This document shows, piece by piece, positions 1-35,938 of a stretch of DNA of 35,938 nt. Position 1 is the stretch's first letter, and each line of letters opens with the position of its first letter. This DNA comes from a virus, in the IMG/VR virus record IMGVR_UViG_3300023179_000281, positions 1-35,938 of that record; one strand, written 5' to 3'. The notes below the pieces were generated by a model. It was not told the origin of the DNA, did not search any database, and was given only the letters and a program-made list of their open reading frames with translations. Made by a program: the position numbers and the translations under genes.

Positions 1-132
1 AACTTTCTTACTAAATGTTCCTTTATATCCATGACCCCACTCAATATTCTGTCTCATGCTTTCAGTAATACGAAGCAAAGCTGTATGACCAGCTGCTAAT
101 ATTTCGTATTCGTCTAATTTAATTTCCAACAT
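1..132 (-). CDS. 5' part of a split gene (N-terminal 44 codons), runs off the left edge
   Basis: The leftward reading frame starts at the ATG at 132 and is open to base 1 (44 codons, no stop), so the 3' part lies outside the linear window. The peptide begins MLEIKLDEYEILAAGHTALL and ends GYKGTFSKKV. The open frame at the other window edge reads SDSMSGTLGELAVAKC. Placed end to end the two look like one roughly 160-residue phage protein of a type in which a short N-terminal helix is followed by a GELAVAK-type helix and a DNA-binding or nuclease-like core. Joining them in frame needs a one-base change at the junction (four A's at the join, three needed). The family is unnamed here. The gene is the first of the leftward operon that faces the 133-306 control region. 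The start has no strong Shine-Dalgarno sequence. Confidence 0.6.
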   Translation of the reverse strand, partial: MLEIKLDEYEILAAGHTALLRITESMRQNIEWGHGYKGTFSKKV

Positions 133-306
133 TGTTGATTCGTTTAACTAATTTGATTTGAATATGATGTCAATAATTTATCAACAATTACAACCGTAGG
201 TTATTTAAATATATTTAACCTATTGATTTTAATACATAATAAAATTTAAATAAATCATTTGATTATAGTATTGCAATAAAGTGTAAATAGTTATATTGAT
301 TCGTTT
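133..306. promoter_or_regulatory. Divergent control region between leftward and rightward early operons
   Basis: This 174-bp AT-rich stretch has no gene and separates two divergent operons, so it must hold promoters for both. It contains an interrupted palindrome, TAGGTTA at 197-203 and TAACCTA at 216-222, a plausible operator for a dimeric regulator. A 12-nt direct repeat, ttgattcgttta, occurs at 135-146 and again at 296-307, where it runs into the rightward start codon. Possible rightward -10 boxes are tgtaaa (282-287, with ttgatt 17 nt upstream) and tatatt (292-297). Either would give a very short or nearly absent leader for the gene at 307, which lacks a Shine-Dalgarno sequence. The promoter assignments are inference. 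Confidence 0.5.
197..222. repeat. Interrupted palindrome, candidate operator
   Basis: Two perfect 7-bp arms (TAGGTTA and TAACCTA) are separated by 12 bp of A/T. The site sits in the middle of the divergent early control region. Its geometry suits a small dimeric repressor, and the LexA-like winged-helix protein at 2440-2736 is one candidate ligand. That link is inference only. Confidence 0.4.
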
Positions 307-1200
307 ATGAATGATTTGAGGATAACAGATCCAGCATACAAGGCATTTGGTTTAGAGTATGCAAGTGTGTCTCAAAATAAATTATCAGAAGATAAAAGAT
401 TTTTTAATTACATTGTACTAACTCCAGAAGAAAGAATGAAGATGCCTAAGCGTTCTCATTTTACAATGGGTAATATTGTTCATAACGCAGTACAAAAAAT
501 TCTTTGCAAAAAAGAAACATTAAAAGATGTTATCTTTAATAAAGACAAATCATTATTTAAATCTTTAAAAGCAGAAAAACCAATAGATGAAAAAGATAAA
601 GCCAAAAGATATTACATGGCTAAGAATTTTAAATTAACATTAAAACAATTTCAAACAGCACTAGAGAGTCTGCCAAAACAAAATTGGAATTTTGAAACTG
701 AGTATGCAACTTGGATAGATGGAATAGGAACTTACTTTAAAATGTTTATAGATTTAGAGGGAGAGGATTACATTGTAGATTTAAAGAATATATTTGGTTC
801 AGTTATTAAAACTAAAAAAGGTTATTCATATAGTAAGAGAGCTGTACCTAGTGTTCCGTTTCATTCTGATTGTATGCAAATGGCAGCTTATAACTTTGCA
901 ACCGGTGGTAAGAAACCTGTTCTTATTTATGCCAATCATTTTGAACATAAAGTATTTAGTGAAAACAATTGTGATGATTTAAAACCTGAGAACTTAAAAT
1001 ATTATTTAGATGAATTAGTTATGTACCAACAAATATGGGAACAGAAATTAAAGTTAGCTAATGGTAATCCTTATACTTTAGCAAGATTAATTAAACCAGA
1101 TTTCTCAGACATCAGAAAGAAACAAGATTTTTTTTGGAATGATATACCTGAGGAATATATAAATAGATTTTTAAATTATTATAAGAATGACAAACGATAG
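307..1200 (+). CDS. RecB/RecE-type PD-(D/E)XK exonuclease
   Basis: This 297-aa protein carries the ordered motifs of the RecB/Cas4/RecE nuclease superfamily: GNIVHNAV with His59 (residues 55-62), an acidic stretch around Glu130-Glu132, Asp149 in the segment YFKMFID, the core YIVDLKN with Asp158 and Lys160, and the QxxxY motif (Gln191 to Tyr195). These residues would bind metal and cut DNA. The expected role is a 5'-3' exonuclease that makes 3' single-stranded tails for phage recombination. The annealing-protein candidate lies just downstream, which is the classic two-component arrangement. The start ATG at 307 lacks a Shine-Dalgarno sequence and overlaps a repeated 12-nt element, so it may be translated from a short-leader mRNA. 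A second ATG lies four bases downstream but in another frame. I am confident of the nuclease class and less sure that it is strictly an exonuclease. Confidence 0.8.
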   Translation: MNDLRITDPAYKAFGLEYASVSQNKLSEDKRFFNYIVLTPEERMKMPKRSHFTMGNIVHNAVQKILCKKETLKDVIFNKDKSLFKSLKAEKPIDEKDKAKRYYMAKNFKLTLKQFQTALESLPKQNWNFETEYATWIDGIGTYFKMFIDLEGEDYIVDLKNIFGSVIKTKKGYSYSKRAVPSVPFHSDCMQMAAYNFATGGKKPVLIYANHFEHKVFSENNCDDLKPENLKYYLDELVMYQQIWEQKLKLANGNPYTLARLIKPDFSDIRKKQDFFWNDIPEEYINRFLNYYKNDKR

Positions 1201-1273
1201 ATTTGAAATGTTTATTATAGCTATGCTTGCATTAATTGCAGTTGAAACAATAAGACATTTATTTGGGATATGA
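1187..1273 (+). CDS. 28-aa single-span membrane peptide
   Basis: This tiny frame starts at an ATG inside the 3' end of the nuclease gene (14-nt overlap) and stops at a TGA immediately before the annealing-protein region. It encodes MTNDRFEMFIIAMLALIAVE followed by TIRHLFGI: a short polar head, about 15 hydrophobic residues that would span the inner membrane once, and a basic end. The tight overlaps on both sides suggest translational coupling. No family is recognised. Short one-span peptides of this kind also occur at 31735-31975 and 35081-35325 in this genome. Confidence is moderate because 28 codons can be open by chance in AT-rich DNA. Confidence 0.4.
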   Translation: MTNDRFEMFIIAMLALIAVETIRHLFGI

Positions 1274-1299
1274 GTTTAACAAACAAAAAAGGAGAGCAA

Positions 1300-1932
1300 A
1301 TGGAAAACATAAATCTGATAGATGCTATCAAGGAGTTTAGTGAAAATACAAAAGATAGTTTCATTAATATTCAGGGTAGGAAATATCTTAAAGTAGTTGA
1401 TAGACTAAACTTTGTAAGACAGAAGTTTGGTGAGAGACTATGCGTTAAAACAACAACAACATATCCAGATGGTCTGGCAATGTTTCAAACGGAAATCTTT
1501 TTAGATGGGAAGTTAATTGGAACTGGACATTCTAAACAGACAGTAAAGAAAGATAAAGAATTTGAGAAGATAGAATCAGTATCTATTGGTAGAGCTTTAG
1601 GGATAGCAGGATTTGCTGGGTCTGAACTTGCTACCTTTGAAGAGATGAATGATTTTATTAAGACAACACCGAATTTTAATAATGGTTATGTTCAAGCTAA
1701 ATCACAACCAGTTGATGTGGCTAAGGATGAAATCATTACTAAGATACAAGAAGCCGAAAAGTTCTCAACAACTCCTGGCGTATTAGAAAAGAACTTGCAA
1801 CAAATATGGTCGCAATATTCTGAGAAGCTGGGGTTCATGCAAGTTGAGGATCAAGACTTCTATAGTAAGATACTACAAGCTAGAAAAAAAGCAGAGCAAA
1901 CAGTAAGAACAAGGAGTAACAATGGCAGATAA
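1300..1932 (+). CDS. Single-strand annealing protein candidate (Erf/Rad52-like class)
   Basis: I place the start at the ATG at 1300 (210 aa), because ggagag lies at 1291-1296 just upstream; the frame is open from an earlier ATG at 1270 that has no such site. The protein has a compact N-terminal domain (residues 1-110) with the segments INIQGRKYLKVVDRLNFVRQ, TGHSKQTV and IESVSIGRALGIAGF. This pattern is seen in small phage proteins often annotated as ERF/Sak-like recombinases or RAD52-like annealing proteins. The C-terminal 100 residues are helical and probably regulatory or partner-binding. The position between a RecB/RecE-type nuclease and a DUF736-like protein supports a role in annealing single strands during phage recombination or concatemer formation. 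The family call is from memory of sequence patterns, not a search. Confidence 0.55.
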   Translation: MENINLIDAIKEFSENTKDSFINIQGRKYLKVVDRLNFVRQKFGERLCVKTTTTYPDGLAMFQTEIFLDGKLIGTGHSKQTVKKDKEFEKIESVSIGRALGIAGFAGSELATFEEMNDFIKTTPNFNNGYVQAKSQPVDVAKDEIITKIQEAEKFSTTPGVLEKNLQQIWSQYSEKLGFMQVEDQDFYSKILQARKKAEQTVRTRSNNGR

Positions 1933-2140
1933 ATACGACAACACACTTTCGCTTTGGAAAAACGCAAAGCGTAGAGAGGGAAAACAAGACCCTCAATATA
2001 CAGGCAGCGGAATGATTGATGGAAAGAAATGGTCTATCTCTGGTTGGATTAACACAGCTAAGAAGAATGAGAAAGCACCGGATATTTCTATTAAAGTAAA
2101 TCCGTTTAAAGAATCAACAAAAGACAAAATGCCGTTTTAA
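1922..2140 (+). CDS. DUF736-like small protein, possible single-strand DNA-binding role
   Basis: This 72-aa protein starts with MADKYDNTLSLWKNAKRREG and has the segments DPQYTGSGMIDGKKWSISGW and INTAKKNEKAPDISIKVNP. The spacing and wording (YDN..LWKN, Y.G....G..W.I..W, K......SIKV) resemble DUF736, a small beta-rich family. The last residues, KDKMPF, look like the hydrophobic Pro-Phe tail that SSB proteins use to contact partners. The gene overlaps the annealing-protein gene by 11 nt and has aaggagtaaca before its ATG, so it is co-translated with the recombination genes. A role as an SSB-like accessory protein is inference; the DUF736 resemblance is moderate. Confidence 0.6.
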   Translation: MADKYDNTLSLWKNAKRREGKQDPQYTGSGMIDGKKWSISGWINTAKKNEKAPDISIKVNPFKESTKDKMPF

Positions 2141-2143
2141 TCT

Positions 2144-2443
2144 ATGAACGATAATATTAATCCAAGTCATTATAAGAATAAATCTATAGAGACTATTCAT
2201 GCTATCTGCTCTCAGTTATCTGAGGGAGAAATGATTGGTTATCTTAGAGCTTCTATAATGAAATACATTATGCGTTTTGGTAGTAAGAATGGTTTTACTT
2301 TAGAGAAAGCCATTGAAGATACAAGAAAATGCAAATGGTTTTTGGATCAATTATTATTAGAACTAGATACTATTAAGAGTTCAGGTGCGGACTCTTATAA
2401 ACATTCTAACGTTCATAGTTTATTTCCAAAGGATAAAAAATGA
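2144..2443 (+). CDS. DUF3310 family protein
   Basis: This 99-aa protein matches the DUF3310 pattern well: NPSHYKNKSIETIHAI near the start (residues 6-21), GYLRASIMKYIMRFGSKNG in the middle, and a helix with CKWFLDQLL near the C-terminus. DUF3310 proteins are small, frequent in tailed phages, and have no firmly established function. They usually lie in early or nucleotide-metabolism regions, as here. It begins 3 nt after the upstream stop and overlaps the next gene by 4 nt (ATGA), so it belongs to the same rightward operon. I am confident of the family and make no claim of function. Confidence 0.8.
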   Translation: MNDNINPSHYKNKSIETIHAICSQLSEGEMIGYLRASIMKYIMRFGSKNGFTLEKAIEDTRKCKWFLDQLLLELDTIKSSGADSYKHSNVHSLFPKDKK

Positions 2444-2736
2444 ATAGAAAGAATGGTAAAGACTATATCTTCTTAAGTAAAGTCAAGGCGGATGTATTAA
2501 CTTACATAGCTGAATTTGTTAGAGATAAAAAATATTCCCCTACTCTAATAGAAATTGGCAATCGCTTTGGCTTTACTAGAAGTAGATCAAATGCAATCGT
2601 AAATGATTTAGCTAAAGCTAATCTCTTATCTAAAGATGAACGCTATCCGCAGAGAAAGATTAAAATAAATCATCAACAACTGGCAAAGATAAGTTCTTTA
2701 AAGGTTAATGAAATATATCCGGTAAATGAAATTTGA
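2440..2736 (+). CDS. LexA-like winged helix-turn-helix DNA-binding protein
   Basis: Residues 13-65 read as a winged helix-turn-helix of the LexA N-terminal type: a first helix (VLTYIAEFVRDKKYSPTLIE), then IGNRFGFTRSRSNAIVNDL as turn and recognition helix, then LAKANLLSKDE leading into the wing. There is no serine/lysine peptidase domain (98 aa in total), so it is not a self-cleaving LexA but a stand-alone DNA binder. It is coupled to the DUF3310 gene by a 4-nt ATGA overlap. It may regulate the early promoters at 133-306, where a 7-bp inverted repeat lies. That target is inference. Confidence 0.65.
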   Translation: MNRKNGKDYIFLSKVKADVLTYIAEFVRDKKYSPTLIEIGNRFGFTRSRSNAIVNDLAKANLLSKDERYPQRKIKINHQQLAKISSLKVNEIYPVNEI

Positions 2737-2914
2737 AAAAATATATTTTTACGAATTCAATGCAAAGTTTAAAGAGATTTTTGACGATGTGGAACTTGCT
2801 GCAAAGTCAGAAAAACCTAGAGATTTAAAAAGCATGGAAGTAACTAGTGTTCGCTTTTTAAAATCTAGTATTAAACCGGTAAAGGAAAAAGGAAAAGATG
2901 GACAAAAGCCATGA
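2726..2914 (+). CDS. Small protein of unknown function
   Basis: This 62-aa protein begins MKFEKIYFYEFNAKFKEIFD. It is charged and soluble-looking, with a short aromatic N-terminus and a lysine-rich tail ending GKDGQKP. It overlaps the upstream winged-helix gene by 11 nt and is overlapped in turn by the gene at 2898, so it sits firmly inside the early operon. I do not recognise a family. The purine-rich stretch near its 3' end (aaggaaaaaggaaaag) doubles as the ribosome-binding site of the next gene. Confidence 0.6.
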   Translation: MKFEKIYFYEFNAKFKEIFDDVELAAKSEKPRDLKSMEVTSVRFLKSSIKPVKEKGKDGQKP

Positions 2915-3071
2915 TCCTAAACAACAAGTGAAAATAGAAAAGCGTTATTATACTCTATTGGAAAAAGAAAAGAAGTTAGAGGAAGAAGCGCTAAAGGTTG
3001 CAGAGAAGAAAAGGAAAGCTGCATTTGAACTTGGAATGAAGGATTTAGAATTTGAAGATATAGCCAGTTAA
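2898..3071 (+). CDS. 57-aa charged coiled-coil protein
   Basis: The gene starts at the ATG at 2898, inside the end of the upstream gene, with aaggaaaaaggaaaag just before it, and stops at TAA 3069-3071. The product begins MDKSHDPKQQVKIEKRYYTL, continues with alternating lysine and glutamate (residues 22-43) that should form a single long helix or coiled coil, and ends in an acidic segment (DLEFEDIAS). No family is recognised. The strong ribosome-binding site and the overlap favour a real early gene. Highly charged helical peptides are often host-takeover or accessory proteins in phages, but nothing here fixes a function. Confidence 0.55.
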   Translation: MDKSHDPKQQVKIEKRYYTLLEKEKKLEEEALKVAEKKRKAAFELGMKDLEFEDIAS

Positions 3072-3122
3072 TAAATAATTGGTATGCGTATTGTAGGTTG
3101 TAAAATAACTAAGGAGAGAGAC

Positions 3123-3218
3123 ATGACTAAAAGAAAACAAGTGGTGGGATATTACGGATATTACGATTCAAAACTCAAGCGTAGAGTCTTTAAGACTTTA
3201 TATAAAAAGATTAATTAA
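3123..3218 (+). CDS. 31-aa basic tyrosine-rich peptide
   Basis: The ATG at 3123 is preceded by aaggagagagac, one of the clearest ribosome-binding sites in the early operon. The product starts MTKRKQVVGYYGYYDSKLKR and ends RVFKTLYKKIN, very basic with a YYGYYD core. The frame is also open from an ATG at 3084, which would add 13 residues, but that start lacks a Shine-Dalgarno sequence. Function unknown. A basic peptide at the end of an early operon could bind nucleic acid, which is only a guess. Confidence 0.45.
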   Translation: MTKRKQVVGYYGYYDSKLKRRVFKTLYKKIN

Positions 3219-3221
3219 TTT

Positions 3222-3308
3222 ATGAATTCTTTTGGAGAAAAAGACTGCCAAATGAATATTGACTATGTCAATTATGAAAGTGTCTTTATTTGTTTTTATC
3301 TAGCGTAG
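3222..3308 (+). CDS. Possible 28-aa terminal peptide of the early operon
   Basis: A short frame runs from an ATG 4 nt after the previous stop to TAG at 3306-3308, just before the hairpin at 3312. It would encode MNSFGEKDCQMNIDYVNYES followed by VFICFYLA. No clear ribosome-binding site and no recognisable features are present, so this may be non-coding trailer. Confidence 0.25.
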   Translation: MNSFGEKDCQMNIDYVNYESVFICFYLA

Positions 3309-3311
3309 AAG

Positions 3312-3337
3312 TATAGGGAGTGTTACAGCTCCCTATA
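3312..3337. terminator. Perfect hairpin between convergent operons
   Basis: TATAGGGAG (3312-3320) and CTCCCTATA (3329-3337) form a perfect 9-bp stem with an 8-nt loop. It lies exactly where the rightward early operon (ending about 3308) meets the end of the leftward late block (last stop at 3342). Only a weak T-rich tail follows on either strand. A bidirectional terminator is the natural reading. Confidence 0.65.
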
Positions 3338-3341
3338 TTAA

Positions 3342-3590
3342 TTATCTTGCAAAAGTTTTTGCGTAATTAGGTTTCTTATTTCTTCTTGATTTTCTTTCAG
3401 CAATAATCTTTCTTTGAATAGCAGAACGTTTTTGTGATTCACTCATACTACTAGCAACAGATTGAGGAACACATTTAGGATATTTTCTTGATGAACCCTT
3501 TTGCCTACCGCAAGGTTGATACATACCATTCTTCTTAGAACGAATATCTACCCACTTTTGATTAAACCATTTATCTAAACCGTTAGCCAT
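3342..3590 (-). CDS. Small basic protein, conserved type in marine phages
   Basis: This 82-aa basic protein begins MANGLDKWFNQKWVDIRSKK and contains GMYQPCGRQKGSSRKYPKC and a serine/lysine/arginine-rich tail. I recognise the general pattern (NGLDKWF..KWVDI..K, PCGR, RKYPKCVP) from short uncharacterised proteins in T7-like and other marine phages. Two cysteines are present (residues 27 and 40). It is the last gene of the leftward late block. Its ATG shares one base with the stop of the gene at 3590-3721 (TAATG). No enzymatic motif is present; a DNA- or virion-associated role is possible but unproven. Confidence 0.65.
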   Translation of the reverse strand: MANGLDKWFNQKWVDIRSKKNGMYQPCGRQKGSSRKYPKCVPQSVASSMSESQKRSAIQRKIIAERKSRRNKKPNYAKTFAR

Positions 3591-3721
3591 TATTTCTTTT
3601 TAATTATACCTCTGCCAATAAGAACATCTTTAAATGAAACCTTGCCATCTTTATTTAAATCTGGAAAGCCATTCTTTTTTTTCTTATTTTTATTCTTCTT
3701 ACCAAAAAAATCTTTTCTCAT
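3590..3721 (-). CDS. 43-aa EF-hand-like calcium-binding mini-protein
   Basis: The reading frame starts at the ATG at 3721 and stops at TAA (3592-3590). The product has a lysine/asparagine-rich head (residues 3-17), then FPDLNKDGKVSFKDVLIGRG. This holds a canonical 12-residue EF-hand loop: Asp21, Asn23, Asp25, Gly26, Lys27, Ser29 and Asp32 at the metal positions. The last position is Asp rather than Glu, as in dockerin-type and some low-affinity loops. With one loop and only 43 residues it would need to dimerise or bind a partner. It is coupled on both sides by 1-nt TAATG overlaps within a run of tiny basic genes. Calcium binding is inferred from the loop; the biological role is unknown. Confidence 0.6.
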   Translation of the reverse strand: MRKDFFGKKNKNKKKKNGFPDLNKDGKVSFKDVLIGRGIIKKK

Positions 3722-3879
3722 TATTTTTTCACCGTTCTATATCCGCCACCTTTTTTCTTGTAAGTCTTTACAAGATAAGCATTAGCGTAAGCGCTTGGAT
3801 ATACTTTAAATTTTCTTTTAGTTAATGCTTTTATTCTTGCATATAACTTTGGGTTAGTTGGTTTATTTACCATTGCCAT
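3721..3879 (-). CDS. 52-aa basic protein with YPSAYANAYLV motif
   Basis: The start is the ATG at 3879, the stop TAA at 3723-3721, and both neighbours are joined by TAATG. The product begins MAMVNKPTNPKLYARIKALT, then has KVYPSAYANAYLVKTYKKKG and ends GGYRTVKK. The arrangement (ARIKA.......PSAYA.AYLVK.YKKKGG.Y) resembles short basic modules, possibly the DUF5872 type, found in marine phages and large DNA viruses. That resemblance is from memory and tentative. The protein is strongly basic, so binding to DNA or to virion components is plausible. Confidence 0.55.
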   Translation of the reverse strand: MAMVNKPTNPKLYARIKALTKRKFKVYPSAYANAYLVKTYKKKGGGYRTVKK

Positions 3880-4004
3880 TACTTTTTAACCCCTTTAATT
3901 ATACCTTTGTTAAACGATGCATAGAATACAGAAGTTCCTCTCTTCTTACCGTACTGCTTTTGCATTTCTTTCATAATCTTTTTTCCTTTTTTACTTAGTG
4001 GCAT
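3879..4004 (-). CDS. 41-aa basic protein (PLSKKGKKIM type)
   Basis: The frame runs from the ATG at 4004 to TAA 3881-3879. The product begins MPLSKKGKKIMKEMQKQYGK and ends KRGTSVFYASFNKGIIKGVK plus a final lysine. I recognise this wording (PLSKKGKKIM..M...YG.KKG..VFYAS.NKG.I.GV) as a very common short protein of marine and environmental phages with no assigned function. It is coupled to its downstream neighbour by a 1-nt TAATG overlap and begins 2 nt after the stop of the gene at 4007. Confidence 0.65.
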   Translation of the reverse strand: MPLSKKGKKIMKEMQKQYGKKRGTSVFYASFNKGIIKGVKK

Positions 4005-4006
4005 AG

Positions 4007-4657
4007 TTACTCCTTTGTGTTGTAAAATTGACTATCATCATTCTCTGTTCTCCAACCGTCAGTCTCAACGCTTGGATAATCCATATTAGTTTTATAATCT
4101 GGTATATTATCTTTAACAGTAAAATTAGGTAAATTAAATAATATTCTATTGTTTGGCATTAGTGCATAATTTCCTTGCCATTCATCACCCTCAGCTATCT
4201 CCAATATATGATGATGCTTATGTTCCGGTGATATTTCTGAATAGGTTGTATTTAATAAATTAATATCTGGTTGGCAGTAATCTATTGAGAATTCGTAATT
4301 AGCTTTATGCAATTTATTATTTCTATCTAAGAACTTACATTGAGAAGTAGCTAACGCATTGTATTCAACAACGCCTGCATAGTAAGATAGACAATCCCAA
4401 TAAGCTAAATCTTTTAATTGTAAATCCTTAACTTGATTTCTTTTATATCCATCTGCAAAGAAAGCATGAATAGGAAGTCTTGCATAGTTAGCGCCATTAG
4501 GAAGTATAATATTAAATAGAGGTGTGCGACCCTCAAGTGTTGTTATAGAATGGATTAAACAATCCTCTTCTTCTCCTATATGTTTTTCTTTATTATATAG
4601 AAACTCTAATCTGATCTTTGCTTTCCAAACTGGGATGTTGTGGTTTAGAAATGCCAT
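4007..4657 (-). CDS. Conserved phage protein of unknown function (MAFLNHNIP type)
   Basis: I choose the ATG at 4657 (216 aa) because the conserved-looking N-terminus MAFLNHNIPVWKAKIRLEFL starts there and ggag lies upstream; the frame is open 20 codons further. The protein has segments RTPLFNIILPNGANYARLPI, DLAYWDCLSYYAGV, FSIDYCQPD and an HKHHH cluster, followed by LMPNNRILF. I recall similar roughly 200-aa proteins in marine phages, without a known activity. The histidines and cysteines could bind metal. The coding region overlaps the gene at 4593-4796 by 65 nt in another frame. Confidence 0.6.
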   Translation of the reverse strand: MAFLNHNIPVWKAKIRLEFLYNKEKHIGEEEDCLIHSITTLEGRTPLFNIILPNGANYARLPIHAFFADGYKRNQVKDLQLKDLAYWDCLSYYAGVVEYNALATSQCKFLDRNNKLHKANYEFSIDYCQPDINLLNTTYSEISPEHKHHHILEIAEGDEWQGNYALMPNNRILFNLPNFTVKDNIPDYKTNMDYPSVETDGWRTENDDSQFYNTKE

Positions 4658-4796
4658 CGTTATATTCTTTCTCCATACAAATTGTATGCTGACATTTTCT
4701 ATCTGCGTAGATAACAAAAGAATCTGTATTAATAATTTCTATATTACAAGACTTGCAGAATCCAACACTTTGTAATCTAAATTTTTTCTTAGCCAT
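4593..4796 (-). CDS. Small zinc-ribbon-like protein
   Basis: This 67-aa frame begins MAKKKFRLQSVGFCKSCNIE. Cysteines at 14 and 17 (CKSC) and at 34 and 40 (CQHTIC, with a histidine at 36) are placed as in a four-ligand zinc ribbon. Its start directly follows the upstream stop (TAAATG). Its last 65 nt overlap the conserved gene at 4007-4657 in a different frame, so the C-terminal third may be little constrained. A nucleic-acid or protein contact role is usual for such ribbons. The function is not known. Confidence 0.5.
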   Translation of the reverse strand: MAKKKFRLQSVGFCKSCNIEIINTDSFVIYADRKCQHTICMEKEYNDGISKPQHPSLESKDQIRVSI

Positions 4797-5042
4797 TTAC
4801 CATGCTTTGCAAGACCAATATCTAGCTGATAGTTTATTGGTAGCGCCTTCGCATTTATGTCTAGCTCTAAAAGATTTACGTCTTGCTTCTATATGTTTTT
4901 TAATTTTCATATTTGGATCACCAAAACGAACAAGTTTTACTTTGCCGTTTTGTTTAGCAAGAACTGCTGATTTCTTTCTTTGACCTGGTGTAGATTTAGG
5001 TTTGTTATAACCTGAAAATCTTTCTCCTCTATAATTAATCAT
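4797..5042 (-). CDS. DUF6321-like small basic protein
   Basis: This 81-aa protein has the segments FSGYNKPKSTPGQRKKSAVL, AKQNGKVKLVRFGDPNMKIK and ARRKSFRARH, ending KLSARYWSCKAW. The order (GYNKPK.TP...KKSAVLAK.G...LVRFGD, then ARRKSF.ARH, then SA.YW..K.W) matches the pattern I know as DUF6321, common in marine phages and some large viruses. It is very basic and could bind DNA or sit in the virion; no activity is established. Its ATG overlaps the stop of the gene at 5039-5269 by 4 nt (ATGA). Confidence 0.65.
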   Translation of the reverse strand: MINYRGERFSGYNKPKSTPGQRKKSAVLAKQNGKVKLVRFGDPNMKIKKHIEARRKSFRARHKCEGATNKLSARYWSCKAW

Positions 5043-5269
5043 GTGTTATTTATTGGTAGTTTTAAACATAATATATTTAAAATTTCTTTTAATGTATATT
5101 CTGTTTTTAATACCTCTGTGTATATATCATTTTTAACAATACTGGAATTATTTTTAATGTAAGTTTCACAGCTTTCTTTATTAGAGAAATCTATTTGGCT
5201 ATTAAATACGGTATATGGAACTTCAAATCCGTTGGTAAATAAAACAATATAAACAACAATAAAATACAT
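5039..5269 (-). CDS. Small protein with N-terminal membrane or signal segment
   Basis: This 76-aa protein begins MYFIVVYIVLFTNGFEVPYT: about 12 hydrophobic residues at the very start, without a basic head, which could be an inner-membrane anchor or a weak signal peptide. Two cysteines (residues 34 and 68) follow in a polar region rich in Asn, Lys and Ser. The position next to the lysis cassette and the topology would suit a spanin-like or periplasmic accessory role, but there is no lipobox and no proline-rich region, so this remains open. It is coupled downstream by ATGA. Confidence 0.5.
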   Translation of the reverse strand: MYFIVVYIVLFTNGFEVPYTVFNSQIDFSNKESCETYIKNNSSIVKNDIYTEVLKTEYTLKEILNILCLKLPINNT

Positions 5270-5270
5270 A

Positions 5271-5372
5271 TTATCTTTTTAACTTTCTTTTAAATCTAAT
5301 GACTTTTTTCTTAGGAATGTTTTGGTCTCCGCAAAGAAACTTTGCGATTATATCACTTAATTTTTTGAACAT
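5271..5372 (-). CDS. 33-aa basic peptide
   Basis: The frame starts at the ATG at 5372, one base after the holin gene ends, and stops at TAA 5273-5271, one base before the next start. The product begins MFKKLSDIIAKFLCGDQNIP and ends in a lysine/arginine run. The first 14 residues could form an amphipathic helix. It fills the gap between two genes with no spare bases, which supports it being real. Function unknown. Confidence 0.45.
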   Translation of the reverse strand: MFKKLSDIIAKFLCGDQNIPKKKVIRFKRKLKR

Positions 5373-5373
5373 T

Positions 5374-5784
5374 TTATTCTTTGGATTTATCAGCTAGTGT
5401 TCTTGCAACTGATTCAGCACTTCTGCCTACGACATAACCGCCAAGACCAATTTGTAATAATGTCCAAACATCACCTGGCAATTCAAATCCAATAATAGCT
5501 CCAGTTATCATCTTAATAATTGGCGCAAAGATATAATTAAATACAAGTACAAATATTAAAACGTACATTAATAATGGTCTCCAAGAAGCTGCGAACCAAC
5601 CAGCTTTAGCTTCAGCTTCTACTATCTTAGCAGCAGCTTTTAGTTCTTCAGTATTAGATTGTAATAATTGTGTTTGTAATTGTGATTTTAATTTTGCATT
5701 TAAATCTTTATCTTCAACAGCTTTATCTATTGTATTAAATAATATCTTAGCAATCGGCGCTATTGCACTTAACATTGGTAACAT
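5374..5784 (-). CDS. Holin, GTA-type three-span family
   Basis: This 136-aa protein has an N-terminal helix (MLPMLSAIAPIAKILF), a charged coiled stretch (residues 17-60), the hallmark AGWFAASWRPLLMYVLIFVL leading into a long hydrophobic segment (about 70-93), and a second hydrophobic segment (about 104-124) before a charged tail. The GWxxxxWRP-hydrophobic pattern matches the family called holin of 3TMs for gene-transfer release. Such a protein would make pores in the inner membrane and time the release of the endolysin encoded immediately upstream (the endolysin stop lies 1 nt before this start). The endolysin and XhlA-like neighbours support the call. Confidence 0.75.
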   Translation of the reverse strand: MLPMLSAIAPIAKILFNTIDKAVEDKDLNAKLKSQLQTQLLQSNTEELKAAAKIVEAEAKAGWFAASWRPLLMYVLIFVLVFNYIFAPIIKMITGAIIGFELPGDVWTLLQIGLGGYVVGRSAESVARTLADKSKE

Positions 5785-6219
5785 TTATGCCTGACACTTT
5801 CTCATTAGGTTTGACAACTCTTCGCATCTGCTTGGTGTTTGTCTATACCATACTGAATTTAACATTTCATCAGCAGCTTTGTTGTAGTCTTTATTTCTTA
5901 ATGCTTCAAACATTTTTTTAAATTTAGATACACCACCAATTCCTAACTGGAATACCATTTCAATAATAACTTCTCTTGCAGTATCGCAAACATCAATGCC
6001 TTCTAATAATAATTGCGCATTATAAACTGCTTTATTAAAATCTTTATCAAATAAATTTTCTAATAAAGATTTGTCGTATTGAATACCTTCTTCAAAGTCA
6101 TCATCTTCAGTTAATAGATGACCATAACCAATAGTAAATTTTCCTAAAGAATCTGCATAAACGGTATCTCTAAACCCTTCATGTTTTTTAATTCTATTTT
6201 TTAATATCTGATAATCCAT
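5785..6219 (-). CDS. Endolysin, T4-lysozyme-type GH24 muramidase
   Basis: With the start at the ATG at 6219 (144 aa) the N-terminus aligns with T4 lysozyme. The catalytic triad is visible as Glu14 (KKHEGFRD), Asp23 (VYADSLG) and Thr29 (KFTIGYGHLL), the T4 positions 11/20/26 shifted by three. It would hydrolyse the glycan strands of peptidoglycan. The frame is open to 6324, but the extra 35 residues are not a convincing signal peptide or signal-anchor. No export signal is seen, so it should depend on the downstream holin. Length fits the family (T4 enzyme 164 aa), with a shortened C-terminus. Confidence 0.85.
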   Translation of the reverse strand: MDYQILKNRIKKHEGFRDTVYADSLGKFTIGYGHLLTEDDDFEEGIQYDKSLLENLFDKDFNKAVYNAQLLLEGIDVCDTAREVIIEMVFQLGIGGVSKFKKMFEALRNKDYNKAADEMLNSVWYRQTPSRCEELSNLMRKCQA

Positions 6220-6280
6220 AATACATTTACAACTATTTAATAATACGCAATTAATTTCTGCGTATAAAGAATTAATACAG

Positions 6281-6763
6281 TTACTTGATGCTATCCATTT
6301 TTTCTTTATTATTAAAGACATCAACTAAATCTTTAAATGACTTGTAGCATTTTTGATTCTTTCTGCTTTTTTTATATTTGTTTTGTTCAACCGTAAGTTT
6401 ATTTTCTTTGGATAACTTTTGGTTGTGTTCTAAATCTGATAATATTTTTTTTGTGTCCATAATCATCAATTCAACACCAAGTTGTTTTTGCTTTTCATTG
6501 GGAGACCGGTGAATATTGTGATTATTTTTTTTACGATATGATTTAGTTTTAACATCTATTAATCTTATTGTGCCATCTGGTTTGATTGCAACCAAGTCAA
6601 AGATACATTGTGGATCAATAGACTTTGCAACCATATATCCTTGTTTAACAAGAGATGAGATAGCTTCATATTCTGAGATTGTTCCAATAGCACTTTTGCT
6701 TAGGTTAAAAGTCTTACCAATATATCTGTGATTACCCCTATACTTAGTGTTACTATGAACCAT
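6281..6763 (-). CDS. PD-(D/E)XK endonuclease-like protein in the lysis region
   Basis: This 160-aa protein shows the PD-(D/E)XK layout: an early helix with Glu (GTISEYEAISSLVKQGY), then IFDLVAIKPDG with Asp, then TIRLIDVKTKS holding the D-x-K pair, followed by a basic and a coiled-coil lysine-rich C-terminus (residues 110-160). This is the layout of Holliday-junction-resolvase-like and restriction-like nucleases. A resolvase could trim branched DNA before packaging. It lies between the XhlA-like gene (64-nt overlap) and the endolysin, an unusual place for a nuclease. The fold call is fairly good; the substrate is unknown. Confidence 0.6.
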   Translation of the reverse strand: MVHSNTKYRGNHRYIGKTFNLSKSAIGTISEYEAISSLVKQGYMVAKSIDPQCIFDLVAIKPDGTIRLIDVKTKSYRKKNNHNIHRSPNEKQKQLGVELMIMDTKKILSDLEHNQKLSKENKLTVEQNKYKKSRKNQKCYKSFKDLVDVFNNKEKMDSIK

Positions 6764-6906
6764 AACACCTTATATATAGTATTCATCTTATCTTCAATAT
6801 GTTTTAGATGATTATTCATTAATAAATCAATCTTTTGATCTAATAACTTAATCTTACCGTTTAATATTAAGATTTGTTCGTTGTTTTTTTGCGACTGCGT
6901 TTTCAT
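6700..6906 (-). CDS. XhlA-like membrane protein (coiled coil plus C-terminal span)
   Basis: This 68-aa protein has a polar head, a heptad-rich helix (residues 10-45, with LLMNNHLKHIEDKMNTIYKV), and a single C-terminal transmembrane segment (about 46-66, LWFIVTLSIGVITDILVRLL). That topology matches haemolysin XhlA-type proteins that accompany holins and endolysins. It would sit in the inner membrane with its coil in the cytoplasm and help lysis. It overlaps the downstream nuclease gene by 64 nt. It has no enzymatic motif. Topology is seen directly; the lysis role follows from the neighbours. Confidence 0.6.
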   Translation of the reverse strand: MKTQSQKNNEQILILNGKIKLLDQKIDLLMNNHLKHIEDKMNTIYKVLWFIVTLSIGVITDILVRLLT

Positions 6907-6907
6907 T

Positions 6908-9900
6908 TTATTTCACTTTTTTTAACTCCTTTAGAAGATTATCAATATAATCCAGACCCACAACATCATCTAAGATTTTTCTGGTATCTTTGTCTAAAGC
7001 ATTTATTTTTACTTGCATTAAATAGGGAGCAAGACTTGTGTCTTTTTGCATTTCTTCTTTTGCTTCCTTTTTAAATTTCTCTAATGATTTTTTAACTACT
7101 AAACTTTTAAAACTATCTGTCATGTTTTGATATTGAGGAGTTGAAACAATACTAGATAATCCAAATCCTATAGATACAGCTAACTTATCTTTATAAGCTC
7201 TATCCAGTTCAGGTATTTTTGTTGATCTAAATATTTCTCTGTAATCAAAACCTAATCTATCCAATTCTTTTTCAGCAGGGTTTTTTGGCGGAATAAAAGT
7301 TAATCCTGTAACCTGTGTTAATAATGGATCTTGTTTATAAATAGGTGCAGCTCTTGGTATTCCATTTGCATCTATAATATAAGACGTTGGAGAAGTTAAT
7401 GTTGGTAAATCAGAACCAGGAAATCTTCTAGTAAATGCGCCTGTAAATTCTGAACCACCTGTTTCTTTAACAGCTCTGGCTTCTGGAAAGAATTGAGCAT
7501 AAACATCAGTAAAGTTTTGAAATGGTGTTAAATAACCTGCTAATGTTTCGCCTAATAATTTTTGTAATCCATCAACAATTGTGTCTTTATTTAATTTTGG
7601 ATCTGTAAAATAATTAATTAATGAATCAACTATATAAACTCCTGTAGTTCCTCTAATACCAAACAAAACAGAAGCTATTCCTTTAACATCTAAATTTCTA
7701 AGAGTTCCTTCTTGGTATCTTTTAATAACATCTCCTAAAAATAAATAAGCAGCAAATGGGTTATAACCTCTTGTATCAACTGTTCTATCTCCGAATTTAA
7801 ATTCATACCATTTTTCACCAGCATAAGGTTGATTACGCAAAGCATAACCAGCTAATATCATTCCTGTTCCAAGCGTAGCTTTACTTAATACAGAGGTATT
7901 TCCTCTTGCAAGTTCTGCTCTTGCACCCTTGCTAAGAAAACTTAATATTCCAAGTGGACTATAATCATATTGAAACTTAATTGCGTTCATTAAGAATCTA
8001 GGAAATGGAATTATATTTGTAAGTAAGAATGGAAGATTATTAATAACTTCTATAATTCTTCCAGCAAAAGCATCAAAGCCACCTTTAGAAATATTAAAGT
8101 CTTTTGAAAAAGTTGTTTCTAATGCTTTATCTATTGCAACAGCAATATCAGATGATCTTAATAAATTTAATTCACCGTCTCTTCTTAATTGTTCTAATGT
8201 TTTATTGTTATAAAATTTACCATTAGCTTTTACAGTTTCATCTAATCTTGCTAAAAATACTGCTCTTCTAGTTATATATTCTTGAGTTTTGTTAACTACG
8301 TTTAATAAATCAACAGCACCCTCTACTTTACCTAAAAAATCTTTTTTACCTTTTACACCACTATAATTTTTAACATCTGACGCATAATTTAAAAACAGTC
8401 TATCTTTCTCTTTTGGAAAGTTTTCTAATATTTTATTAGTTAATGTTTTAATTTCTTTATGTTTTTTAAAACCACCAAGAGGATTCCATTGTGTAAAGTT
8501 ATTAATTAATCCTTGAAAATTACTTAATGGACTGACAGCGTTTTTATCAAATTTAACTTTGTCTTTTACAAATGGTCTTATTGTTTGTTGCAAAGCAAGA
8601 TCTAATGCAGATTGTAATGTTTCAAGACCAAGTCTAGTAGTTTGTGAAATATAGTTACGAACAGAAGTTGCAAGTCTTGTAACTAATAATCCTTTACGAA
8701 TATTATCAGCTCTTTTTAATTTTCCTAAAGTACCTGTTCCTGTATCAAAAGAGTTAGTTGGATCTAACATCTCTTTATATCTTTTTGCTAATTGAGAATA
8801 AGCATTTAATTCTTGAGCTGAAGCTCTAATGCTTGGATAAATAAAATTAGTAAATTGTTCGTAAGTAATTTTATTATCTTCAGCAATTCTTTTTATAATA
8901 GTTGGTATATCATACTGACCAGACTGCCATAATTCTTGCAGTTGTAATGAAATAGGTTTCTTTTTATCTAATATAATATTTTCTTCTTTAAAGAATTTTT
9001 CTGCAGCTTCTGTAATTTTTTTTGTTGTTTCAAGTGGCAAAGCAGGTTTTCTGTCTGCAATAGAAATAGGTTCTACAATAGGTTCAACTTTAGGTATTTC
9101 TATTTTAGGAATTGCTTCTATAGGTATTTCTGTTTTTGGTATTTCAGTTTTTGGTATTTCTACTTTAGGTATTTCGGCTTTAGGTATTTCTATTTTAATT
9201 TCAGGAATACCTTCTGCAATCTTTTGATTAGTAGATTTTATTTCATCTAATACTTGAGTTCTTTTTGCAACATTACCTGGTTCTAATATATCACCAAGAA
9301 CTACATCATTGTTTTCTTTAATGACTTTAATTTCTTCATCAATAACTCTATTAACATTTTGAATAACTTCTTTTCTATTTTCTGGACTTTCTTTTGCGTA
9401 GTTAATAATGTTATCAAATTCTTTTCCTGTCTTTTCGCTTTTAAGAACTCCTTCTTTTTTTGGAACTGGTCTAAATCCAGAAGATCTTCCCATGAATTCC
9501 ATTAAAGCAATATTAATATCTCTAGTTAATCTTTCTCCAACTCCACTAGGTTCGTTACCTGTAACTTTATAAATAGTATTTAAAGTATCTCCGGCTAAAC
9601 CAGAAGCAAGCAATCCAAGAGATGTACCAGTTCTAACTGCAACATCTATAGCTTCTGAACCTCTATCAAATAAATAATTATTAACTTTGCCTAATAAAGT
9701 TTTATCTGGATCTCCTAATAAAAATCTTAATTTTTCTTTATTTTCTTGAGTAATACCTAATTCTTCTTTCCAAACATCTTTTAATTGATTAATTGTTATT
9801 GAAGAAGATGGGGTATCTGCAAATGGATCTTTAATTACAGCAGTAGGTTTATCTCCTTTTTTCTTTCCTGCTATAATGTCAGATACACTTAAATCGCCAA

Positions 9901-9997
9901 ATGCTTTTTCTAAAGTTGTTTCTTCTTTTTTTTCAAATGGATCAATAATATTGACAGAACCTTTTTGTTCAAAAGGATCTATAAGTTGCGTAGCCAT
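6908..9997 (-). CDS. Large internal virion / DNA-ejection protein
   Basis: This is the longest gene (1029 aa). The N-terminus has three DPF motifs (LIDPFEQK at 6-13, IIDPFEKK at 18-25, IKDPFADT at 55-62). Residues 264-310 are an EIPK/VEIP pentapeptide repeat, a proline-rich spacer. The middle is helical. Residues around 660-770 contain FPRFLMNAIKFQYDYSPLGI, a glycine-rich hydrophobic part, and a segment with FGDRTVDTRGYNPFAAYLFL, which recalls the LPD38-type segments of very large phage polyvalent proteins (tentative). No protease, glycosidase or polymerase motif is visible. Position after the tail genes and before lysis is typical of proteins packed in the capsid and injected with DNA. Confidence 0.6.
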   Translation of the reverse strand: MATQLIDPFEQKGSVNIIDPFEKKEETTLEKAFGDLSVSDIIAGKKKGDKPTAVIKDPFADTPSSSITINQLKDVWKEELGITQENKEKLRFLLGDPDKTLLGKVNNYLFDRGSEAIDVAVRTGTSLGLLASGLAGDTLNTIYKVTGNEPSGVGERLTRDINIALMEFMGRSSGFRPVPKKEGVLKSEKTGKEFDNIINYAKESPENRKEVIQNVNRVIDEEIKVIKENNDVVLGDILEPGNVAKRTQVLDEIKSTNQKIAEGIPEIKIEIPKAEIPKVEIPKTEIPKTEIPIEAIPKIEIPKVEPIVEPISIADRKPALPLETTKKITEAAEKFFKEENIILDKKKPISLQLQELWQSGQYDIPTIIKRIAEDNKITYEQFTNFIYPSIRASAQELNAYSQLAKRYKEMLDPTNSFDTGTGTLGKLKRADNIRKGLLVTRLATSVRNYISQTTRLGLETLQSALDLALQQTIRPFVKDKVKFDKNAVSPLSNFQGLINNFTQWNPLGGFKKHKEIKTLTNKILENFPKEKDRLFLNYASDVKNYSGVKGKKDFLGKVEGAVDLLNVVNKTQEYITRRAVFLARLDETVKANGKFYNNKTLEQLRRDGELNLLRSSDIAVAIDKALETTFSKDFNISKGGFDAFAGRIIEVINNLPFLLTNIIPFPRFLMNAIKFQYDYSPLGILSFLSKGARAELARGNTSVLSKATLGTGMILAGYALRNQPYAGEKWYEFKFGDRTVDTRGYNPFAAYLFLGDVIKRYQEGTLRNLDVKGIASVLFGIRGTTGVYIVDSLINYFTDPKLNKDTIVDGLQKLLGETLAGYLTPFQNFTDVYAQFFPEARAVKETGGSEFTGAFTRRFPGSDLPTLTSPTSYIIDANGIPRAAPIYKQDPLLTQVTGLTFIPPKNPAEKELDRLGFDYREIFRSTKIPELDRAYKDKLAVSIGFGLSSIVSTPQYQNMTDSFKSLVVKKSLEKFKKEAKEEMQKDTSLAPYLMQVKINALDKDTRKILDDVVGLDYIDNLLKELKKVK
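9068..9208 (-). repeat. Tandem EIPK-coding repeat inside the large virion protein
   Basis: About nine imperfect 15-nt units encode xxEIP pentapeptides (for example KAEIP, KVEIP, KTEIP, KTEIP) at residues 264-310 of the protein. The DNA units share the core ggtatttc on the + strand. Such repeats expand and contract by slippage and would form an extended charged linker between the N-terminal DPF region and the helical body. Confidence 0.7.
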
Positions 9998-10005
9998 ATC
10001 AACAA

Positions 10006-10722
10006 TTATTTATATTTATTAGGAAATTTTTGCTTTAAGAAATTTTCTATTTCAATATCTGTAGCATTAGGATTTGCTTTTTTAACAACTTGAAAATCAG
10101 ATGTTGATTTAATATCCATAGGAGCTGTCGTAGTTGGAGTAGCTGTTGTTCCTTTTTGTGATTGAGCAAATTTACTTAAATCTCCACCTGACATAGTAAG
10201 TAATTGAGAAACAATATCTTGATTACCTGTTATTTCTTTATTGTATAAATCTTGTTCAACTTTAGAAAGTTTTCCAAATGCATCTTTAAATTCAGTTGGA
10301 TTTAATCCTTGTAATTTCTGCGCAACTTTTAATGCTTCACCACTAATCGTTGGAGTTTTAGGAGTTAATAATAATTTCATTGTTTCTTTTGGAAACGCTT
10401 TAAACAAAGGTTTGTATTGTTCAGGAACTTTATCAGCAAACTCTTCAATTGCTTTTTGTTGTTCTTGTTCTTTAGTTATTCCTCTTACTGTAGAAGATAC
10501 ATTTAATCCTTGAACAAAAGATGGCAATATAGATTCACCAATACCCTGACCCTTCATACCAGCTGATATTAAACCTAATCCTGTTAATGCTTCTGGACTG
10601 CCAAGCAATCCCATAAGATTTAATGTTTTTTTAGTTTGATTATCAGATAATAAAGATGCATCAGTAGTATCTGTTGTTGATGTGCCAAACATTTTTTTTA
10701 ATAATTCTTGTAAATCTTCCAT
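10006..10722 (-). CDS. Probable virion-associated protein, unknown function
   Basis: This 238-aa protein begins MEDLQELLKKMFGTSTTDTT. It has a Gly/Leu-rich hydrophobic part (residues 33-62, LMGLLGSPEALTGLGLIS), a charged helical middle, a Thr/Pro-rich linker (residues 191-200) and a basic C-terminal helix ending FPNKYK. It stands between the large ejection protein (8 nt away) and another glycine-rich protein (1-nt overlap). With these it forms a three- or four-gene set that resembles the internal/ejection protein sets of P22-like and T7-like podoviruses. No known family is recognised. Confidence 0.5.
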   Translation of the reverse strand: MEDLQELLKKMFGTSTTDTTDASLLSDNQTKKTLNLMGLLGSPEALTGLGLISAGMKGQGIGESILPSFVQGLNVSSTVRGITKEQEQQKAIEEFADKVPEQYKPLFKAFPKETMKLLLTPKTPTISGEALKVAQKLQGLNPTEFKDAFGKLSKVEQDLYNKEITGNQDIVSQLLTMSGGDLSKFAQSQKGTTATPTTTAPMDIKSTSDFQVVKKANPNATDIEIENFLKQKFPNKYK

Positions 10723-11486
10723 TATATTAATCCTCTCTCTTGTAAGAACTGGCTATAAATACCAGCGCTTGGTTGTGTTATTGGTTGTGGTGGTGCTAAT
10801 AATCCTTGCGGATTTAAAATATTACTTATGTTACTTTTAGCTGTATTATAAGCATTAAAAATACTTCTACCTGTTCCGTATTGAGGAACATTACTGCTTG
10901 GAATATTCATGTCAACTCCAGGAACTTGTGGTTTTGGTGTTGCAATTCCACCTAATAAAGCTGCTTGACCCAAAGTCTTTGCAATATCAGCAGGAGTTTT
11001 TGGAATAAATGCACTTACAAAATCTGTTGAAGGAAATAATCCTTGAACATTAGATGCAATAGAACCTGATAATGGAGCTAAATTTCCGCCTACTCCAAGT
11101 AATCCTTGTGTAGCAACTGGTACTGCACCTTCAGCTATGGCAGCTGCGCTTAATTCTGGAATACTTCCAAATAAATATTGACTAAAAGATGGTGTGCTAG
11201 AATATAATGCTGCAGCTTCTGCGCCTGGAATATAACCTAATGATCCGGCAGCTGCTATATCAGCTCCTAATATTCCTGCTCCGCCTGCTTCTATTCCTGC
11301 TCCATAAAATAATTCTGGTGCTAAATAAGGTGCTAAAAATACTCCGCCTATAATTGCAAGTTCTGGATTATCAACTACTGTTTCAACAACATCACCGACA
11401 ACATCAGCAACACCTTCTACAACATCACCAGCTACATCTGCTACGCCACCGACTACATCACCGATAGCATCAACTACTCCACCCAT
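10722..11486 (-). CDS. Probable ejection protein with GDVV repeats and hydrophobic body
   Basis: This 254-aa protein opens with repeated GGVxD/GDVV units (residues 2-37: AIGDVVGGVADVAGDVVEG), which would make a strongly amphipathic or beta-repeat segment. It then has a Gly/Ala-rich hydrophobic region (38-190) and a polar tail with NIPSSNVPQYGTG and an FLQERG end. Low-complexity, glycine-rich, membrane-seeking proteins at this position in podovirus genomes are usually virion proteins that enter the host envelope during infection. The role is inferred from context. It is separated by one base from the gene at 11488. Confidence 0.5.
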   Translation of the reverse strand: MGGVVDAIGDVVGGVADVAGDVVEGVADVVGDVVETVVDNPELAIIGGVFLAPYLAPELFYGAGIEAGGAGILGADIAAAGSLGYIPGAEAAALYSSTPSFSQYLFGSIPELSAAAIAEGAVPVATQGLLGVGGNLAPLSGSIASNVQGLFPSTDFVSAFIPKTPADIAKTLGQAALLGGIATPKPQVPGVDMNIPSSNVPQYGTGRSIFNAYNTAKSNISNILNPQGLLAPPQPITQPSAGIYSQFLQERGLI

Positions 11487-11487
11487 A

Positions 11488-12222
11488 TTATAATAATCCT
11501 AGTAATCCTAAACCAAGTCCACCTAAGCCACCGTATAAAGCTCCAGATCCTGCTGACATTCCACTAAATATACTTGGTAAAACTTGTGAACCTACTAATG
11601 CTCCACCTAATCCTAAAGTTAATGGATTAGATTGAGTTTGTGTATCTGTTATTTTAGTAGGCAATCCTGAAGCAATTGGAGTAACAAGACTTGCATATTG
11701 TTGTAATGCGTTAAATGGTGCTTGTTGATATTCTCTTTGTAATTGTTCTAATTGCTGACCAGTTGTAAATAAACTTGGTACTCTTTGAGCAATATCTAAT
11801 TGTCTTTGTCTTTCTTGTCCATATTCTTGAAACGCATAAGGTAAAGCTCTTTGTGCTACAATGTCTGCGACTTGTTGTTGAGACATAGGAGAACCTGGAG
11901 TTCTTCCAGCTCCACTAAATTGTTGAGCAACTGTGCTGTATGCTTCTTGTCCAGCTCTTTGAATGAGTGGAGATAAAAATGGATTAGTATATTGACCAGC
12001 TAAAGTTCCTGCTAATTGTTGTGCAGCTGCTGTTCCTAATGATTCTTGAATTCCTAAACCTGTTAATGTTTGTTCACTTGGTGCAACATAAGGAGATACA
12101 CCTTGTTGATATAAATATCCTGCGTTTGCTAAAATTTGATTTAATGCTGGTTGAGCTGGAGCATAAGGAGTTACAGATTGTACTGTTGTTCCTGATCCGC
12201 CACCACCGCTTAAAAATGACAT
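11488..12222 (-). CDS. Probable ejection or tail-tip protein with glycine-zipper end
   Basis: The 244-aa product begins MSFLSGGGGSGTTVQSVTPY. It has a long Gln/Ala-rich helical region (QLAGTLAGQYTNPFLSPLIQ, then an arginine/glutamine-rich helix EYGQERQRQLDIAQRVPSLF), and ends in a glycine-zipper hydrophobic tail (LYGGLGGLGLGLLGLL). The tail could insert into a membrane. It follows the acetyltransferase-like gene by one base and shares composition with its downstream neighbour. This fits a set of proteins ejected ahead of the genome. I do not recognise a named family with certainty. Confidence 0.5.
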   Translation of the reverse strand: MSFLSGGGGSGTTVQSVTPYAPAQPALNQILANAGYLYQQGVSPYVAPSEQTLTGLGIQESLGTAAAQQLAGTLAGQYTNPFLSPLIQRAGQEAYSTVAQQFSGAGRTPGSPMSQQQVADIVAQRALPYAFQEYGQERQRQLDIAQRVPSLFTTGQQLEQLQREYQQAPFNALQQYASLVTPIASGLPTKITDTQTQSNPLTLGLGGALVGSQVLPSIFSGMSAGSGALYGGLGGLGLGLLGLL

Positions 12223-12223
12223 A

Positions 12224-12664
12224 TTATTTTTCCTCTTTTTTTAAGTTTTTTTCTAACACTACATGGGTTCTGTAGTAGTTATGTTTATCAAGAATCTTTT
12301 GCCAACCTGGTCTTGCAATTAATTCCATGCAATCGCATCCTTGATCTATAGCAAAATTCTCTATCTTTACAATTAAATTTTGCCATTGCTGTCTATTCTT
12401 ACCTGTTACCATAGGTAAATGTAAGACTTTTTTTATGCTTCTTTGTATGATTTGAGATAAGACAACACCATTAAACTGTTCATCTATAGTATCTTTTTCT
12501 TGATCCCAAATAATCCAAAGTTGTAATTTACCTTGTTTTAGTAAATCTTTGTAATGGTCAGCATGATGATGACTGCCAGAATATATTAAAGCATTTCTAA
12601 TATACTCTCTTACTAAAATCCAAACTTCGTCTATTTTTTCTGTAGGTATTCTGACGACATCCAT
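12224..12664 (-). CDS. GNAT-like acetyltransferase family protein
   Basis: This 146-aa protein has the general outline of short phage GNAT proteins: an N-terminal helix pair, a strand region with LQLWIIWDQ, a central VVLSQII strand, HLPMVTGKNRQQWQNLIVKI where the acetyl-CoA-binding turn and helix would lie, CDCMELIARPGWQKIL and a final strand YYRTHVVLEK. The classical R-x-x-G-x-G/A loop is not clearly present, so activity is uncertain. Related small proteins are common beside podovirus tail and ejection genes and may modify virion or host proteins. It overlaps its upstream neighbour by one base. Confidence 0.55.
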   Translation of the reverse strand: MDVVRIPTEKIDEVWILVREYIRNALIYSGSHHHADHYKDLLKQGKLQLWIIWDQEKDTIDEQFNGVVLSQIIQRSIKKVLHLPMVTGKNRQQWQNLIVKIENFAIDQGCDCMELIARPGWQKILDKHNYYRTHVVLEKNLKKEEK

Positions 12665-12987
12665 TAGAAAGAAATTTCTAAAACAGAAATTGTACCAGTA
12701 ATTCTATTTGCTGTTCCAGCAGTAATTTTAAGAATATCACCTGGATCTAATACAATTGTGCCTTTAGCAAAATTTTCTGTTGTAGAAGCTGCCATATTTA
12801 TTTCAGCTATTTCAGTAGTTGTAGAAGCACTAGTATCAGTTACAAATACTTCAACAGTAGTATTAGATGTATGATTAGTACATTGTATAGTTCTGACTAG
12901 TGCTTTAACACCTGTAGGTACAGTATAAACAGTCGTTTGGTTTGTAGTGGTTAAACTAAAAAACGTACTTTTATATGTATTAGACAT
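12664..12987 (-). CDS. Small beta-rich virion protein candidate
   Basis: This 107-aa protein is rich in Thr/Ser/Val and predicted beta strands: TTVYTVPTGVKALVRTIQCT, VEVFVTDTS, KGTIVLDPGDILKITAG and a final VLEISF. The pattern resembles the gene at 17307-17633 and short single-domain structural proteins of marine podoviruses (tail or capsid decoration). It has no enzymatic motif. It is preceded by a 44-aa gene with no gap. A structural role is inferred from composition and position. Confidence 0.5.
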   Translation of the reverse strand: MSNTYKSTFFSLTTTNQTTVYTVPTGVKALVRTIQCTNHTSNTTVEVFVTDTSASTTTEIAEINMAASTTENFAKGTIVLDPGDILKITAGTANRITGTISVLEISF

Positions 12988-13122
12988 TTATTTTTTATTT
13001 AAAGTTTCTTCAACATCTTTATACCAATCTTTAATGAATTTAAAGTAATCATTGTAGAACTTTTCTACAGACTCTTTATATTCAGAATAAGATGGAACTT
13101 TGAATGGATTAAAGTTGAACAT
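12988..13122 (-). CDS. 44-aa aromatic amphipathic peptide
   Basis: The frame starts at the ATG at 13122 behind the strong site aaggagaatact and ends with TAA at 12990-12988, touching the next gene. The product begins MFNFNPFKVPSYSEYKESVE and continues KFYNDYFKFIKDWYKDVEET. It is one amphipathic helix with aromatic residues on one face. No family is recognised with certainty. The good ribosome-binding site supports high expression. Confidence 0.55.
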   Translation of the reverse strand: MFNFNPFKVPSYSEYKESVEKFYNDYFKFIKDWYKDVEETLNKK

Positions 13123-13181
13123 AGTATTCTCCTTAGTTAGTTAGAGAATGTATGTATGTTGCGTTGCAACAATAATCAATA

Positions 13182-13286
13182 CTATTTTAATTTTAATTTT
13201 ATAGATTCAATAATATCGTTAACAACTGATTCATATTTCCATCCTAGAAATACTCCAATTGCTAATCCAATGATAAATATAATCAT
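13182..13286 (-). CDS. 34-aa single-span membrane peptide
   Basis: The ATG at 13286 lies one base after the end of the fibre-assembly gene, and the frame stops at TAG 13184-13182. The product begins MIIFIIGLAIGVFLGWKYES: a 15-residue hydrophobic N-terminal span followed by a charged tail (VVNDIIESIKLKLK). It has the topology of small phage membrane peptides. Function unknown. The following 59 bases (13123-13181) hold no gene. Confidence 0.45.
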   Translation of the reverse strand: MIIFIIGLAIGVFLGWKYESVVNDIIESIKLKLK

Positions 13287-13287
13287 A

Positions 13288-13635
13288 TTATTTACTTGGT
13301 TTTAAAGGATAAGCTACGTTATTTACTTTTTCAATAGTATCTAATCCTTGTGTTAAATTTCTTAATGCAGTTCTGTAATTCATCCATTCTGATTTTTTGG
13401 CAGGAGTAATTGTACTATCCGCAAGTACAATGTAATCGCTATCAGCTAATAGTTTATTTCTTTTGGCTCTTAGATTATCTAGTGCAATATCTAATTCTAC
13501 TTGTGGGATTATAGCTAGTATCTGTTCCTTAGGTATTGGTGGTGTGCCATTTTCCCAAACGATTGTATTAATATCATCACCTGATACTGATACTTCGGCT
13601 TTAGGATTTAACTTTAGTATTGCTTCTATAATCAT
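13288..13635 (-). CDS. Tail fibre assembly chaperone-like protein
   Basis: This 115-aa protein ends with a helix pair of the kind found in phage tail assembly chaperones: LRAKRNKLLADSDYIVLADS, then KKSEWMNYRTALRNLTQ and a loop to a final proline segment. The order R..RN.LL..SD, W..YR.ALR.L is the typical signature. It lies directly downstream of a small fibre gene (3 nt), matching the usual fibre plus chaperone pairing. It would fold or trimerise that fibre and not be part of the virion. Confidence 0.65.
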   Translation of the reverse strand: MIIEAILKLNPKAEVSVSGDDINTIVWENGTPPIPKEQILAIIPQVELDIALDNLRAKRNKLLADSDYIVLADSTITPAKKSEWMNYRTALRNLTQGLDTIEKVNNVAYPLKPSK

Positions 13636-13638
13636 AAT

Positions 13639-14130
13639 TTATCCTTTTATTTCAAAAGCTGTTATTGATGCTGTATTACCATTATTTAAATATCCTGTAC
13701 CACTACCAACTTTAAAATAAACTTGATAAGTTGTTGCAGAGGTTGTCGCTGGTGAATCTAAATAAGACATGCACATTGTTCCCCAATCCATTCTATGTTC
13801 TGTCATACCATTAGTTCCATTTCCTAAATTTGTAGCACCTCTATAAATTGTATAAGTACCAACTATTCCACTTGCATATACTTCTGTTGTAACAGTAATA
13901 AAAATTTTATTTGAAATAGAAGATGGGGTAATTGTTACTGATAAAGTATTTGAGCCAGTTACAAATGATGTTGATGTTGTTGATCTTTGCGTTAAATCAG
14001 TAGCAGTAACAACTTGTAACACAGCACCAGCACCTAACTTAGATGTAGCAATAGCCGCTGCAGTATCTATATCTGCATTGACAATCGTACCATCAGTTAT
14101 TCCTAGTGATTTTATTCTTGTTAGTGGCAT
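13639..14130 (-). CDS. Short tail fibre protein
   Basis: This 163-aa protein begins MPLTRIKSLGITDGTIVNAD and has ATSKLGAGA, a short form of the TAKIADGTIVNADI motif used by the longer fibres in this genome. The C-terminal two thirds are beta-rich (Ser/Thr/Gly/Tyr) with a likely receptor-binding or trimerisation head ending ITAFEIKG. It is one of four fibre genes that share N-terminal modules. Its own chaperone-like gene follows 3 nt downstream. Confidence 0.65.
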   Translation of the reverse strand: MPLTRIKSLGITDGTIVNADIDTAAAIATSKLGAGAVLQVVTATDLTQRSTTSTSFVTGSNTLSVTITPSSISNKIFITVTTEVYASGIVGTYTIYRGATNLGNGTNGMTEHRMDWGTMCMSYLDSPATTSATTYQVYFKVGSGTGYLNNGNTASITAFEIKG

Positions 14131-14132
14131 GT

Positions 14133-14246
14133 CTAAATTCCTTTTATAGTTTGATTAACATTGTTTGCAAGGAATTTAAACATGAAGTCTAGCGACAGCA
14201 TAATTATTCCTACAAGATTGTTTGATATATTATTTAATTTAATCAT
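14133..14246 (-). CDS. 37-aa peptide, unknown
   Basis: The frame runs from the ATG at 14246, touching the end of the upstream gene, to TAG 14135-14133, two bases before the next start. The product begins MIKLNNISNNLVGIIMLSLD and ends FMFKFLANNVNQTIKGI. It has moderate hydrophobicity around residues 11-26, possibly a membrane segment. It fills an otherwise empty gap. No family is recognised. Confidence 0.35.
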   Translation of the reverse strand: MIKLNNISNNLVGIIMLSLDFMFKFLANNVNQTIKGI

Positions 14247-14576
14247 TTAACTTTTAGGATATTTAGCTTTAACAGCTAAACAATCGTTAATATATTTTTG
14301 CACCTGAGCATTATCACCTTTAACAATACCATCTAGGTATTCTCTAAAGTCAGGATATTCGTTTGCTCTATTTGCTTTAACTTGGTTTAATCTTTCAACT
14401 TCATTAGCTTGTGCTTCTAGTGCATTAAGCTGAGCATCAGTTGGTTTAGCAATATCTAAGTTCCATTCAGCTATGAATACTCCTTTACCATCTGAATTAT
14501 CTACTAATCTTACTTCTTTAGTAAAATCTATTTTTCTATTTGCGTATAATTCTATTTTAGTTGTTAAATTTGTCAT
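14247..14576 (-). CDS. Fibre-associated assembly protein (XkdW/DUF-type)
   Basis: This 109-aa protein has an N-terminal beta part (residues 1-43) and a helical C-terminus with DAQLNALEAQANEVERLNQV, KANRANEYPDFREYLDGIVK and a final VQKYINDCLAVKAKYPKS. The helix pair ending in RA.EYPD..E.LD resembles the C-terminal region of many phage tail-fibre assembly or XkdW-like proteins. Its start overlaps the stop of the 284-aa fibre gene by one base, pairing it with that fibre. A chaperone role is inferred. Confidence 0.55.
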   Translation of the reverse strand: MTNLTTKIELYANRKIDFTKEVRLVDNSDGKGVFIAEWNLDIAKPTDAQLNALEAQANEVERLNQVKANRANEYPDFREYLDGIVKGDNAQVQKYINDCLAVKAKYPKS

Positions 14577-15430
14577 TATGCTACCCTATATCCAAAACTA
14601 AATGTATTACCAGCATCAACAGAAATAGAACCACTACCTACTTGTTGTGCTTGAGCAAAAACTTCAAAGTAATCTGTTGTTCCATTGGCATAACCAAAAC
14701 CACTAGTAAATGGTTGCATAGCATAAATAAAAGCAGAACTATTATCATATCTTTGTAATCCAGCTTCACAGATTTTTGTTCCACCTGTTCCATTTTTGTA
14801 AATTCCTATTTGAGTATATGTTAAATCATTTGTTGATTTGTAACATAAAATACTAGCACCTAAATGATAATATCCAGCAGTAGTTGGAGTGAATCTATAA
14901 TTTGTAGCATTGTCATAACAGCTATTACTGTCAAATAATTCTGTTCCATATTGAACTTTAGTAAGAGTGTTGTGTGCTAACGTATAAGTTCCAGTTCCTT
15001 TTGCAGAAAAATATAATGGAGTTATTCCAGCAGAAGCAAAAGTATTATCACCTCTTAGGAATGTTGTAGAATCCTTAGTACCAGTAGCTGATAACTTTCC
15101 TAATCCAATAGTACCATCAACAATCTTAGCGGCAGTAACTGTAGAATCACTTGGTGTGCCTATGTTTAATACATCTCCTAATACTAAAATGAAATCTATT
15201 GTGTCAGATGATGTTAAAGCATCTGAGAATACAATTGTTGATCCTGATATTGTATAAGCTGAAGTTGGCGATTGAATAACACCATTTAAAGATACGATAC
15301 AATGATTAGGGGATTGTGGGGAATATGCCACTCCACCATTGGTTAGGTTAAATGTAGTTGTAGCAGATGTAGTGATTGCGTCTAGCTTGACGAAGTTTCC
15401 TACTGTTGGTTGTTTGCCTATATATGCCAT
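14576..15430 (-). CDS. Tail fibre with C-terminal C1q/TNF-like head
   Basis: The 284-aa protein starts MAYIGKQPTVGNFVKLDAIT, then has a compact beta domain (CIVSLNGVIQSPTSAYTISG, FSDALTSSDTIDFILVLGD), a short SDSTVTAAKIVDGTIGLGKL connector and a C-terminal domain from about residue 138. That domain contains TNYRFTPTTAGYYHLGASIL and AFIYAMQPFTSGFGYANGTT, the wording of C1q-like jelly-roll trimers used as receptor-binding heads. It likely trimerises and contacts the host surface. A dedicated helper gene follows with a 1-nt overlap. Confidence 0.7.
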   Translation of the reverse strand: MAYIGKQPTVGNFVKLDAITTSATTTFNLTNGGVAYSPQSPNHCIVSLNGVIQSPTSAYTISGSTIVFSDALTSSDTIDFILVLGDVLNIGTPSDSTVTAAKIVDGTIGLGKLSATGTKDSTTFLRGDNTFASAGITPLYFSAKGTGTYTLAHNTLTKVQYGTELFDSNSCYDNATNYRFTPTTAGYYHLGASILCYKSTNDLTYTQIGIYKNGTGGTKICEAGLQRYDNSSAFIYAMQPFTSGFGYANGTTDYFEVFAQAQQVGSGSISVDAGNTFSFGYRVA

Positions 15431-15431
15431 G

Positions 15432-15683
15432 TTATATTATTCTTTTTTTAAGTTCTTCTAATTCTTTTTGCAACTGTTCTAAAGTAGGTTTAGTAGGTGG
15501 TATAATTTCAACAACATCAGGTTGAGGTATTTTGTAATCATCAGCAACTTCCTCAACTGTAACTTCTCCAGTAACTACTGTTTGGTAAGAAGCACCATCA
15601 CAAATATAACCATTTGCTACTTTTTTAACTTCGTTAAACACTCCGAATATTCCACCATTATTATCTACTAATATTTTTTTCAT
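15432..15683 (-). CDS. Small fibre-partner protein with C-terminal coiled coil
   Basis: This 83-aa protein starts MKKILVDNNGGIFGVFNEVK, has a short beta module up to residue 48, a Pro-rich linker (KIPQPDVVEIIPPTKP) and a C-terminal helix LEQLQKELEELKKRII with leucine heptads. The layout is typical of small proteins encoded next to tail fibres and thought to help their assembly. It lies exactly between the 537-aa fibre (stop at 15684) and the 284-aa fibre. Family uncertain. Confidence 0.5.
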   Translation of the reverse strand: MKKILVDNNGGIFGVFNEVKKVANGYICDGASYQTVVTGEVTVEEVADDYKIPQPDVVEIIPPTKPTLEQLQKELEELKKRII

Positions 15684-17297
15684 TTATACTCCTATGTATT
15701 TAATAATTGTTGCGGAAATTGTTGTTGAAGCATTATTGTTTGTTACACCTAAGAAAGTTGTTGAATCTAAAACTGTCCAAGCAGAACCAGCTGTTGAAGT
15801 TGCTGAACCAGTATTAAAAGTTCTTGCAAATGATATTCCTTTTTGTTTTATATGTAAATAACTTCCAAGTTTTTTTCTCATATAAAATGTATTTGAATCT
15901 CTACCATGTGTTAAAAAAACGTCTCCAAGTTTTGCTTCAAGTGCAAAATATGAAGATAATCTAGCAGTCTCTGATGGATTAACCACAGTATGACGTTCTT
16001 CACCAACAAAAGTAACAGTCGTTCCTGAAACAGTATAATTTTCAGTACCTAAATCACCAGTAACAATAAATTCTGTATTTGAAACCTTAAATATTTGTGC
16101 GTTCCATTGGTCATCTGTATTTGATACTGATGATGTATTAGCAGTTCCTAGTGTAGGTGCAGATGAACCACTAATAGTAACAACTCTAGCAACATGATAA
16201 CCAGTACTTACAGCTTTATAAACCAAAAAAGCATTTGTTGAATCTATGTTTGATAACATACAATTAGAACGACCCATGTCATAATTTGTAATAGCTGAAG
16301 ATGCTGTTCCAATAGTTGGTGCTGATGCACCATTATGAATAATATTTCTTAAAACAAAAGTGTTTGTAGCACTATTATCTCTAGCAGGTAATAATGCTTC
16401 AGTTGAAGTCATAGCAATAGCTACTCCTATACCATTAATTAATGATGTTCCTGTTCCAAATGTAGCACTTGCTGTTCCTGCTGTTATAGTTGTTCCTGAA
16501 ATTGTAAAAGGAACCACAATATTATTTGATGCTCTTTGAACAAACAAGAAACCATTTGTTGCACTAAGCATTAATCCTTGACTATTTATAGAAGCAGTAG
16601 TTGTGCCAGAATATAAAAGTGTTTCTGAATTTACTGTAATTGTTGAACCTGAATAAGAAACTACAACACCATAAATATCTCTATTAGATGTTCCAGCATG
16701 ATAAGTTATAAGTGCTTCTGTTGATGATATTTTACTAGCACTTATACCATCAAGTTTAAATGTACCATAACTATAAACAGAAGCAACGCACCCAGTTGTT
16801 CCAGTTTTTACTGTTGTAAATGGTGTAGAAGATAAATTAAATGGTGCATCTTCTTTAGCCCAAATTCCATTTGATGTAGAGTTATCAATTAAATTTAATT
16901 CAACAGAATTTGCTGGTGCAATAGTTGTAATACTAGCACCACCATTATTCTTAATGTCAAATGGATAAACACCATCATTAATAATAACAAAAGCTGGAAA
17001 TCCTTTTGTTGTCATTGTTGTTGCACTAGGTAGGATAACTGCTTTGCCACTAGCAGTCATAGTTACATTTTGAACCTGAGTAGATGTATTTGTTAATGTA
17101 ATATCAACAGCAGAAGAAGTTGTTGTAGCACCAGAAAAACCAGCACCAGATAATTTACTTCCAGCAATAGCTGCTGTTGCACTTATATCAGCATTAACGA
17201 TTGTACCATCTGCTATCTTTGCAGAAGTTATAATACCATCTGTTATATCAGCAGAAGTTAAAGGAACTTTTGCTGGTTGATTTCCTATAAAAGGCAT
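15684..17297 (-). CDS. Large tail fibre protein
   Basis: This 537-aa protein begins MPFIGNQPAKVPLTSADITD. It carries the shared connector (TSAKIADGTIVNADISATAA, residues 25-45) and then a long Ser/Thr/Gly/Asn-rich beta body (about 50-537) with many short strands, as in beta-propeller or beta-helix fibre shafts. The KIADGTIVNADI connector also occurs in the 688-aa and 163-aa fibres, so these genes share exchangeable modules. Expected role: host recognition at the tail. A small partner gene follows without a gap. Confidence 0.65.
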   Translation of the reverse strand: MPFIGNQPAKVPLTSADITDGIITSAKIADGTIVNADISATAAIAGSKLSGAGFSGATTTSSAVDITLTNTSTQVQNVTMTASGKAVILPSATTMTTKGFPAFVIINDGVYPFDIKNNGGASITTIAPANSVELNLIDNSTSNGIWAKEDAPFNLSSTPFTTVKTGTTGCVASVYSYGTFKLDGISASKISSTEALITYHAGTSNRDIYGVVVSYSGSTITVNSETLLYSGTTTASINSQGLMLSATNGFLFVQRASNNIVVPFTISGTTITAGTASATFGTGTSLINGIGVAIAMTSTEALLPARDNSATNTFVLRNIIHNGASAPTIGTASSAITNYDMGRSNCMLSNIDSTNAFLVYKAVSTGYHVARVVTISGSSAPTLGTANTSSVSNTDDQWNAQIFKVSNTEFIVTGDLGTENYTVSGTTVTFVGEERHTVVNPSETARLSSYFALEAKLGDVFLTHGRDSNTFYMRKKLGSYLHIKQKGISFARTFNTGSATSTAGSAWTVLDSTTFLGVTNNNASTTISATIIKYIGV

Positions 17298-17306
17298 TTA
17301 ATTTTC

Positions 17307-17633
17307 CTATGTTGAAATATCGTCTACTGTGCTAACGACTGTGTCTAAAGAAGTAGCAGTATCTGATACAATTTTTAAAGCATCACCTGATTGAACTACA
17401 AATTTTGCACCGCCATCAAGAACTTGTAATGAAGAACCTGCTGGTATTGGTGCATTTTTAATTATGTAATAATCTAAAGATGTGTTGGTAATATATACAG
17501 AAGCATTAACTGCACTTCCTGTTGTGTTAGCTATATTAATACCTACGATTGTGTCGTAACTGTCTGATGTAAAAATTGTAACAGCAGAAGCACCTATATT
17601 TCTATTGATGTATCGTCTAAAGTTTTGTGCCAT
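17307..17633 (-). CDS. Small beta-rich structural protein
   Basis: This 108-aa protein starts MAQNFRRYINRNIGASAVTI and continues with DTIVGINIANTTGSAVNASV, YYIIKNAPIPAGSSLQVLDG, KFVVQSGDALKIVSDTATSL and a VVSTVDDIS end. I recognise this pattern (QNF.RY....IG..A.TIFT, YYI.K.A.IP.G.SL.VLDG, V.QSGD..K) as a common short virion-associated protein in marine T7-like and related phages. The exact location in the particle is not known to me. It sits between a fibre gene and an endonuclease gene. Confidence 0.6.
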   Translation of the reverse strand: MAQNFRRYINRNIGASAVTIFTSDSYDTIVGINIANTTGSAVNASVYITNTSLDYYIIKNAPIPAGSSLQVLDGGAKFVVQSGDALKIVSDTATSLDTVVSTVDDIST

Positions 17634-17648
17634 ATTTTATTTCCTATA

Positions 17649-18053
17649 TTAATTTCTACTTTTGTTTAAATACTTAATTGCATTATTTAATAAGTCAATG
17701 TTATCTTTTAATAAACCTATTCCGGTATTGCAATCACTACATAATAAACCTCTGATTTTATTTGTAGTATGACAATGATCTACCGCAAATGCTCTTAGTT
17801 TTTTTCTGTAATACCCATTATTATCTACTCCGCAAATTGAACACTTGCCATTTTGCTTTGTTAATAATTCATTATAATCTTGTAAAGATATTCCGTATGC
17901 TTTTTTTAATTTACTATTTTTATCTACTTTATAATCGTAAATGTTCATGCACTTTTTACAAACATTTTGTCTTTTATATTTTCCGTTTTTATTAAAGTAA
18001 AATTTATCTAAATTAAAATTAATAGAACATTTTTTACATTCTATTGTTTGCAT
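17649..18053 (-). CDS. Freestanding HNH endonuclease, recombination endonuclease VII type
   Basis: This 134-aa protein shows two zinc-binding cysteine pairs near the N-terminus (C6/C9 and C32/C35), then CSICG (C71/C74), the catalytic AVDHCHTTNKIRGLLCSDCN segment (Asp92, His93, His95, C105, C108, Asn109), and a helical tail. This is the endonuclease VII-like beta-beta-alpha-metal fold. Its ATG overlaps the stop of the 688-aa fibre gene (TGATG) and it interrupts a row of tail genes, which is typical of a freestanding homing endonuclease. A Holliday-junction resolving role is the alternative. Confidence 0.8.
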   Translation of the reverse strand: MQTIECKKCSINFNLDKFYFNKNGKYKRQNVCKKCMNIYDYKVDKNSKLKKAYGISLQDYNELLTKQNGKCSICGVDNNGYYRKKLRAFAVDHCHTTNKIRGLLCSDCNTGIGLLKDNIDLLNNAIKYLNKSRN

Positions 18054-20119
18054 CAGAGAGCTATCGCCATAGCAATAGCAAAACCAGCTCCTGCTTTGTT
18101 GTCTATTTGAGTTTGTATAGCCGAAGTAACACCAGAAACATAACCTAATTCTGTACTTGTTACAGATGATACAGCTACTTTTCCAGAAGCATTTGAAGCT
18201 AAAGCTCTACTAGCCGTAAGATCAGATGAAGTTATAGTAGTAGCTCCGCCTGTAATCGTTGCTTGTTTGCTATTTATTTGAGTTTGGATTGCACTTGTAA
18301 CGCCATCCAAATAACCAAATTCAGTATTATCTACTGTACCTGTTCCAATCTTAGTTGCAGCAATTGAATTAACTGCAATATTAATTGTACCAGATGTTGT
18401 TACTGGAGAATTAGTAATTGTAAATTCTGAAGATCCAGCATCAGCTAAACCTACAGAAGTTACTGTTCCACCAGAACTAGGATAAACTTGTGTATATGTA
18501 ATTGAACTAGAACCAAGTGTAGCACTAGTATCAGTAGTACATAACCATAATGTATCTTGTTGAGATGAACCTTCTGAAACTAAAATTAATTGTCCAGCTA
18601 ATTCTGTTATTGTATCAAATTCTGTATCTCTTGAAGCAGCACCTGATGCTACAACAGTATATAAACCATTTTGAGATGCAGTAGATTGATTTTTTAATAA
18701 TACTCTATTTCCTGTTACTAAAGTAACACCATCAATTGTATCACCGTTTTCTAAACCAGATGCAATTGTAACGTTTGCAGTAGAAGCAACTCTAGCAACA
18801 ACTCTTGTTCTAAGCCCAGCAACTAATGTATCAACATAGTTTTTAGTAGCAGCATCTGAAGTAGATGAAGGATCACCTAATCCTGTTACTGTACCACCTG
18901 AAATAGAAACGTTATTAGCATTTTGAGTTGCAATAGTTCCAAGACCAAGTGTAGTTCTTTGTGCTGATGCGTCAGCATCATCTAATAATGCTTTACCAGC
19001 AGTTGTTAAATCAAATGTTGAAGCTGTTCCAGAACCTGTAAATTGAATACCTTTATCAGCAGCAGATGTTAAACCAGCAATTGCTTGAAGTTCAGCATCG
19101 TATGCTTGTACGTTTGTACCAATAGCTAATCCTAAATTAGTTCTAGCAGTAGATGCAGAAGATACATCAGATAAATTATTTGAAGCAGTTAATTTTGAAT
19201 TAATTTGAGTTTGTATTGAAGATGTAACTCCATCTAAATATCCAAATTCTGTATTTGAAACTGAACCATCATGTATTTTAGTAGCATTAATTGCAGCACT
19301 AGCATTAATGTCTGCGTTAACAATAGTTCCATCAGCAATTTTACCAGTTGTTATTGCATCGTCAGCAATCTTAGCTGTTGTTATATTTAAATCAGCTATC
19401 TTTGCGGTAGTAATATTTGAATCTGCTATTTTAGCAGTCGTTACATTTGAATCTAATATTTTAGATGTAGTAACTGCATCACTTGCAATTTTTGCAGCAG
19501 TAATATTACTATCTGCTATCTTAGCTGTTGTGATATTGGAGTCTGCAATTTTAGCAGTTGTTATATTTGAGTCTGCTATTTTGGCAGTTGTAATATTTGC
19601 ATCAGTAATTTTTACAGTAGTAACAGCATTAGAAGCAAGTTTAGCTGTAGTAATACTACCATCAGCAATATTGCTTGTACCAATAACTGAATCTGGAATT
19701 GATGAATTTGTTTTAGACAAAGCACCAACATAAATTGTTAAAGTTTCATTTGATAATGAACCACTATCCCAAGATACAGTAACAGTTGTATTTGTTGAAA
19801 ATGTTGAAGCACTAATTGATCCATAGATAGTTCCAGTAGAAGAACCTACTGCTTTAATTCTACGACCAACATGATAAAAACTTGTTACATCTACACTAGA
19901 TATTGTAAATGAAGTTGCTGATGCGTAAGTAATAGTAAAACCATTATCTCCATCACCATAAATAACCCATTGAGAATCATTATACCATTCTCTAATTTCA
20001 GCACCTAAACCTCTAAAACAGTTATTAATATTAGAAGGCAACATACCTTCTGCTGTATTAATACTTCCTATTGTAGTGTTATTTGCTGCTGTTGTGCTAT
20101 AATCTTTTATTCCTGCCAT
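18053..20119 (-). CDS. Main tail fibre with decapeptide repeat shaft
   Basis: This 688-aa protein has an N-terminal domain (1-150; MAGIKDYSTTAANNTTIGSI, WYNDSQWVIYGDGDNGFTIT) that should attach to the tail. A shaft of about 12 decapeptide repeats follows (156-275, consensus ITTAKIADSN). Three copies of a GYLDGVTS-IQTQINSK motif lie near residues 290, 600 and 670, typical of phage fibre shaft segments. A middle module (about 400-540) has TRVVARVASTANVTIASGLE. A C-terminal hydrophobic end (AGFAIAMAIAL) closes it. It starts behind gggagattaATG. It is likely the longest host-recognition fibre. Confidence 0.75.
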   Translation of the reverse strand: MAGIKDYSTTAANNTTIGSINTAEGMLPSNINNCFRGLGAEIREWYNDSQWVIYGDGDNGFTITYASATSFTISSVDVTSFYHVGRRIKAVGSSTGTIYGSISASTFSTNTTVTVSWDSGSLSNETLTIYVGALSKTNSSIPDSVIGTSNIADGSITTAKLASNAVTTVKITDANITTAKIADSNITTAKIADSNITTAKIADSNITAAKIASDAVTTSKILDSNVTTAKIADSNITTAKIADLNITTAKIADDAITTGKIADGTIVNADINASAAINATKIHDGSVSNTEFGYLDGVTSSIQTQINSKLTASNNLSDVSSASTARTNLGLAIGTNVQAYDAELQAIAGLTSAADKGIQFTGSGTASTFDLTTAGKALLDDADASAQRTTLGLGTIATQNANNVSISGGTVTGLGDPSSTSDAATKNYVDTLVAGLRTRVVARVASTANVTIASGLENGDTIDGVTLVTGNRVLLKNQSTASQNGLYTVVASGAASRDTEFDTITELAGQLILVSEGSSQQDTLWLCTTDTSATLGSSSITYTQVYPSSGGTVTSVGLADAGSSEFTITNSPVTTSGTINIAVNSIAATKIGTGTVDNTEFGYLDGVTSAIQTQINSKQATITGGATTITSSDLTASRALASNASGKVAVSSVTSTELGYVSGVTSAIQTQIDNKAGAGFAIAMAIAL
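19295..19654 (-). repeat. Twelve 30-nt tandem repeats coding decapeptides
   Basis: Twelve consecutive units encode variants of ITTAKIADSN, several identical at protein level and close at DNA level. Both strands are open because of the repeat, which produces a false 141-aa frame on the + strand (19308-19733). Copy number is expected to vary between relatives through recombination, changing fibre length. Confidence 0.8.
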
Positions 20120-20120
20120 A

Positions 20121-20276
20121 TTAATCTCCCATAAACCATGTGAAAACTTTATCGTTTTCGGTATTAAATTTATTTATATAAACATTCACAGCTTCTTCAA
20201 TCTGTCTTTGAAAATATTCTTGTGTCTCAAAAGAATATCTAACATTATCTATATCTTTTTCAACAATATCTACCAT
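20121..20276 (-). CDS. 51-aa small tail-region protein
   Basis: The frame starts at the ATG at 20276, sharing a base with the stop of the stabilisation-protein gene (TAATG), and ends with TAA 20123-20121, one base before the fibre start. The product begins MVDIVEKDIDNVRYSFETQE, continues as one acidic amphipathic helix (YFQRQIEEAVNVYINKF) and ends FTWFMGD. No family is recognised. It could be a small adaptor or assembly factor for the fibre or tail, as its position suggests. Confidence 0.5.
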   Translation of the reverse strand: MVDIVEKDIDNVRYSFETQEYFQRQIEEAVNVYINKFNTENDKVFTWFMGD

Positions 20277-21742
20277 TATCTATATCCTGCTCTACTTGCA
20301 ACAAAATCTACACCTTGTGCATGATGCCAGTCAGTACCAGAAGCTATTTTAACATTAGCTCTAACATATCTTCCTGATTTTCTTACTGGATTTAATCCAT
20401 TATTAGTCATTGTAGAAGTGGAAGATTCTCCAATATTATCTGCAAGTCTTTCTCTTGTTTTAACAGTAACAGTTGCTGTGGCATCAACGATTGGTCTAAT
20501 GCCTGTAATGTTTGCTCTATTACCTGGAAATATTTCTAATTCTGATGTTTCTATTTCAGCTTCTAATTGATTACCAGAAAAGATTGCAGCTTTATAATCA
20601 CTATCAATTGCACCTAAATATAATTGTCCGCCAGACCAGAAATCTGTATCTAATGCAATATTAATATCATCTAAATTTTGAGATATAATATCCATTAATT
20701 CAACTGTATAAGCACCAACGAATTGTGAAAATATAACACTAGCGTTTGCTTCTGCTAATGACCACTTTTGCGTTGCATAATTATAAATTAAAATTCTATC
20801 ACAAATACCAGTTGTGTTATTTGTATTATTTGCTGAAGGATATAACCATAAAGCAAGTTGATTAAATGGGTCAACTGCTGCAACTATTCTATCAGAAAAC
20901 GCTTTGTTTAAATTATTTTCAAAAAATCTATTAACTTTTTCTGCGCCAATTGCAATTACGTTATCACCATCTATTTGAAAAAATCCGTCATCAGCATAAA
21001 AGAAAACTCTTCTATTATCTTGACAAACAGTATGACCATAAACTGCACCTCTGTTTGGAGATATAACTGATAATCTAAATACAGTTGCACCGCCTACATA
21101 GTCCATACGAATAATTTGGTTTTGTCTAAATACATAACCAACTTCACCTGATGTAATTGCTACAACTCTACCGCCTGAACCTGGTAAATCTTGATAATCT
21201 GCTTGTTTAGAACCTTCAGTCCAAGTTGTAATGTCATTTATTCCAGACCATTGAATTCTATTTGTTGCTCCAGATATGTTTCCAGTAACTAAAAAATCTC
21301 TGACTACACCAGACATTCTAAATAAAGGTGGAGTTCCATCTGTAGCTATTGCAGATAAATTTGCAAAGTTAGTAGATGTTCCCATTAAATAATATTGAGG
21401 AGTATCTACACCATTGCTTGCAATAACATAATTACCAAACTGTGTGAATGTCCAAAAATCTGTATTTGTTCCTGTTAAACCACTTTTTCTTGAAGTGAAT
21501 GTTCCTGAATCTAATTGATAAATATTAGAGTTAGTTGCAACAAAATTATAAACAGTATTAGTATTATCTCTAAATGAACCTGCACCCCTAGCATTTGCTG
21601 AAATCGTATTGGAGCTGTAAGCAACCAAACTTTTAAATGGTTTATAACCTTGTAAAGCATAATATACATTCTTAGCAACGTTCGCACCAGGATTCAAGTG
21701 TTCTGGTTGATCCGGTAACCATTCACCAAAAGGTACTTGCAT
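20276..21742 (-). CDS. P22 gp10-like tail hub / DNA stabilisation protein
   Basis: This 488-aa protein begins MQVPFGEWLPDQPEHLNPGA. It contains YYALQGYKPFKSLVAYS, ARGAGSFRDNTNTVYNFVAT, GVVRDFLVTGNISGATNRIQ, GRVVAITSGEVGYVFRQNQI, RVFFYADDGFFQIDGDN and a C-terminal module with VTVKTRERLADNIGESST. This order, a beta-propeller-like series with YVFRQNxI and GFF..DG, is typical of the podovirus phage stabilisation protein (P22 gp10 family) that plugs the portal and carries the fibres. Length fits. It lies right after the head-to-tail adaptor gene, as expected. Confidence 0.75.
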   Translation of the reverse strand: MQVPFGEWLPDQPEHLNPGANVAKNVYYALQGYKPFKSLVAYSSNTISANARGAGSFRDNTNTVYNFVATNSNIYQLDSGTFTSRKSGLTGTNTDFWTFTQFGNYVIASNGVDTPQYYLMGTSTNFANLSAIATDGTPPLFRMSGVVRDFLVTGNISGATNRIQWSGINDITTWTEGSKQADYQDLPGSGGRVVAITSGEVGYVFRQNQIIRMDYVGGATVFRLSVISPNRGAVYGHTVCQDNRRVFFYADDGFFQIDGDNVIAIGAEKVNRFFENNLNKAFSDRIVAAVDPFNQLALWLYPSANNTNNTTGICDRILIYNYATQKWSLAEANASVIFSQFVGAYTVELMDIISQNLDDINIALDTDFWSGGQLYLGAIDSDYKAAIFSGNQLEAEIETSELEIFPGNRANITGIRPIVDATATVTVKTRERLADNIGESSTSTMTNNGLNPVRKSGRYVRANVKIASGTDWHHAQGVDFVASRAGYR

Positions 21743-21747
21743 AGCTA

Positions 21748-22419
21748 TTATTCAGTTATTGTTGTAACGTATCTTCTTGTAAATGGAGAAGCGACTGTAA
21801 CATCTGATCTTATTTGTAATGGAGAACCAGAATAAGAATCTTCCCTATCATTTAATTCAATTCTTTCAAGAGCTGTTTGATACATTGCTGACCATTGTTG
21901 AACTTGATTAGGATCAAAACCACCTAAGAAATTAGCAGCATGAAATAAACTACCATATAAATAAACAGCAGGGTGGTCTGTTAAAATATAATTAGAAGTA
22001 TTTTGAGATGATAAAGCTGTGAATTTTTTATAAAAATTTAATATACCAGTATAAGTGCTATCTGGTCTTGGCGCAAATCTAAATGTTGAACCAAGTATAG
22101 TATAAGAAGTTGGAACTCCAGTTGTTGAAGATGCTTTAACTGAATCCATTTGAGCTGGTGAAATAAAAGTCATTGGAAACTTTTGACCATTACTTAAAAT
22201 ATAAAAATCTCTTACTTGTAAAAATCCTGTAGGTACGCTTTCAGTTTCTGAATCAATCGTAATAGTTGCTTGGTCATGCATCTGACGTATTCTTAATTTA
22301 GCATTTAAATCTGCTTCAGTTAGAATAATAAAATCATCTGATATTTCAGATGTTAAATCAGATCTGTTTAACCAATTTGCAATTGCTGATTTTAATTCTG
22401 TATATGTACTTAAAGCCAT
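21748..22419 (-). CDS. Head-to-tail adaptor protein (SU10/P22-type)
   Basis: This 223-aa protein begins MALSTYTELKSAIANWLNRS with a helix bundle (SDDFIILTEADLNAKLRIRQ), a beta part (VPTGFLQVRDFYILSNGQKF), a FRFAPRPDSTYTGILNFYKK strand pair and a C-terminal helix (QQWSAMYQTALERIELNDRE). This is the layout of adaptor proteins that form a ring below the portal in SU10-like and related podoviruses. The position between capsid and gp10-like genes agrees. Its ATG shares one base with the upstream stop (TAATG). Confidence 0.7.
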   Translation of the reverse strand: MALSTYTELKSAIANWLNRSDLTSEISDDFIILTEADLNAKLRIRQMHDQATITIDSETESVPTGFLQVRDFYILSNGQKFPMTFISPAQMDSVKASSTTGVPTSYTILGSTFRFAPRPDSTYTGILNFYKKFTALSSQNTSNYILTDHPAVYLYGSLFHAANFLGGFDPNQVQQWSAMYQTALERIELNDREDSYSGSPLQIRSDVTVASPFTRRYVTTITE

Positions 22420-22745
22420 TATAATCTACCTGGTGCTGTTCTGAAAAACTGAAATTCAGAACTGTTTAATTTCTTTTTTAATATTTTTTTTTGAACATCA
22501 GATGGTAAAGCAAACCAATTTGAATTACCATTATATTCTTTTGACCAAATTTCTAAAACTAATGTTGGAATAGAAGCAACTCTTTTTAAATCTTTAGATT
22601 TAGAATAGCCATTGTTTTCTGTGTATAATTTTTTATTATGCTCAACAATGGGTTTGTAATCAATGTTTCTTTCAATAACAACTTTATCTTTTTCTTGATG
22701 ATAAGTGGTTGTCATCAAACCTTCTTTTTCAACTACCTTATTCAT
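22419..22745 (-). CDS. Uncharacterised head-region protein
   Basis: This 108-aa protein begins MNKVVEKEGLMTTTYHQEKD and has NNGYSKSKDLKRVASIPTLV, then EIWSKEYNGNSNWFALPSDV and a basic helix KKILKKKLNSSEFQFFRT. I have seen a similar sequence pattern (DL..VA.IP..V..IW..E.G....F......K..LKK.LN....FRT.PGR.) in short phage proteins between capsid and tail genes. It is probably a minor head or neck factor. Its ATG overlaps the stop of the gene at 22742 by 4 nt. Confidence 0.55.
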   Translation of the reverse strand: MNKVVEKEGLMTTTYHQEKDKVVIERNIDYKPIVEHNKKLYTENNGYSKSKDLKRVASIPTLVLEIWSKEYNGNSNWFALPSDVQKKILKKKLNSSEFQFFRTAPGRL

Positions 22746-22873
22746 ACTCTGCCTTGACCAGCGTATTTTTTCTTAGTTACTTTTTTATTTGGTCTTTTGC
22801 TATGTCTGCCTGGTCTTTTCTTTTTTGTTTTTTTTAAAAAGACGTAACCAAATGCGCCTTTAGCTTTTTTCAC
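22742..22873 (-). CDS. 43-aa arginine/lysine-rich protein, GTG start
   Basis: The start is a GTG at 22873 that overlaps the upstream stop by one base (TAGTG), and the stop overlaps the next ATG by 4 nt (ATGA), so it is locked into the operon. The product reads VKKAKGAFGYVFLKKTKKKR, then PGRHSKRPNKKVTKKKYAGQ and GRV. I recognise this extremely basic pattern (GYVFLKK..KKRPGRH.K.PNK) from short proteins of marine phages. Its charge suggests it contacts packaged DNA or RNA. The unusual start explains why it is easily missed. Confidence 0.55.
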   Translation of the reverse strand: MKKAKGAFGYVFLKKTKKKRPGRHSKRPNKKVTKKKYAGQGRV

Positions 22874-23163
22874 TATTTAGACATTTGACTAACAGAAGCA
22901 GTTCCGCCAGTAGATACTTGTATAAAGCTAATCTTCTGACCTGGATTTACTCTGATAATCTCAATTACGTTCGCTGGTAAATATGTATCGCTTGATGTTG
23001 CAGTTGGGTTTGCACCTAACTTATAATAACAAGCTGTTGTTGCTGATAATCTAATATGGTGAATACCAGAACTAAATGCAGCACTTGCTGCAGCTGTTCC
23101 TGTATAAGCAACGTTTTCATTTGATACTACAGCAAAAGCTGGATCTGTACTATGACCTGACAT
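22873..23163 (-). CDS. Small beta-rich head protein
   Basis: This 96-aa protein begins MSGHSTDPAFAVVSNENVAY and has ASAAFSSGIHHIRLSATTAC, YYKLGANPTATSSDTYLPAN, VIEIIRVNPGQKISFIQVST and a TASVSQMSK tail. It reads as a single beta-sandwich without catalytic residues, like phage head decoration or fibre proteins encoded just after the coat gene. Its location near the major capsid gene supports a virion role. Exact family not recognised. Confidence 0.5.
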   Translation of the reverse strand: MSGHSTDPAFAVVSNENVAYTGTAAASAAFSSGIHHIRLSATTACYYKLGANPTATSSDTYLPANVIEIIRVNPGQKISFIQVSTGGTASVSQMSK

Positions 23164-23336
23164 TATTCATTCTCCTCATCTTCATCGTTAATATTATTGT
23201 CAAAATCATCATCGTCTCTATCATCTTGACAATTTTCACAAACCTTTTTTGATTGTTCGTATCTTAAATCTTCTAACAATTCAATGATACTATCAATTCT
23301 TTCATCTAAACTTAATGCTTTTTTCTTTTTAGCCAT
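23163..23336 (-). CDS. 57-aa acidic CxxC protein
   Basis: The frame starts at the ATG at 23336 and stops at TAA 23165-23163, overlapping the next start by one base (TAATG). The product begins MAKKKKALSLDERIDSIIEL, a helix, followed by VCENCQ (Cys33 and Cys36) and a strongly acidic tail (DDRDDDDFDNNINDEDEENE). A basic N-terminus, a CxxC pair and an acidic tail suggest a small regulator or scaffold-like partner, or a metal-binding peptide. No family is recognised. Confidence 0.5.
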   Translation of the reverse strand: MAKKKKALSLDERIDSIIELLEDLRYEQSKKVCENCQDDRDDDDFDNNINDEDEENE

Positions 23337-23356
23337 TTGTTTTCCTCTAGTTTAAA

Positions 23357-23376
23357 TGGGGATATTGCTATCCCCA
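23357..23376 (-). terminator. Hairpin after the head protein gene
   Basis: TGGGGATA (23357-23364) and TATCCCCA (23369-23376) form a perfect 8-bp stem with a 4-nt loop, 7 nt below the stop of the gene at 23383. On the leftward transcript it is followed by only three T's, so it is likely a partial terminator or an mRNA 3'-end stabiliser rather than a full stop, since genes continue downstream. Confidence 0.5.
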
Positions 23377-23382
23377 CTATAA

Positions 23383-23730
23383 TTATCGTCTAATGATAAC
23401 AGTTATATCAATTGGTTGAGTCGTAGAAGATCCACCATCTGATGTAAAAGTTATATATTGACCCTCAGAAACATTGTTAGCAGCTGTTGGTTCAGCAGTA
23501 TCAATATCTCCAGCAGCTGATCCTGAAAAAGCAACTGTGAATGATCCACCTGTTACAGTAGTTCCATTAATTGCAGTTGTTACAACTGAGTTAGCTGTTG
23601 TGATTGCGCCACCTAATACAGAAATAATTTTAATAATTTTTCCATCATCAGGTACAGCAATGTTAACTGAACTAGGAGCTGATACGTCAGCTAATCTAGC
23701 AGTTAAAAAGTAGTCGTTTAATGTTCTCAT
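23383..23730 (-). CDS. Head decoration-like protein
   Basis: This 115-aa protein begins MRTLNDYFLTARLADVSAPS. It has SVNIAVPDDGKIIKIISVLG, TTAINGTTVTGGSFTVAFSG, AGDIDTAEPTAANNVSEGQY and PIDITVIIRR. It is beta-rich, without cysteines, and lies immediately after the major capsid gene with its own downstream hairpin. This fits a capsid decoration or cementing protein that needs high expression. The position and the flanking hairpins are the main evidence; the sequence family is not certain. Confidence 0.6.
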   Translation of the reverse strand: MRTLNDYFLTARLADVSAPSSVNIAVPDDGKIIKIISVLGGAITTANSVVTTAINGTTVTGGSFTVAFSGSAAGDIDTAEPTAANNVSEGQYITFTSDGGSSTTQPIDITVIIRR

Positions 23731-23796
23731 TTTTATTTTCCTTTGTTTGCTTCGTTCCGTCTTTAGACTTCAAAGACCAAACTAAGTTAAGTTAAG

Positions 23797-23824
23797 ATAT
23801 AGGGGAGAATAATCTCCCCTATAT
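23797..23824 (-). terminator. Strong hairpin after the major capsid gene
   Basis: A perfect 12-bp stem (ATATAGGGGAGA, 23797-23808, with its complement at 23813-23824) and a 4-nt loop lie 10 nt below the capsid stop. A T-run follows on the + strand, not on the leftward transcript, so full termination of late transcription is doubtful. It may protect the capsid message or reduce read-through. Confidence 0.55.
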
Positions 23825-23834
23825 TTTTGGTTTA

Positions 23835-24779
23835 TTATGATGTTGTTAAGTCAGCAACAATTCCTGAACCAGCTTCGTTTCTAGATTCAAGAGTGTATTC
23901 AACTAACAAGAATTGCTTCATAGCATCACCAGTTTTTGCTAAATCTTCTAAAGAGAAATCTCTTAAGAAAGCTACAGCAAATAAATCTGGAGTGATTACG
24001 AAAGCATCTCTAGCTCTTTGGAATCTGTTTGGTGTTACTTGTAAAGCACCGAAATCAGATTCGTACACATCAACCGCAGCAACTAATCTTTTGTTTTCAG
24101 CTGGGTCAAATCTTGTAGATCCACCTGTGAAACCAGATAGTTTTTGCTTGTTGAAAGAACCAACCATAACCATTGATGGATCACCACCGTTATCCCATAC
24201 TGATTTGATAACTGATTTTAGTTGATCTTCTGTGAAAGCTCTTTGAGTTCCATCAGTTCTAGCATTTGTTCCAGATGTTCCTGGAGCAGATCCGCCAGAT
24301 CCAGCACTTTGGTTAGACTTTAACCAAGAACCTAATCCTGATAGTTCTCTAGCTGTTGAGTCATCCCCAGCAACTTGAGCATTGTTGTCGCAAAGCGATG
24401 TTTCCATATCTCTTTTAAGCTCTTTTGATGCTTTAGAGATTTGGTATGCAAGCTCAGAATTTCTTCCAGCTTTGTTAACCGCTTCTAACGTTCCGGAAAT
24501 GATAACAGATTTTGTAGCAATCTGAGTAACGTTTCCTCTTCTTGTTGTGCTAGATGGAGCAGAGAATGATACTTCATCTCCTTCAATCTGAGCATTAGAT
24601 GCACTAGCGGCTGCTAATGAATCTAGTTGCCATTCATGGTTAACAGCAGTCGCTTTAGTTTTAGCGATGCTTGACATGAAAGGCGTATCAGTTGGAGATA
24701 TATTATAGATTATATCTGTAAGATCTTCTCTAAGTCCAACTGCATCGTACTTACTATATGTGCCTGATACTTGAGCCAT
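23835..24779 (-). CDS. Major capsid protein, SU10-like (DUF5309-type HK97 fold)
   Basis: This 314-aa protein begins MAQVSGTYSKYDAVGLREDL, then TDIIYNISPTDTPFMSSIAK, HEWQLDSLAAAS, TTRRGNVTQIATKSVIISG, KELKRDMETSLC, a central SVWDNGGDPSMVMVGSFNKQ and a C-terminal LRDFSLEDLAKTGDAMKQFL. The N-terminal ISPTDTPF...K and the late KTGDxxKxxxxVEYTLE wording are hallmarks of the SU10-type major capsid family (HK97 fold). It builds the head lattice. The start has aaggaaaat before ATG. It lies right after the scaffold gene and is followed by a strong hairpin. Confidence 0.85.
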   Translation of the reverse strand: MAQVSGTYSKYDAVGLREDLTDIIYNISPTDTPFMSSIAKTKATAVNHEWQLDSLAAASASNAQIEGDEVSFSAPSSTTRRGNVTQIATKSVIISGTLEAVNKAGRNSELAYQISKASKELKRDMETSLCDNNAQVAGDDSTARELSGLGSWLKSNQSAGSGGSAPGTSGTNARTDGTQRAFTEDQLKSVIKSVWDNGGDPSMVMVGSFNKQKLSGFTGGSTRFDPAENKRLVAAVDVYESDFGALQVTPNRFQRARDAFVITPDLFAVAFLRDFSLEDLAKTGDAMKQFLLVEYTLESRNEAGSGIVADLTTS

Positions 24780-24791
24780 ATTATTTTCCTT

Positions 24792-25874
24792 TTATTTTTT
24801 GTTGGTTATAATGTCATAGAAGATGCTTGCGGCATCGTTGACATTGCCTGATTTTTTGAGACGACCCAACTTTTCCTTACGCTTTTGGAAGTTAATATCA
24901 TTACTGTCTTTTTTCACACCTGAAGATAAAAACTTACCTGGCTTAGATGCTTGCGCAGCTGAAACAGGTTTTACATTTTTCATATTACGATACTTTAAAG
25001 CATCATTAACTAACATCACAATTCTATGGTCATAGATTTGTGCAATCTCATTATCTTTAAATCCATAAGAATTTAAAAAATTTCTAAGATTGTTTTTAGT
25101 TGCACTAGCTTTTTGAGCATCTTGAAACTCTGGCATTTTTTCTGCCAAGATTTTTTGTTGCTCTTGTACGTATGAACTAAGTTGTCTTTGTTGTTCCTGT
25201 TGTAACTTACTAGCAGCTTCTATCATCTTCTCTTTTTTCAAGCGAAGTTGACGTTCTACTTTTGTAGCTTCAACTGGATCTTCTTCGTACAATTTATTCA
25301 GATCAATATTACTTGCTTCTGAATTTAATTGTTGGTTTGCAAAAGCCAAGATTTGATTTAATTCCGATAAACGTTTGGAATAGTCTTGCCTTTGTTGCTC
25401 CGCTTCAGACTGGAATTGCTTTTTTTCAAAAGATAATTCTTCTGTCTTTCTACGGTAGTCAGCATCTCTGGAATAACCTTTTTTTAATTCATCTAAGGTA
25501 ACCTTTAATTCTTGACCAGCTACTTTTACAGTAAAGGTGGAATCAGGTTCTTTCTGAATATCATCTGTTTGTTCCTCAGATACTTCAGTTTCAGAAACTT
25601 CACTAGTCTCTTGTTCAGTTTCTGTTTGCGCTTCCGCTTGAACCTCAGGTTGATCTGTTTCAGATTCCTGTCTTATTGGTTCTTCAGTAGCGACTTGTTC
25701 TTCTTGAACTTGAGCTTTTTGCTCAGGTTCTTTTTCAGCTTCTGGTTTTTTAACCTCAGCTTGTTTTTCATTTACTTTTCCAGTCTGCGGATTAAGCAGT
25801 CCTGAAATTGATTTTGCAGCTATCTGCACATCAGACGCAGCTCCCTTTACAGGGTTAGCCATTAACTCTGACAT
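24792..25874 (-). CDS. Scaffolding protein
   Basis: This 360-aa protein has a Glu/Gln/Pro-rich N-terminal half (residues 35-115, with KPEAEKEPEQKAQVQEEQ), a TFTVKVAGQELKVTLDELKK module (about 115-140), long heptad helices (145-240, Gln-rich), and a basic C-terminal part (FQKRKEKLGRLKKSGNVNDA) suited to binding the coat protein. Low complexity, a coiled coil and the position between portal and coat genes are classic for phage scaffolds. It would direct procapsid assembly and then be released. The start at 25874 has aaggagacaat just upstream. Confidence 0.75.
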   Translation of the reverse strand: MSELMANPVKGAASDVQIAAKSISGLLNPQTGKVNEKQAEVKKPEAEKEPEQKAQVQEEQVATEEPIRQESETDQPEVQAEAQTETEQETSEVSETEVSEEQTDDIQKEPDSTFTVKVAGQELKVTLDELKKGYSRDADYRRKTEELSFEKKQFQSEAEQQRQDYSKRLSELNQILAFANQQLNSEASNIDLNKLYEEDPVEATKVERQLRLKKEKMIEAASKLQQEQQRQLSSYVQEQQKILAEKMPEFQDAQKASATKNNLRNFLNSYGFKDNEIAQIYDHRIVMLVNDALKYRNMKNVKPVSAAQASKPGKFLSSGVKKDSNDINFQKRKEKLGRLKKSGNVNDAASIFYDIITNKK

Positions 25875-25934
25875 ATTGTCTCCTTTTGGTTGAAGTTCCG
25901 CAATAATGCGGTTGACCTATTCTAATTTTTATTA

Positions 25935-26228
25935 TTAGAATTTTTGACCCTCAATGGATTTTCTGAAATCTTCTAATTGTCTCTTAGCAAGTTTTCCAGT
26001 TTCCATTATCTCAATAAAGTGTTGTTCCACTTTGTTAACGATTTGATATGCTAGCCATAATTTTTCTCTAGCATCTTGTTCATTAACGCCTGTATTTAAC
26101 AGACTTTGAGAGTACAATTTTTTTAAATTCTCAATCGCTTCTACAAAAATTGGATTTGATAATCCTAATCTTGCTTTTTCTGATCTACTAACTTCCGATT
26201 GGAGTTTCGTTTGATCCGGTTGTTGCAT
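25935..26228 (-). CDS. Small helical protein between portal and scaffold
   Basis: This 97-aa protein begins MQQPDQTKLQSEVSRSEKAR and has GLSNPIFVEAIENLKKLYSQ, NEQDAREKLWLAYQIVNKVE and a final METGKLAKRQLEDF. I recognise this pattern (NP.FVEA...L, DAREKLWL....V..V..H....METGKLA..QL) from short proteins next to portal genes in podoviruses of environmental origin. It may bind the portal or scaffold during assembly. It overlaps the portal gene by 41 nt in another frame. Preceded by aggaatta. Confidence 0.6.
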   Translation of the reverse strand: MQQPDQTKLQSEVSRSEKARLGLSNPIFVEAIENLKKLYSQSLLNTGVNEQDAREKLWLAYQIVNKVEQHFIEIMETGKLAKRQLEDFRKSIEGQKF

Positions 26229-28356
26229 TTAATTCCTGTATTTGTTGTCCAAATTCTTGCGTAGCTTTTTGAGCTGCCATTAAATTTTTAGAAGCGTTGT
26301 TTAATCTTGTCTTAGTTAAGTCAGCTTCTGCTTTTAATTTAGCAGCATCAATTTGTGTATTATACTTTAACTCTAATTCTTTCATTTTTGTTTGAAAGTC
26401 AAGTTGCATTTTAGAGTTATTCATTTGTAATTCTTTAAACTGTAATTCTAAATCAGCTTGTTTTCGTTTGTTTTCACTATCTATTCTAGTAAATTCAATC
26501 TTTTCAATAGGCGTTAAAGCTGGTGGTTGAGGTGGTTGAACATATTGCATACCCACATCTGGGTTAACAAAGTAATTCTCTGTATTTTTAAGACCAGCAT
26601 TTTCAATCATTTTAGATAACGTATTATAAATATTCTTTAACGTTACCATTGGATATTCTTTTCCACCTTGTAAATTAAACGCTTGTAATTGTTTTTCAAG
26701 AATACTGTTTAGTATTACTAATTGTTGTTCTTTAGAACCAGAACCTAATCCAACTACAATATTAATATTATATTTATCTTTCCATTCAGTTGGTCGCACA
26801 GGTACGAAAACATTATTCAATTGCACCATTCTTTCAACTTCTTGGTATTTAACTGTTAATTCAAAAATCTTTTCAAATAATTCTTTAACGCCAGTCTCAG
26901 CAAATATTCTAGCAATTAACTCCATACGCATTTGCGTTTGCGTCATTAGAGTATTAATTCCTGTTGCAGTTTTATTTAAACTGTCAGCGTCTAATCCTTG
27001 CGCATATCTTGTAACACCAGTTCTAGTTTCTCTGACTGTGTCTAAGTATTCAAGTAATGGAAATGCTTGAGCAGAAATTGTTTGGTTCTGCATTGGCAAC
27101 ATAACTTGAGAAGGTGGTTGTTTTGTTCTAACAACACCGCCTGGTCTAGCTGTTAGTAAATCATCAAGATTTACCATTCCATCCATAATCGCAATACGAT
27201 TATTATTTGTTAGATACATATTGTCTAACAACTGTCTTAAAACTGTAGATTTAATTAATTGAATATCTTGTACTAATTCAGAAACCGATCTGCCATAAAA
27301 TCTGTGTGGCATTGGGATTGGAGTTAATGAACAGAAAGGAACAGAGTCTACTTCTACATTTTCTAAAATATCATTTGCACTATCACCTACAACTGTAATC
27401 TTTCTTAATTCTGCAAGACCATCACCATCAAAATCTAATCTGACATAACATTCAAAAACATCTATTTGGTCAGTAGATTTATCTGGAGATGAACGAAAAG
27501 GGTATTCGTCAATATCAGAAAATCTAGTTAGCTTTTCTGAATTAAAAACAACTTCATCTGAATGAGGTAATGAAGAAATTATTTCTGCATCATAACCCAT
27601 TTCTAATAATTGAGTTCTAGTCTTTGTTGTTCGGTGTGCTACAAAGTTTGCGTCTGCAATTGTCTTAGCATCTCTTTGTATTAAAAATTCTTCTGGTGGT
27701 ACGTTTTCAATTTTAACTCTACCTTCGTTTGAATATCTTTTAATTTTAATATGATGAAGTTTTGGTCTTGGTAAATTTAAAACTTGACCCTGTTGACTTG
27801 CAACTTGTTCTAAAATTTTTATTTGTTGGTCTTGCGATTCATCTTCTTCTTCTTCATGTTCTAAAACTTCAACATCATCTTGATTGATAATAGATTGGTA
27901 AGAATCTTCATTTAAATTTTCGTAAGTTTCATGTTCAGCTTTTTTTGTATCTTCCCAATAAACTTTAACGATACCATTTTTTTCTAATAGCGCATCTTTG
28001 AACCAATTGTATAAAATTGTAAATCCTGGATTATCTTTATTAAAAATATAATTAATATAATTTGTTGCCTGTTCAGCAAGTTGAACATCTTCAGCTTTTA
28101 CTGGTTCGCAAATAACTGTTCTGTCAGATGCTGTAAAAATTCTAAGAAGATTTGGTAATATTGTTTCAATGGTATCTGCAACATCAGTTGATACTACTTG
28201 TGAACGACCATCTATTTCTGTTCCAAGTTTTTCACCTAAATAATATTCAATAGATTTTTTTCTTTGCTCAGATAACTGTCCACCAAGATAACCTAATGCT
28301 CCATTAATCTCAGCATTAAGAATAGCTTTTATTTCTTCGTTTGATAATTTTGGCAT
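26188..28356 (-). CDS. Portal protein (P22/SU10-type)
   Basis: This 722-aa protein has an N-terminal helical region with DVADTIETILPNLLRIFTAS (around 60-80), a Glu-rich acidic loop (around 160-172), a beta region with EGRVKIENVPPEEFLIQRDA, a stem/clip region with SVPFCSLTPIPMPHRFYGRS and VSELVQDIQLIKSTVLRQLL, PGGVVRTKQPPSQVMLPM, the helix DADSLNKTATGINTLMTQTQ, and a long Gln/Lys-rich C-terminal coiled coil (about 630-722) that would form the barrel. These features and the length fit P22/SU10-type portals, the dodecameric ring through which DNA enters and leaves. It lies just after TerL, as usual. Confidence 0.8.
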   Translation of the reverse strand: MPKLSNEEIKAILNAEINGALGYLGGQLSEQRKKSIEYYLGEKLGTEIDGRSQVVSTDVADTIETILPNLLRIFTASDRTVICEPVKAEDVQLAEQATNYINYIFNKDNPGFTILYNWFKDALLEKNGIVKVYWEDTKKAEHETYENLNEDSYQSIINQDDVEVLEHEEEEDESQDQQIKILEQVASQQGQVLNLPRPKLHHIKIKRYSNEGRVKIENVPPEEFLIQRDAKTIADANFVAHRTTKTRTQLLEMGYDAEIISSLPHSDEVVFNSEKLTRFSDIDEYPFRSSPDKSTDQIDVFECYVRLDFDGDGLAELRKITVVGDSANDILENVEVDSVPFCSLTPIPMPHRFYGRSVSELVQDIQLIKSTVLRQLLDNMYLTNNNRIAIMDGMVNLDDLLTARPGGVVRTKQPPSQVMLPMQNQTISAQAFPLLEYLDTVRETRTGVTRYAQGLDADSLNKTATGINTLMTQTQMRMELIARIFAETGVKELFEKIFELTVKYQEVERMVQLNNVFVPVRPTEWKDKYNINIVVGLGSGSKEQQLVILNSILEKQLQAFNLQGGKEYPMVTLKNIYNTLSKMIENAGLKNTENYFVNPDVGMQYVQPPQPPALTPIEKIEFTRIDSENKRKQADLELQFKELQMNNSKMQLDFQTKMKELELKYNTQIDAAKLKAEADLTKTRLNNASKNLMAAQKATQEFGQQIQELNATTGSNETPIGS

Positions 28357-28357
28357 A

Positions 28358-29626
28358 TTAAATAATATAATTAGTATTTACTTCTATCTTTTTTTTCCAA
28401 TTTGTCATCTCAATTCCATAACCTACAATACCTGTTCTAAAAGCATCAGCGGCATGGCTTGCGAAATTATGTATGGGTCTATTCCTAAAACATTGGTTTA
28501 TATCATCCCATTTTTTTTGGTAGGATTTTAAACATTCCATACCATAATGGCATTTGTTTTTGTCAAACCAACAGTTAGGTAAAGACTTTCTTACTGCTTC
28601 AATCCCATCTTCTAAAGATAGTTTCGGCGCAACCTCAAATGCTATACCTAATTCTAAGGCAGTTTCCAACCTTGATTTACCATAAGCACCTAATTCCCTA
28701 ACCTTAATATCATGTGGTGCAATATGTCTTGAATAGTTATAACCTTTGCTTTCAATGATATTAGCGTAATGGTCTAATCCTTCACCAGCATTTTCGTAAA
28801 AATCTATTAATCTTATTTTACCCTTATGTCGCTGTGCAAACCAAATCACAGTAGAATCGTTCATTCCTAAATCCCACCATGTTTCAACTGGTATTTCTTT
28901 ATCGTATAAATTATCTACAACCCTACCATTCTTTTCTGCATCTTCAATTAAAGTTCCATAGTAAGAACCTGTTATTGCAGCTTGGAAAGAACATTCAAAT
29001 TCTTGTTCAAACAAATCATCAGACATGATTGATTTGGCAGCTTTTAATTCATCATCGTCTAGTATCTTTGTTTCAGATGCTTTATGAATTGATGAATACC
29101 AACCCTCTGTCTTTTGGGCGTATTGGTATAATTCAAAAAAATAATTTTTACCTTTTGGTGTTCCAATAAATACACACCAACCTTTCCTATCTGCCAAAGC
29201 TGGTCTTATGATTTCAGGAAATAGATTTGGAGAAATGCTTTGCGTTTCATCTAAAACACAACCATCTAAAAATATACCTCTTAACGCTTGGTCATTCTCA
29301 GCGCCTAGAATTGTAATTCTTGCGCCATTTGGAAAGTCAGCTCTTAATTCTGACTCATTAAACTTAACACCAGGAATCTTACCGGCAAAAGTCTTAATGT
29401 AATCCCAAGCCGTTGCCTTACCTTGTTTAAAGGTAGGTGATATAAATGCGTACCTAGAATTTGGTTTCTTAGAATACATTGCATCTCTAATCATGTGATT
29501 AATACACATCACCGTCTTACCAGCTCTTCGGTGCAAGACCAGAACTGAGAATCGGTGCTTAGAGATATTTTCATGCAAAATTTTTTGCAATGCTCTTGGC
29601 TTATATGGAATCTCAAATACTGGCAT
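28358..29626 (-). CDS. terL: Terminase large subunit (TerL)
   Basis: This 422-aa protein shows Walker A (HRRAGKT, 32-38), Walker B with catalytic Glu (GCVLDE, 122-127), the coupling motif IGTPKG (154-159) and the RNase H-like nuclease core: Asp252 and Asp257 (WWDLGMNDS), Asp306 (APHDIK) and Asp394 (HAADAFR). It pumps DNA into the procapsid using ATP and cuts the concatemer. Length is slightly short but both domains are complete. The start at 29626 has a G-run (from a CCCCCC tract on the + strand) about 14 nt upstream rather than a classic ribosome-binding site. Confidence 0.9.
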   Translation of the reverse strand: MPVFEIPYKPRALQKILHENISKHRFSVLVLHRRAGKTVMCINHMIRDAMYSKKPNSRYAFISPTFKQGKATAWDYIKTFAGKIPGVKFNESELRADFPNGARITILGAENDQALRGIFLDGCVLDETQSISPNLFPEIIRPALADRKGWCVFIGTPKGKNYFFELYQYAQKTEGWYSSIHKASETKILDDDELKAAKSIMSDDLFEQEFECSFQAAITGSYYGTLIEDAEKNGRVVDNLYDKEIPVETWWDLGMNDSTVIWFAQRHKGKIRLIDFYENAGEGLDHYANIIESKGYNYSRHIAPHDIKVRELGAYGKSRLETALELGIAFEVAPKLSLEDGIEAVRKSLPNCWFDKNKCHYGMECLKSYQKKWDDINQCFRNRPIHNFASHAADAFRTGIVGYGIEMTNWKKKIEVNTNYII

Positions 29627-29638
29627 TTTAAAACAAAA

Positions 29639-29647
29639 CCCCCCTAT
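29639..29647 (-). repeat. CCCCCCTAT tract upstream of terL (copy 1)
   Basis: The motif CCCCCCTAT (leftward strand ATAGGGGGG) occurs here, at 29911-29920 with seven C's, and at 32686-32694. All three are non-coding and lie 5' of leftward genes. G-runs of this length are striking in DNA this AT-rich. Confidence 0.5.
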
Positions 29648-29649
29648 CT

Positions 29650-29835
29650 CTAGTGGACAGTCATAGTTTTATCAAGCGGTATCTGATCTAATTGTAGTTC
29701 TTCTGTAATGTGTTGGCTAAAACACCAAGCATCATCGTAATCTTCAAATCCATTAAACATAACTATTACTGAGTTAGTAACATCATCAACCATGACTAGT
29801 GCTTTGTATTTTGGTTTTTTCATTTGGGTTTTCAT
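29650..29835 (-). CDS. 61-aa protein of unknown function before terL
   Basis: This frame encodes MKTQMKKPKYKALVMVDDVT, then NSVIVMFNGFEDYDDAWCFS and QHITEELQLDQIPLDKTMTV plus a final His. The beta-alpha pattern (ALVMVDD...VIVMFNGFEDYDDAWCF) looks like a small folded domain rather than noise. It lies between TerS and TerL, followed after 23 nt by the TerL start. A second ATG at 29823 is possible. No family is recognised. Confidence 0.5.
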   Translation of the reverse strand: MKTQMKKPKYKALVMVDDVTNSVIVMFNGFEDYDDAWCFSQHITEELQLDQIPLDKTMTVH

Positions 29836-30190
29836 AGTTTATGTGTGTGTACCTTCCAACGTTATTTTGACGGCGCCAATTTTTGTTTTGGTGGTAGGGT
29901 CTCAATAAAACCCCCCCTATTTGCTTGCATAAACGTAATAACGCTAGCGTAATTGGCGTAATACAACCGTTAGTATATTTCCGATAATTAAACGTTATCA
30001 GTAATTTTAGCAAATATCTTGTCAACAGCGCAGATATTCTACTTGTAGTTGCTAGTGATAATTAATGATTATCAATAGTAATAATATTGCTAGCGTATAA
30101 GTTGCAAGTGTTTGTTTATGTACAATGTTTGCAATTCTCAACCAACTAACCCAATAAACTCAACAGCTTTAATTAAAAAACAACTAATAA
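29836..30190. other. 355-bp non-coding region between the terminase genes, candidate packaging or late control site
   Basis: No convincing gene lies here. It contains a second CCCCCCC tract (29911-29917), a perfect 10-bp palindrome acgctagcgt (29941-29950), gctagcgt again at 30090-30097, a repeated gcgtaat next to the palindrome, and a 7-bp stem TGATAAT/ATTATCA (30056-30062 with 30068-30074). On the leftward strand TTGACA reads at 30025-30020, but the matching -10 is weak. Non-coding DNA beside terS and terL is a natural place for a pac or cos site and for the terL promoter. Both roles are inference. Confidence 0.4.
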
Positions 30191-30610
30191 TTAATCCTGC
30201 CATTTAATAATAATTGGGTCTTTTTTATCTCCAGATAAGTTCAAACTGTCCTTCTTACCGTATGTTTTAGCTGCTAATCGTTCAGATTTCCACTTAGCAA
30301 GATCCAAATATGCTTTTATTAAATGAGTCTGCGCTAAGTCCGGCTTCTTATTCTTATCTGTTTCGTTCTTAGATTTATTAATAGAATCGTTAATATATTC
30401 TTCAGCATTACACAGGATATATTCGCATCCATCTTGTTTGGCTTGATTATATTTCTCTCTCAAGTCTGGGTATTTAATAAGCCAAGCTCTAAACGTACTC
30501 CATACTGGACGACCTGGAACACTTAAAACTTCTCTTATAGTCTTACCTACTGAAAGCTCTTCAAGTATTGGGTCAACGATTGACCTATTATATTTACTTC
30601 TGTTTGCCAT
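30191..30610 (-). CDS. terS: Terminase small subunit-like protein (TerS)
   Basis: The 139-aa protein begins MANRSKYNRSIVDPILEELS with a helix-turn-helix of the TerS type (GKTIREVLSVPGRPVWSTFR, then AWLIKYPDLREKYNQAKQDG), a helical oligomerisation part (IKAYLDLAKWKSERLAAKTY) and a C-terminal SGDKKDPIIIKWQD tail. This layout resembles the Sf6-type small terminase subunit. It would recognise the packaging site and recruit TerL, encoded about 560 nt downstream. The large gap with non-coding DNA between TerS and TerL is unusual. It opens the leftward late block. Confidence 0.75.
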   Translation of the reverse strand: MANRSKYNRSIVDPILEELSVGKTIREVLSVPGRPVWSTFRAWLIKYPDLREKYNQAKQDGCEYILCNAEEYINDSINKSKNETDKNKKPDLAQTHLIKAYLDLAKWKSERLAAKTYGKKDSLNLSGDKKDPIIIKWQD

Positions 30611-30670
30611 ATTGTTTGTTCCTATTATGTTCTTGTTGATAAGTATATTAAAATAATTTGTTTAAGTATG

Positions 30671-30699
30671 TTGACAGTCTATTTACATTGTGCTTTACT
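30671..30699 (+). promoter_or_regulatory. Rightward sigma70-type promoter with extended -10
   Basis: TTGACA at 30671-30676 is a perfect -35 box. After a 17-nt spacer, TTTACT (30694-30699) stands as a 4-of-6 -10 box, with TGC just before it as an extended -10 element. This is the best host-type promoter I can see in the window. It would drive the rightward genes from 30734, with transcription starting around 30706. Confidence 0.65.
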
Positions 30700-30733
30700 A
30701 CGAATCATTAACAATAACTACGGAGATAAAACA

Positions 30734-31237
30734 ATGACTACAAAAAGCAACAACGACAGACAACAAGTTGATTACAATAAACCTGTTGGAATTAAAGACG
30801 GTTCAATTTATTTTTTAAATTATGTTTTTAATTATGACGATGGTTTTAGAGGAGCAACAGGAACTGTATTAGATCCTATTGCTTCTAATTATATTGAAAG
30901 CATTACAACTGAAGATTGGCTAGAATATTCTAGGGATCTTTGGAAGTCAGCTGTAGAAACAAATTCAACTGTAGCTGGTTTAGAAGATTATGCTAAAATA
31001 ATACAAGAAGATTCAGAAATCTCAGGTTTATTATATCCTGGACATGACAACTCATATTCTGAATTGTACGATGAAGCAAAAAAACATTTTGATTATGATG
31101 TTGAAACATTCAATTGCTCAGGTGGTGGTCGTTGCTTTAATTTAGAGTTATTAAATTCTTTTGATAAAGTTATTGACCAAGACTTAATTGATTTAATTAA
31201 GTCTTATGAATTAAAAAACGAAACAAAAGCAGCTTAA
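30734..31237 (+). CDS. Acidic early protein of unknown function
   Basis: I start this gene at the ATG at 30734 (167 aa), which follows cggagataaaaca; the frame is open from 30668, but that start lies inside the promoter. The protein is strongly acidic (about 31 Asp/Glu against 15 Lys/Arg) with aromatic-rich stretches: SIYFLNYVFNYDDGFRGATG, ITTEDWLEYSRDLWKSAVET and YDVETFNCSGGGRCFNLELL with a GGGRCF motif. It is the first gene behind the strongest promoter seen, so it is likely an early host-takeover protein. A DNA-mimic anti-defence role is a possibility from charge and position, not from homology. I do not recognise a family. Confidence 0.6.
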   Translation: MTTKSNNDRQQVDYNKPVGIKDGSIYFLNYVFNYDDGFRGATGTVLDPIASNYIESITTEDWLEYSRDLWKSAVETNSTVAGLEDYAKIIQEDSEISGLLYPGHDNSYSELYDEAKKHFDYDVETFNCSGGGRCFNLELLNSFDKVIDQDLIDLIKSYELKNETKAA

Positions 31238-31260
31238 CAATCAAACGGAGATAAAAACAA

Positions 31261-31521
31261 ATGACTAAAACAAATCTAAAATTTATGTCAGACTTTGATA
31301 TAGAGGTTGCTAATAAATCAATCTCTAAAACTGAAGCTGCCATATTATATAATGCTATATCGTTAGCTGGCTTACATGATTTAAACAAAATCAATACCGC
31401 TCTGTTATTTAATAAATTAAATAATGGTAAGAGCTTAACCGGTGCTGATTATGTTAAGTACAGCATTAAAGACATAAACCACTTACAAGATAAACTTGTA
31501 AGAATAATGGAGTCTGAATAA
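31261..31521 (+). CDS. 86-aa early protein, unknown function
   Basis: This protein begins MTKTNLKFMSDFDIEVANKS and is helical: ISKTEAAILYNAISLAGLHD, then LNKINTALLFNKLNNGKSLT and a C-terminal DINHLQDKLVRIMESE. The start follows acggagataaaaacaa, almost the same leader as the previous gene, so both are probably translated at high level from the promoter at 30671. It overlaps the next start by one base (TAATG). No family or catalytic motif is recognised. Confidence 0.55.
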   Translation: MTKTNLKFMSDFDIEVANKSISKTEAAILYNAISLAGLHDLNKINTALLFNKLNNGKSLTGADYVKYSIKDINHLQDKLVRIMESE

Positions 31522-31742
31522 TGAAAAACATATACAGTAAAAATCCTTATTGGATTTTAAAAAGATATACTCTCATAAATGGTTTTAATAATTATAAATT
31601 AAACCATGCAATTAATGATATTAGTTGTCATAATTGCAATTCAATTTTATTTAAAGAAATAAATAATCTTGATTATCCTTATGTGTGTTTAATCTGTGAT
31701 GAGAATATGTATAAATTTGAAACAGTTAAAAACAATGAATAA
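31521..31742 (+). CDS. 73-aa zinc-ribbon protein
   Basis: Two cysteine pairs (Cys36/Cys39 in ISCHNCNS and Cys56/Cys59 in YVCLICDE), separated by 16 residues, make a standard zinc ribbon. The N-terminal third (KNPYWILKRYTLINGFNNYK) is basic and aromatic. Small zinc ribbons in phage early operons often touch RNA polymerase, replication proteins or nucleic acid. Which one applies here is unknown. The start is coupled to the upstream gene (TAATG). Confidence 0.55.
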   Translation: MKNIYSKNPYWILKRYTLINGFNNYKLNHAINDISCHNCNSILFKEINNLDYPYVCLICDENMYKFETVKNNE

Positions 31743-31845
31743 TGATTTAAAACAATGCTTGCTAGCAATATTATTTATTGCTGCTTGCTACGCCAGTATG
31801 TATTTATTTTATTATGTAAGTAAATATTTAGACTATATTAACTAA
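31735..31845 (+). CDS. 36-aa single-span membrane peptide
   Basis: The ATG at 31735 overlaps the end of the zinc-ribbon gene. The product begins MNNDLKQCLLAILFIAACYA and ends SMYLFYYVSKYLDYIN, with one hydrophobic stretch of about 20 residues. It is a likely inner-membrane peptide of unknown role, one of several tiny membrane genes in the phage. Confidence 0.4.
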   Translation: MNNDLKQCLLAILFIAACYASMYLFYYVSKYLDYIN

Positions 31846-31891
31846 CATATTAAAATGCTATTGCAGTTTAAATTAACTTAACAATAGAATT

Positions 31892-31975
31892 ATGGATAAC
31901 GACTCAGTAGTACCGGCATTAATAATATATGGAATTAATGTTCTAATATTATTAATTTATTATTTAATCACTTAG
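31892..31975 (+). CDS. 27-aa membrane peptide
   Basis: A frame from the ATG at 31892 to TAG 31973-31975 encodes MDNDSVVPALIIYGINVLIL then LIYYLIT: an acidic head and a single hydrophobic helix. It has no clear ribosome-binding site. It ends just before the hairpin at 31981. It could be a lysis-timing or exclusion peptide, but it may also be non-coding. Confidence 0.3.
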   Translation: MDNDSVVPALIIYGINVLILLIYYLIT

Positions 31976-31980
31976 TCTCA

Positions 31981-32031
31981 TCTAGTAGGGTATCGGATAA
32001 CAATGTATATGGAGAGCAATACCCTACTAGA
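31981..32031. terminator. 13-bp stem hairpin at the end of the rightward block
   Basis: TCTAGTAGGGTAT (31981-31993) and ATACCCTACTAGA (32019-32031) are perfect reverse complements with a 25-nt loop. The structure lies 6 nt after the last rightward stop, between converging genes (the leftward gene at 32169 ends beyond it), with TTTTTT at about 32050. A terminator is the simplest reading; the large loop is unusual. The rest of 31976-32168 holds no gene. Confidence 0.5.
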
Positions 32032-32168
32032 AATCTTAAGCTAATCTGTTTTTTAAAGGGATAAGAAAGAAAGATTTTAGTTTAAGATTATATCGGATAT
32101 AAAAATACCAACACTATCAGATTTAGGTACTTATTTTGTTCTTTTTGTCAATGATAATAAAATAAATA

Positions 32169-32597
32169 TTAGTTGCTCTTAGAGATTAAACTTTGATAAC
32201 CTACCCTGTTCACCAGACTACATGCATCATAAAGAGCTAGTCTATATCTATATTTCAACTGATTATAAGTTAAATCTAAATACATTCTATTAAGTTCTTT
32301 AATGCTTATTCTGTCTGGAAAGTTCCTAAGAGATAATAGTTCCCTAGTATTTTTATCTAGTTTTAACATAGTGAATATAACTAATTCATAAATAGATAAT
32401 TGCTTAGGTGTTGCTTTGAGACGCTTGTTTTGCTTGTCATGATATCCCCAATCCTTAGAGTCATAATAGACTGTTCCTATTATTTTAAACATAGATGGAG
32501 TTCTATTGTTTTTAACTCTTGGTAAGAGTCGTTCAACAAATGAAGCTATCGCCAGATAATTATCAAATTCATTAATTGTTATTGGAGTATTAATCAT
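32169..32597 (-). CDS. HTH-like protein, possible transcription regulator
   Basis: This 142-aa protein has an N-terminal part (MINTPITINEFDNYLAIASF), then an RRVKNN-type basic segment and, from about residue 68, a helical region like sigma region 4 or a LuxR-type HTH: SIYELVIFTMLKLDKNTREL, LSLRNFPDRISIKELNRMYL and LTYNQLKYRYRLALYDACSL. This order (leucine-rich helix, turn, then a recognition-type helix with YNQLKYRYR) suggests DNA binding. It is the last gene of the leftward block and lies directly beyond the repeat-rich non-coding region at 32598-33010, whose palindromes it might bind. The family is not named. Confidence 0.45.
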   Translation of the reverse strand: MINTPITINEFDNYLAIASFVERLLPRVKNNRTPSMFKIIGTVYYDSKDWGYHDKQNKRLKATPKQLSIYELVIFTMLKLDKNTRELLSLRNFPDRISIKELNRMYLDLTYNQLKYRYRLALYDACSLVNRVGYQSLISKSN

Positions 32598-32754
32598 TTA
32601 AAAACGGCGCAGAGATTCCCTTGTGTTATCATTACCAAGCACTACCATATATTGTTATAAAGATAAATGGGTCAGTCAGTCCACTCCCCCCTATTAAAAT
32701 TAATAATAATCTCAGGAGTGCTAGCTATGAATAAGTTATGTTGGCTTATACTTA

Positions 32755-32834
32755 TATAAGCATATAAGCATATATAAGCATATATACTTAAATATGATTA
32801 TAAGATTATATATAGGTATATATATATAGGTATA
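32755..32834. repeat. Short iterons (tataagcata x3, tataggtata x2)
   Basis: Three tataagcata copies at 8- and 10-bp spacing are followed by two tataggtata copies 14 bp apart. They form an almost pure A/T tract interrupted by regularly placed G/C pairs, as in initiator-binding iterons or an origin-unwinding element. Confidence 0.5.
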
Positions 32835-32839
32835 TATAT

Positions 32840-32878
32840 GGTACAAATTTTATACCGACTAGGTATAAATTTTATACC
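32840..32878. repeat. Twin palindromic sites 22 bp apart
   Basis: Site 2 (32862-32878) reads ggtataaattttatacc: 8-bp arms around a central T, a perfect palindrome. Site 1 (32840-32856) is the same sequence with one mismatch (C for T in the left arm). Their centres are 22 bp apart, two helical turns, so two dimers would sit on the same face of the DNA. Both lie inside a repeated 15-nt segment ending ccgac. Confidence 0.65.
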
Positions 32879-33010
32879 GACCCCCAACCTAAAACTTAGA
32901 GACACCAATTTGAATTAAAAGCATTATTTCAGCATTTAATATGTTAAACTACCGACTTTGTAGAATTAACCAAGACACCCCTTTAAAACGCTTCCTAATA
33001 GGTTTAAACG

Positions 33011-33418
33011 CTATTCCTTAAGTGATTTGGTATTGCTTATGCTAACAACATTATCAATGTTATTCTTTTTAACATTCCAACGTAGCTTCATCTTAGTCTT
33101 TAAAGATTTTCTATAGTTGTTTTGCTTGTTTAAAATATTCTGTCTGTTCTTAGAACTTAAATAATAAACTGAGGTTTCATTAGAACTAGGTTTATGCCTT
33201 ACAATCAAACCTAAAATTTGTAATCTGTCTAAGTGCTTAATCAAAGTCATCTTAGATTTAATACCGGTTCTGTCTTGCAAGTATTGCAATGATACTCTGA
33301 TACCTCTTGGCGCTTTCTCAAATGATTTTAAAATAACATAAATTATTTTCTCATGGGAATTAAGAACAAATGAATCTAAAATATCTTTTGTTATTTTTTC
33401 AAACTTAATTGTTGTCAT
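33011..33418 (-). CDS. Winged-helix replication-type protein
   Basis: This 135-aa protein has an N-terminal winged helix similar to phage replication initiators (HTH_36-like): IYVILKSFEKAPRGIRVSLQ, YLQDRTGIKSKMTLIKHLDR and LQILGLIVRHKPSSNETSVY form helix, turn-recognition helix and wing. The C-terminal half (residues 90-135) is lysine/asparagine-rich and probably flexible DNA-contacting or partner-binding tail. Its ATG overlaps the stop of the DnaA-domain gene by 4 nt (ATGA). The gene lies next to the iteron region, so a role in origin recognition or loading is likely but inferred. Confidence 0.6.
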   Translation of the reverse strand: MTTIKFEKITKDILDSFVLNSHEKIIYVILKSFEKAPRGIRVSLQYLQDRTGIKSKMTLIKHLDRLQILGLIVRHKPSSNETSVYYLSSKNRQNILNKQNNYRKSLKTKMKLRWNVKKNNIDNVVSISNTKSLKE

Positions 33419-33930
33419 TTTACAATTTTAAAATCAGATTCCAAGTCCAACTTTAGTTTATTAAAGCTATTCCATATTTCAAAGTAAGGAAACCAAAGTC
33501 CATTCTTTTGGGATTTGCAACTGATATGATGAATGATTGTAGTGTGGTCTCTCCCAGCTAATATCTCCCCAATGTTAGTTAAACTATATGGCGTTAATTC
33601 TTTTAATAAATTTATAGCAACCGATCTTGCAATAACTAAATGCCTATCCCTTTTGTCAGATAGTAATTGCTCCCTATCAATACCAAAATGATTTGCAGTT
33701 CTATAAATAATAGCATCTACAATTGGACTTACCTTATGGATCTTAACATTTTTCTTTCTTGAAAAATCCATAGATTTATAATTGCCAATATGCTGCAACG
33801 CCAAACGATAACCTGTTTTAAATCCGCTTCTAAAATAAATGTTATCTATTGCTGTGGGTTTTTCAAACATACCTGTTCGCATTTTACTTTTTATTTCTTG
33901 CTTCCAAATTCTTGGTTGTGTTAGTCGCAT
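33415..33930 (-). CDS. DnaA domain IV-like DNA-binding protein
   Basis: Residues 69-140 match the DNA-binding domain IV of the bacterial initiator DnaA: VDAIIYRTANHFGIDREQLL, then SDKRDRHLVIARSVAINLLK and the signature GRDHTTIIHH (126-135). This is the element that reads DnaA boxes. The protein (171 aa) has no AAA+ ATPase domain; residues 1-68 are a basic region of unknown fold. It probably recognises phage or host origin sequences and may recruit or replace host DnaA. It is coupled by ATGA to the winged-helix gene and sits a few hundred bases from the repeat region at 32598-33010. Confidence 0.85.
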   Translation of the reverse strand: MRLTQPRIWKQEIKSKMRTGMFEKPTAIDNIYFRSGFKTGYRLALQHIGNYKSMDFSRKKNVKIHKVSPIVDAIIYRTANHFGIDREQLLSDKRDRHLVIARSVAINLLKELTPYSLTNIGEILAGRDHTTIIHHISCKSQKNGLWFPYFEIWNSFNKLKLDLESDFKIVK

Positions 33931-33933
33931 TGT

Positions 33934-34491
33934 TTATATCCATTCTATTGTTGGTTGACCGGAGTAATTAACATCATAAACGAACCACCCAAAAGCCATA
34001 AGTCCACCGGCTAAACTATCGCTTCCAGGTTTTTTAAAAGCTACCCTCTTGGTAAAGATTAAAACTGTCTGTAATTTTTTCTGGTCAAATATTAATTTCT
34101 TACGTCTGATACCCTCAAGATAAGTTATCTTGGAAAGCATAACAACTTTATGTCTTGCAAGTTTTAAACTATGTACCGTAAATTCTGTTGCCAATTTAAA
34201 AGGTGGGTTTGTAATAATGTTATCAACCTTTTCAGTTGTCTCTAAAAAATTAACTCCTGTCTTTCCATAACCTCTGTCAAATAAATCTGATGAGATAACT
34301 TCATAACCATTACTAATTAAAACTTTAGACATAGCACCGTCTCCGCAAGCAGGTTCTAAAATGTTGCCAGTAAATTTTTGTCTATCTAATAGAGCTTGTG
34401 TGGCTTCACTTGGCGTTGGATAAAAGTCATCCTTTTCTCTGTCATCATTAACATTAAAACCAACGTATCTAAGAGCTGCTTCTTTTTTCAT
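33934..34491 (-). CDS. DNA N6-adenine methyltransferase-like protein
   Basis: The best start is the ATG at 34491 (185 aa), which overlaps the stop of the zinc-ribbon gene by 4 nt (ATGA); the frame is open to 34572, but those residues overlap the other gene. The protein has FYPTPSEATQALL, motif I ILEPACGDGAMSK (SAM binding, 45-57), the acidic SSDLFDRG at strand 2 and the catalytic NPPF (95-98, in NIITNPPFKL). This is the D-x/N-PP-F class of adenine-N6 methyltransferases. It lacks a clear target-recognition domain. It may protect phage DNA from host restriction. Confidence 0.8.
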   Translation of the reverse strand: MKKEAALRYVGFNVNDDREKDDFYPTPSEATQALLDRQKFTGNILEPACGDGAMSKVLISNGYEVISSDLFDRGYGKTGVNFLETTEKVDNIITNPPFKLATEFTVHSLKLARHKVVMLSKITYLEGIRRKKLIFDQKKLQTVLIFTKRVAFKKPGSDSLAGGLMAFGWFVYDVNYSGQPTIEWI

Positions 34492-34658
34492 TTCTTTTTT
34501 TTCTTCATGTACAAGTCTTGGTTCTTGCGCCTTTGTGAACGCATAATAACCTGATGCAAACATCTCACACAATAATCTTTGCCATCAAATTCTACCTCTG
34601 CATGAAACACACACTCAGAGCATAATGGTAAATCACTTGGGATTGGCTTTTCAATCAT
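34488..34658 (-). CDS. 56-aa zinc-ribbon protein, overlaps the methyltransferase
   Basis: The frame starts at the ATG at 34658, inside the stop of the upstream gene (ATGA), and ends at TGA 34490-34488, overlapping the methyltransferase start (ATGA again). The product begins MIEKPIPSDLPLCSECVFHA, continues EVEFDGKDYCVRCLHQVIMR and ends in a basic lysine tail. Cys13/Cys16 and Cys30/Cys33 form a compact zinc ribbon. The double ATGA coupling argues that it is real and fixes the methyltransferase start. Function unknown. Confidence 0.6.
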   Translation of the reverse strand: MIEKPIPSDLPLCSECVFHAEVEFDGKDYCVRCLHQVIMRSQRRKNQDLYMKKKKK

Positions 34659-34870
34659 TTTAAATACTCACTAATAAATTCTGATGATAATAATTTAATA
34701 ATCTTTCTGTACTCTTCTGTGTCTAACAAATCATATAAAGTTAAACGTTGAATTAAAGTTAACTCATCTAATTTAAATTTGAAAACATCTAACTTAATTA
34801 ATTTTTCTCTTAATGCTTTTGTAGCAACAGGATCTATCCTTGCCATATCTAATGCTTCATTAAGCGTCAT
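34655..34870 (-). CDS. Small helical protein, unknown
   Basis: I start at the ATG at 34870 (71 aa, MTLNEALDMARIDPVATKAL); a GTG at 34894 would add eight residues but would overlap the upstream gene. The product is all-helical with LREKLIKLDVFKFKLDELTL and IQRLTLYDLLDTEEYRKIIK. Nothing catalytic is visible. It is coupled to the zinc-ribbon gene (ATGA). Its early position suggests an accessory or regulatory role. Confidence 0.5.
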   Translation of the reverse strand: MTLNEALDMARIDPVATKALREKLIKLDVFKFKLDELTLIQRLTLYDLLDTEEYRKIIKLLSSEFISEYLK

Positions 34871-34871
34871 C

Positions 34872-35084
34872 TTAAACGGTTTTTCTTTTATCACAGGTAT
34901 ATAATAATACTTCTTGGTTTCTAAAAAATGTTCCTATTTGTTTTGTGCCTTTATAATTCTTAACTGATTTTGCATAAGTTAATTTACTAAACATTCTATC
35001 GCATTGATAAACAGAATTCTCATCATAAAAATCAAAGGTAATGATATGACCATTCATTAATAAAATAGTTAAAACTAATTTCAT
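34872..35084 (-). CDS. 70-aa early protein, unknown
   Basis: The product begins MKLVLTILLMNGHIITFDFY: a short hydrophobic start, possibly a beta strand of the fold, followed by two or three cysteines (residues 28 and 64 among them) and a basic tail. The patterns VYQCDRMFSKLTYAKS and IGTFFRNQEVLLYTCDKR suggest a small alpha-beta domain or an exported disulphide protein. It starts inside the stop of the upstream gene by a 4-nt overlap. No family is recognised. Confidence 0.5.
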   Translation of the reverse strand: MKLVLTILLMNGHIITFDFYDENSVYQCDRMFSKLTYAKSVKNYKGTKQIGTFFRNQEVLLYTCDKRKTV

Positions 35085-35248
35085 GCTAAAATAAAAATAA
35101 TAATTAATATAAATACTATTGATACAAATTTAATTCTAATTTTATTTAATCGTTTATCTTCTGCAAATTGTTTTTTTTCTAATTCTTTTTGCATATTAAA
35201 ATCCTTAATAATCTTATGCTGCATTTTATAATAATAATTTATGTCCAT
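35081..35248 (-). CDS. 55-aa coiled-coil membrane peptide
   Basis: The frame starts at the ATG at 35248 and ends with TGA 35083-35081, sharing ATGA with the next gene. The product begins MDINYYYKMQHKIIKDFNMQ, has a charged helix (KELEKKQFAEDKRLNKIRIK) and a C-terminal span (FVSIVFILIIIFILA). The helix-then-membrane topology parallels the XhlA-like protein. Function unknown. It is missed by length cut-offs because it is 55 codons. Confidence 0.5.
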   Translation of the reverse strand: MDINYYYKMQHKIIKDFNMQKELEKKQFAEDKRLNKIRIKFVSIVFILIIIFILA

Positions 35249-35250
35249 GA

Positions 35251-35325
35251 TTATAAGAATATTGCAATAGATAAGCAGACAGAAATGATAAAAGCAAATA
35301 ATATTATTTTTTTAGTATCACTCAT
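35251..35325 (-). CDS. 24-aa membrane peptide
   Basis: The ATG at 35325 overlaps the stop of the upstream gene (ATGA), and the frame ends at TAA 35253-35251. The peptide MSDTKKIILFAFIISVCLSI then AIFL is a basic head and one hydrophobic helix. It lies in a fully packed operon without spare bases, which supports translation. It may simply be a coupled leader for the next gene. Confidence 0.35.
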   Translation of the reverse strand: MSDTKKIILFAFIISVCLSIAIFL

Positions 35326-35579
35326 ATTACTGTAATTGATTTGATACAACCTGTAGGTATTGCAACTACATCTGCAAAGTCTATTGAGTTATCTGTATTG
35401 TATGACCATGAAGAAAATAATTTAATTGTACTTCTGGTTTTAGAAAATAAAAAACCAACAGAGGTACACTCTGCAAGTTTATGATTAAGCACTTCAGATT
35501 CTGTTAGCCAACTGCCAGGAGCATTTTGGATGTCATACCAAACGATCTCTACCCTAGCGTAATTAAATTTATTACTCAT
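35322..35579 (-). CDS. 85-aa early protein, unknown
   Basis: The product begins MSNKFNYARVEIVWYDIQNA with beta-rich segments (ESEVLNHKLAEC is helical, then SVGFLFSKTRSTIKLFSSWS is beta) and ends VVAIPTGCIKSITVI. The wording (ARVEIVWYDI....GSW....E.....CTSVGFLFS, then AIPTGCIKSI) recalls small phage proteins I have seen beside recombination or replication genes but cannot name. It overlaps the nuclease-like gene upstream by 8 nt. No catalytic motif. Confidence 0.55.
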   Translation of the reverse strand: MSNKFNYARVEIVWYDIQNAPGSWLTESEVLNHKLAECTSVGFLFSKTRSTIKLFSSWSYNTDNSIDFADVVAIPTGCIKSITVI

Positions 35580-35928
35580 TGAATATCATCTCTATTGGAA
35601 ATAATGATTGCCAATCAACCGCATAAACCTTTGGTCTATCTTTATAACCAAAGTCAGTTAGGTATTCTCCATTGCCAATCACATCGGAAGAATTAATATA
35701 ACCTATAATGCTAAACTTTGGACATCTGTCTAATACTAATACATAAATTTCATTTGCTGAACTGTCTTGTCTTATGATTAAGAAGTTGTCTGGCTTTGGT
35801 TCTTGAGTTCTAACTTGTACTCTTCTATTCTTATAATATAAATCTGCACCCCTAAAATTATTTACATGATAATTGAAATGTACTTTCAAACATTTTGCTA
35901 CAGCTAATTCTCCAAGTGTCCCTGACAT
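35572..35928 (-). CDS. 3' part of a split gene: possible nuclease-like DNA-binding protein
   Basis: From the ATG at 35928 this encodes 118 aa, MSGTLGELAVAKCLKVHFNY then NFRGADLYYKNRRVQVRTQE and KPDNFLIIRQDSSANEIYVL, ending in YAVDWQSLFPIEMIFNE. The frame is open upstream to the window edge (SDS before the Met), so the gene probably begins beyond the window. The pattern GELAVAK, GADL, VQVRTQ and YVLVLD resembles restriction-endonuclease-like phage proteins (helix with Glu, then Asp, then a V-x-V-R/K strand), though the second acidic residue is Gln here. It most likely joins to the partial gene at 1-132. Confidence 0.6.
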   Translation of the reverse strand: MSGTLGELAVAKCLKVHFNYHVNNFRGADLYYKNRRVQVRTQEPKPDNFLIIRQDSSANEIYVLVLDRCPKFSIIGYINSSDVIGNGEYLTDFGYKDRPKVYAVDWQSLFPIEMIFNE

Positions 35929-35938
35929 TGAGTCTGAA

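Follow-up and report, generated by a model that had tools for sequence, protein, structure and literature searches.

A putative replication module in a short-tailed phage genome

We analysed a 35,938-bp virus record from IMG/VR (hereafter the window), and found a compact locus consisting of two overlapping genes, an AT-rich non-coding region of 413 bp that carries repeats (32598-33010), and a conserved gene on its far side. The first gene (33415-33930, minus strand) encodes a 171-aa protein that carries domain IV of DnaA and is called the DnaA-like protein here. The second gene (33011-33418, minus strand) encodes a 135-aa winged-helix (WH) protein. The conserved gene beyond the non-coding region (32169-32597, minus strand) encodes 142 aa, is 82-96% identical among close relatives, and gave no confident family match.

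Two further observations concern the flanks of this locus. Just before the 142-aa gene, at 32604-32626, nearly all relatives carry the motif ACACAAGGGAA followed by GCGCC. This motif resembles a leader or a start-site element; its frequency was not above chance, and we rejected it as a repeated regulatory motif. A search against Rfam returned no match. On the other side, a methyltransferase-like gene (33934-34572, minus strand; phrog_799, 8.9e-57) lies just upstream of the DnaA-like gene. It was not detected in several relatives and is apparently optional.

The window encodes a short-tailed phage, with genes for the capsid (23835-24779), the portal (26188-28356), and the large terminase (28358-29626). 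The ends of the window are joined with a 1-bp overlap in four relatives (L003-L006), and the window appears to be an effectively complete genome with arbitrarily placed ends. Among named phages, the relatives of the DnaA-like gene are mostly HTVC010P-type pelagiphages, which rank with the most abundant marine viruses. SAR11 is a natural guess for the host of the window phage. The window and the HTVC010P-type phages have the O-like, DnaA-like and nuclease gene types in common, with their order rearranged, and the large terminase of the window is partially similar to that of Skadi-1.

Elsewhere in the genome, the gene at 4007-4717 (minus strand) matches a PHROG family labelled 'ferredoxin' in the auxiliary metabolic category (phrog_3704, 5.6e-50), and is conserved in two relatives (L022 and L023). 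A long imperfect 30-bp tandem array was also found at 19331-19663, within a tail fibre-like gene (18053-20119).

A DnaA domain IV-only protein coupled to a winged-helix protein

The original prediction described a DnaA DNA-binding domain without an AAA+ domain, ATGA-coupled to a winged-helix protein, and each of these elements was borne out. PF08299 (Bac_DnaA_C) matched the DnaA-like protein at residues 71-136 with 74.4 bits (cut-off 31.5), and this was the only PF08299 match in the whole record. The Pfam search gave no match to the AAA+ ATPase domain III in the 171 residues. The DNA-binding domain spans approximately residues 71-167. The AlphaFold2 (AF2) model has a mean pLDDT of 80, with values above 90 across most of this domain, and superimposes on 1j1v, the structure of E. 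coli DnaA domain IV in complex with a DnaA box, with a TM-score of 0.89 (normalised by target length) and an rmsd of 1.4 A over 94 columns. For the N-terminal part (residues 1-68), whose structure prediction had been suggested as a check, the model predicts a single long helix at residues 27-59, ahead of domain IV.

We aligned the protein to E. coli DnaA and inspected the base-contact positions of domain IV (PMC5043019). The residues at positions 399, 432-435 and 439 are identical, and changes were found at positions 423 (P to T) and 438 (L to I). Since the box-contact residues are mostly kept, the DnaA-like protein would be expected to bind the canonical box, TTATnCACA. A pattern scan revealed no homologues in bacterial genomes. 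Matches in a plasmid database were rejected, as the annotated ones are chromosomal-type dnaA genes.

The stop codon of the DnaA-like gene and the start codon of the WH gene overlap in a shared ATGA. In one relative (L006, 6517-7219), about 700 bp are inserted between the two genes, and the overlap is broken there.

The WH protein matched PHROG initiator families (phrog_270, 1e-7; phrog_18020, 'O-like', 2e-6), and its AF2 model has a winged helix-turn-helix (wHTH) fold, with a pLDDT of 65 overall and 84-88 over residues 41-70. The Pfam family HTH_36 scored 15.4 bits on the window protein alone, which is under the cut-off. A fold search with the model returned the generic wHTH fold, with CRP, LexA and plasmid initiators tied at a Z-score of about 8-9. 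Because of this tie, the plasmid initiators 4pql and 4pt7 were rejected as specific structural relatives. In alignments with HTVC034P gp09 and its Skadi-1 homologue, the WH protein covers their first half and then stops in a basic tail. It thus resembles an O-type initiator of which the DNA-binding half is left, with no counterpart of the C-terminal half of O, which binds the helicase loader.

Palindromic iterons beside the least stable DNA of the genome

Iterons in AT-rich non-coding DNA had been predicted for this region, and we identified repeat units of 22, 14 and 10 bp there. The 22-bp units form a direct repeat (32840-32881; 95% matches) made up of two iterons GGTAYAAATTTTATACCGAC (unit starts 32840 and 32862), which are candidate sites for the WH protein. 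Each iteron is an odd-centred palindrome, reading GGTATAAAATTTATACC on the minus strand. The sole other match in the 36 kb has three mismatches. A possible extra half-site TACCGACT (repeat family D3) was found at 32950-32957; it may be due to chance, and is also present in L002, L004 and L005.

An AT-rich array at 32753-32839, a candidate DNA unwinding element, directly adjoins the iterons. It contains 10-bp units TATAAGCATA at 32753-32786 and 14-bp units TATATATAGGTATA at 32807-32839. We calculated duplex stability from nearest-neighbour stacking energies, and found that the 100-bp segment of lowest stability in the whole genome (32755-32854) touches the iterons, and that the corresponding 60-bp segment (32780-32839) lies within the array. 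Five relative loci were tested (L004, L012, L015, L022, and L024), and the equivalent segment has the lowest stability in each of them. In lambda and related phages, two iterons with an adjacent AT-rich tract constitute the minimal unwindable DNA (PMC7466680).

Iteron alleles follow the winged-helix protein

We compared the window with 22 close relative loci (19 distinct sequences), and found two alternative alleles at the iteron position. The window, L002, L004, L005 and L024 carry type A, and type B reads GTCCAAAATTTGGAC or GTTCAAAATTTGAAC, with changes that are symmetrical in both half-sites. The AT-rich array is conserved across both iteron types, and is disturbed in some relatives (L007 and L010).

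Two alleles of the WH protein go with the two iteron alleles across the 22 loci and the window. Their differences lie in the wing and at the beginning of the predicted recognition helix, where one allele reads SKMTLIKHL and the other S[RK]GTIIKYL. Alleles of the DnaA-like protein vary independently of the iterons. For example, L024 and L008 carry iterons of type A and type B, respectively, and their DnaA-like proteins are 84% identical whereas their WH proteins are only 59% identical. Conversely, L008 and L006 both carry type B, with WH proteins 98% identical and DnaA-like proteins 70% identical. Because the iteron alleles track the WH protein and not the DnaA-like protein, the WH protein is the likely iteron binder, as judged from sequence comparison. 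This pattern fits a specificity cassette of WH protein and iterons; the co-segregation could also stem from linkage alone, as the WH gene adjoins the iterons.

Initiators and DnaA-like proteins of related phages

HTVC010P, HTVC034P, HTVC035P, HTVC204P and Skadi-1 each encode one O-like initiator and one DnaA domain IV-only protein (5/5). The O-like relative in HTVC010P-type phages has about 230 aa, is annotated 'putative transcriptional regulator', and matched the same kind of families as the WH protein; HTVC034P gp09 scores above the HTH_36 cut-off. All eight records of at least 33.9 kb with an O-like gene also carry one DnaA domain IV-only gene, one copy of which contains stop codons. In the O-like phage L160 (record G003, 30909-31340), the DnaA-like gene is interrupted by three stop codons. 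The gene may be dispensable in this phage, or the contig may contain errors.

We gathered 80 genes related to the O-like gene of HTVC034P and analysed 41 non-redundant complete ones for repeats. In 35 of the 41 genes, the best repeat with a spacing of 20-24 bp was located at nt 285-345, just past the winged helix; synonymous-codon shuffles, which served as the null, averaged 13.1 such genes and never exceeded 19. The regional repeat score was 14.5, compared with 11.4 +/- 0.16 in the shuffles. Individually, 24 genes reached p<0.05, all at nt 295-334, and HTVC010P-type initiator genes often contain 21-23-bp repeats. Among the named phages, HTVC034P (p=0.030), HTVC035P (p=0.007) and Skadi-1 (p=0.020) were significant, HTVC204P was marginal (p=0.076), and HTVC010P was not significant alone (p=0.34). 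Lambda O, the control, gave p=0.002 with a repeat at nt 348, which is the annotated iteron 1. Palindromy was rejected as a general trait of the HTVC010P-type repeats, since it was not above background; it is clear in the window clade.

These repeats bear on whether the WH protein is instead a transcriptional regulator, with the palindromes as operators for the downstream gene at 32169-32597 and the AT-rich array as promoter-flanking DNA. Repressors typically have palindromic operators beside their wHTH gene, the region forms the 5' side of the downstream gene, and the annotation of the HTVC010P-type homologues agrees with such a role. However, the iterons lie about 240 bp upstream of that gene, promoter-like matches are no commoner than in shuffles, and the WH protein matched families of initiators and not of repressors. 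In addition, the HTVC010P-type repeats sit within the initiator gene, an arrangement known from lambda O, and the least stable DNA of the window is located in this region. We therefore consider a purely regulatory role unlikely, and favour an initiator acting at an origin.

A second phage group also combines the two gene types. In an uncultivated IMG/VR group (L030-L047), a DnaA domain IV-only gene lies directly before an HTH_36 initiator gene (35-44 bits), and the two are ATGA-coupled in L031 and L041. We found no direct iterons in the genes tested from this group. As it recurs in a second phage group, this pairing of protein types is not a peculiarity of a single genome. The initiator of this group gave no match in the named phage collection.

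DnaA boxes and GC skew

The original prediction placed both proteins on the iterons. Co-segregation of the alleles supports this for the WH protein. For the DnaA-like protein it is not supported, given that its alleles are independent of the iterons, that its contact residues predict TTATnCACA, and that boxes are neither enriched nor clustered. TTWTNCACA occurs at two sites in the window, compared with 7.3-7.5 expected from shuffles, and no cluster was found. Across 1.8 Mb of fetched loci, no group of at least three such boxes within 300 bp was detected. DnaA boxes were thus rejected as the binding site at the proposed origin. Beside the array, a weak DnaA-box-like site TTATTCATA (32726-32734, minus strand) has one mismatch to TTATNCACA, and may be a chance occurrence in AT-rich DNA. 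At the corresponding place, single perfect boxes are found in L024 (TTATCCACA) and L006 (TTATGCACA), and the site is degenerate in the window and in other relatives.

These data raise the question of whether the DnaA-like protein targets the host, where an ATPase-less domain IV would occupy the DnaA boxes of oriC, stop host initiation, and free the replisome. The identical contact residues, from which canonical box binding would be expected, are in line with this role, as are the low number and unclustered state of boxes in the phage and the independence of the DnaA-like alleles from the phage iterons. However, the shortage of boxes is also observed in HTVC028P, which gave no DnaA-like match, and we accordingly rejected the shortage as a sign of avoidance. 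Moreover, tight coupling to the initiator gene in two phage groups points to a shared task at the phage origin. On balance, we regard host targeting as possible but rather unlikely.

The DnaA-like protein might also recognise the array units TATAWGCWTATA or TATATATAGG with a shifted specificity, stabilising the melted state. The array, like the DnaA-like gene, is common to all relatives, and exact copies of TATAWGCWTATA in the window are confined to it. But the DHTT recognition motif predicts sites containing CACA, which the array units do not contain; the disturbance of the array in L007 and L010 and the absence of the units from the six pelagiphage genomes scanned also argue against it. Recognition of the array thus seems very unlikely.

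GC-skew analysis had been proposed as a way of locating the origin. The cumulative GC skew has its minimum at 35922 and its maximum at 3322, neither of which is at the proposed origin. Because both extremes coincide with gene-strand switches, the skew is uninformative and does not refute the origin. As it follows the gene strand, we discarded it as an origin test.

Replication and recombination genes

As predicted, no polymerase, primase or helicase was found among the window ORFs scanned with PHROG and Pfam, a set that omits some small ORFs. DnaB_C, DNA_pol_A and IstB/DnaC gave no match in the window or in ten relatives, and the window thus gave no sign of a P-type loader gene in the IstB/DnaC and DnaB_C searches. 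The joined ends in four relatives rule out truncation as the reason for the absence of these enzymes. Together with the iterons, the lowest-stability segment and the O-like wHTH protein, this absence supports the proposed phage origin beside its initiator genes, from which replication would proceed by the host replisome.

The window also encodes a set of recombination proteins that was overlooked in the original prediction, at 307-2140 (plus strand) and 17649-18053 (minus strand). It comprises a nuclease, a candidate annealing protein (assigned by gene position), an SSB-family protein (phrog_18154), and an endonuclease VII (phrog_2633). This suggests a phage that borrows its replisome and brings its own recombination tools.

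Proposed mechanism and relation to known systems

Taken together, the module is probably a replication origin of the lambda O/ori kind with its initiators, in which the DnaA-like protein is a conserved partner and likely a second origin-side factor. Binding, melting and loading of the host replisome are inferences from what we computed, namely the domains, the iterons, the lowest-stability segment, the co-segregation of alleles, the recurrence in other phages and the absence of the tested enzymes, and the role assigned to the DnaA-like protein is the most inferential of all. The WH protein, as a dimer, would bind both palindromic iterons and help to open the adjacent AT-rich array, and loading of the host helicase, primase and polymerase III would then follow. 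The DnaA-like partner would be made from the same transcript; most likely, it would help to recruit host factors while docked on the opened region or on sites of the DnaA type. Its target may be the phage origin, reached via weak or atypical sites, or alternatively the host origin. Operon coupling favours the former, and the contact residues and the boxes fit the latter equally well.

The module resembles lambda O/ori in its O-type wHTH protein, its tandem iterons with dyad symmetry (here two 22-bp palindromes) spaced about 20-24 bp apart, the adjoining AT-rich tract, and synthesis by the host replisome. In contrast to lambda, whose iterons lie inside the O gene, the window has two iterons outside the initiator gene. 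Its initiator has only 135 aa without the C-terminal half of O, no P gene was identified, and a DnaA domain IV-only protein stands alongside. Thus, the module would work like lambda O/ori but fails two of its defining features (in-gene iterons; C-terminal half and P-type loader), which makes it a variant.

The missing C-terminal half and P-like gene leave the loading step without a named actor. One conceivable solution is a divided initiator, whose DnaA domain IV-only partner took over from the lost helicase-contacting half, so that, with two iterons at the origin, the host helicase would be loaded jointly by two ATPase-less DNA-binding modules. We consider this arrangement decidedly unlikely.

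The HTVC010P-type phages differ from the window in carrying the O-like and DnaA domain IV-only genes about 4 kb apart on opposite strands, and not as one ATGA-coupled pair. Their initiator of about 230 aa contains in-gene repeats, whereas the window has a truncated initiator and non-coding iterons. The L030-L047 group shares with the window a DnaA domain IV-only gene directly upstream of, and overlapping, the initiator gene, but its initiator has about 285 aa, the N-terminus of its DnaA-like protein is different, and its tested genes gave no direct iterons. Bacterial DnaA/oriC is similar in the domain IV fold and in most DnaA-box contact residues, and differs in having the AAA+ domain and a DnaA-box cluster, neither of which was found in the phage.

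A DnaA-like gene, reported in all HTVC010P-related genomes (PMC6811365), and the reliance on host polymerases, as in Skadi, which has no phage DNA polymerase and uses that of the host (PMC10504331), have already been published. In the literature searched, outside of which lies the main HTVC010P-type genome paper (10.1099/mgen.0.000596), we found no published report of iterons or an iteron origin in HTVC010P-type phages, nor of the coupling of DnaA domain IV-only and initiator genes. The window provides a precise candidate origin and initiator that can be tested, with natural allele pairs already at hand as controls of specificity. A test of function also comes within reach for a DnaA-derived protein that has so far been annotated simply as 'DNA replication initiation'.
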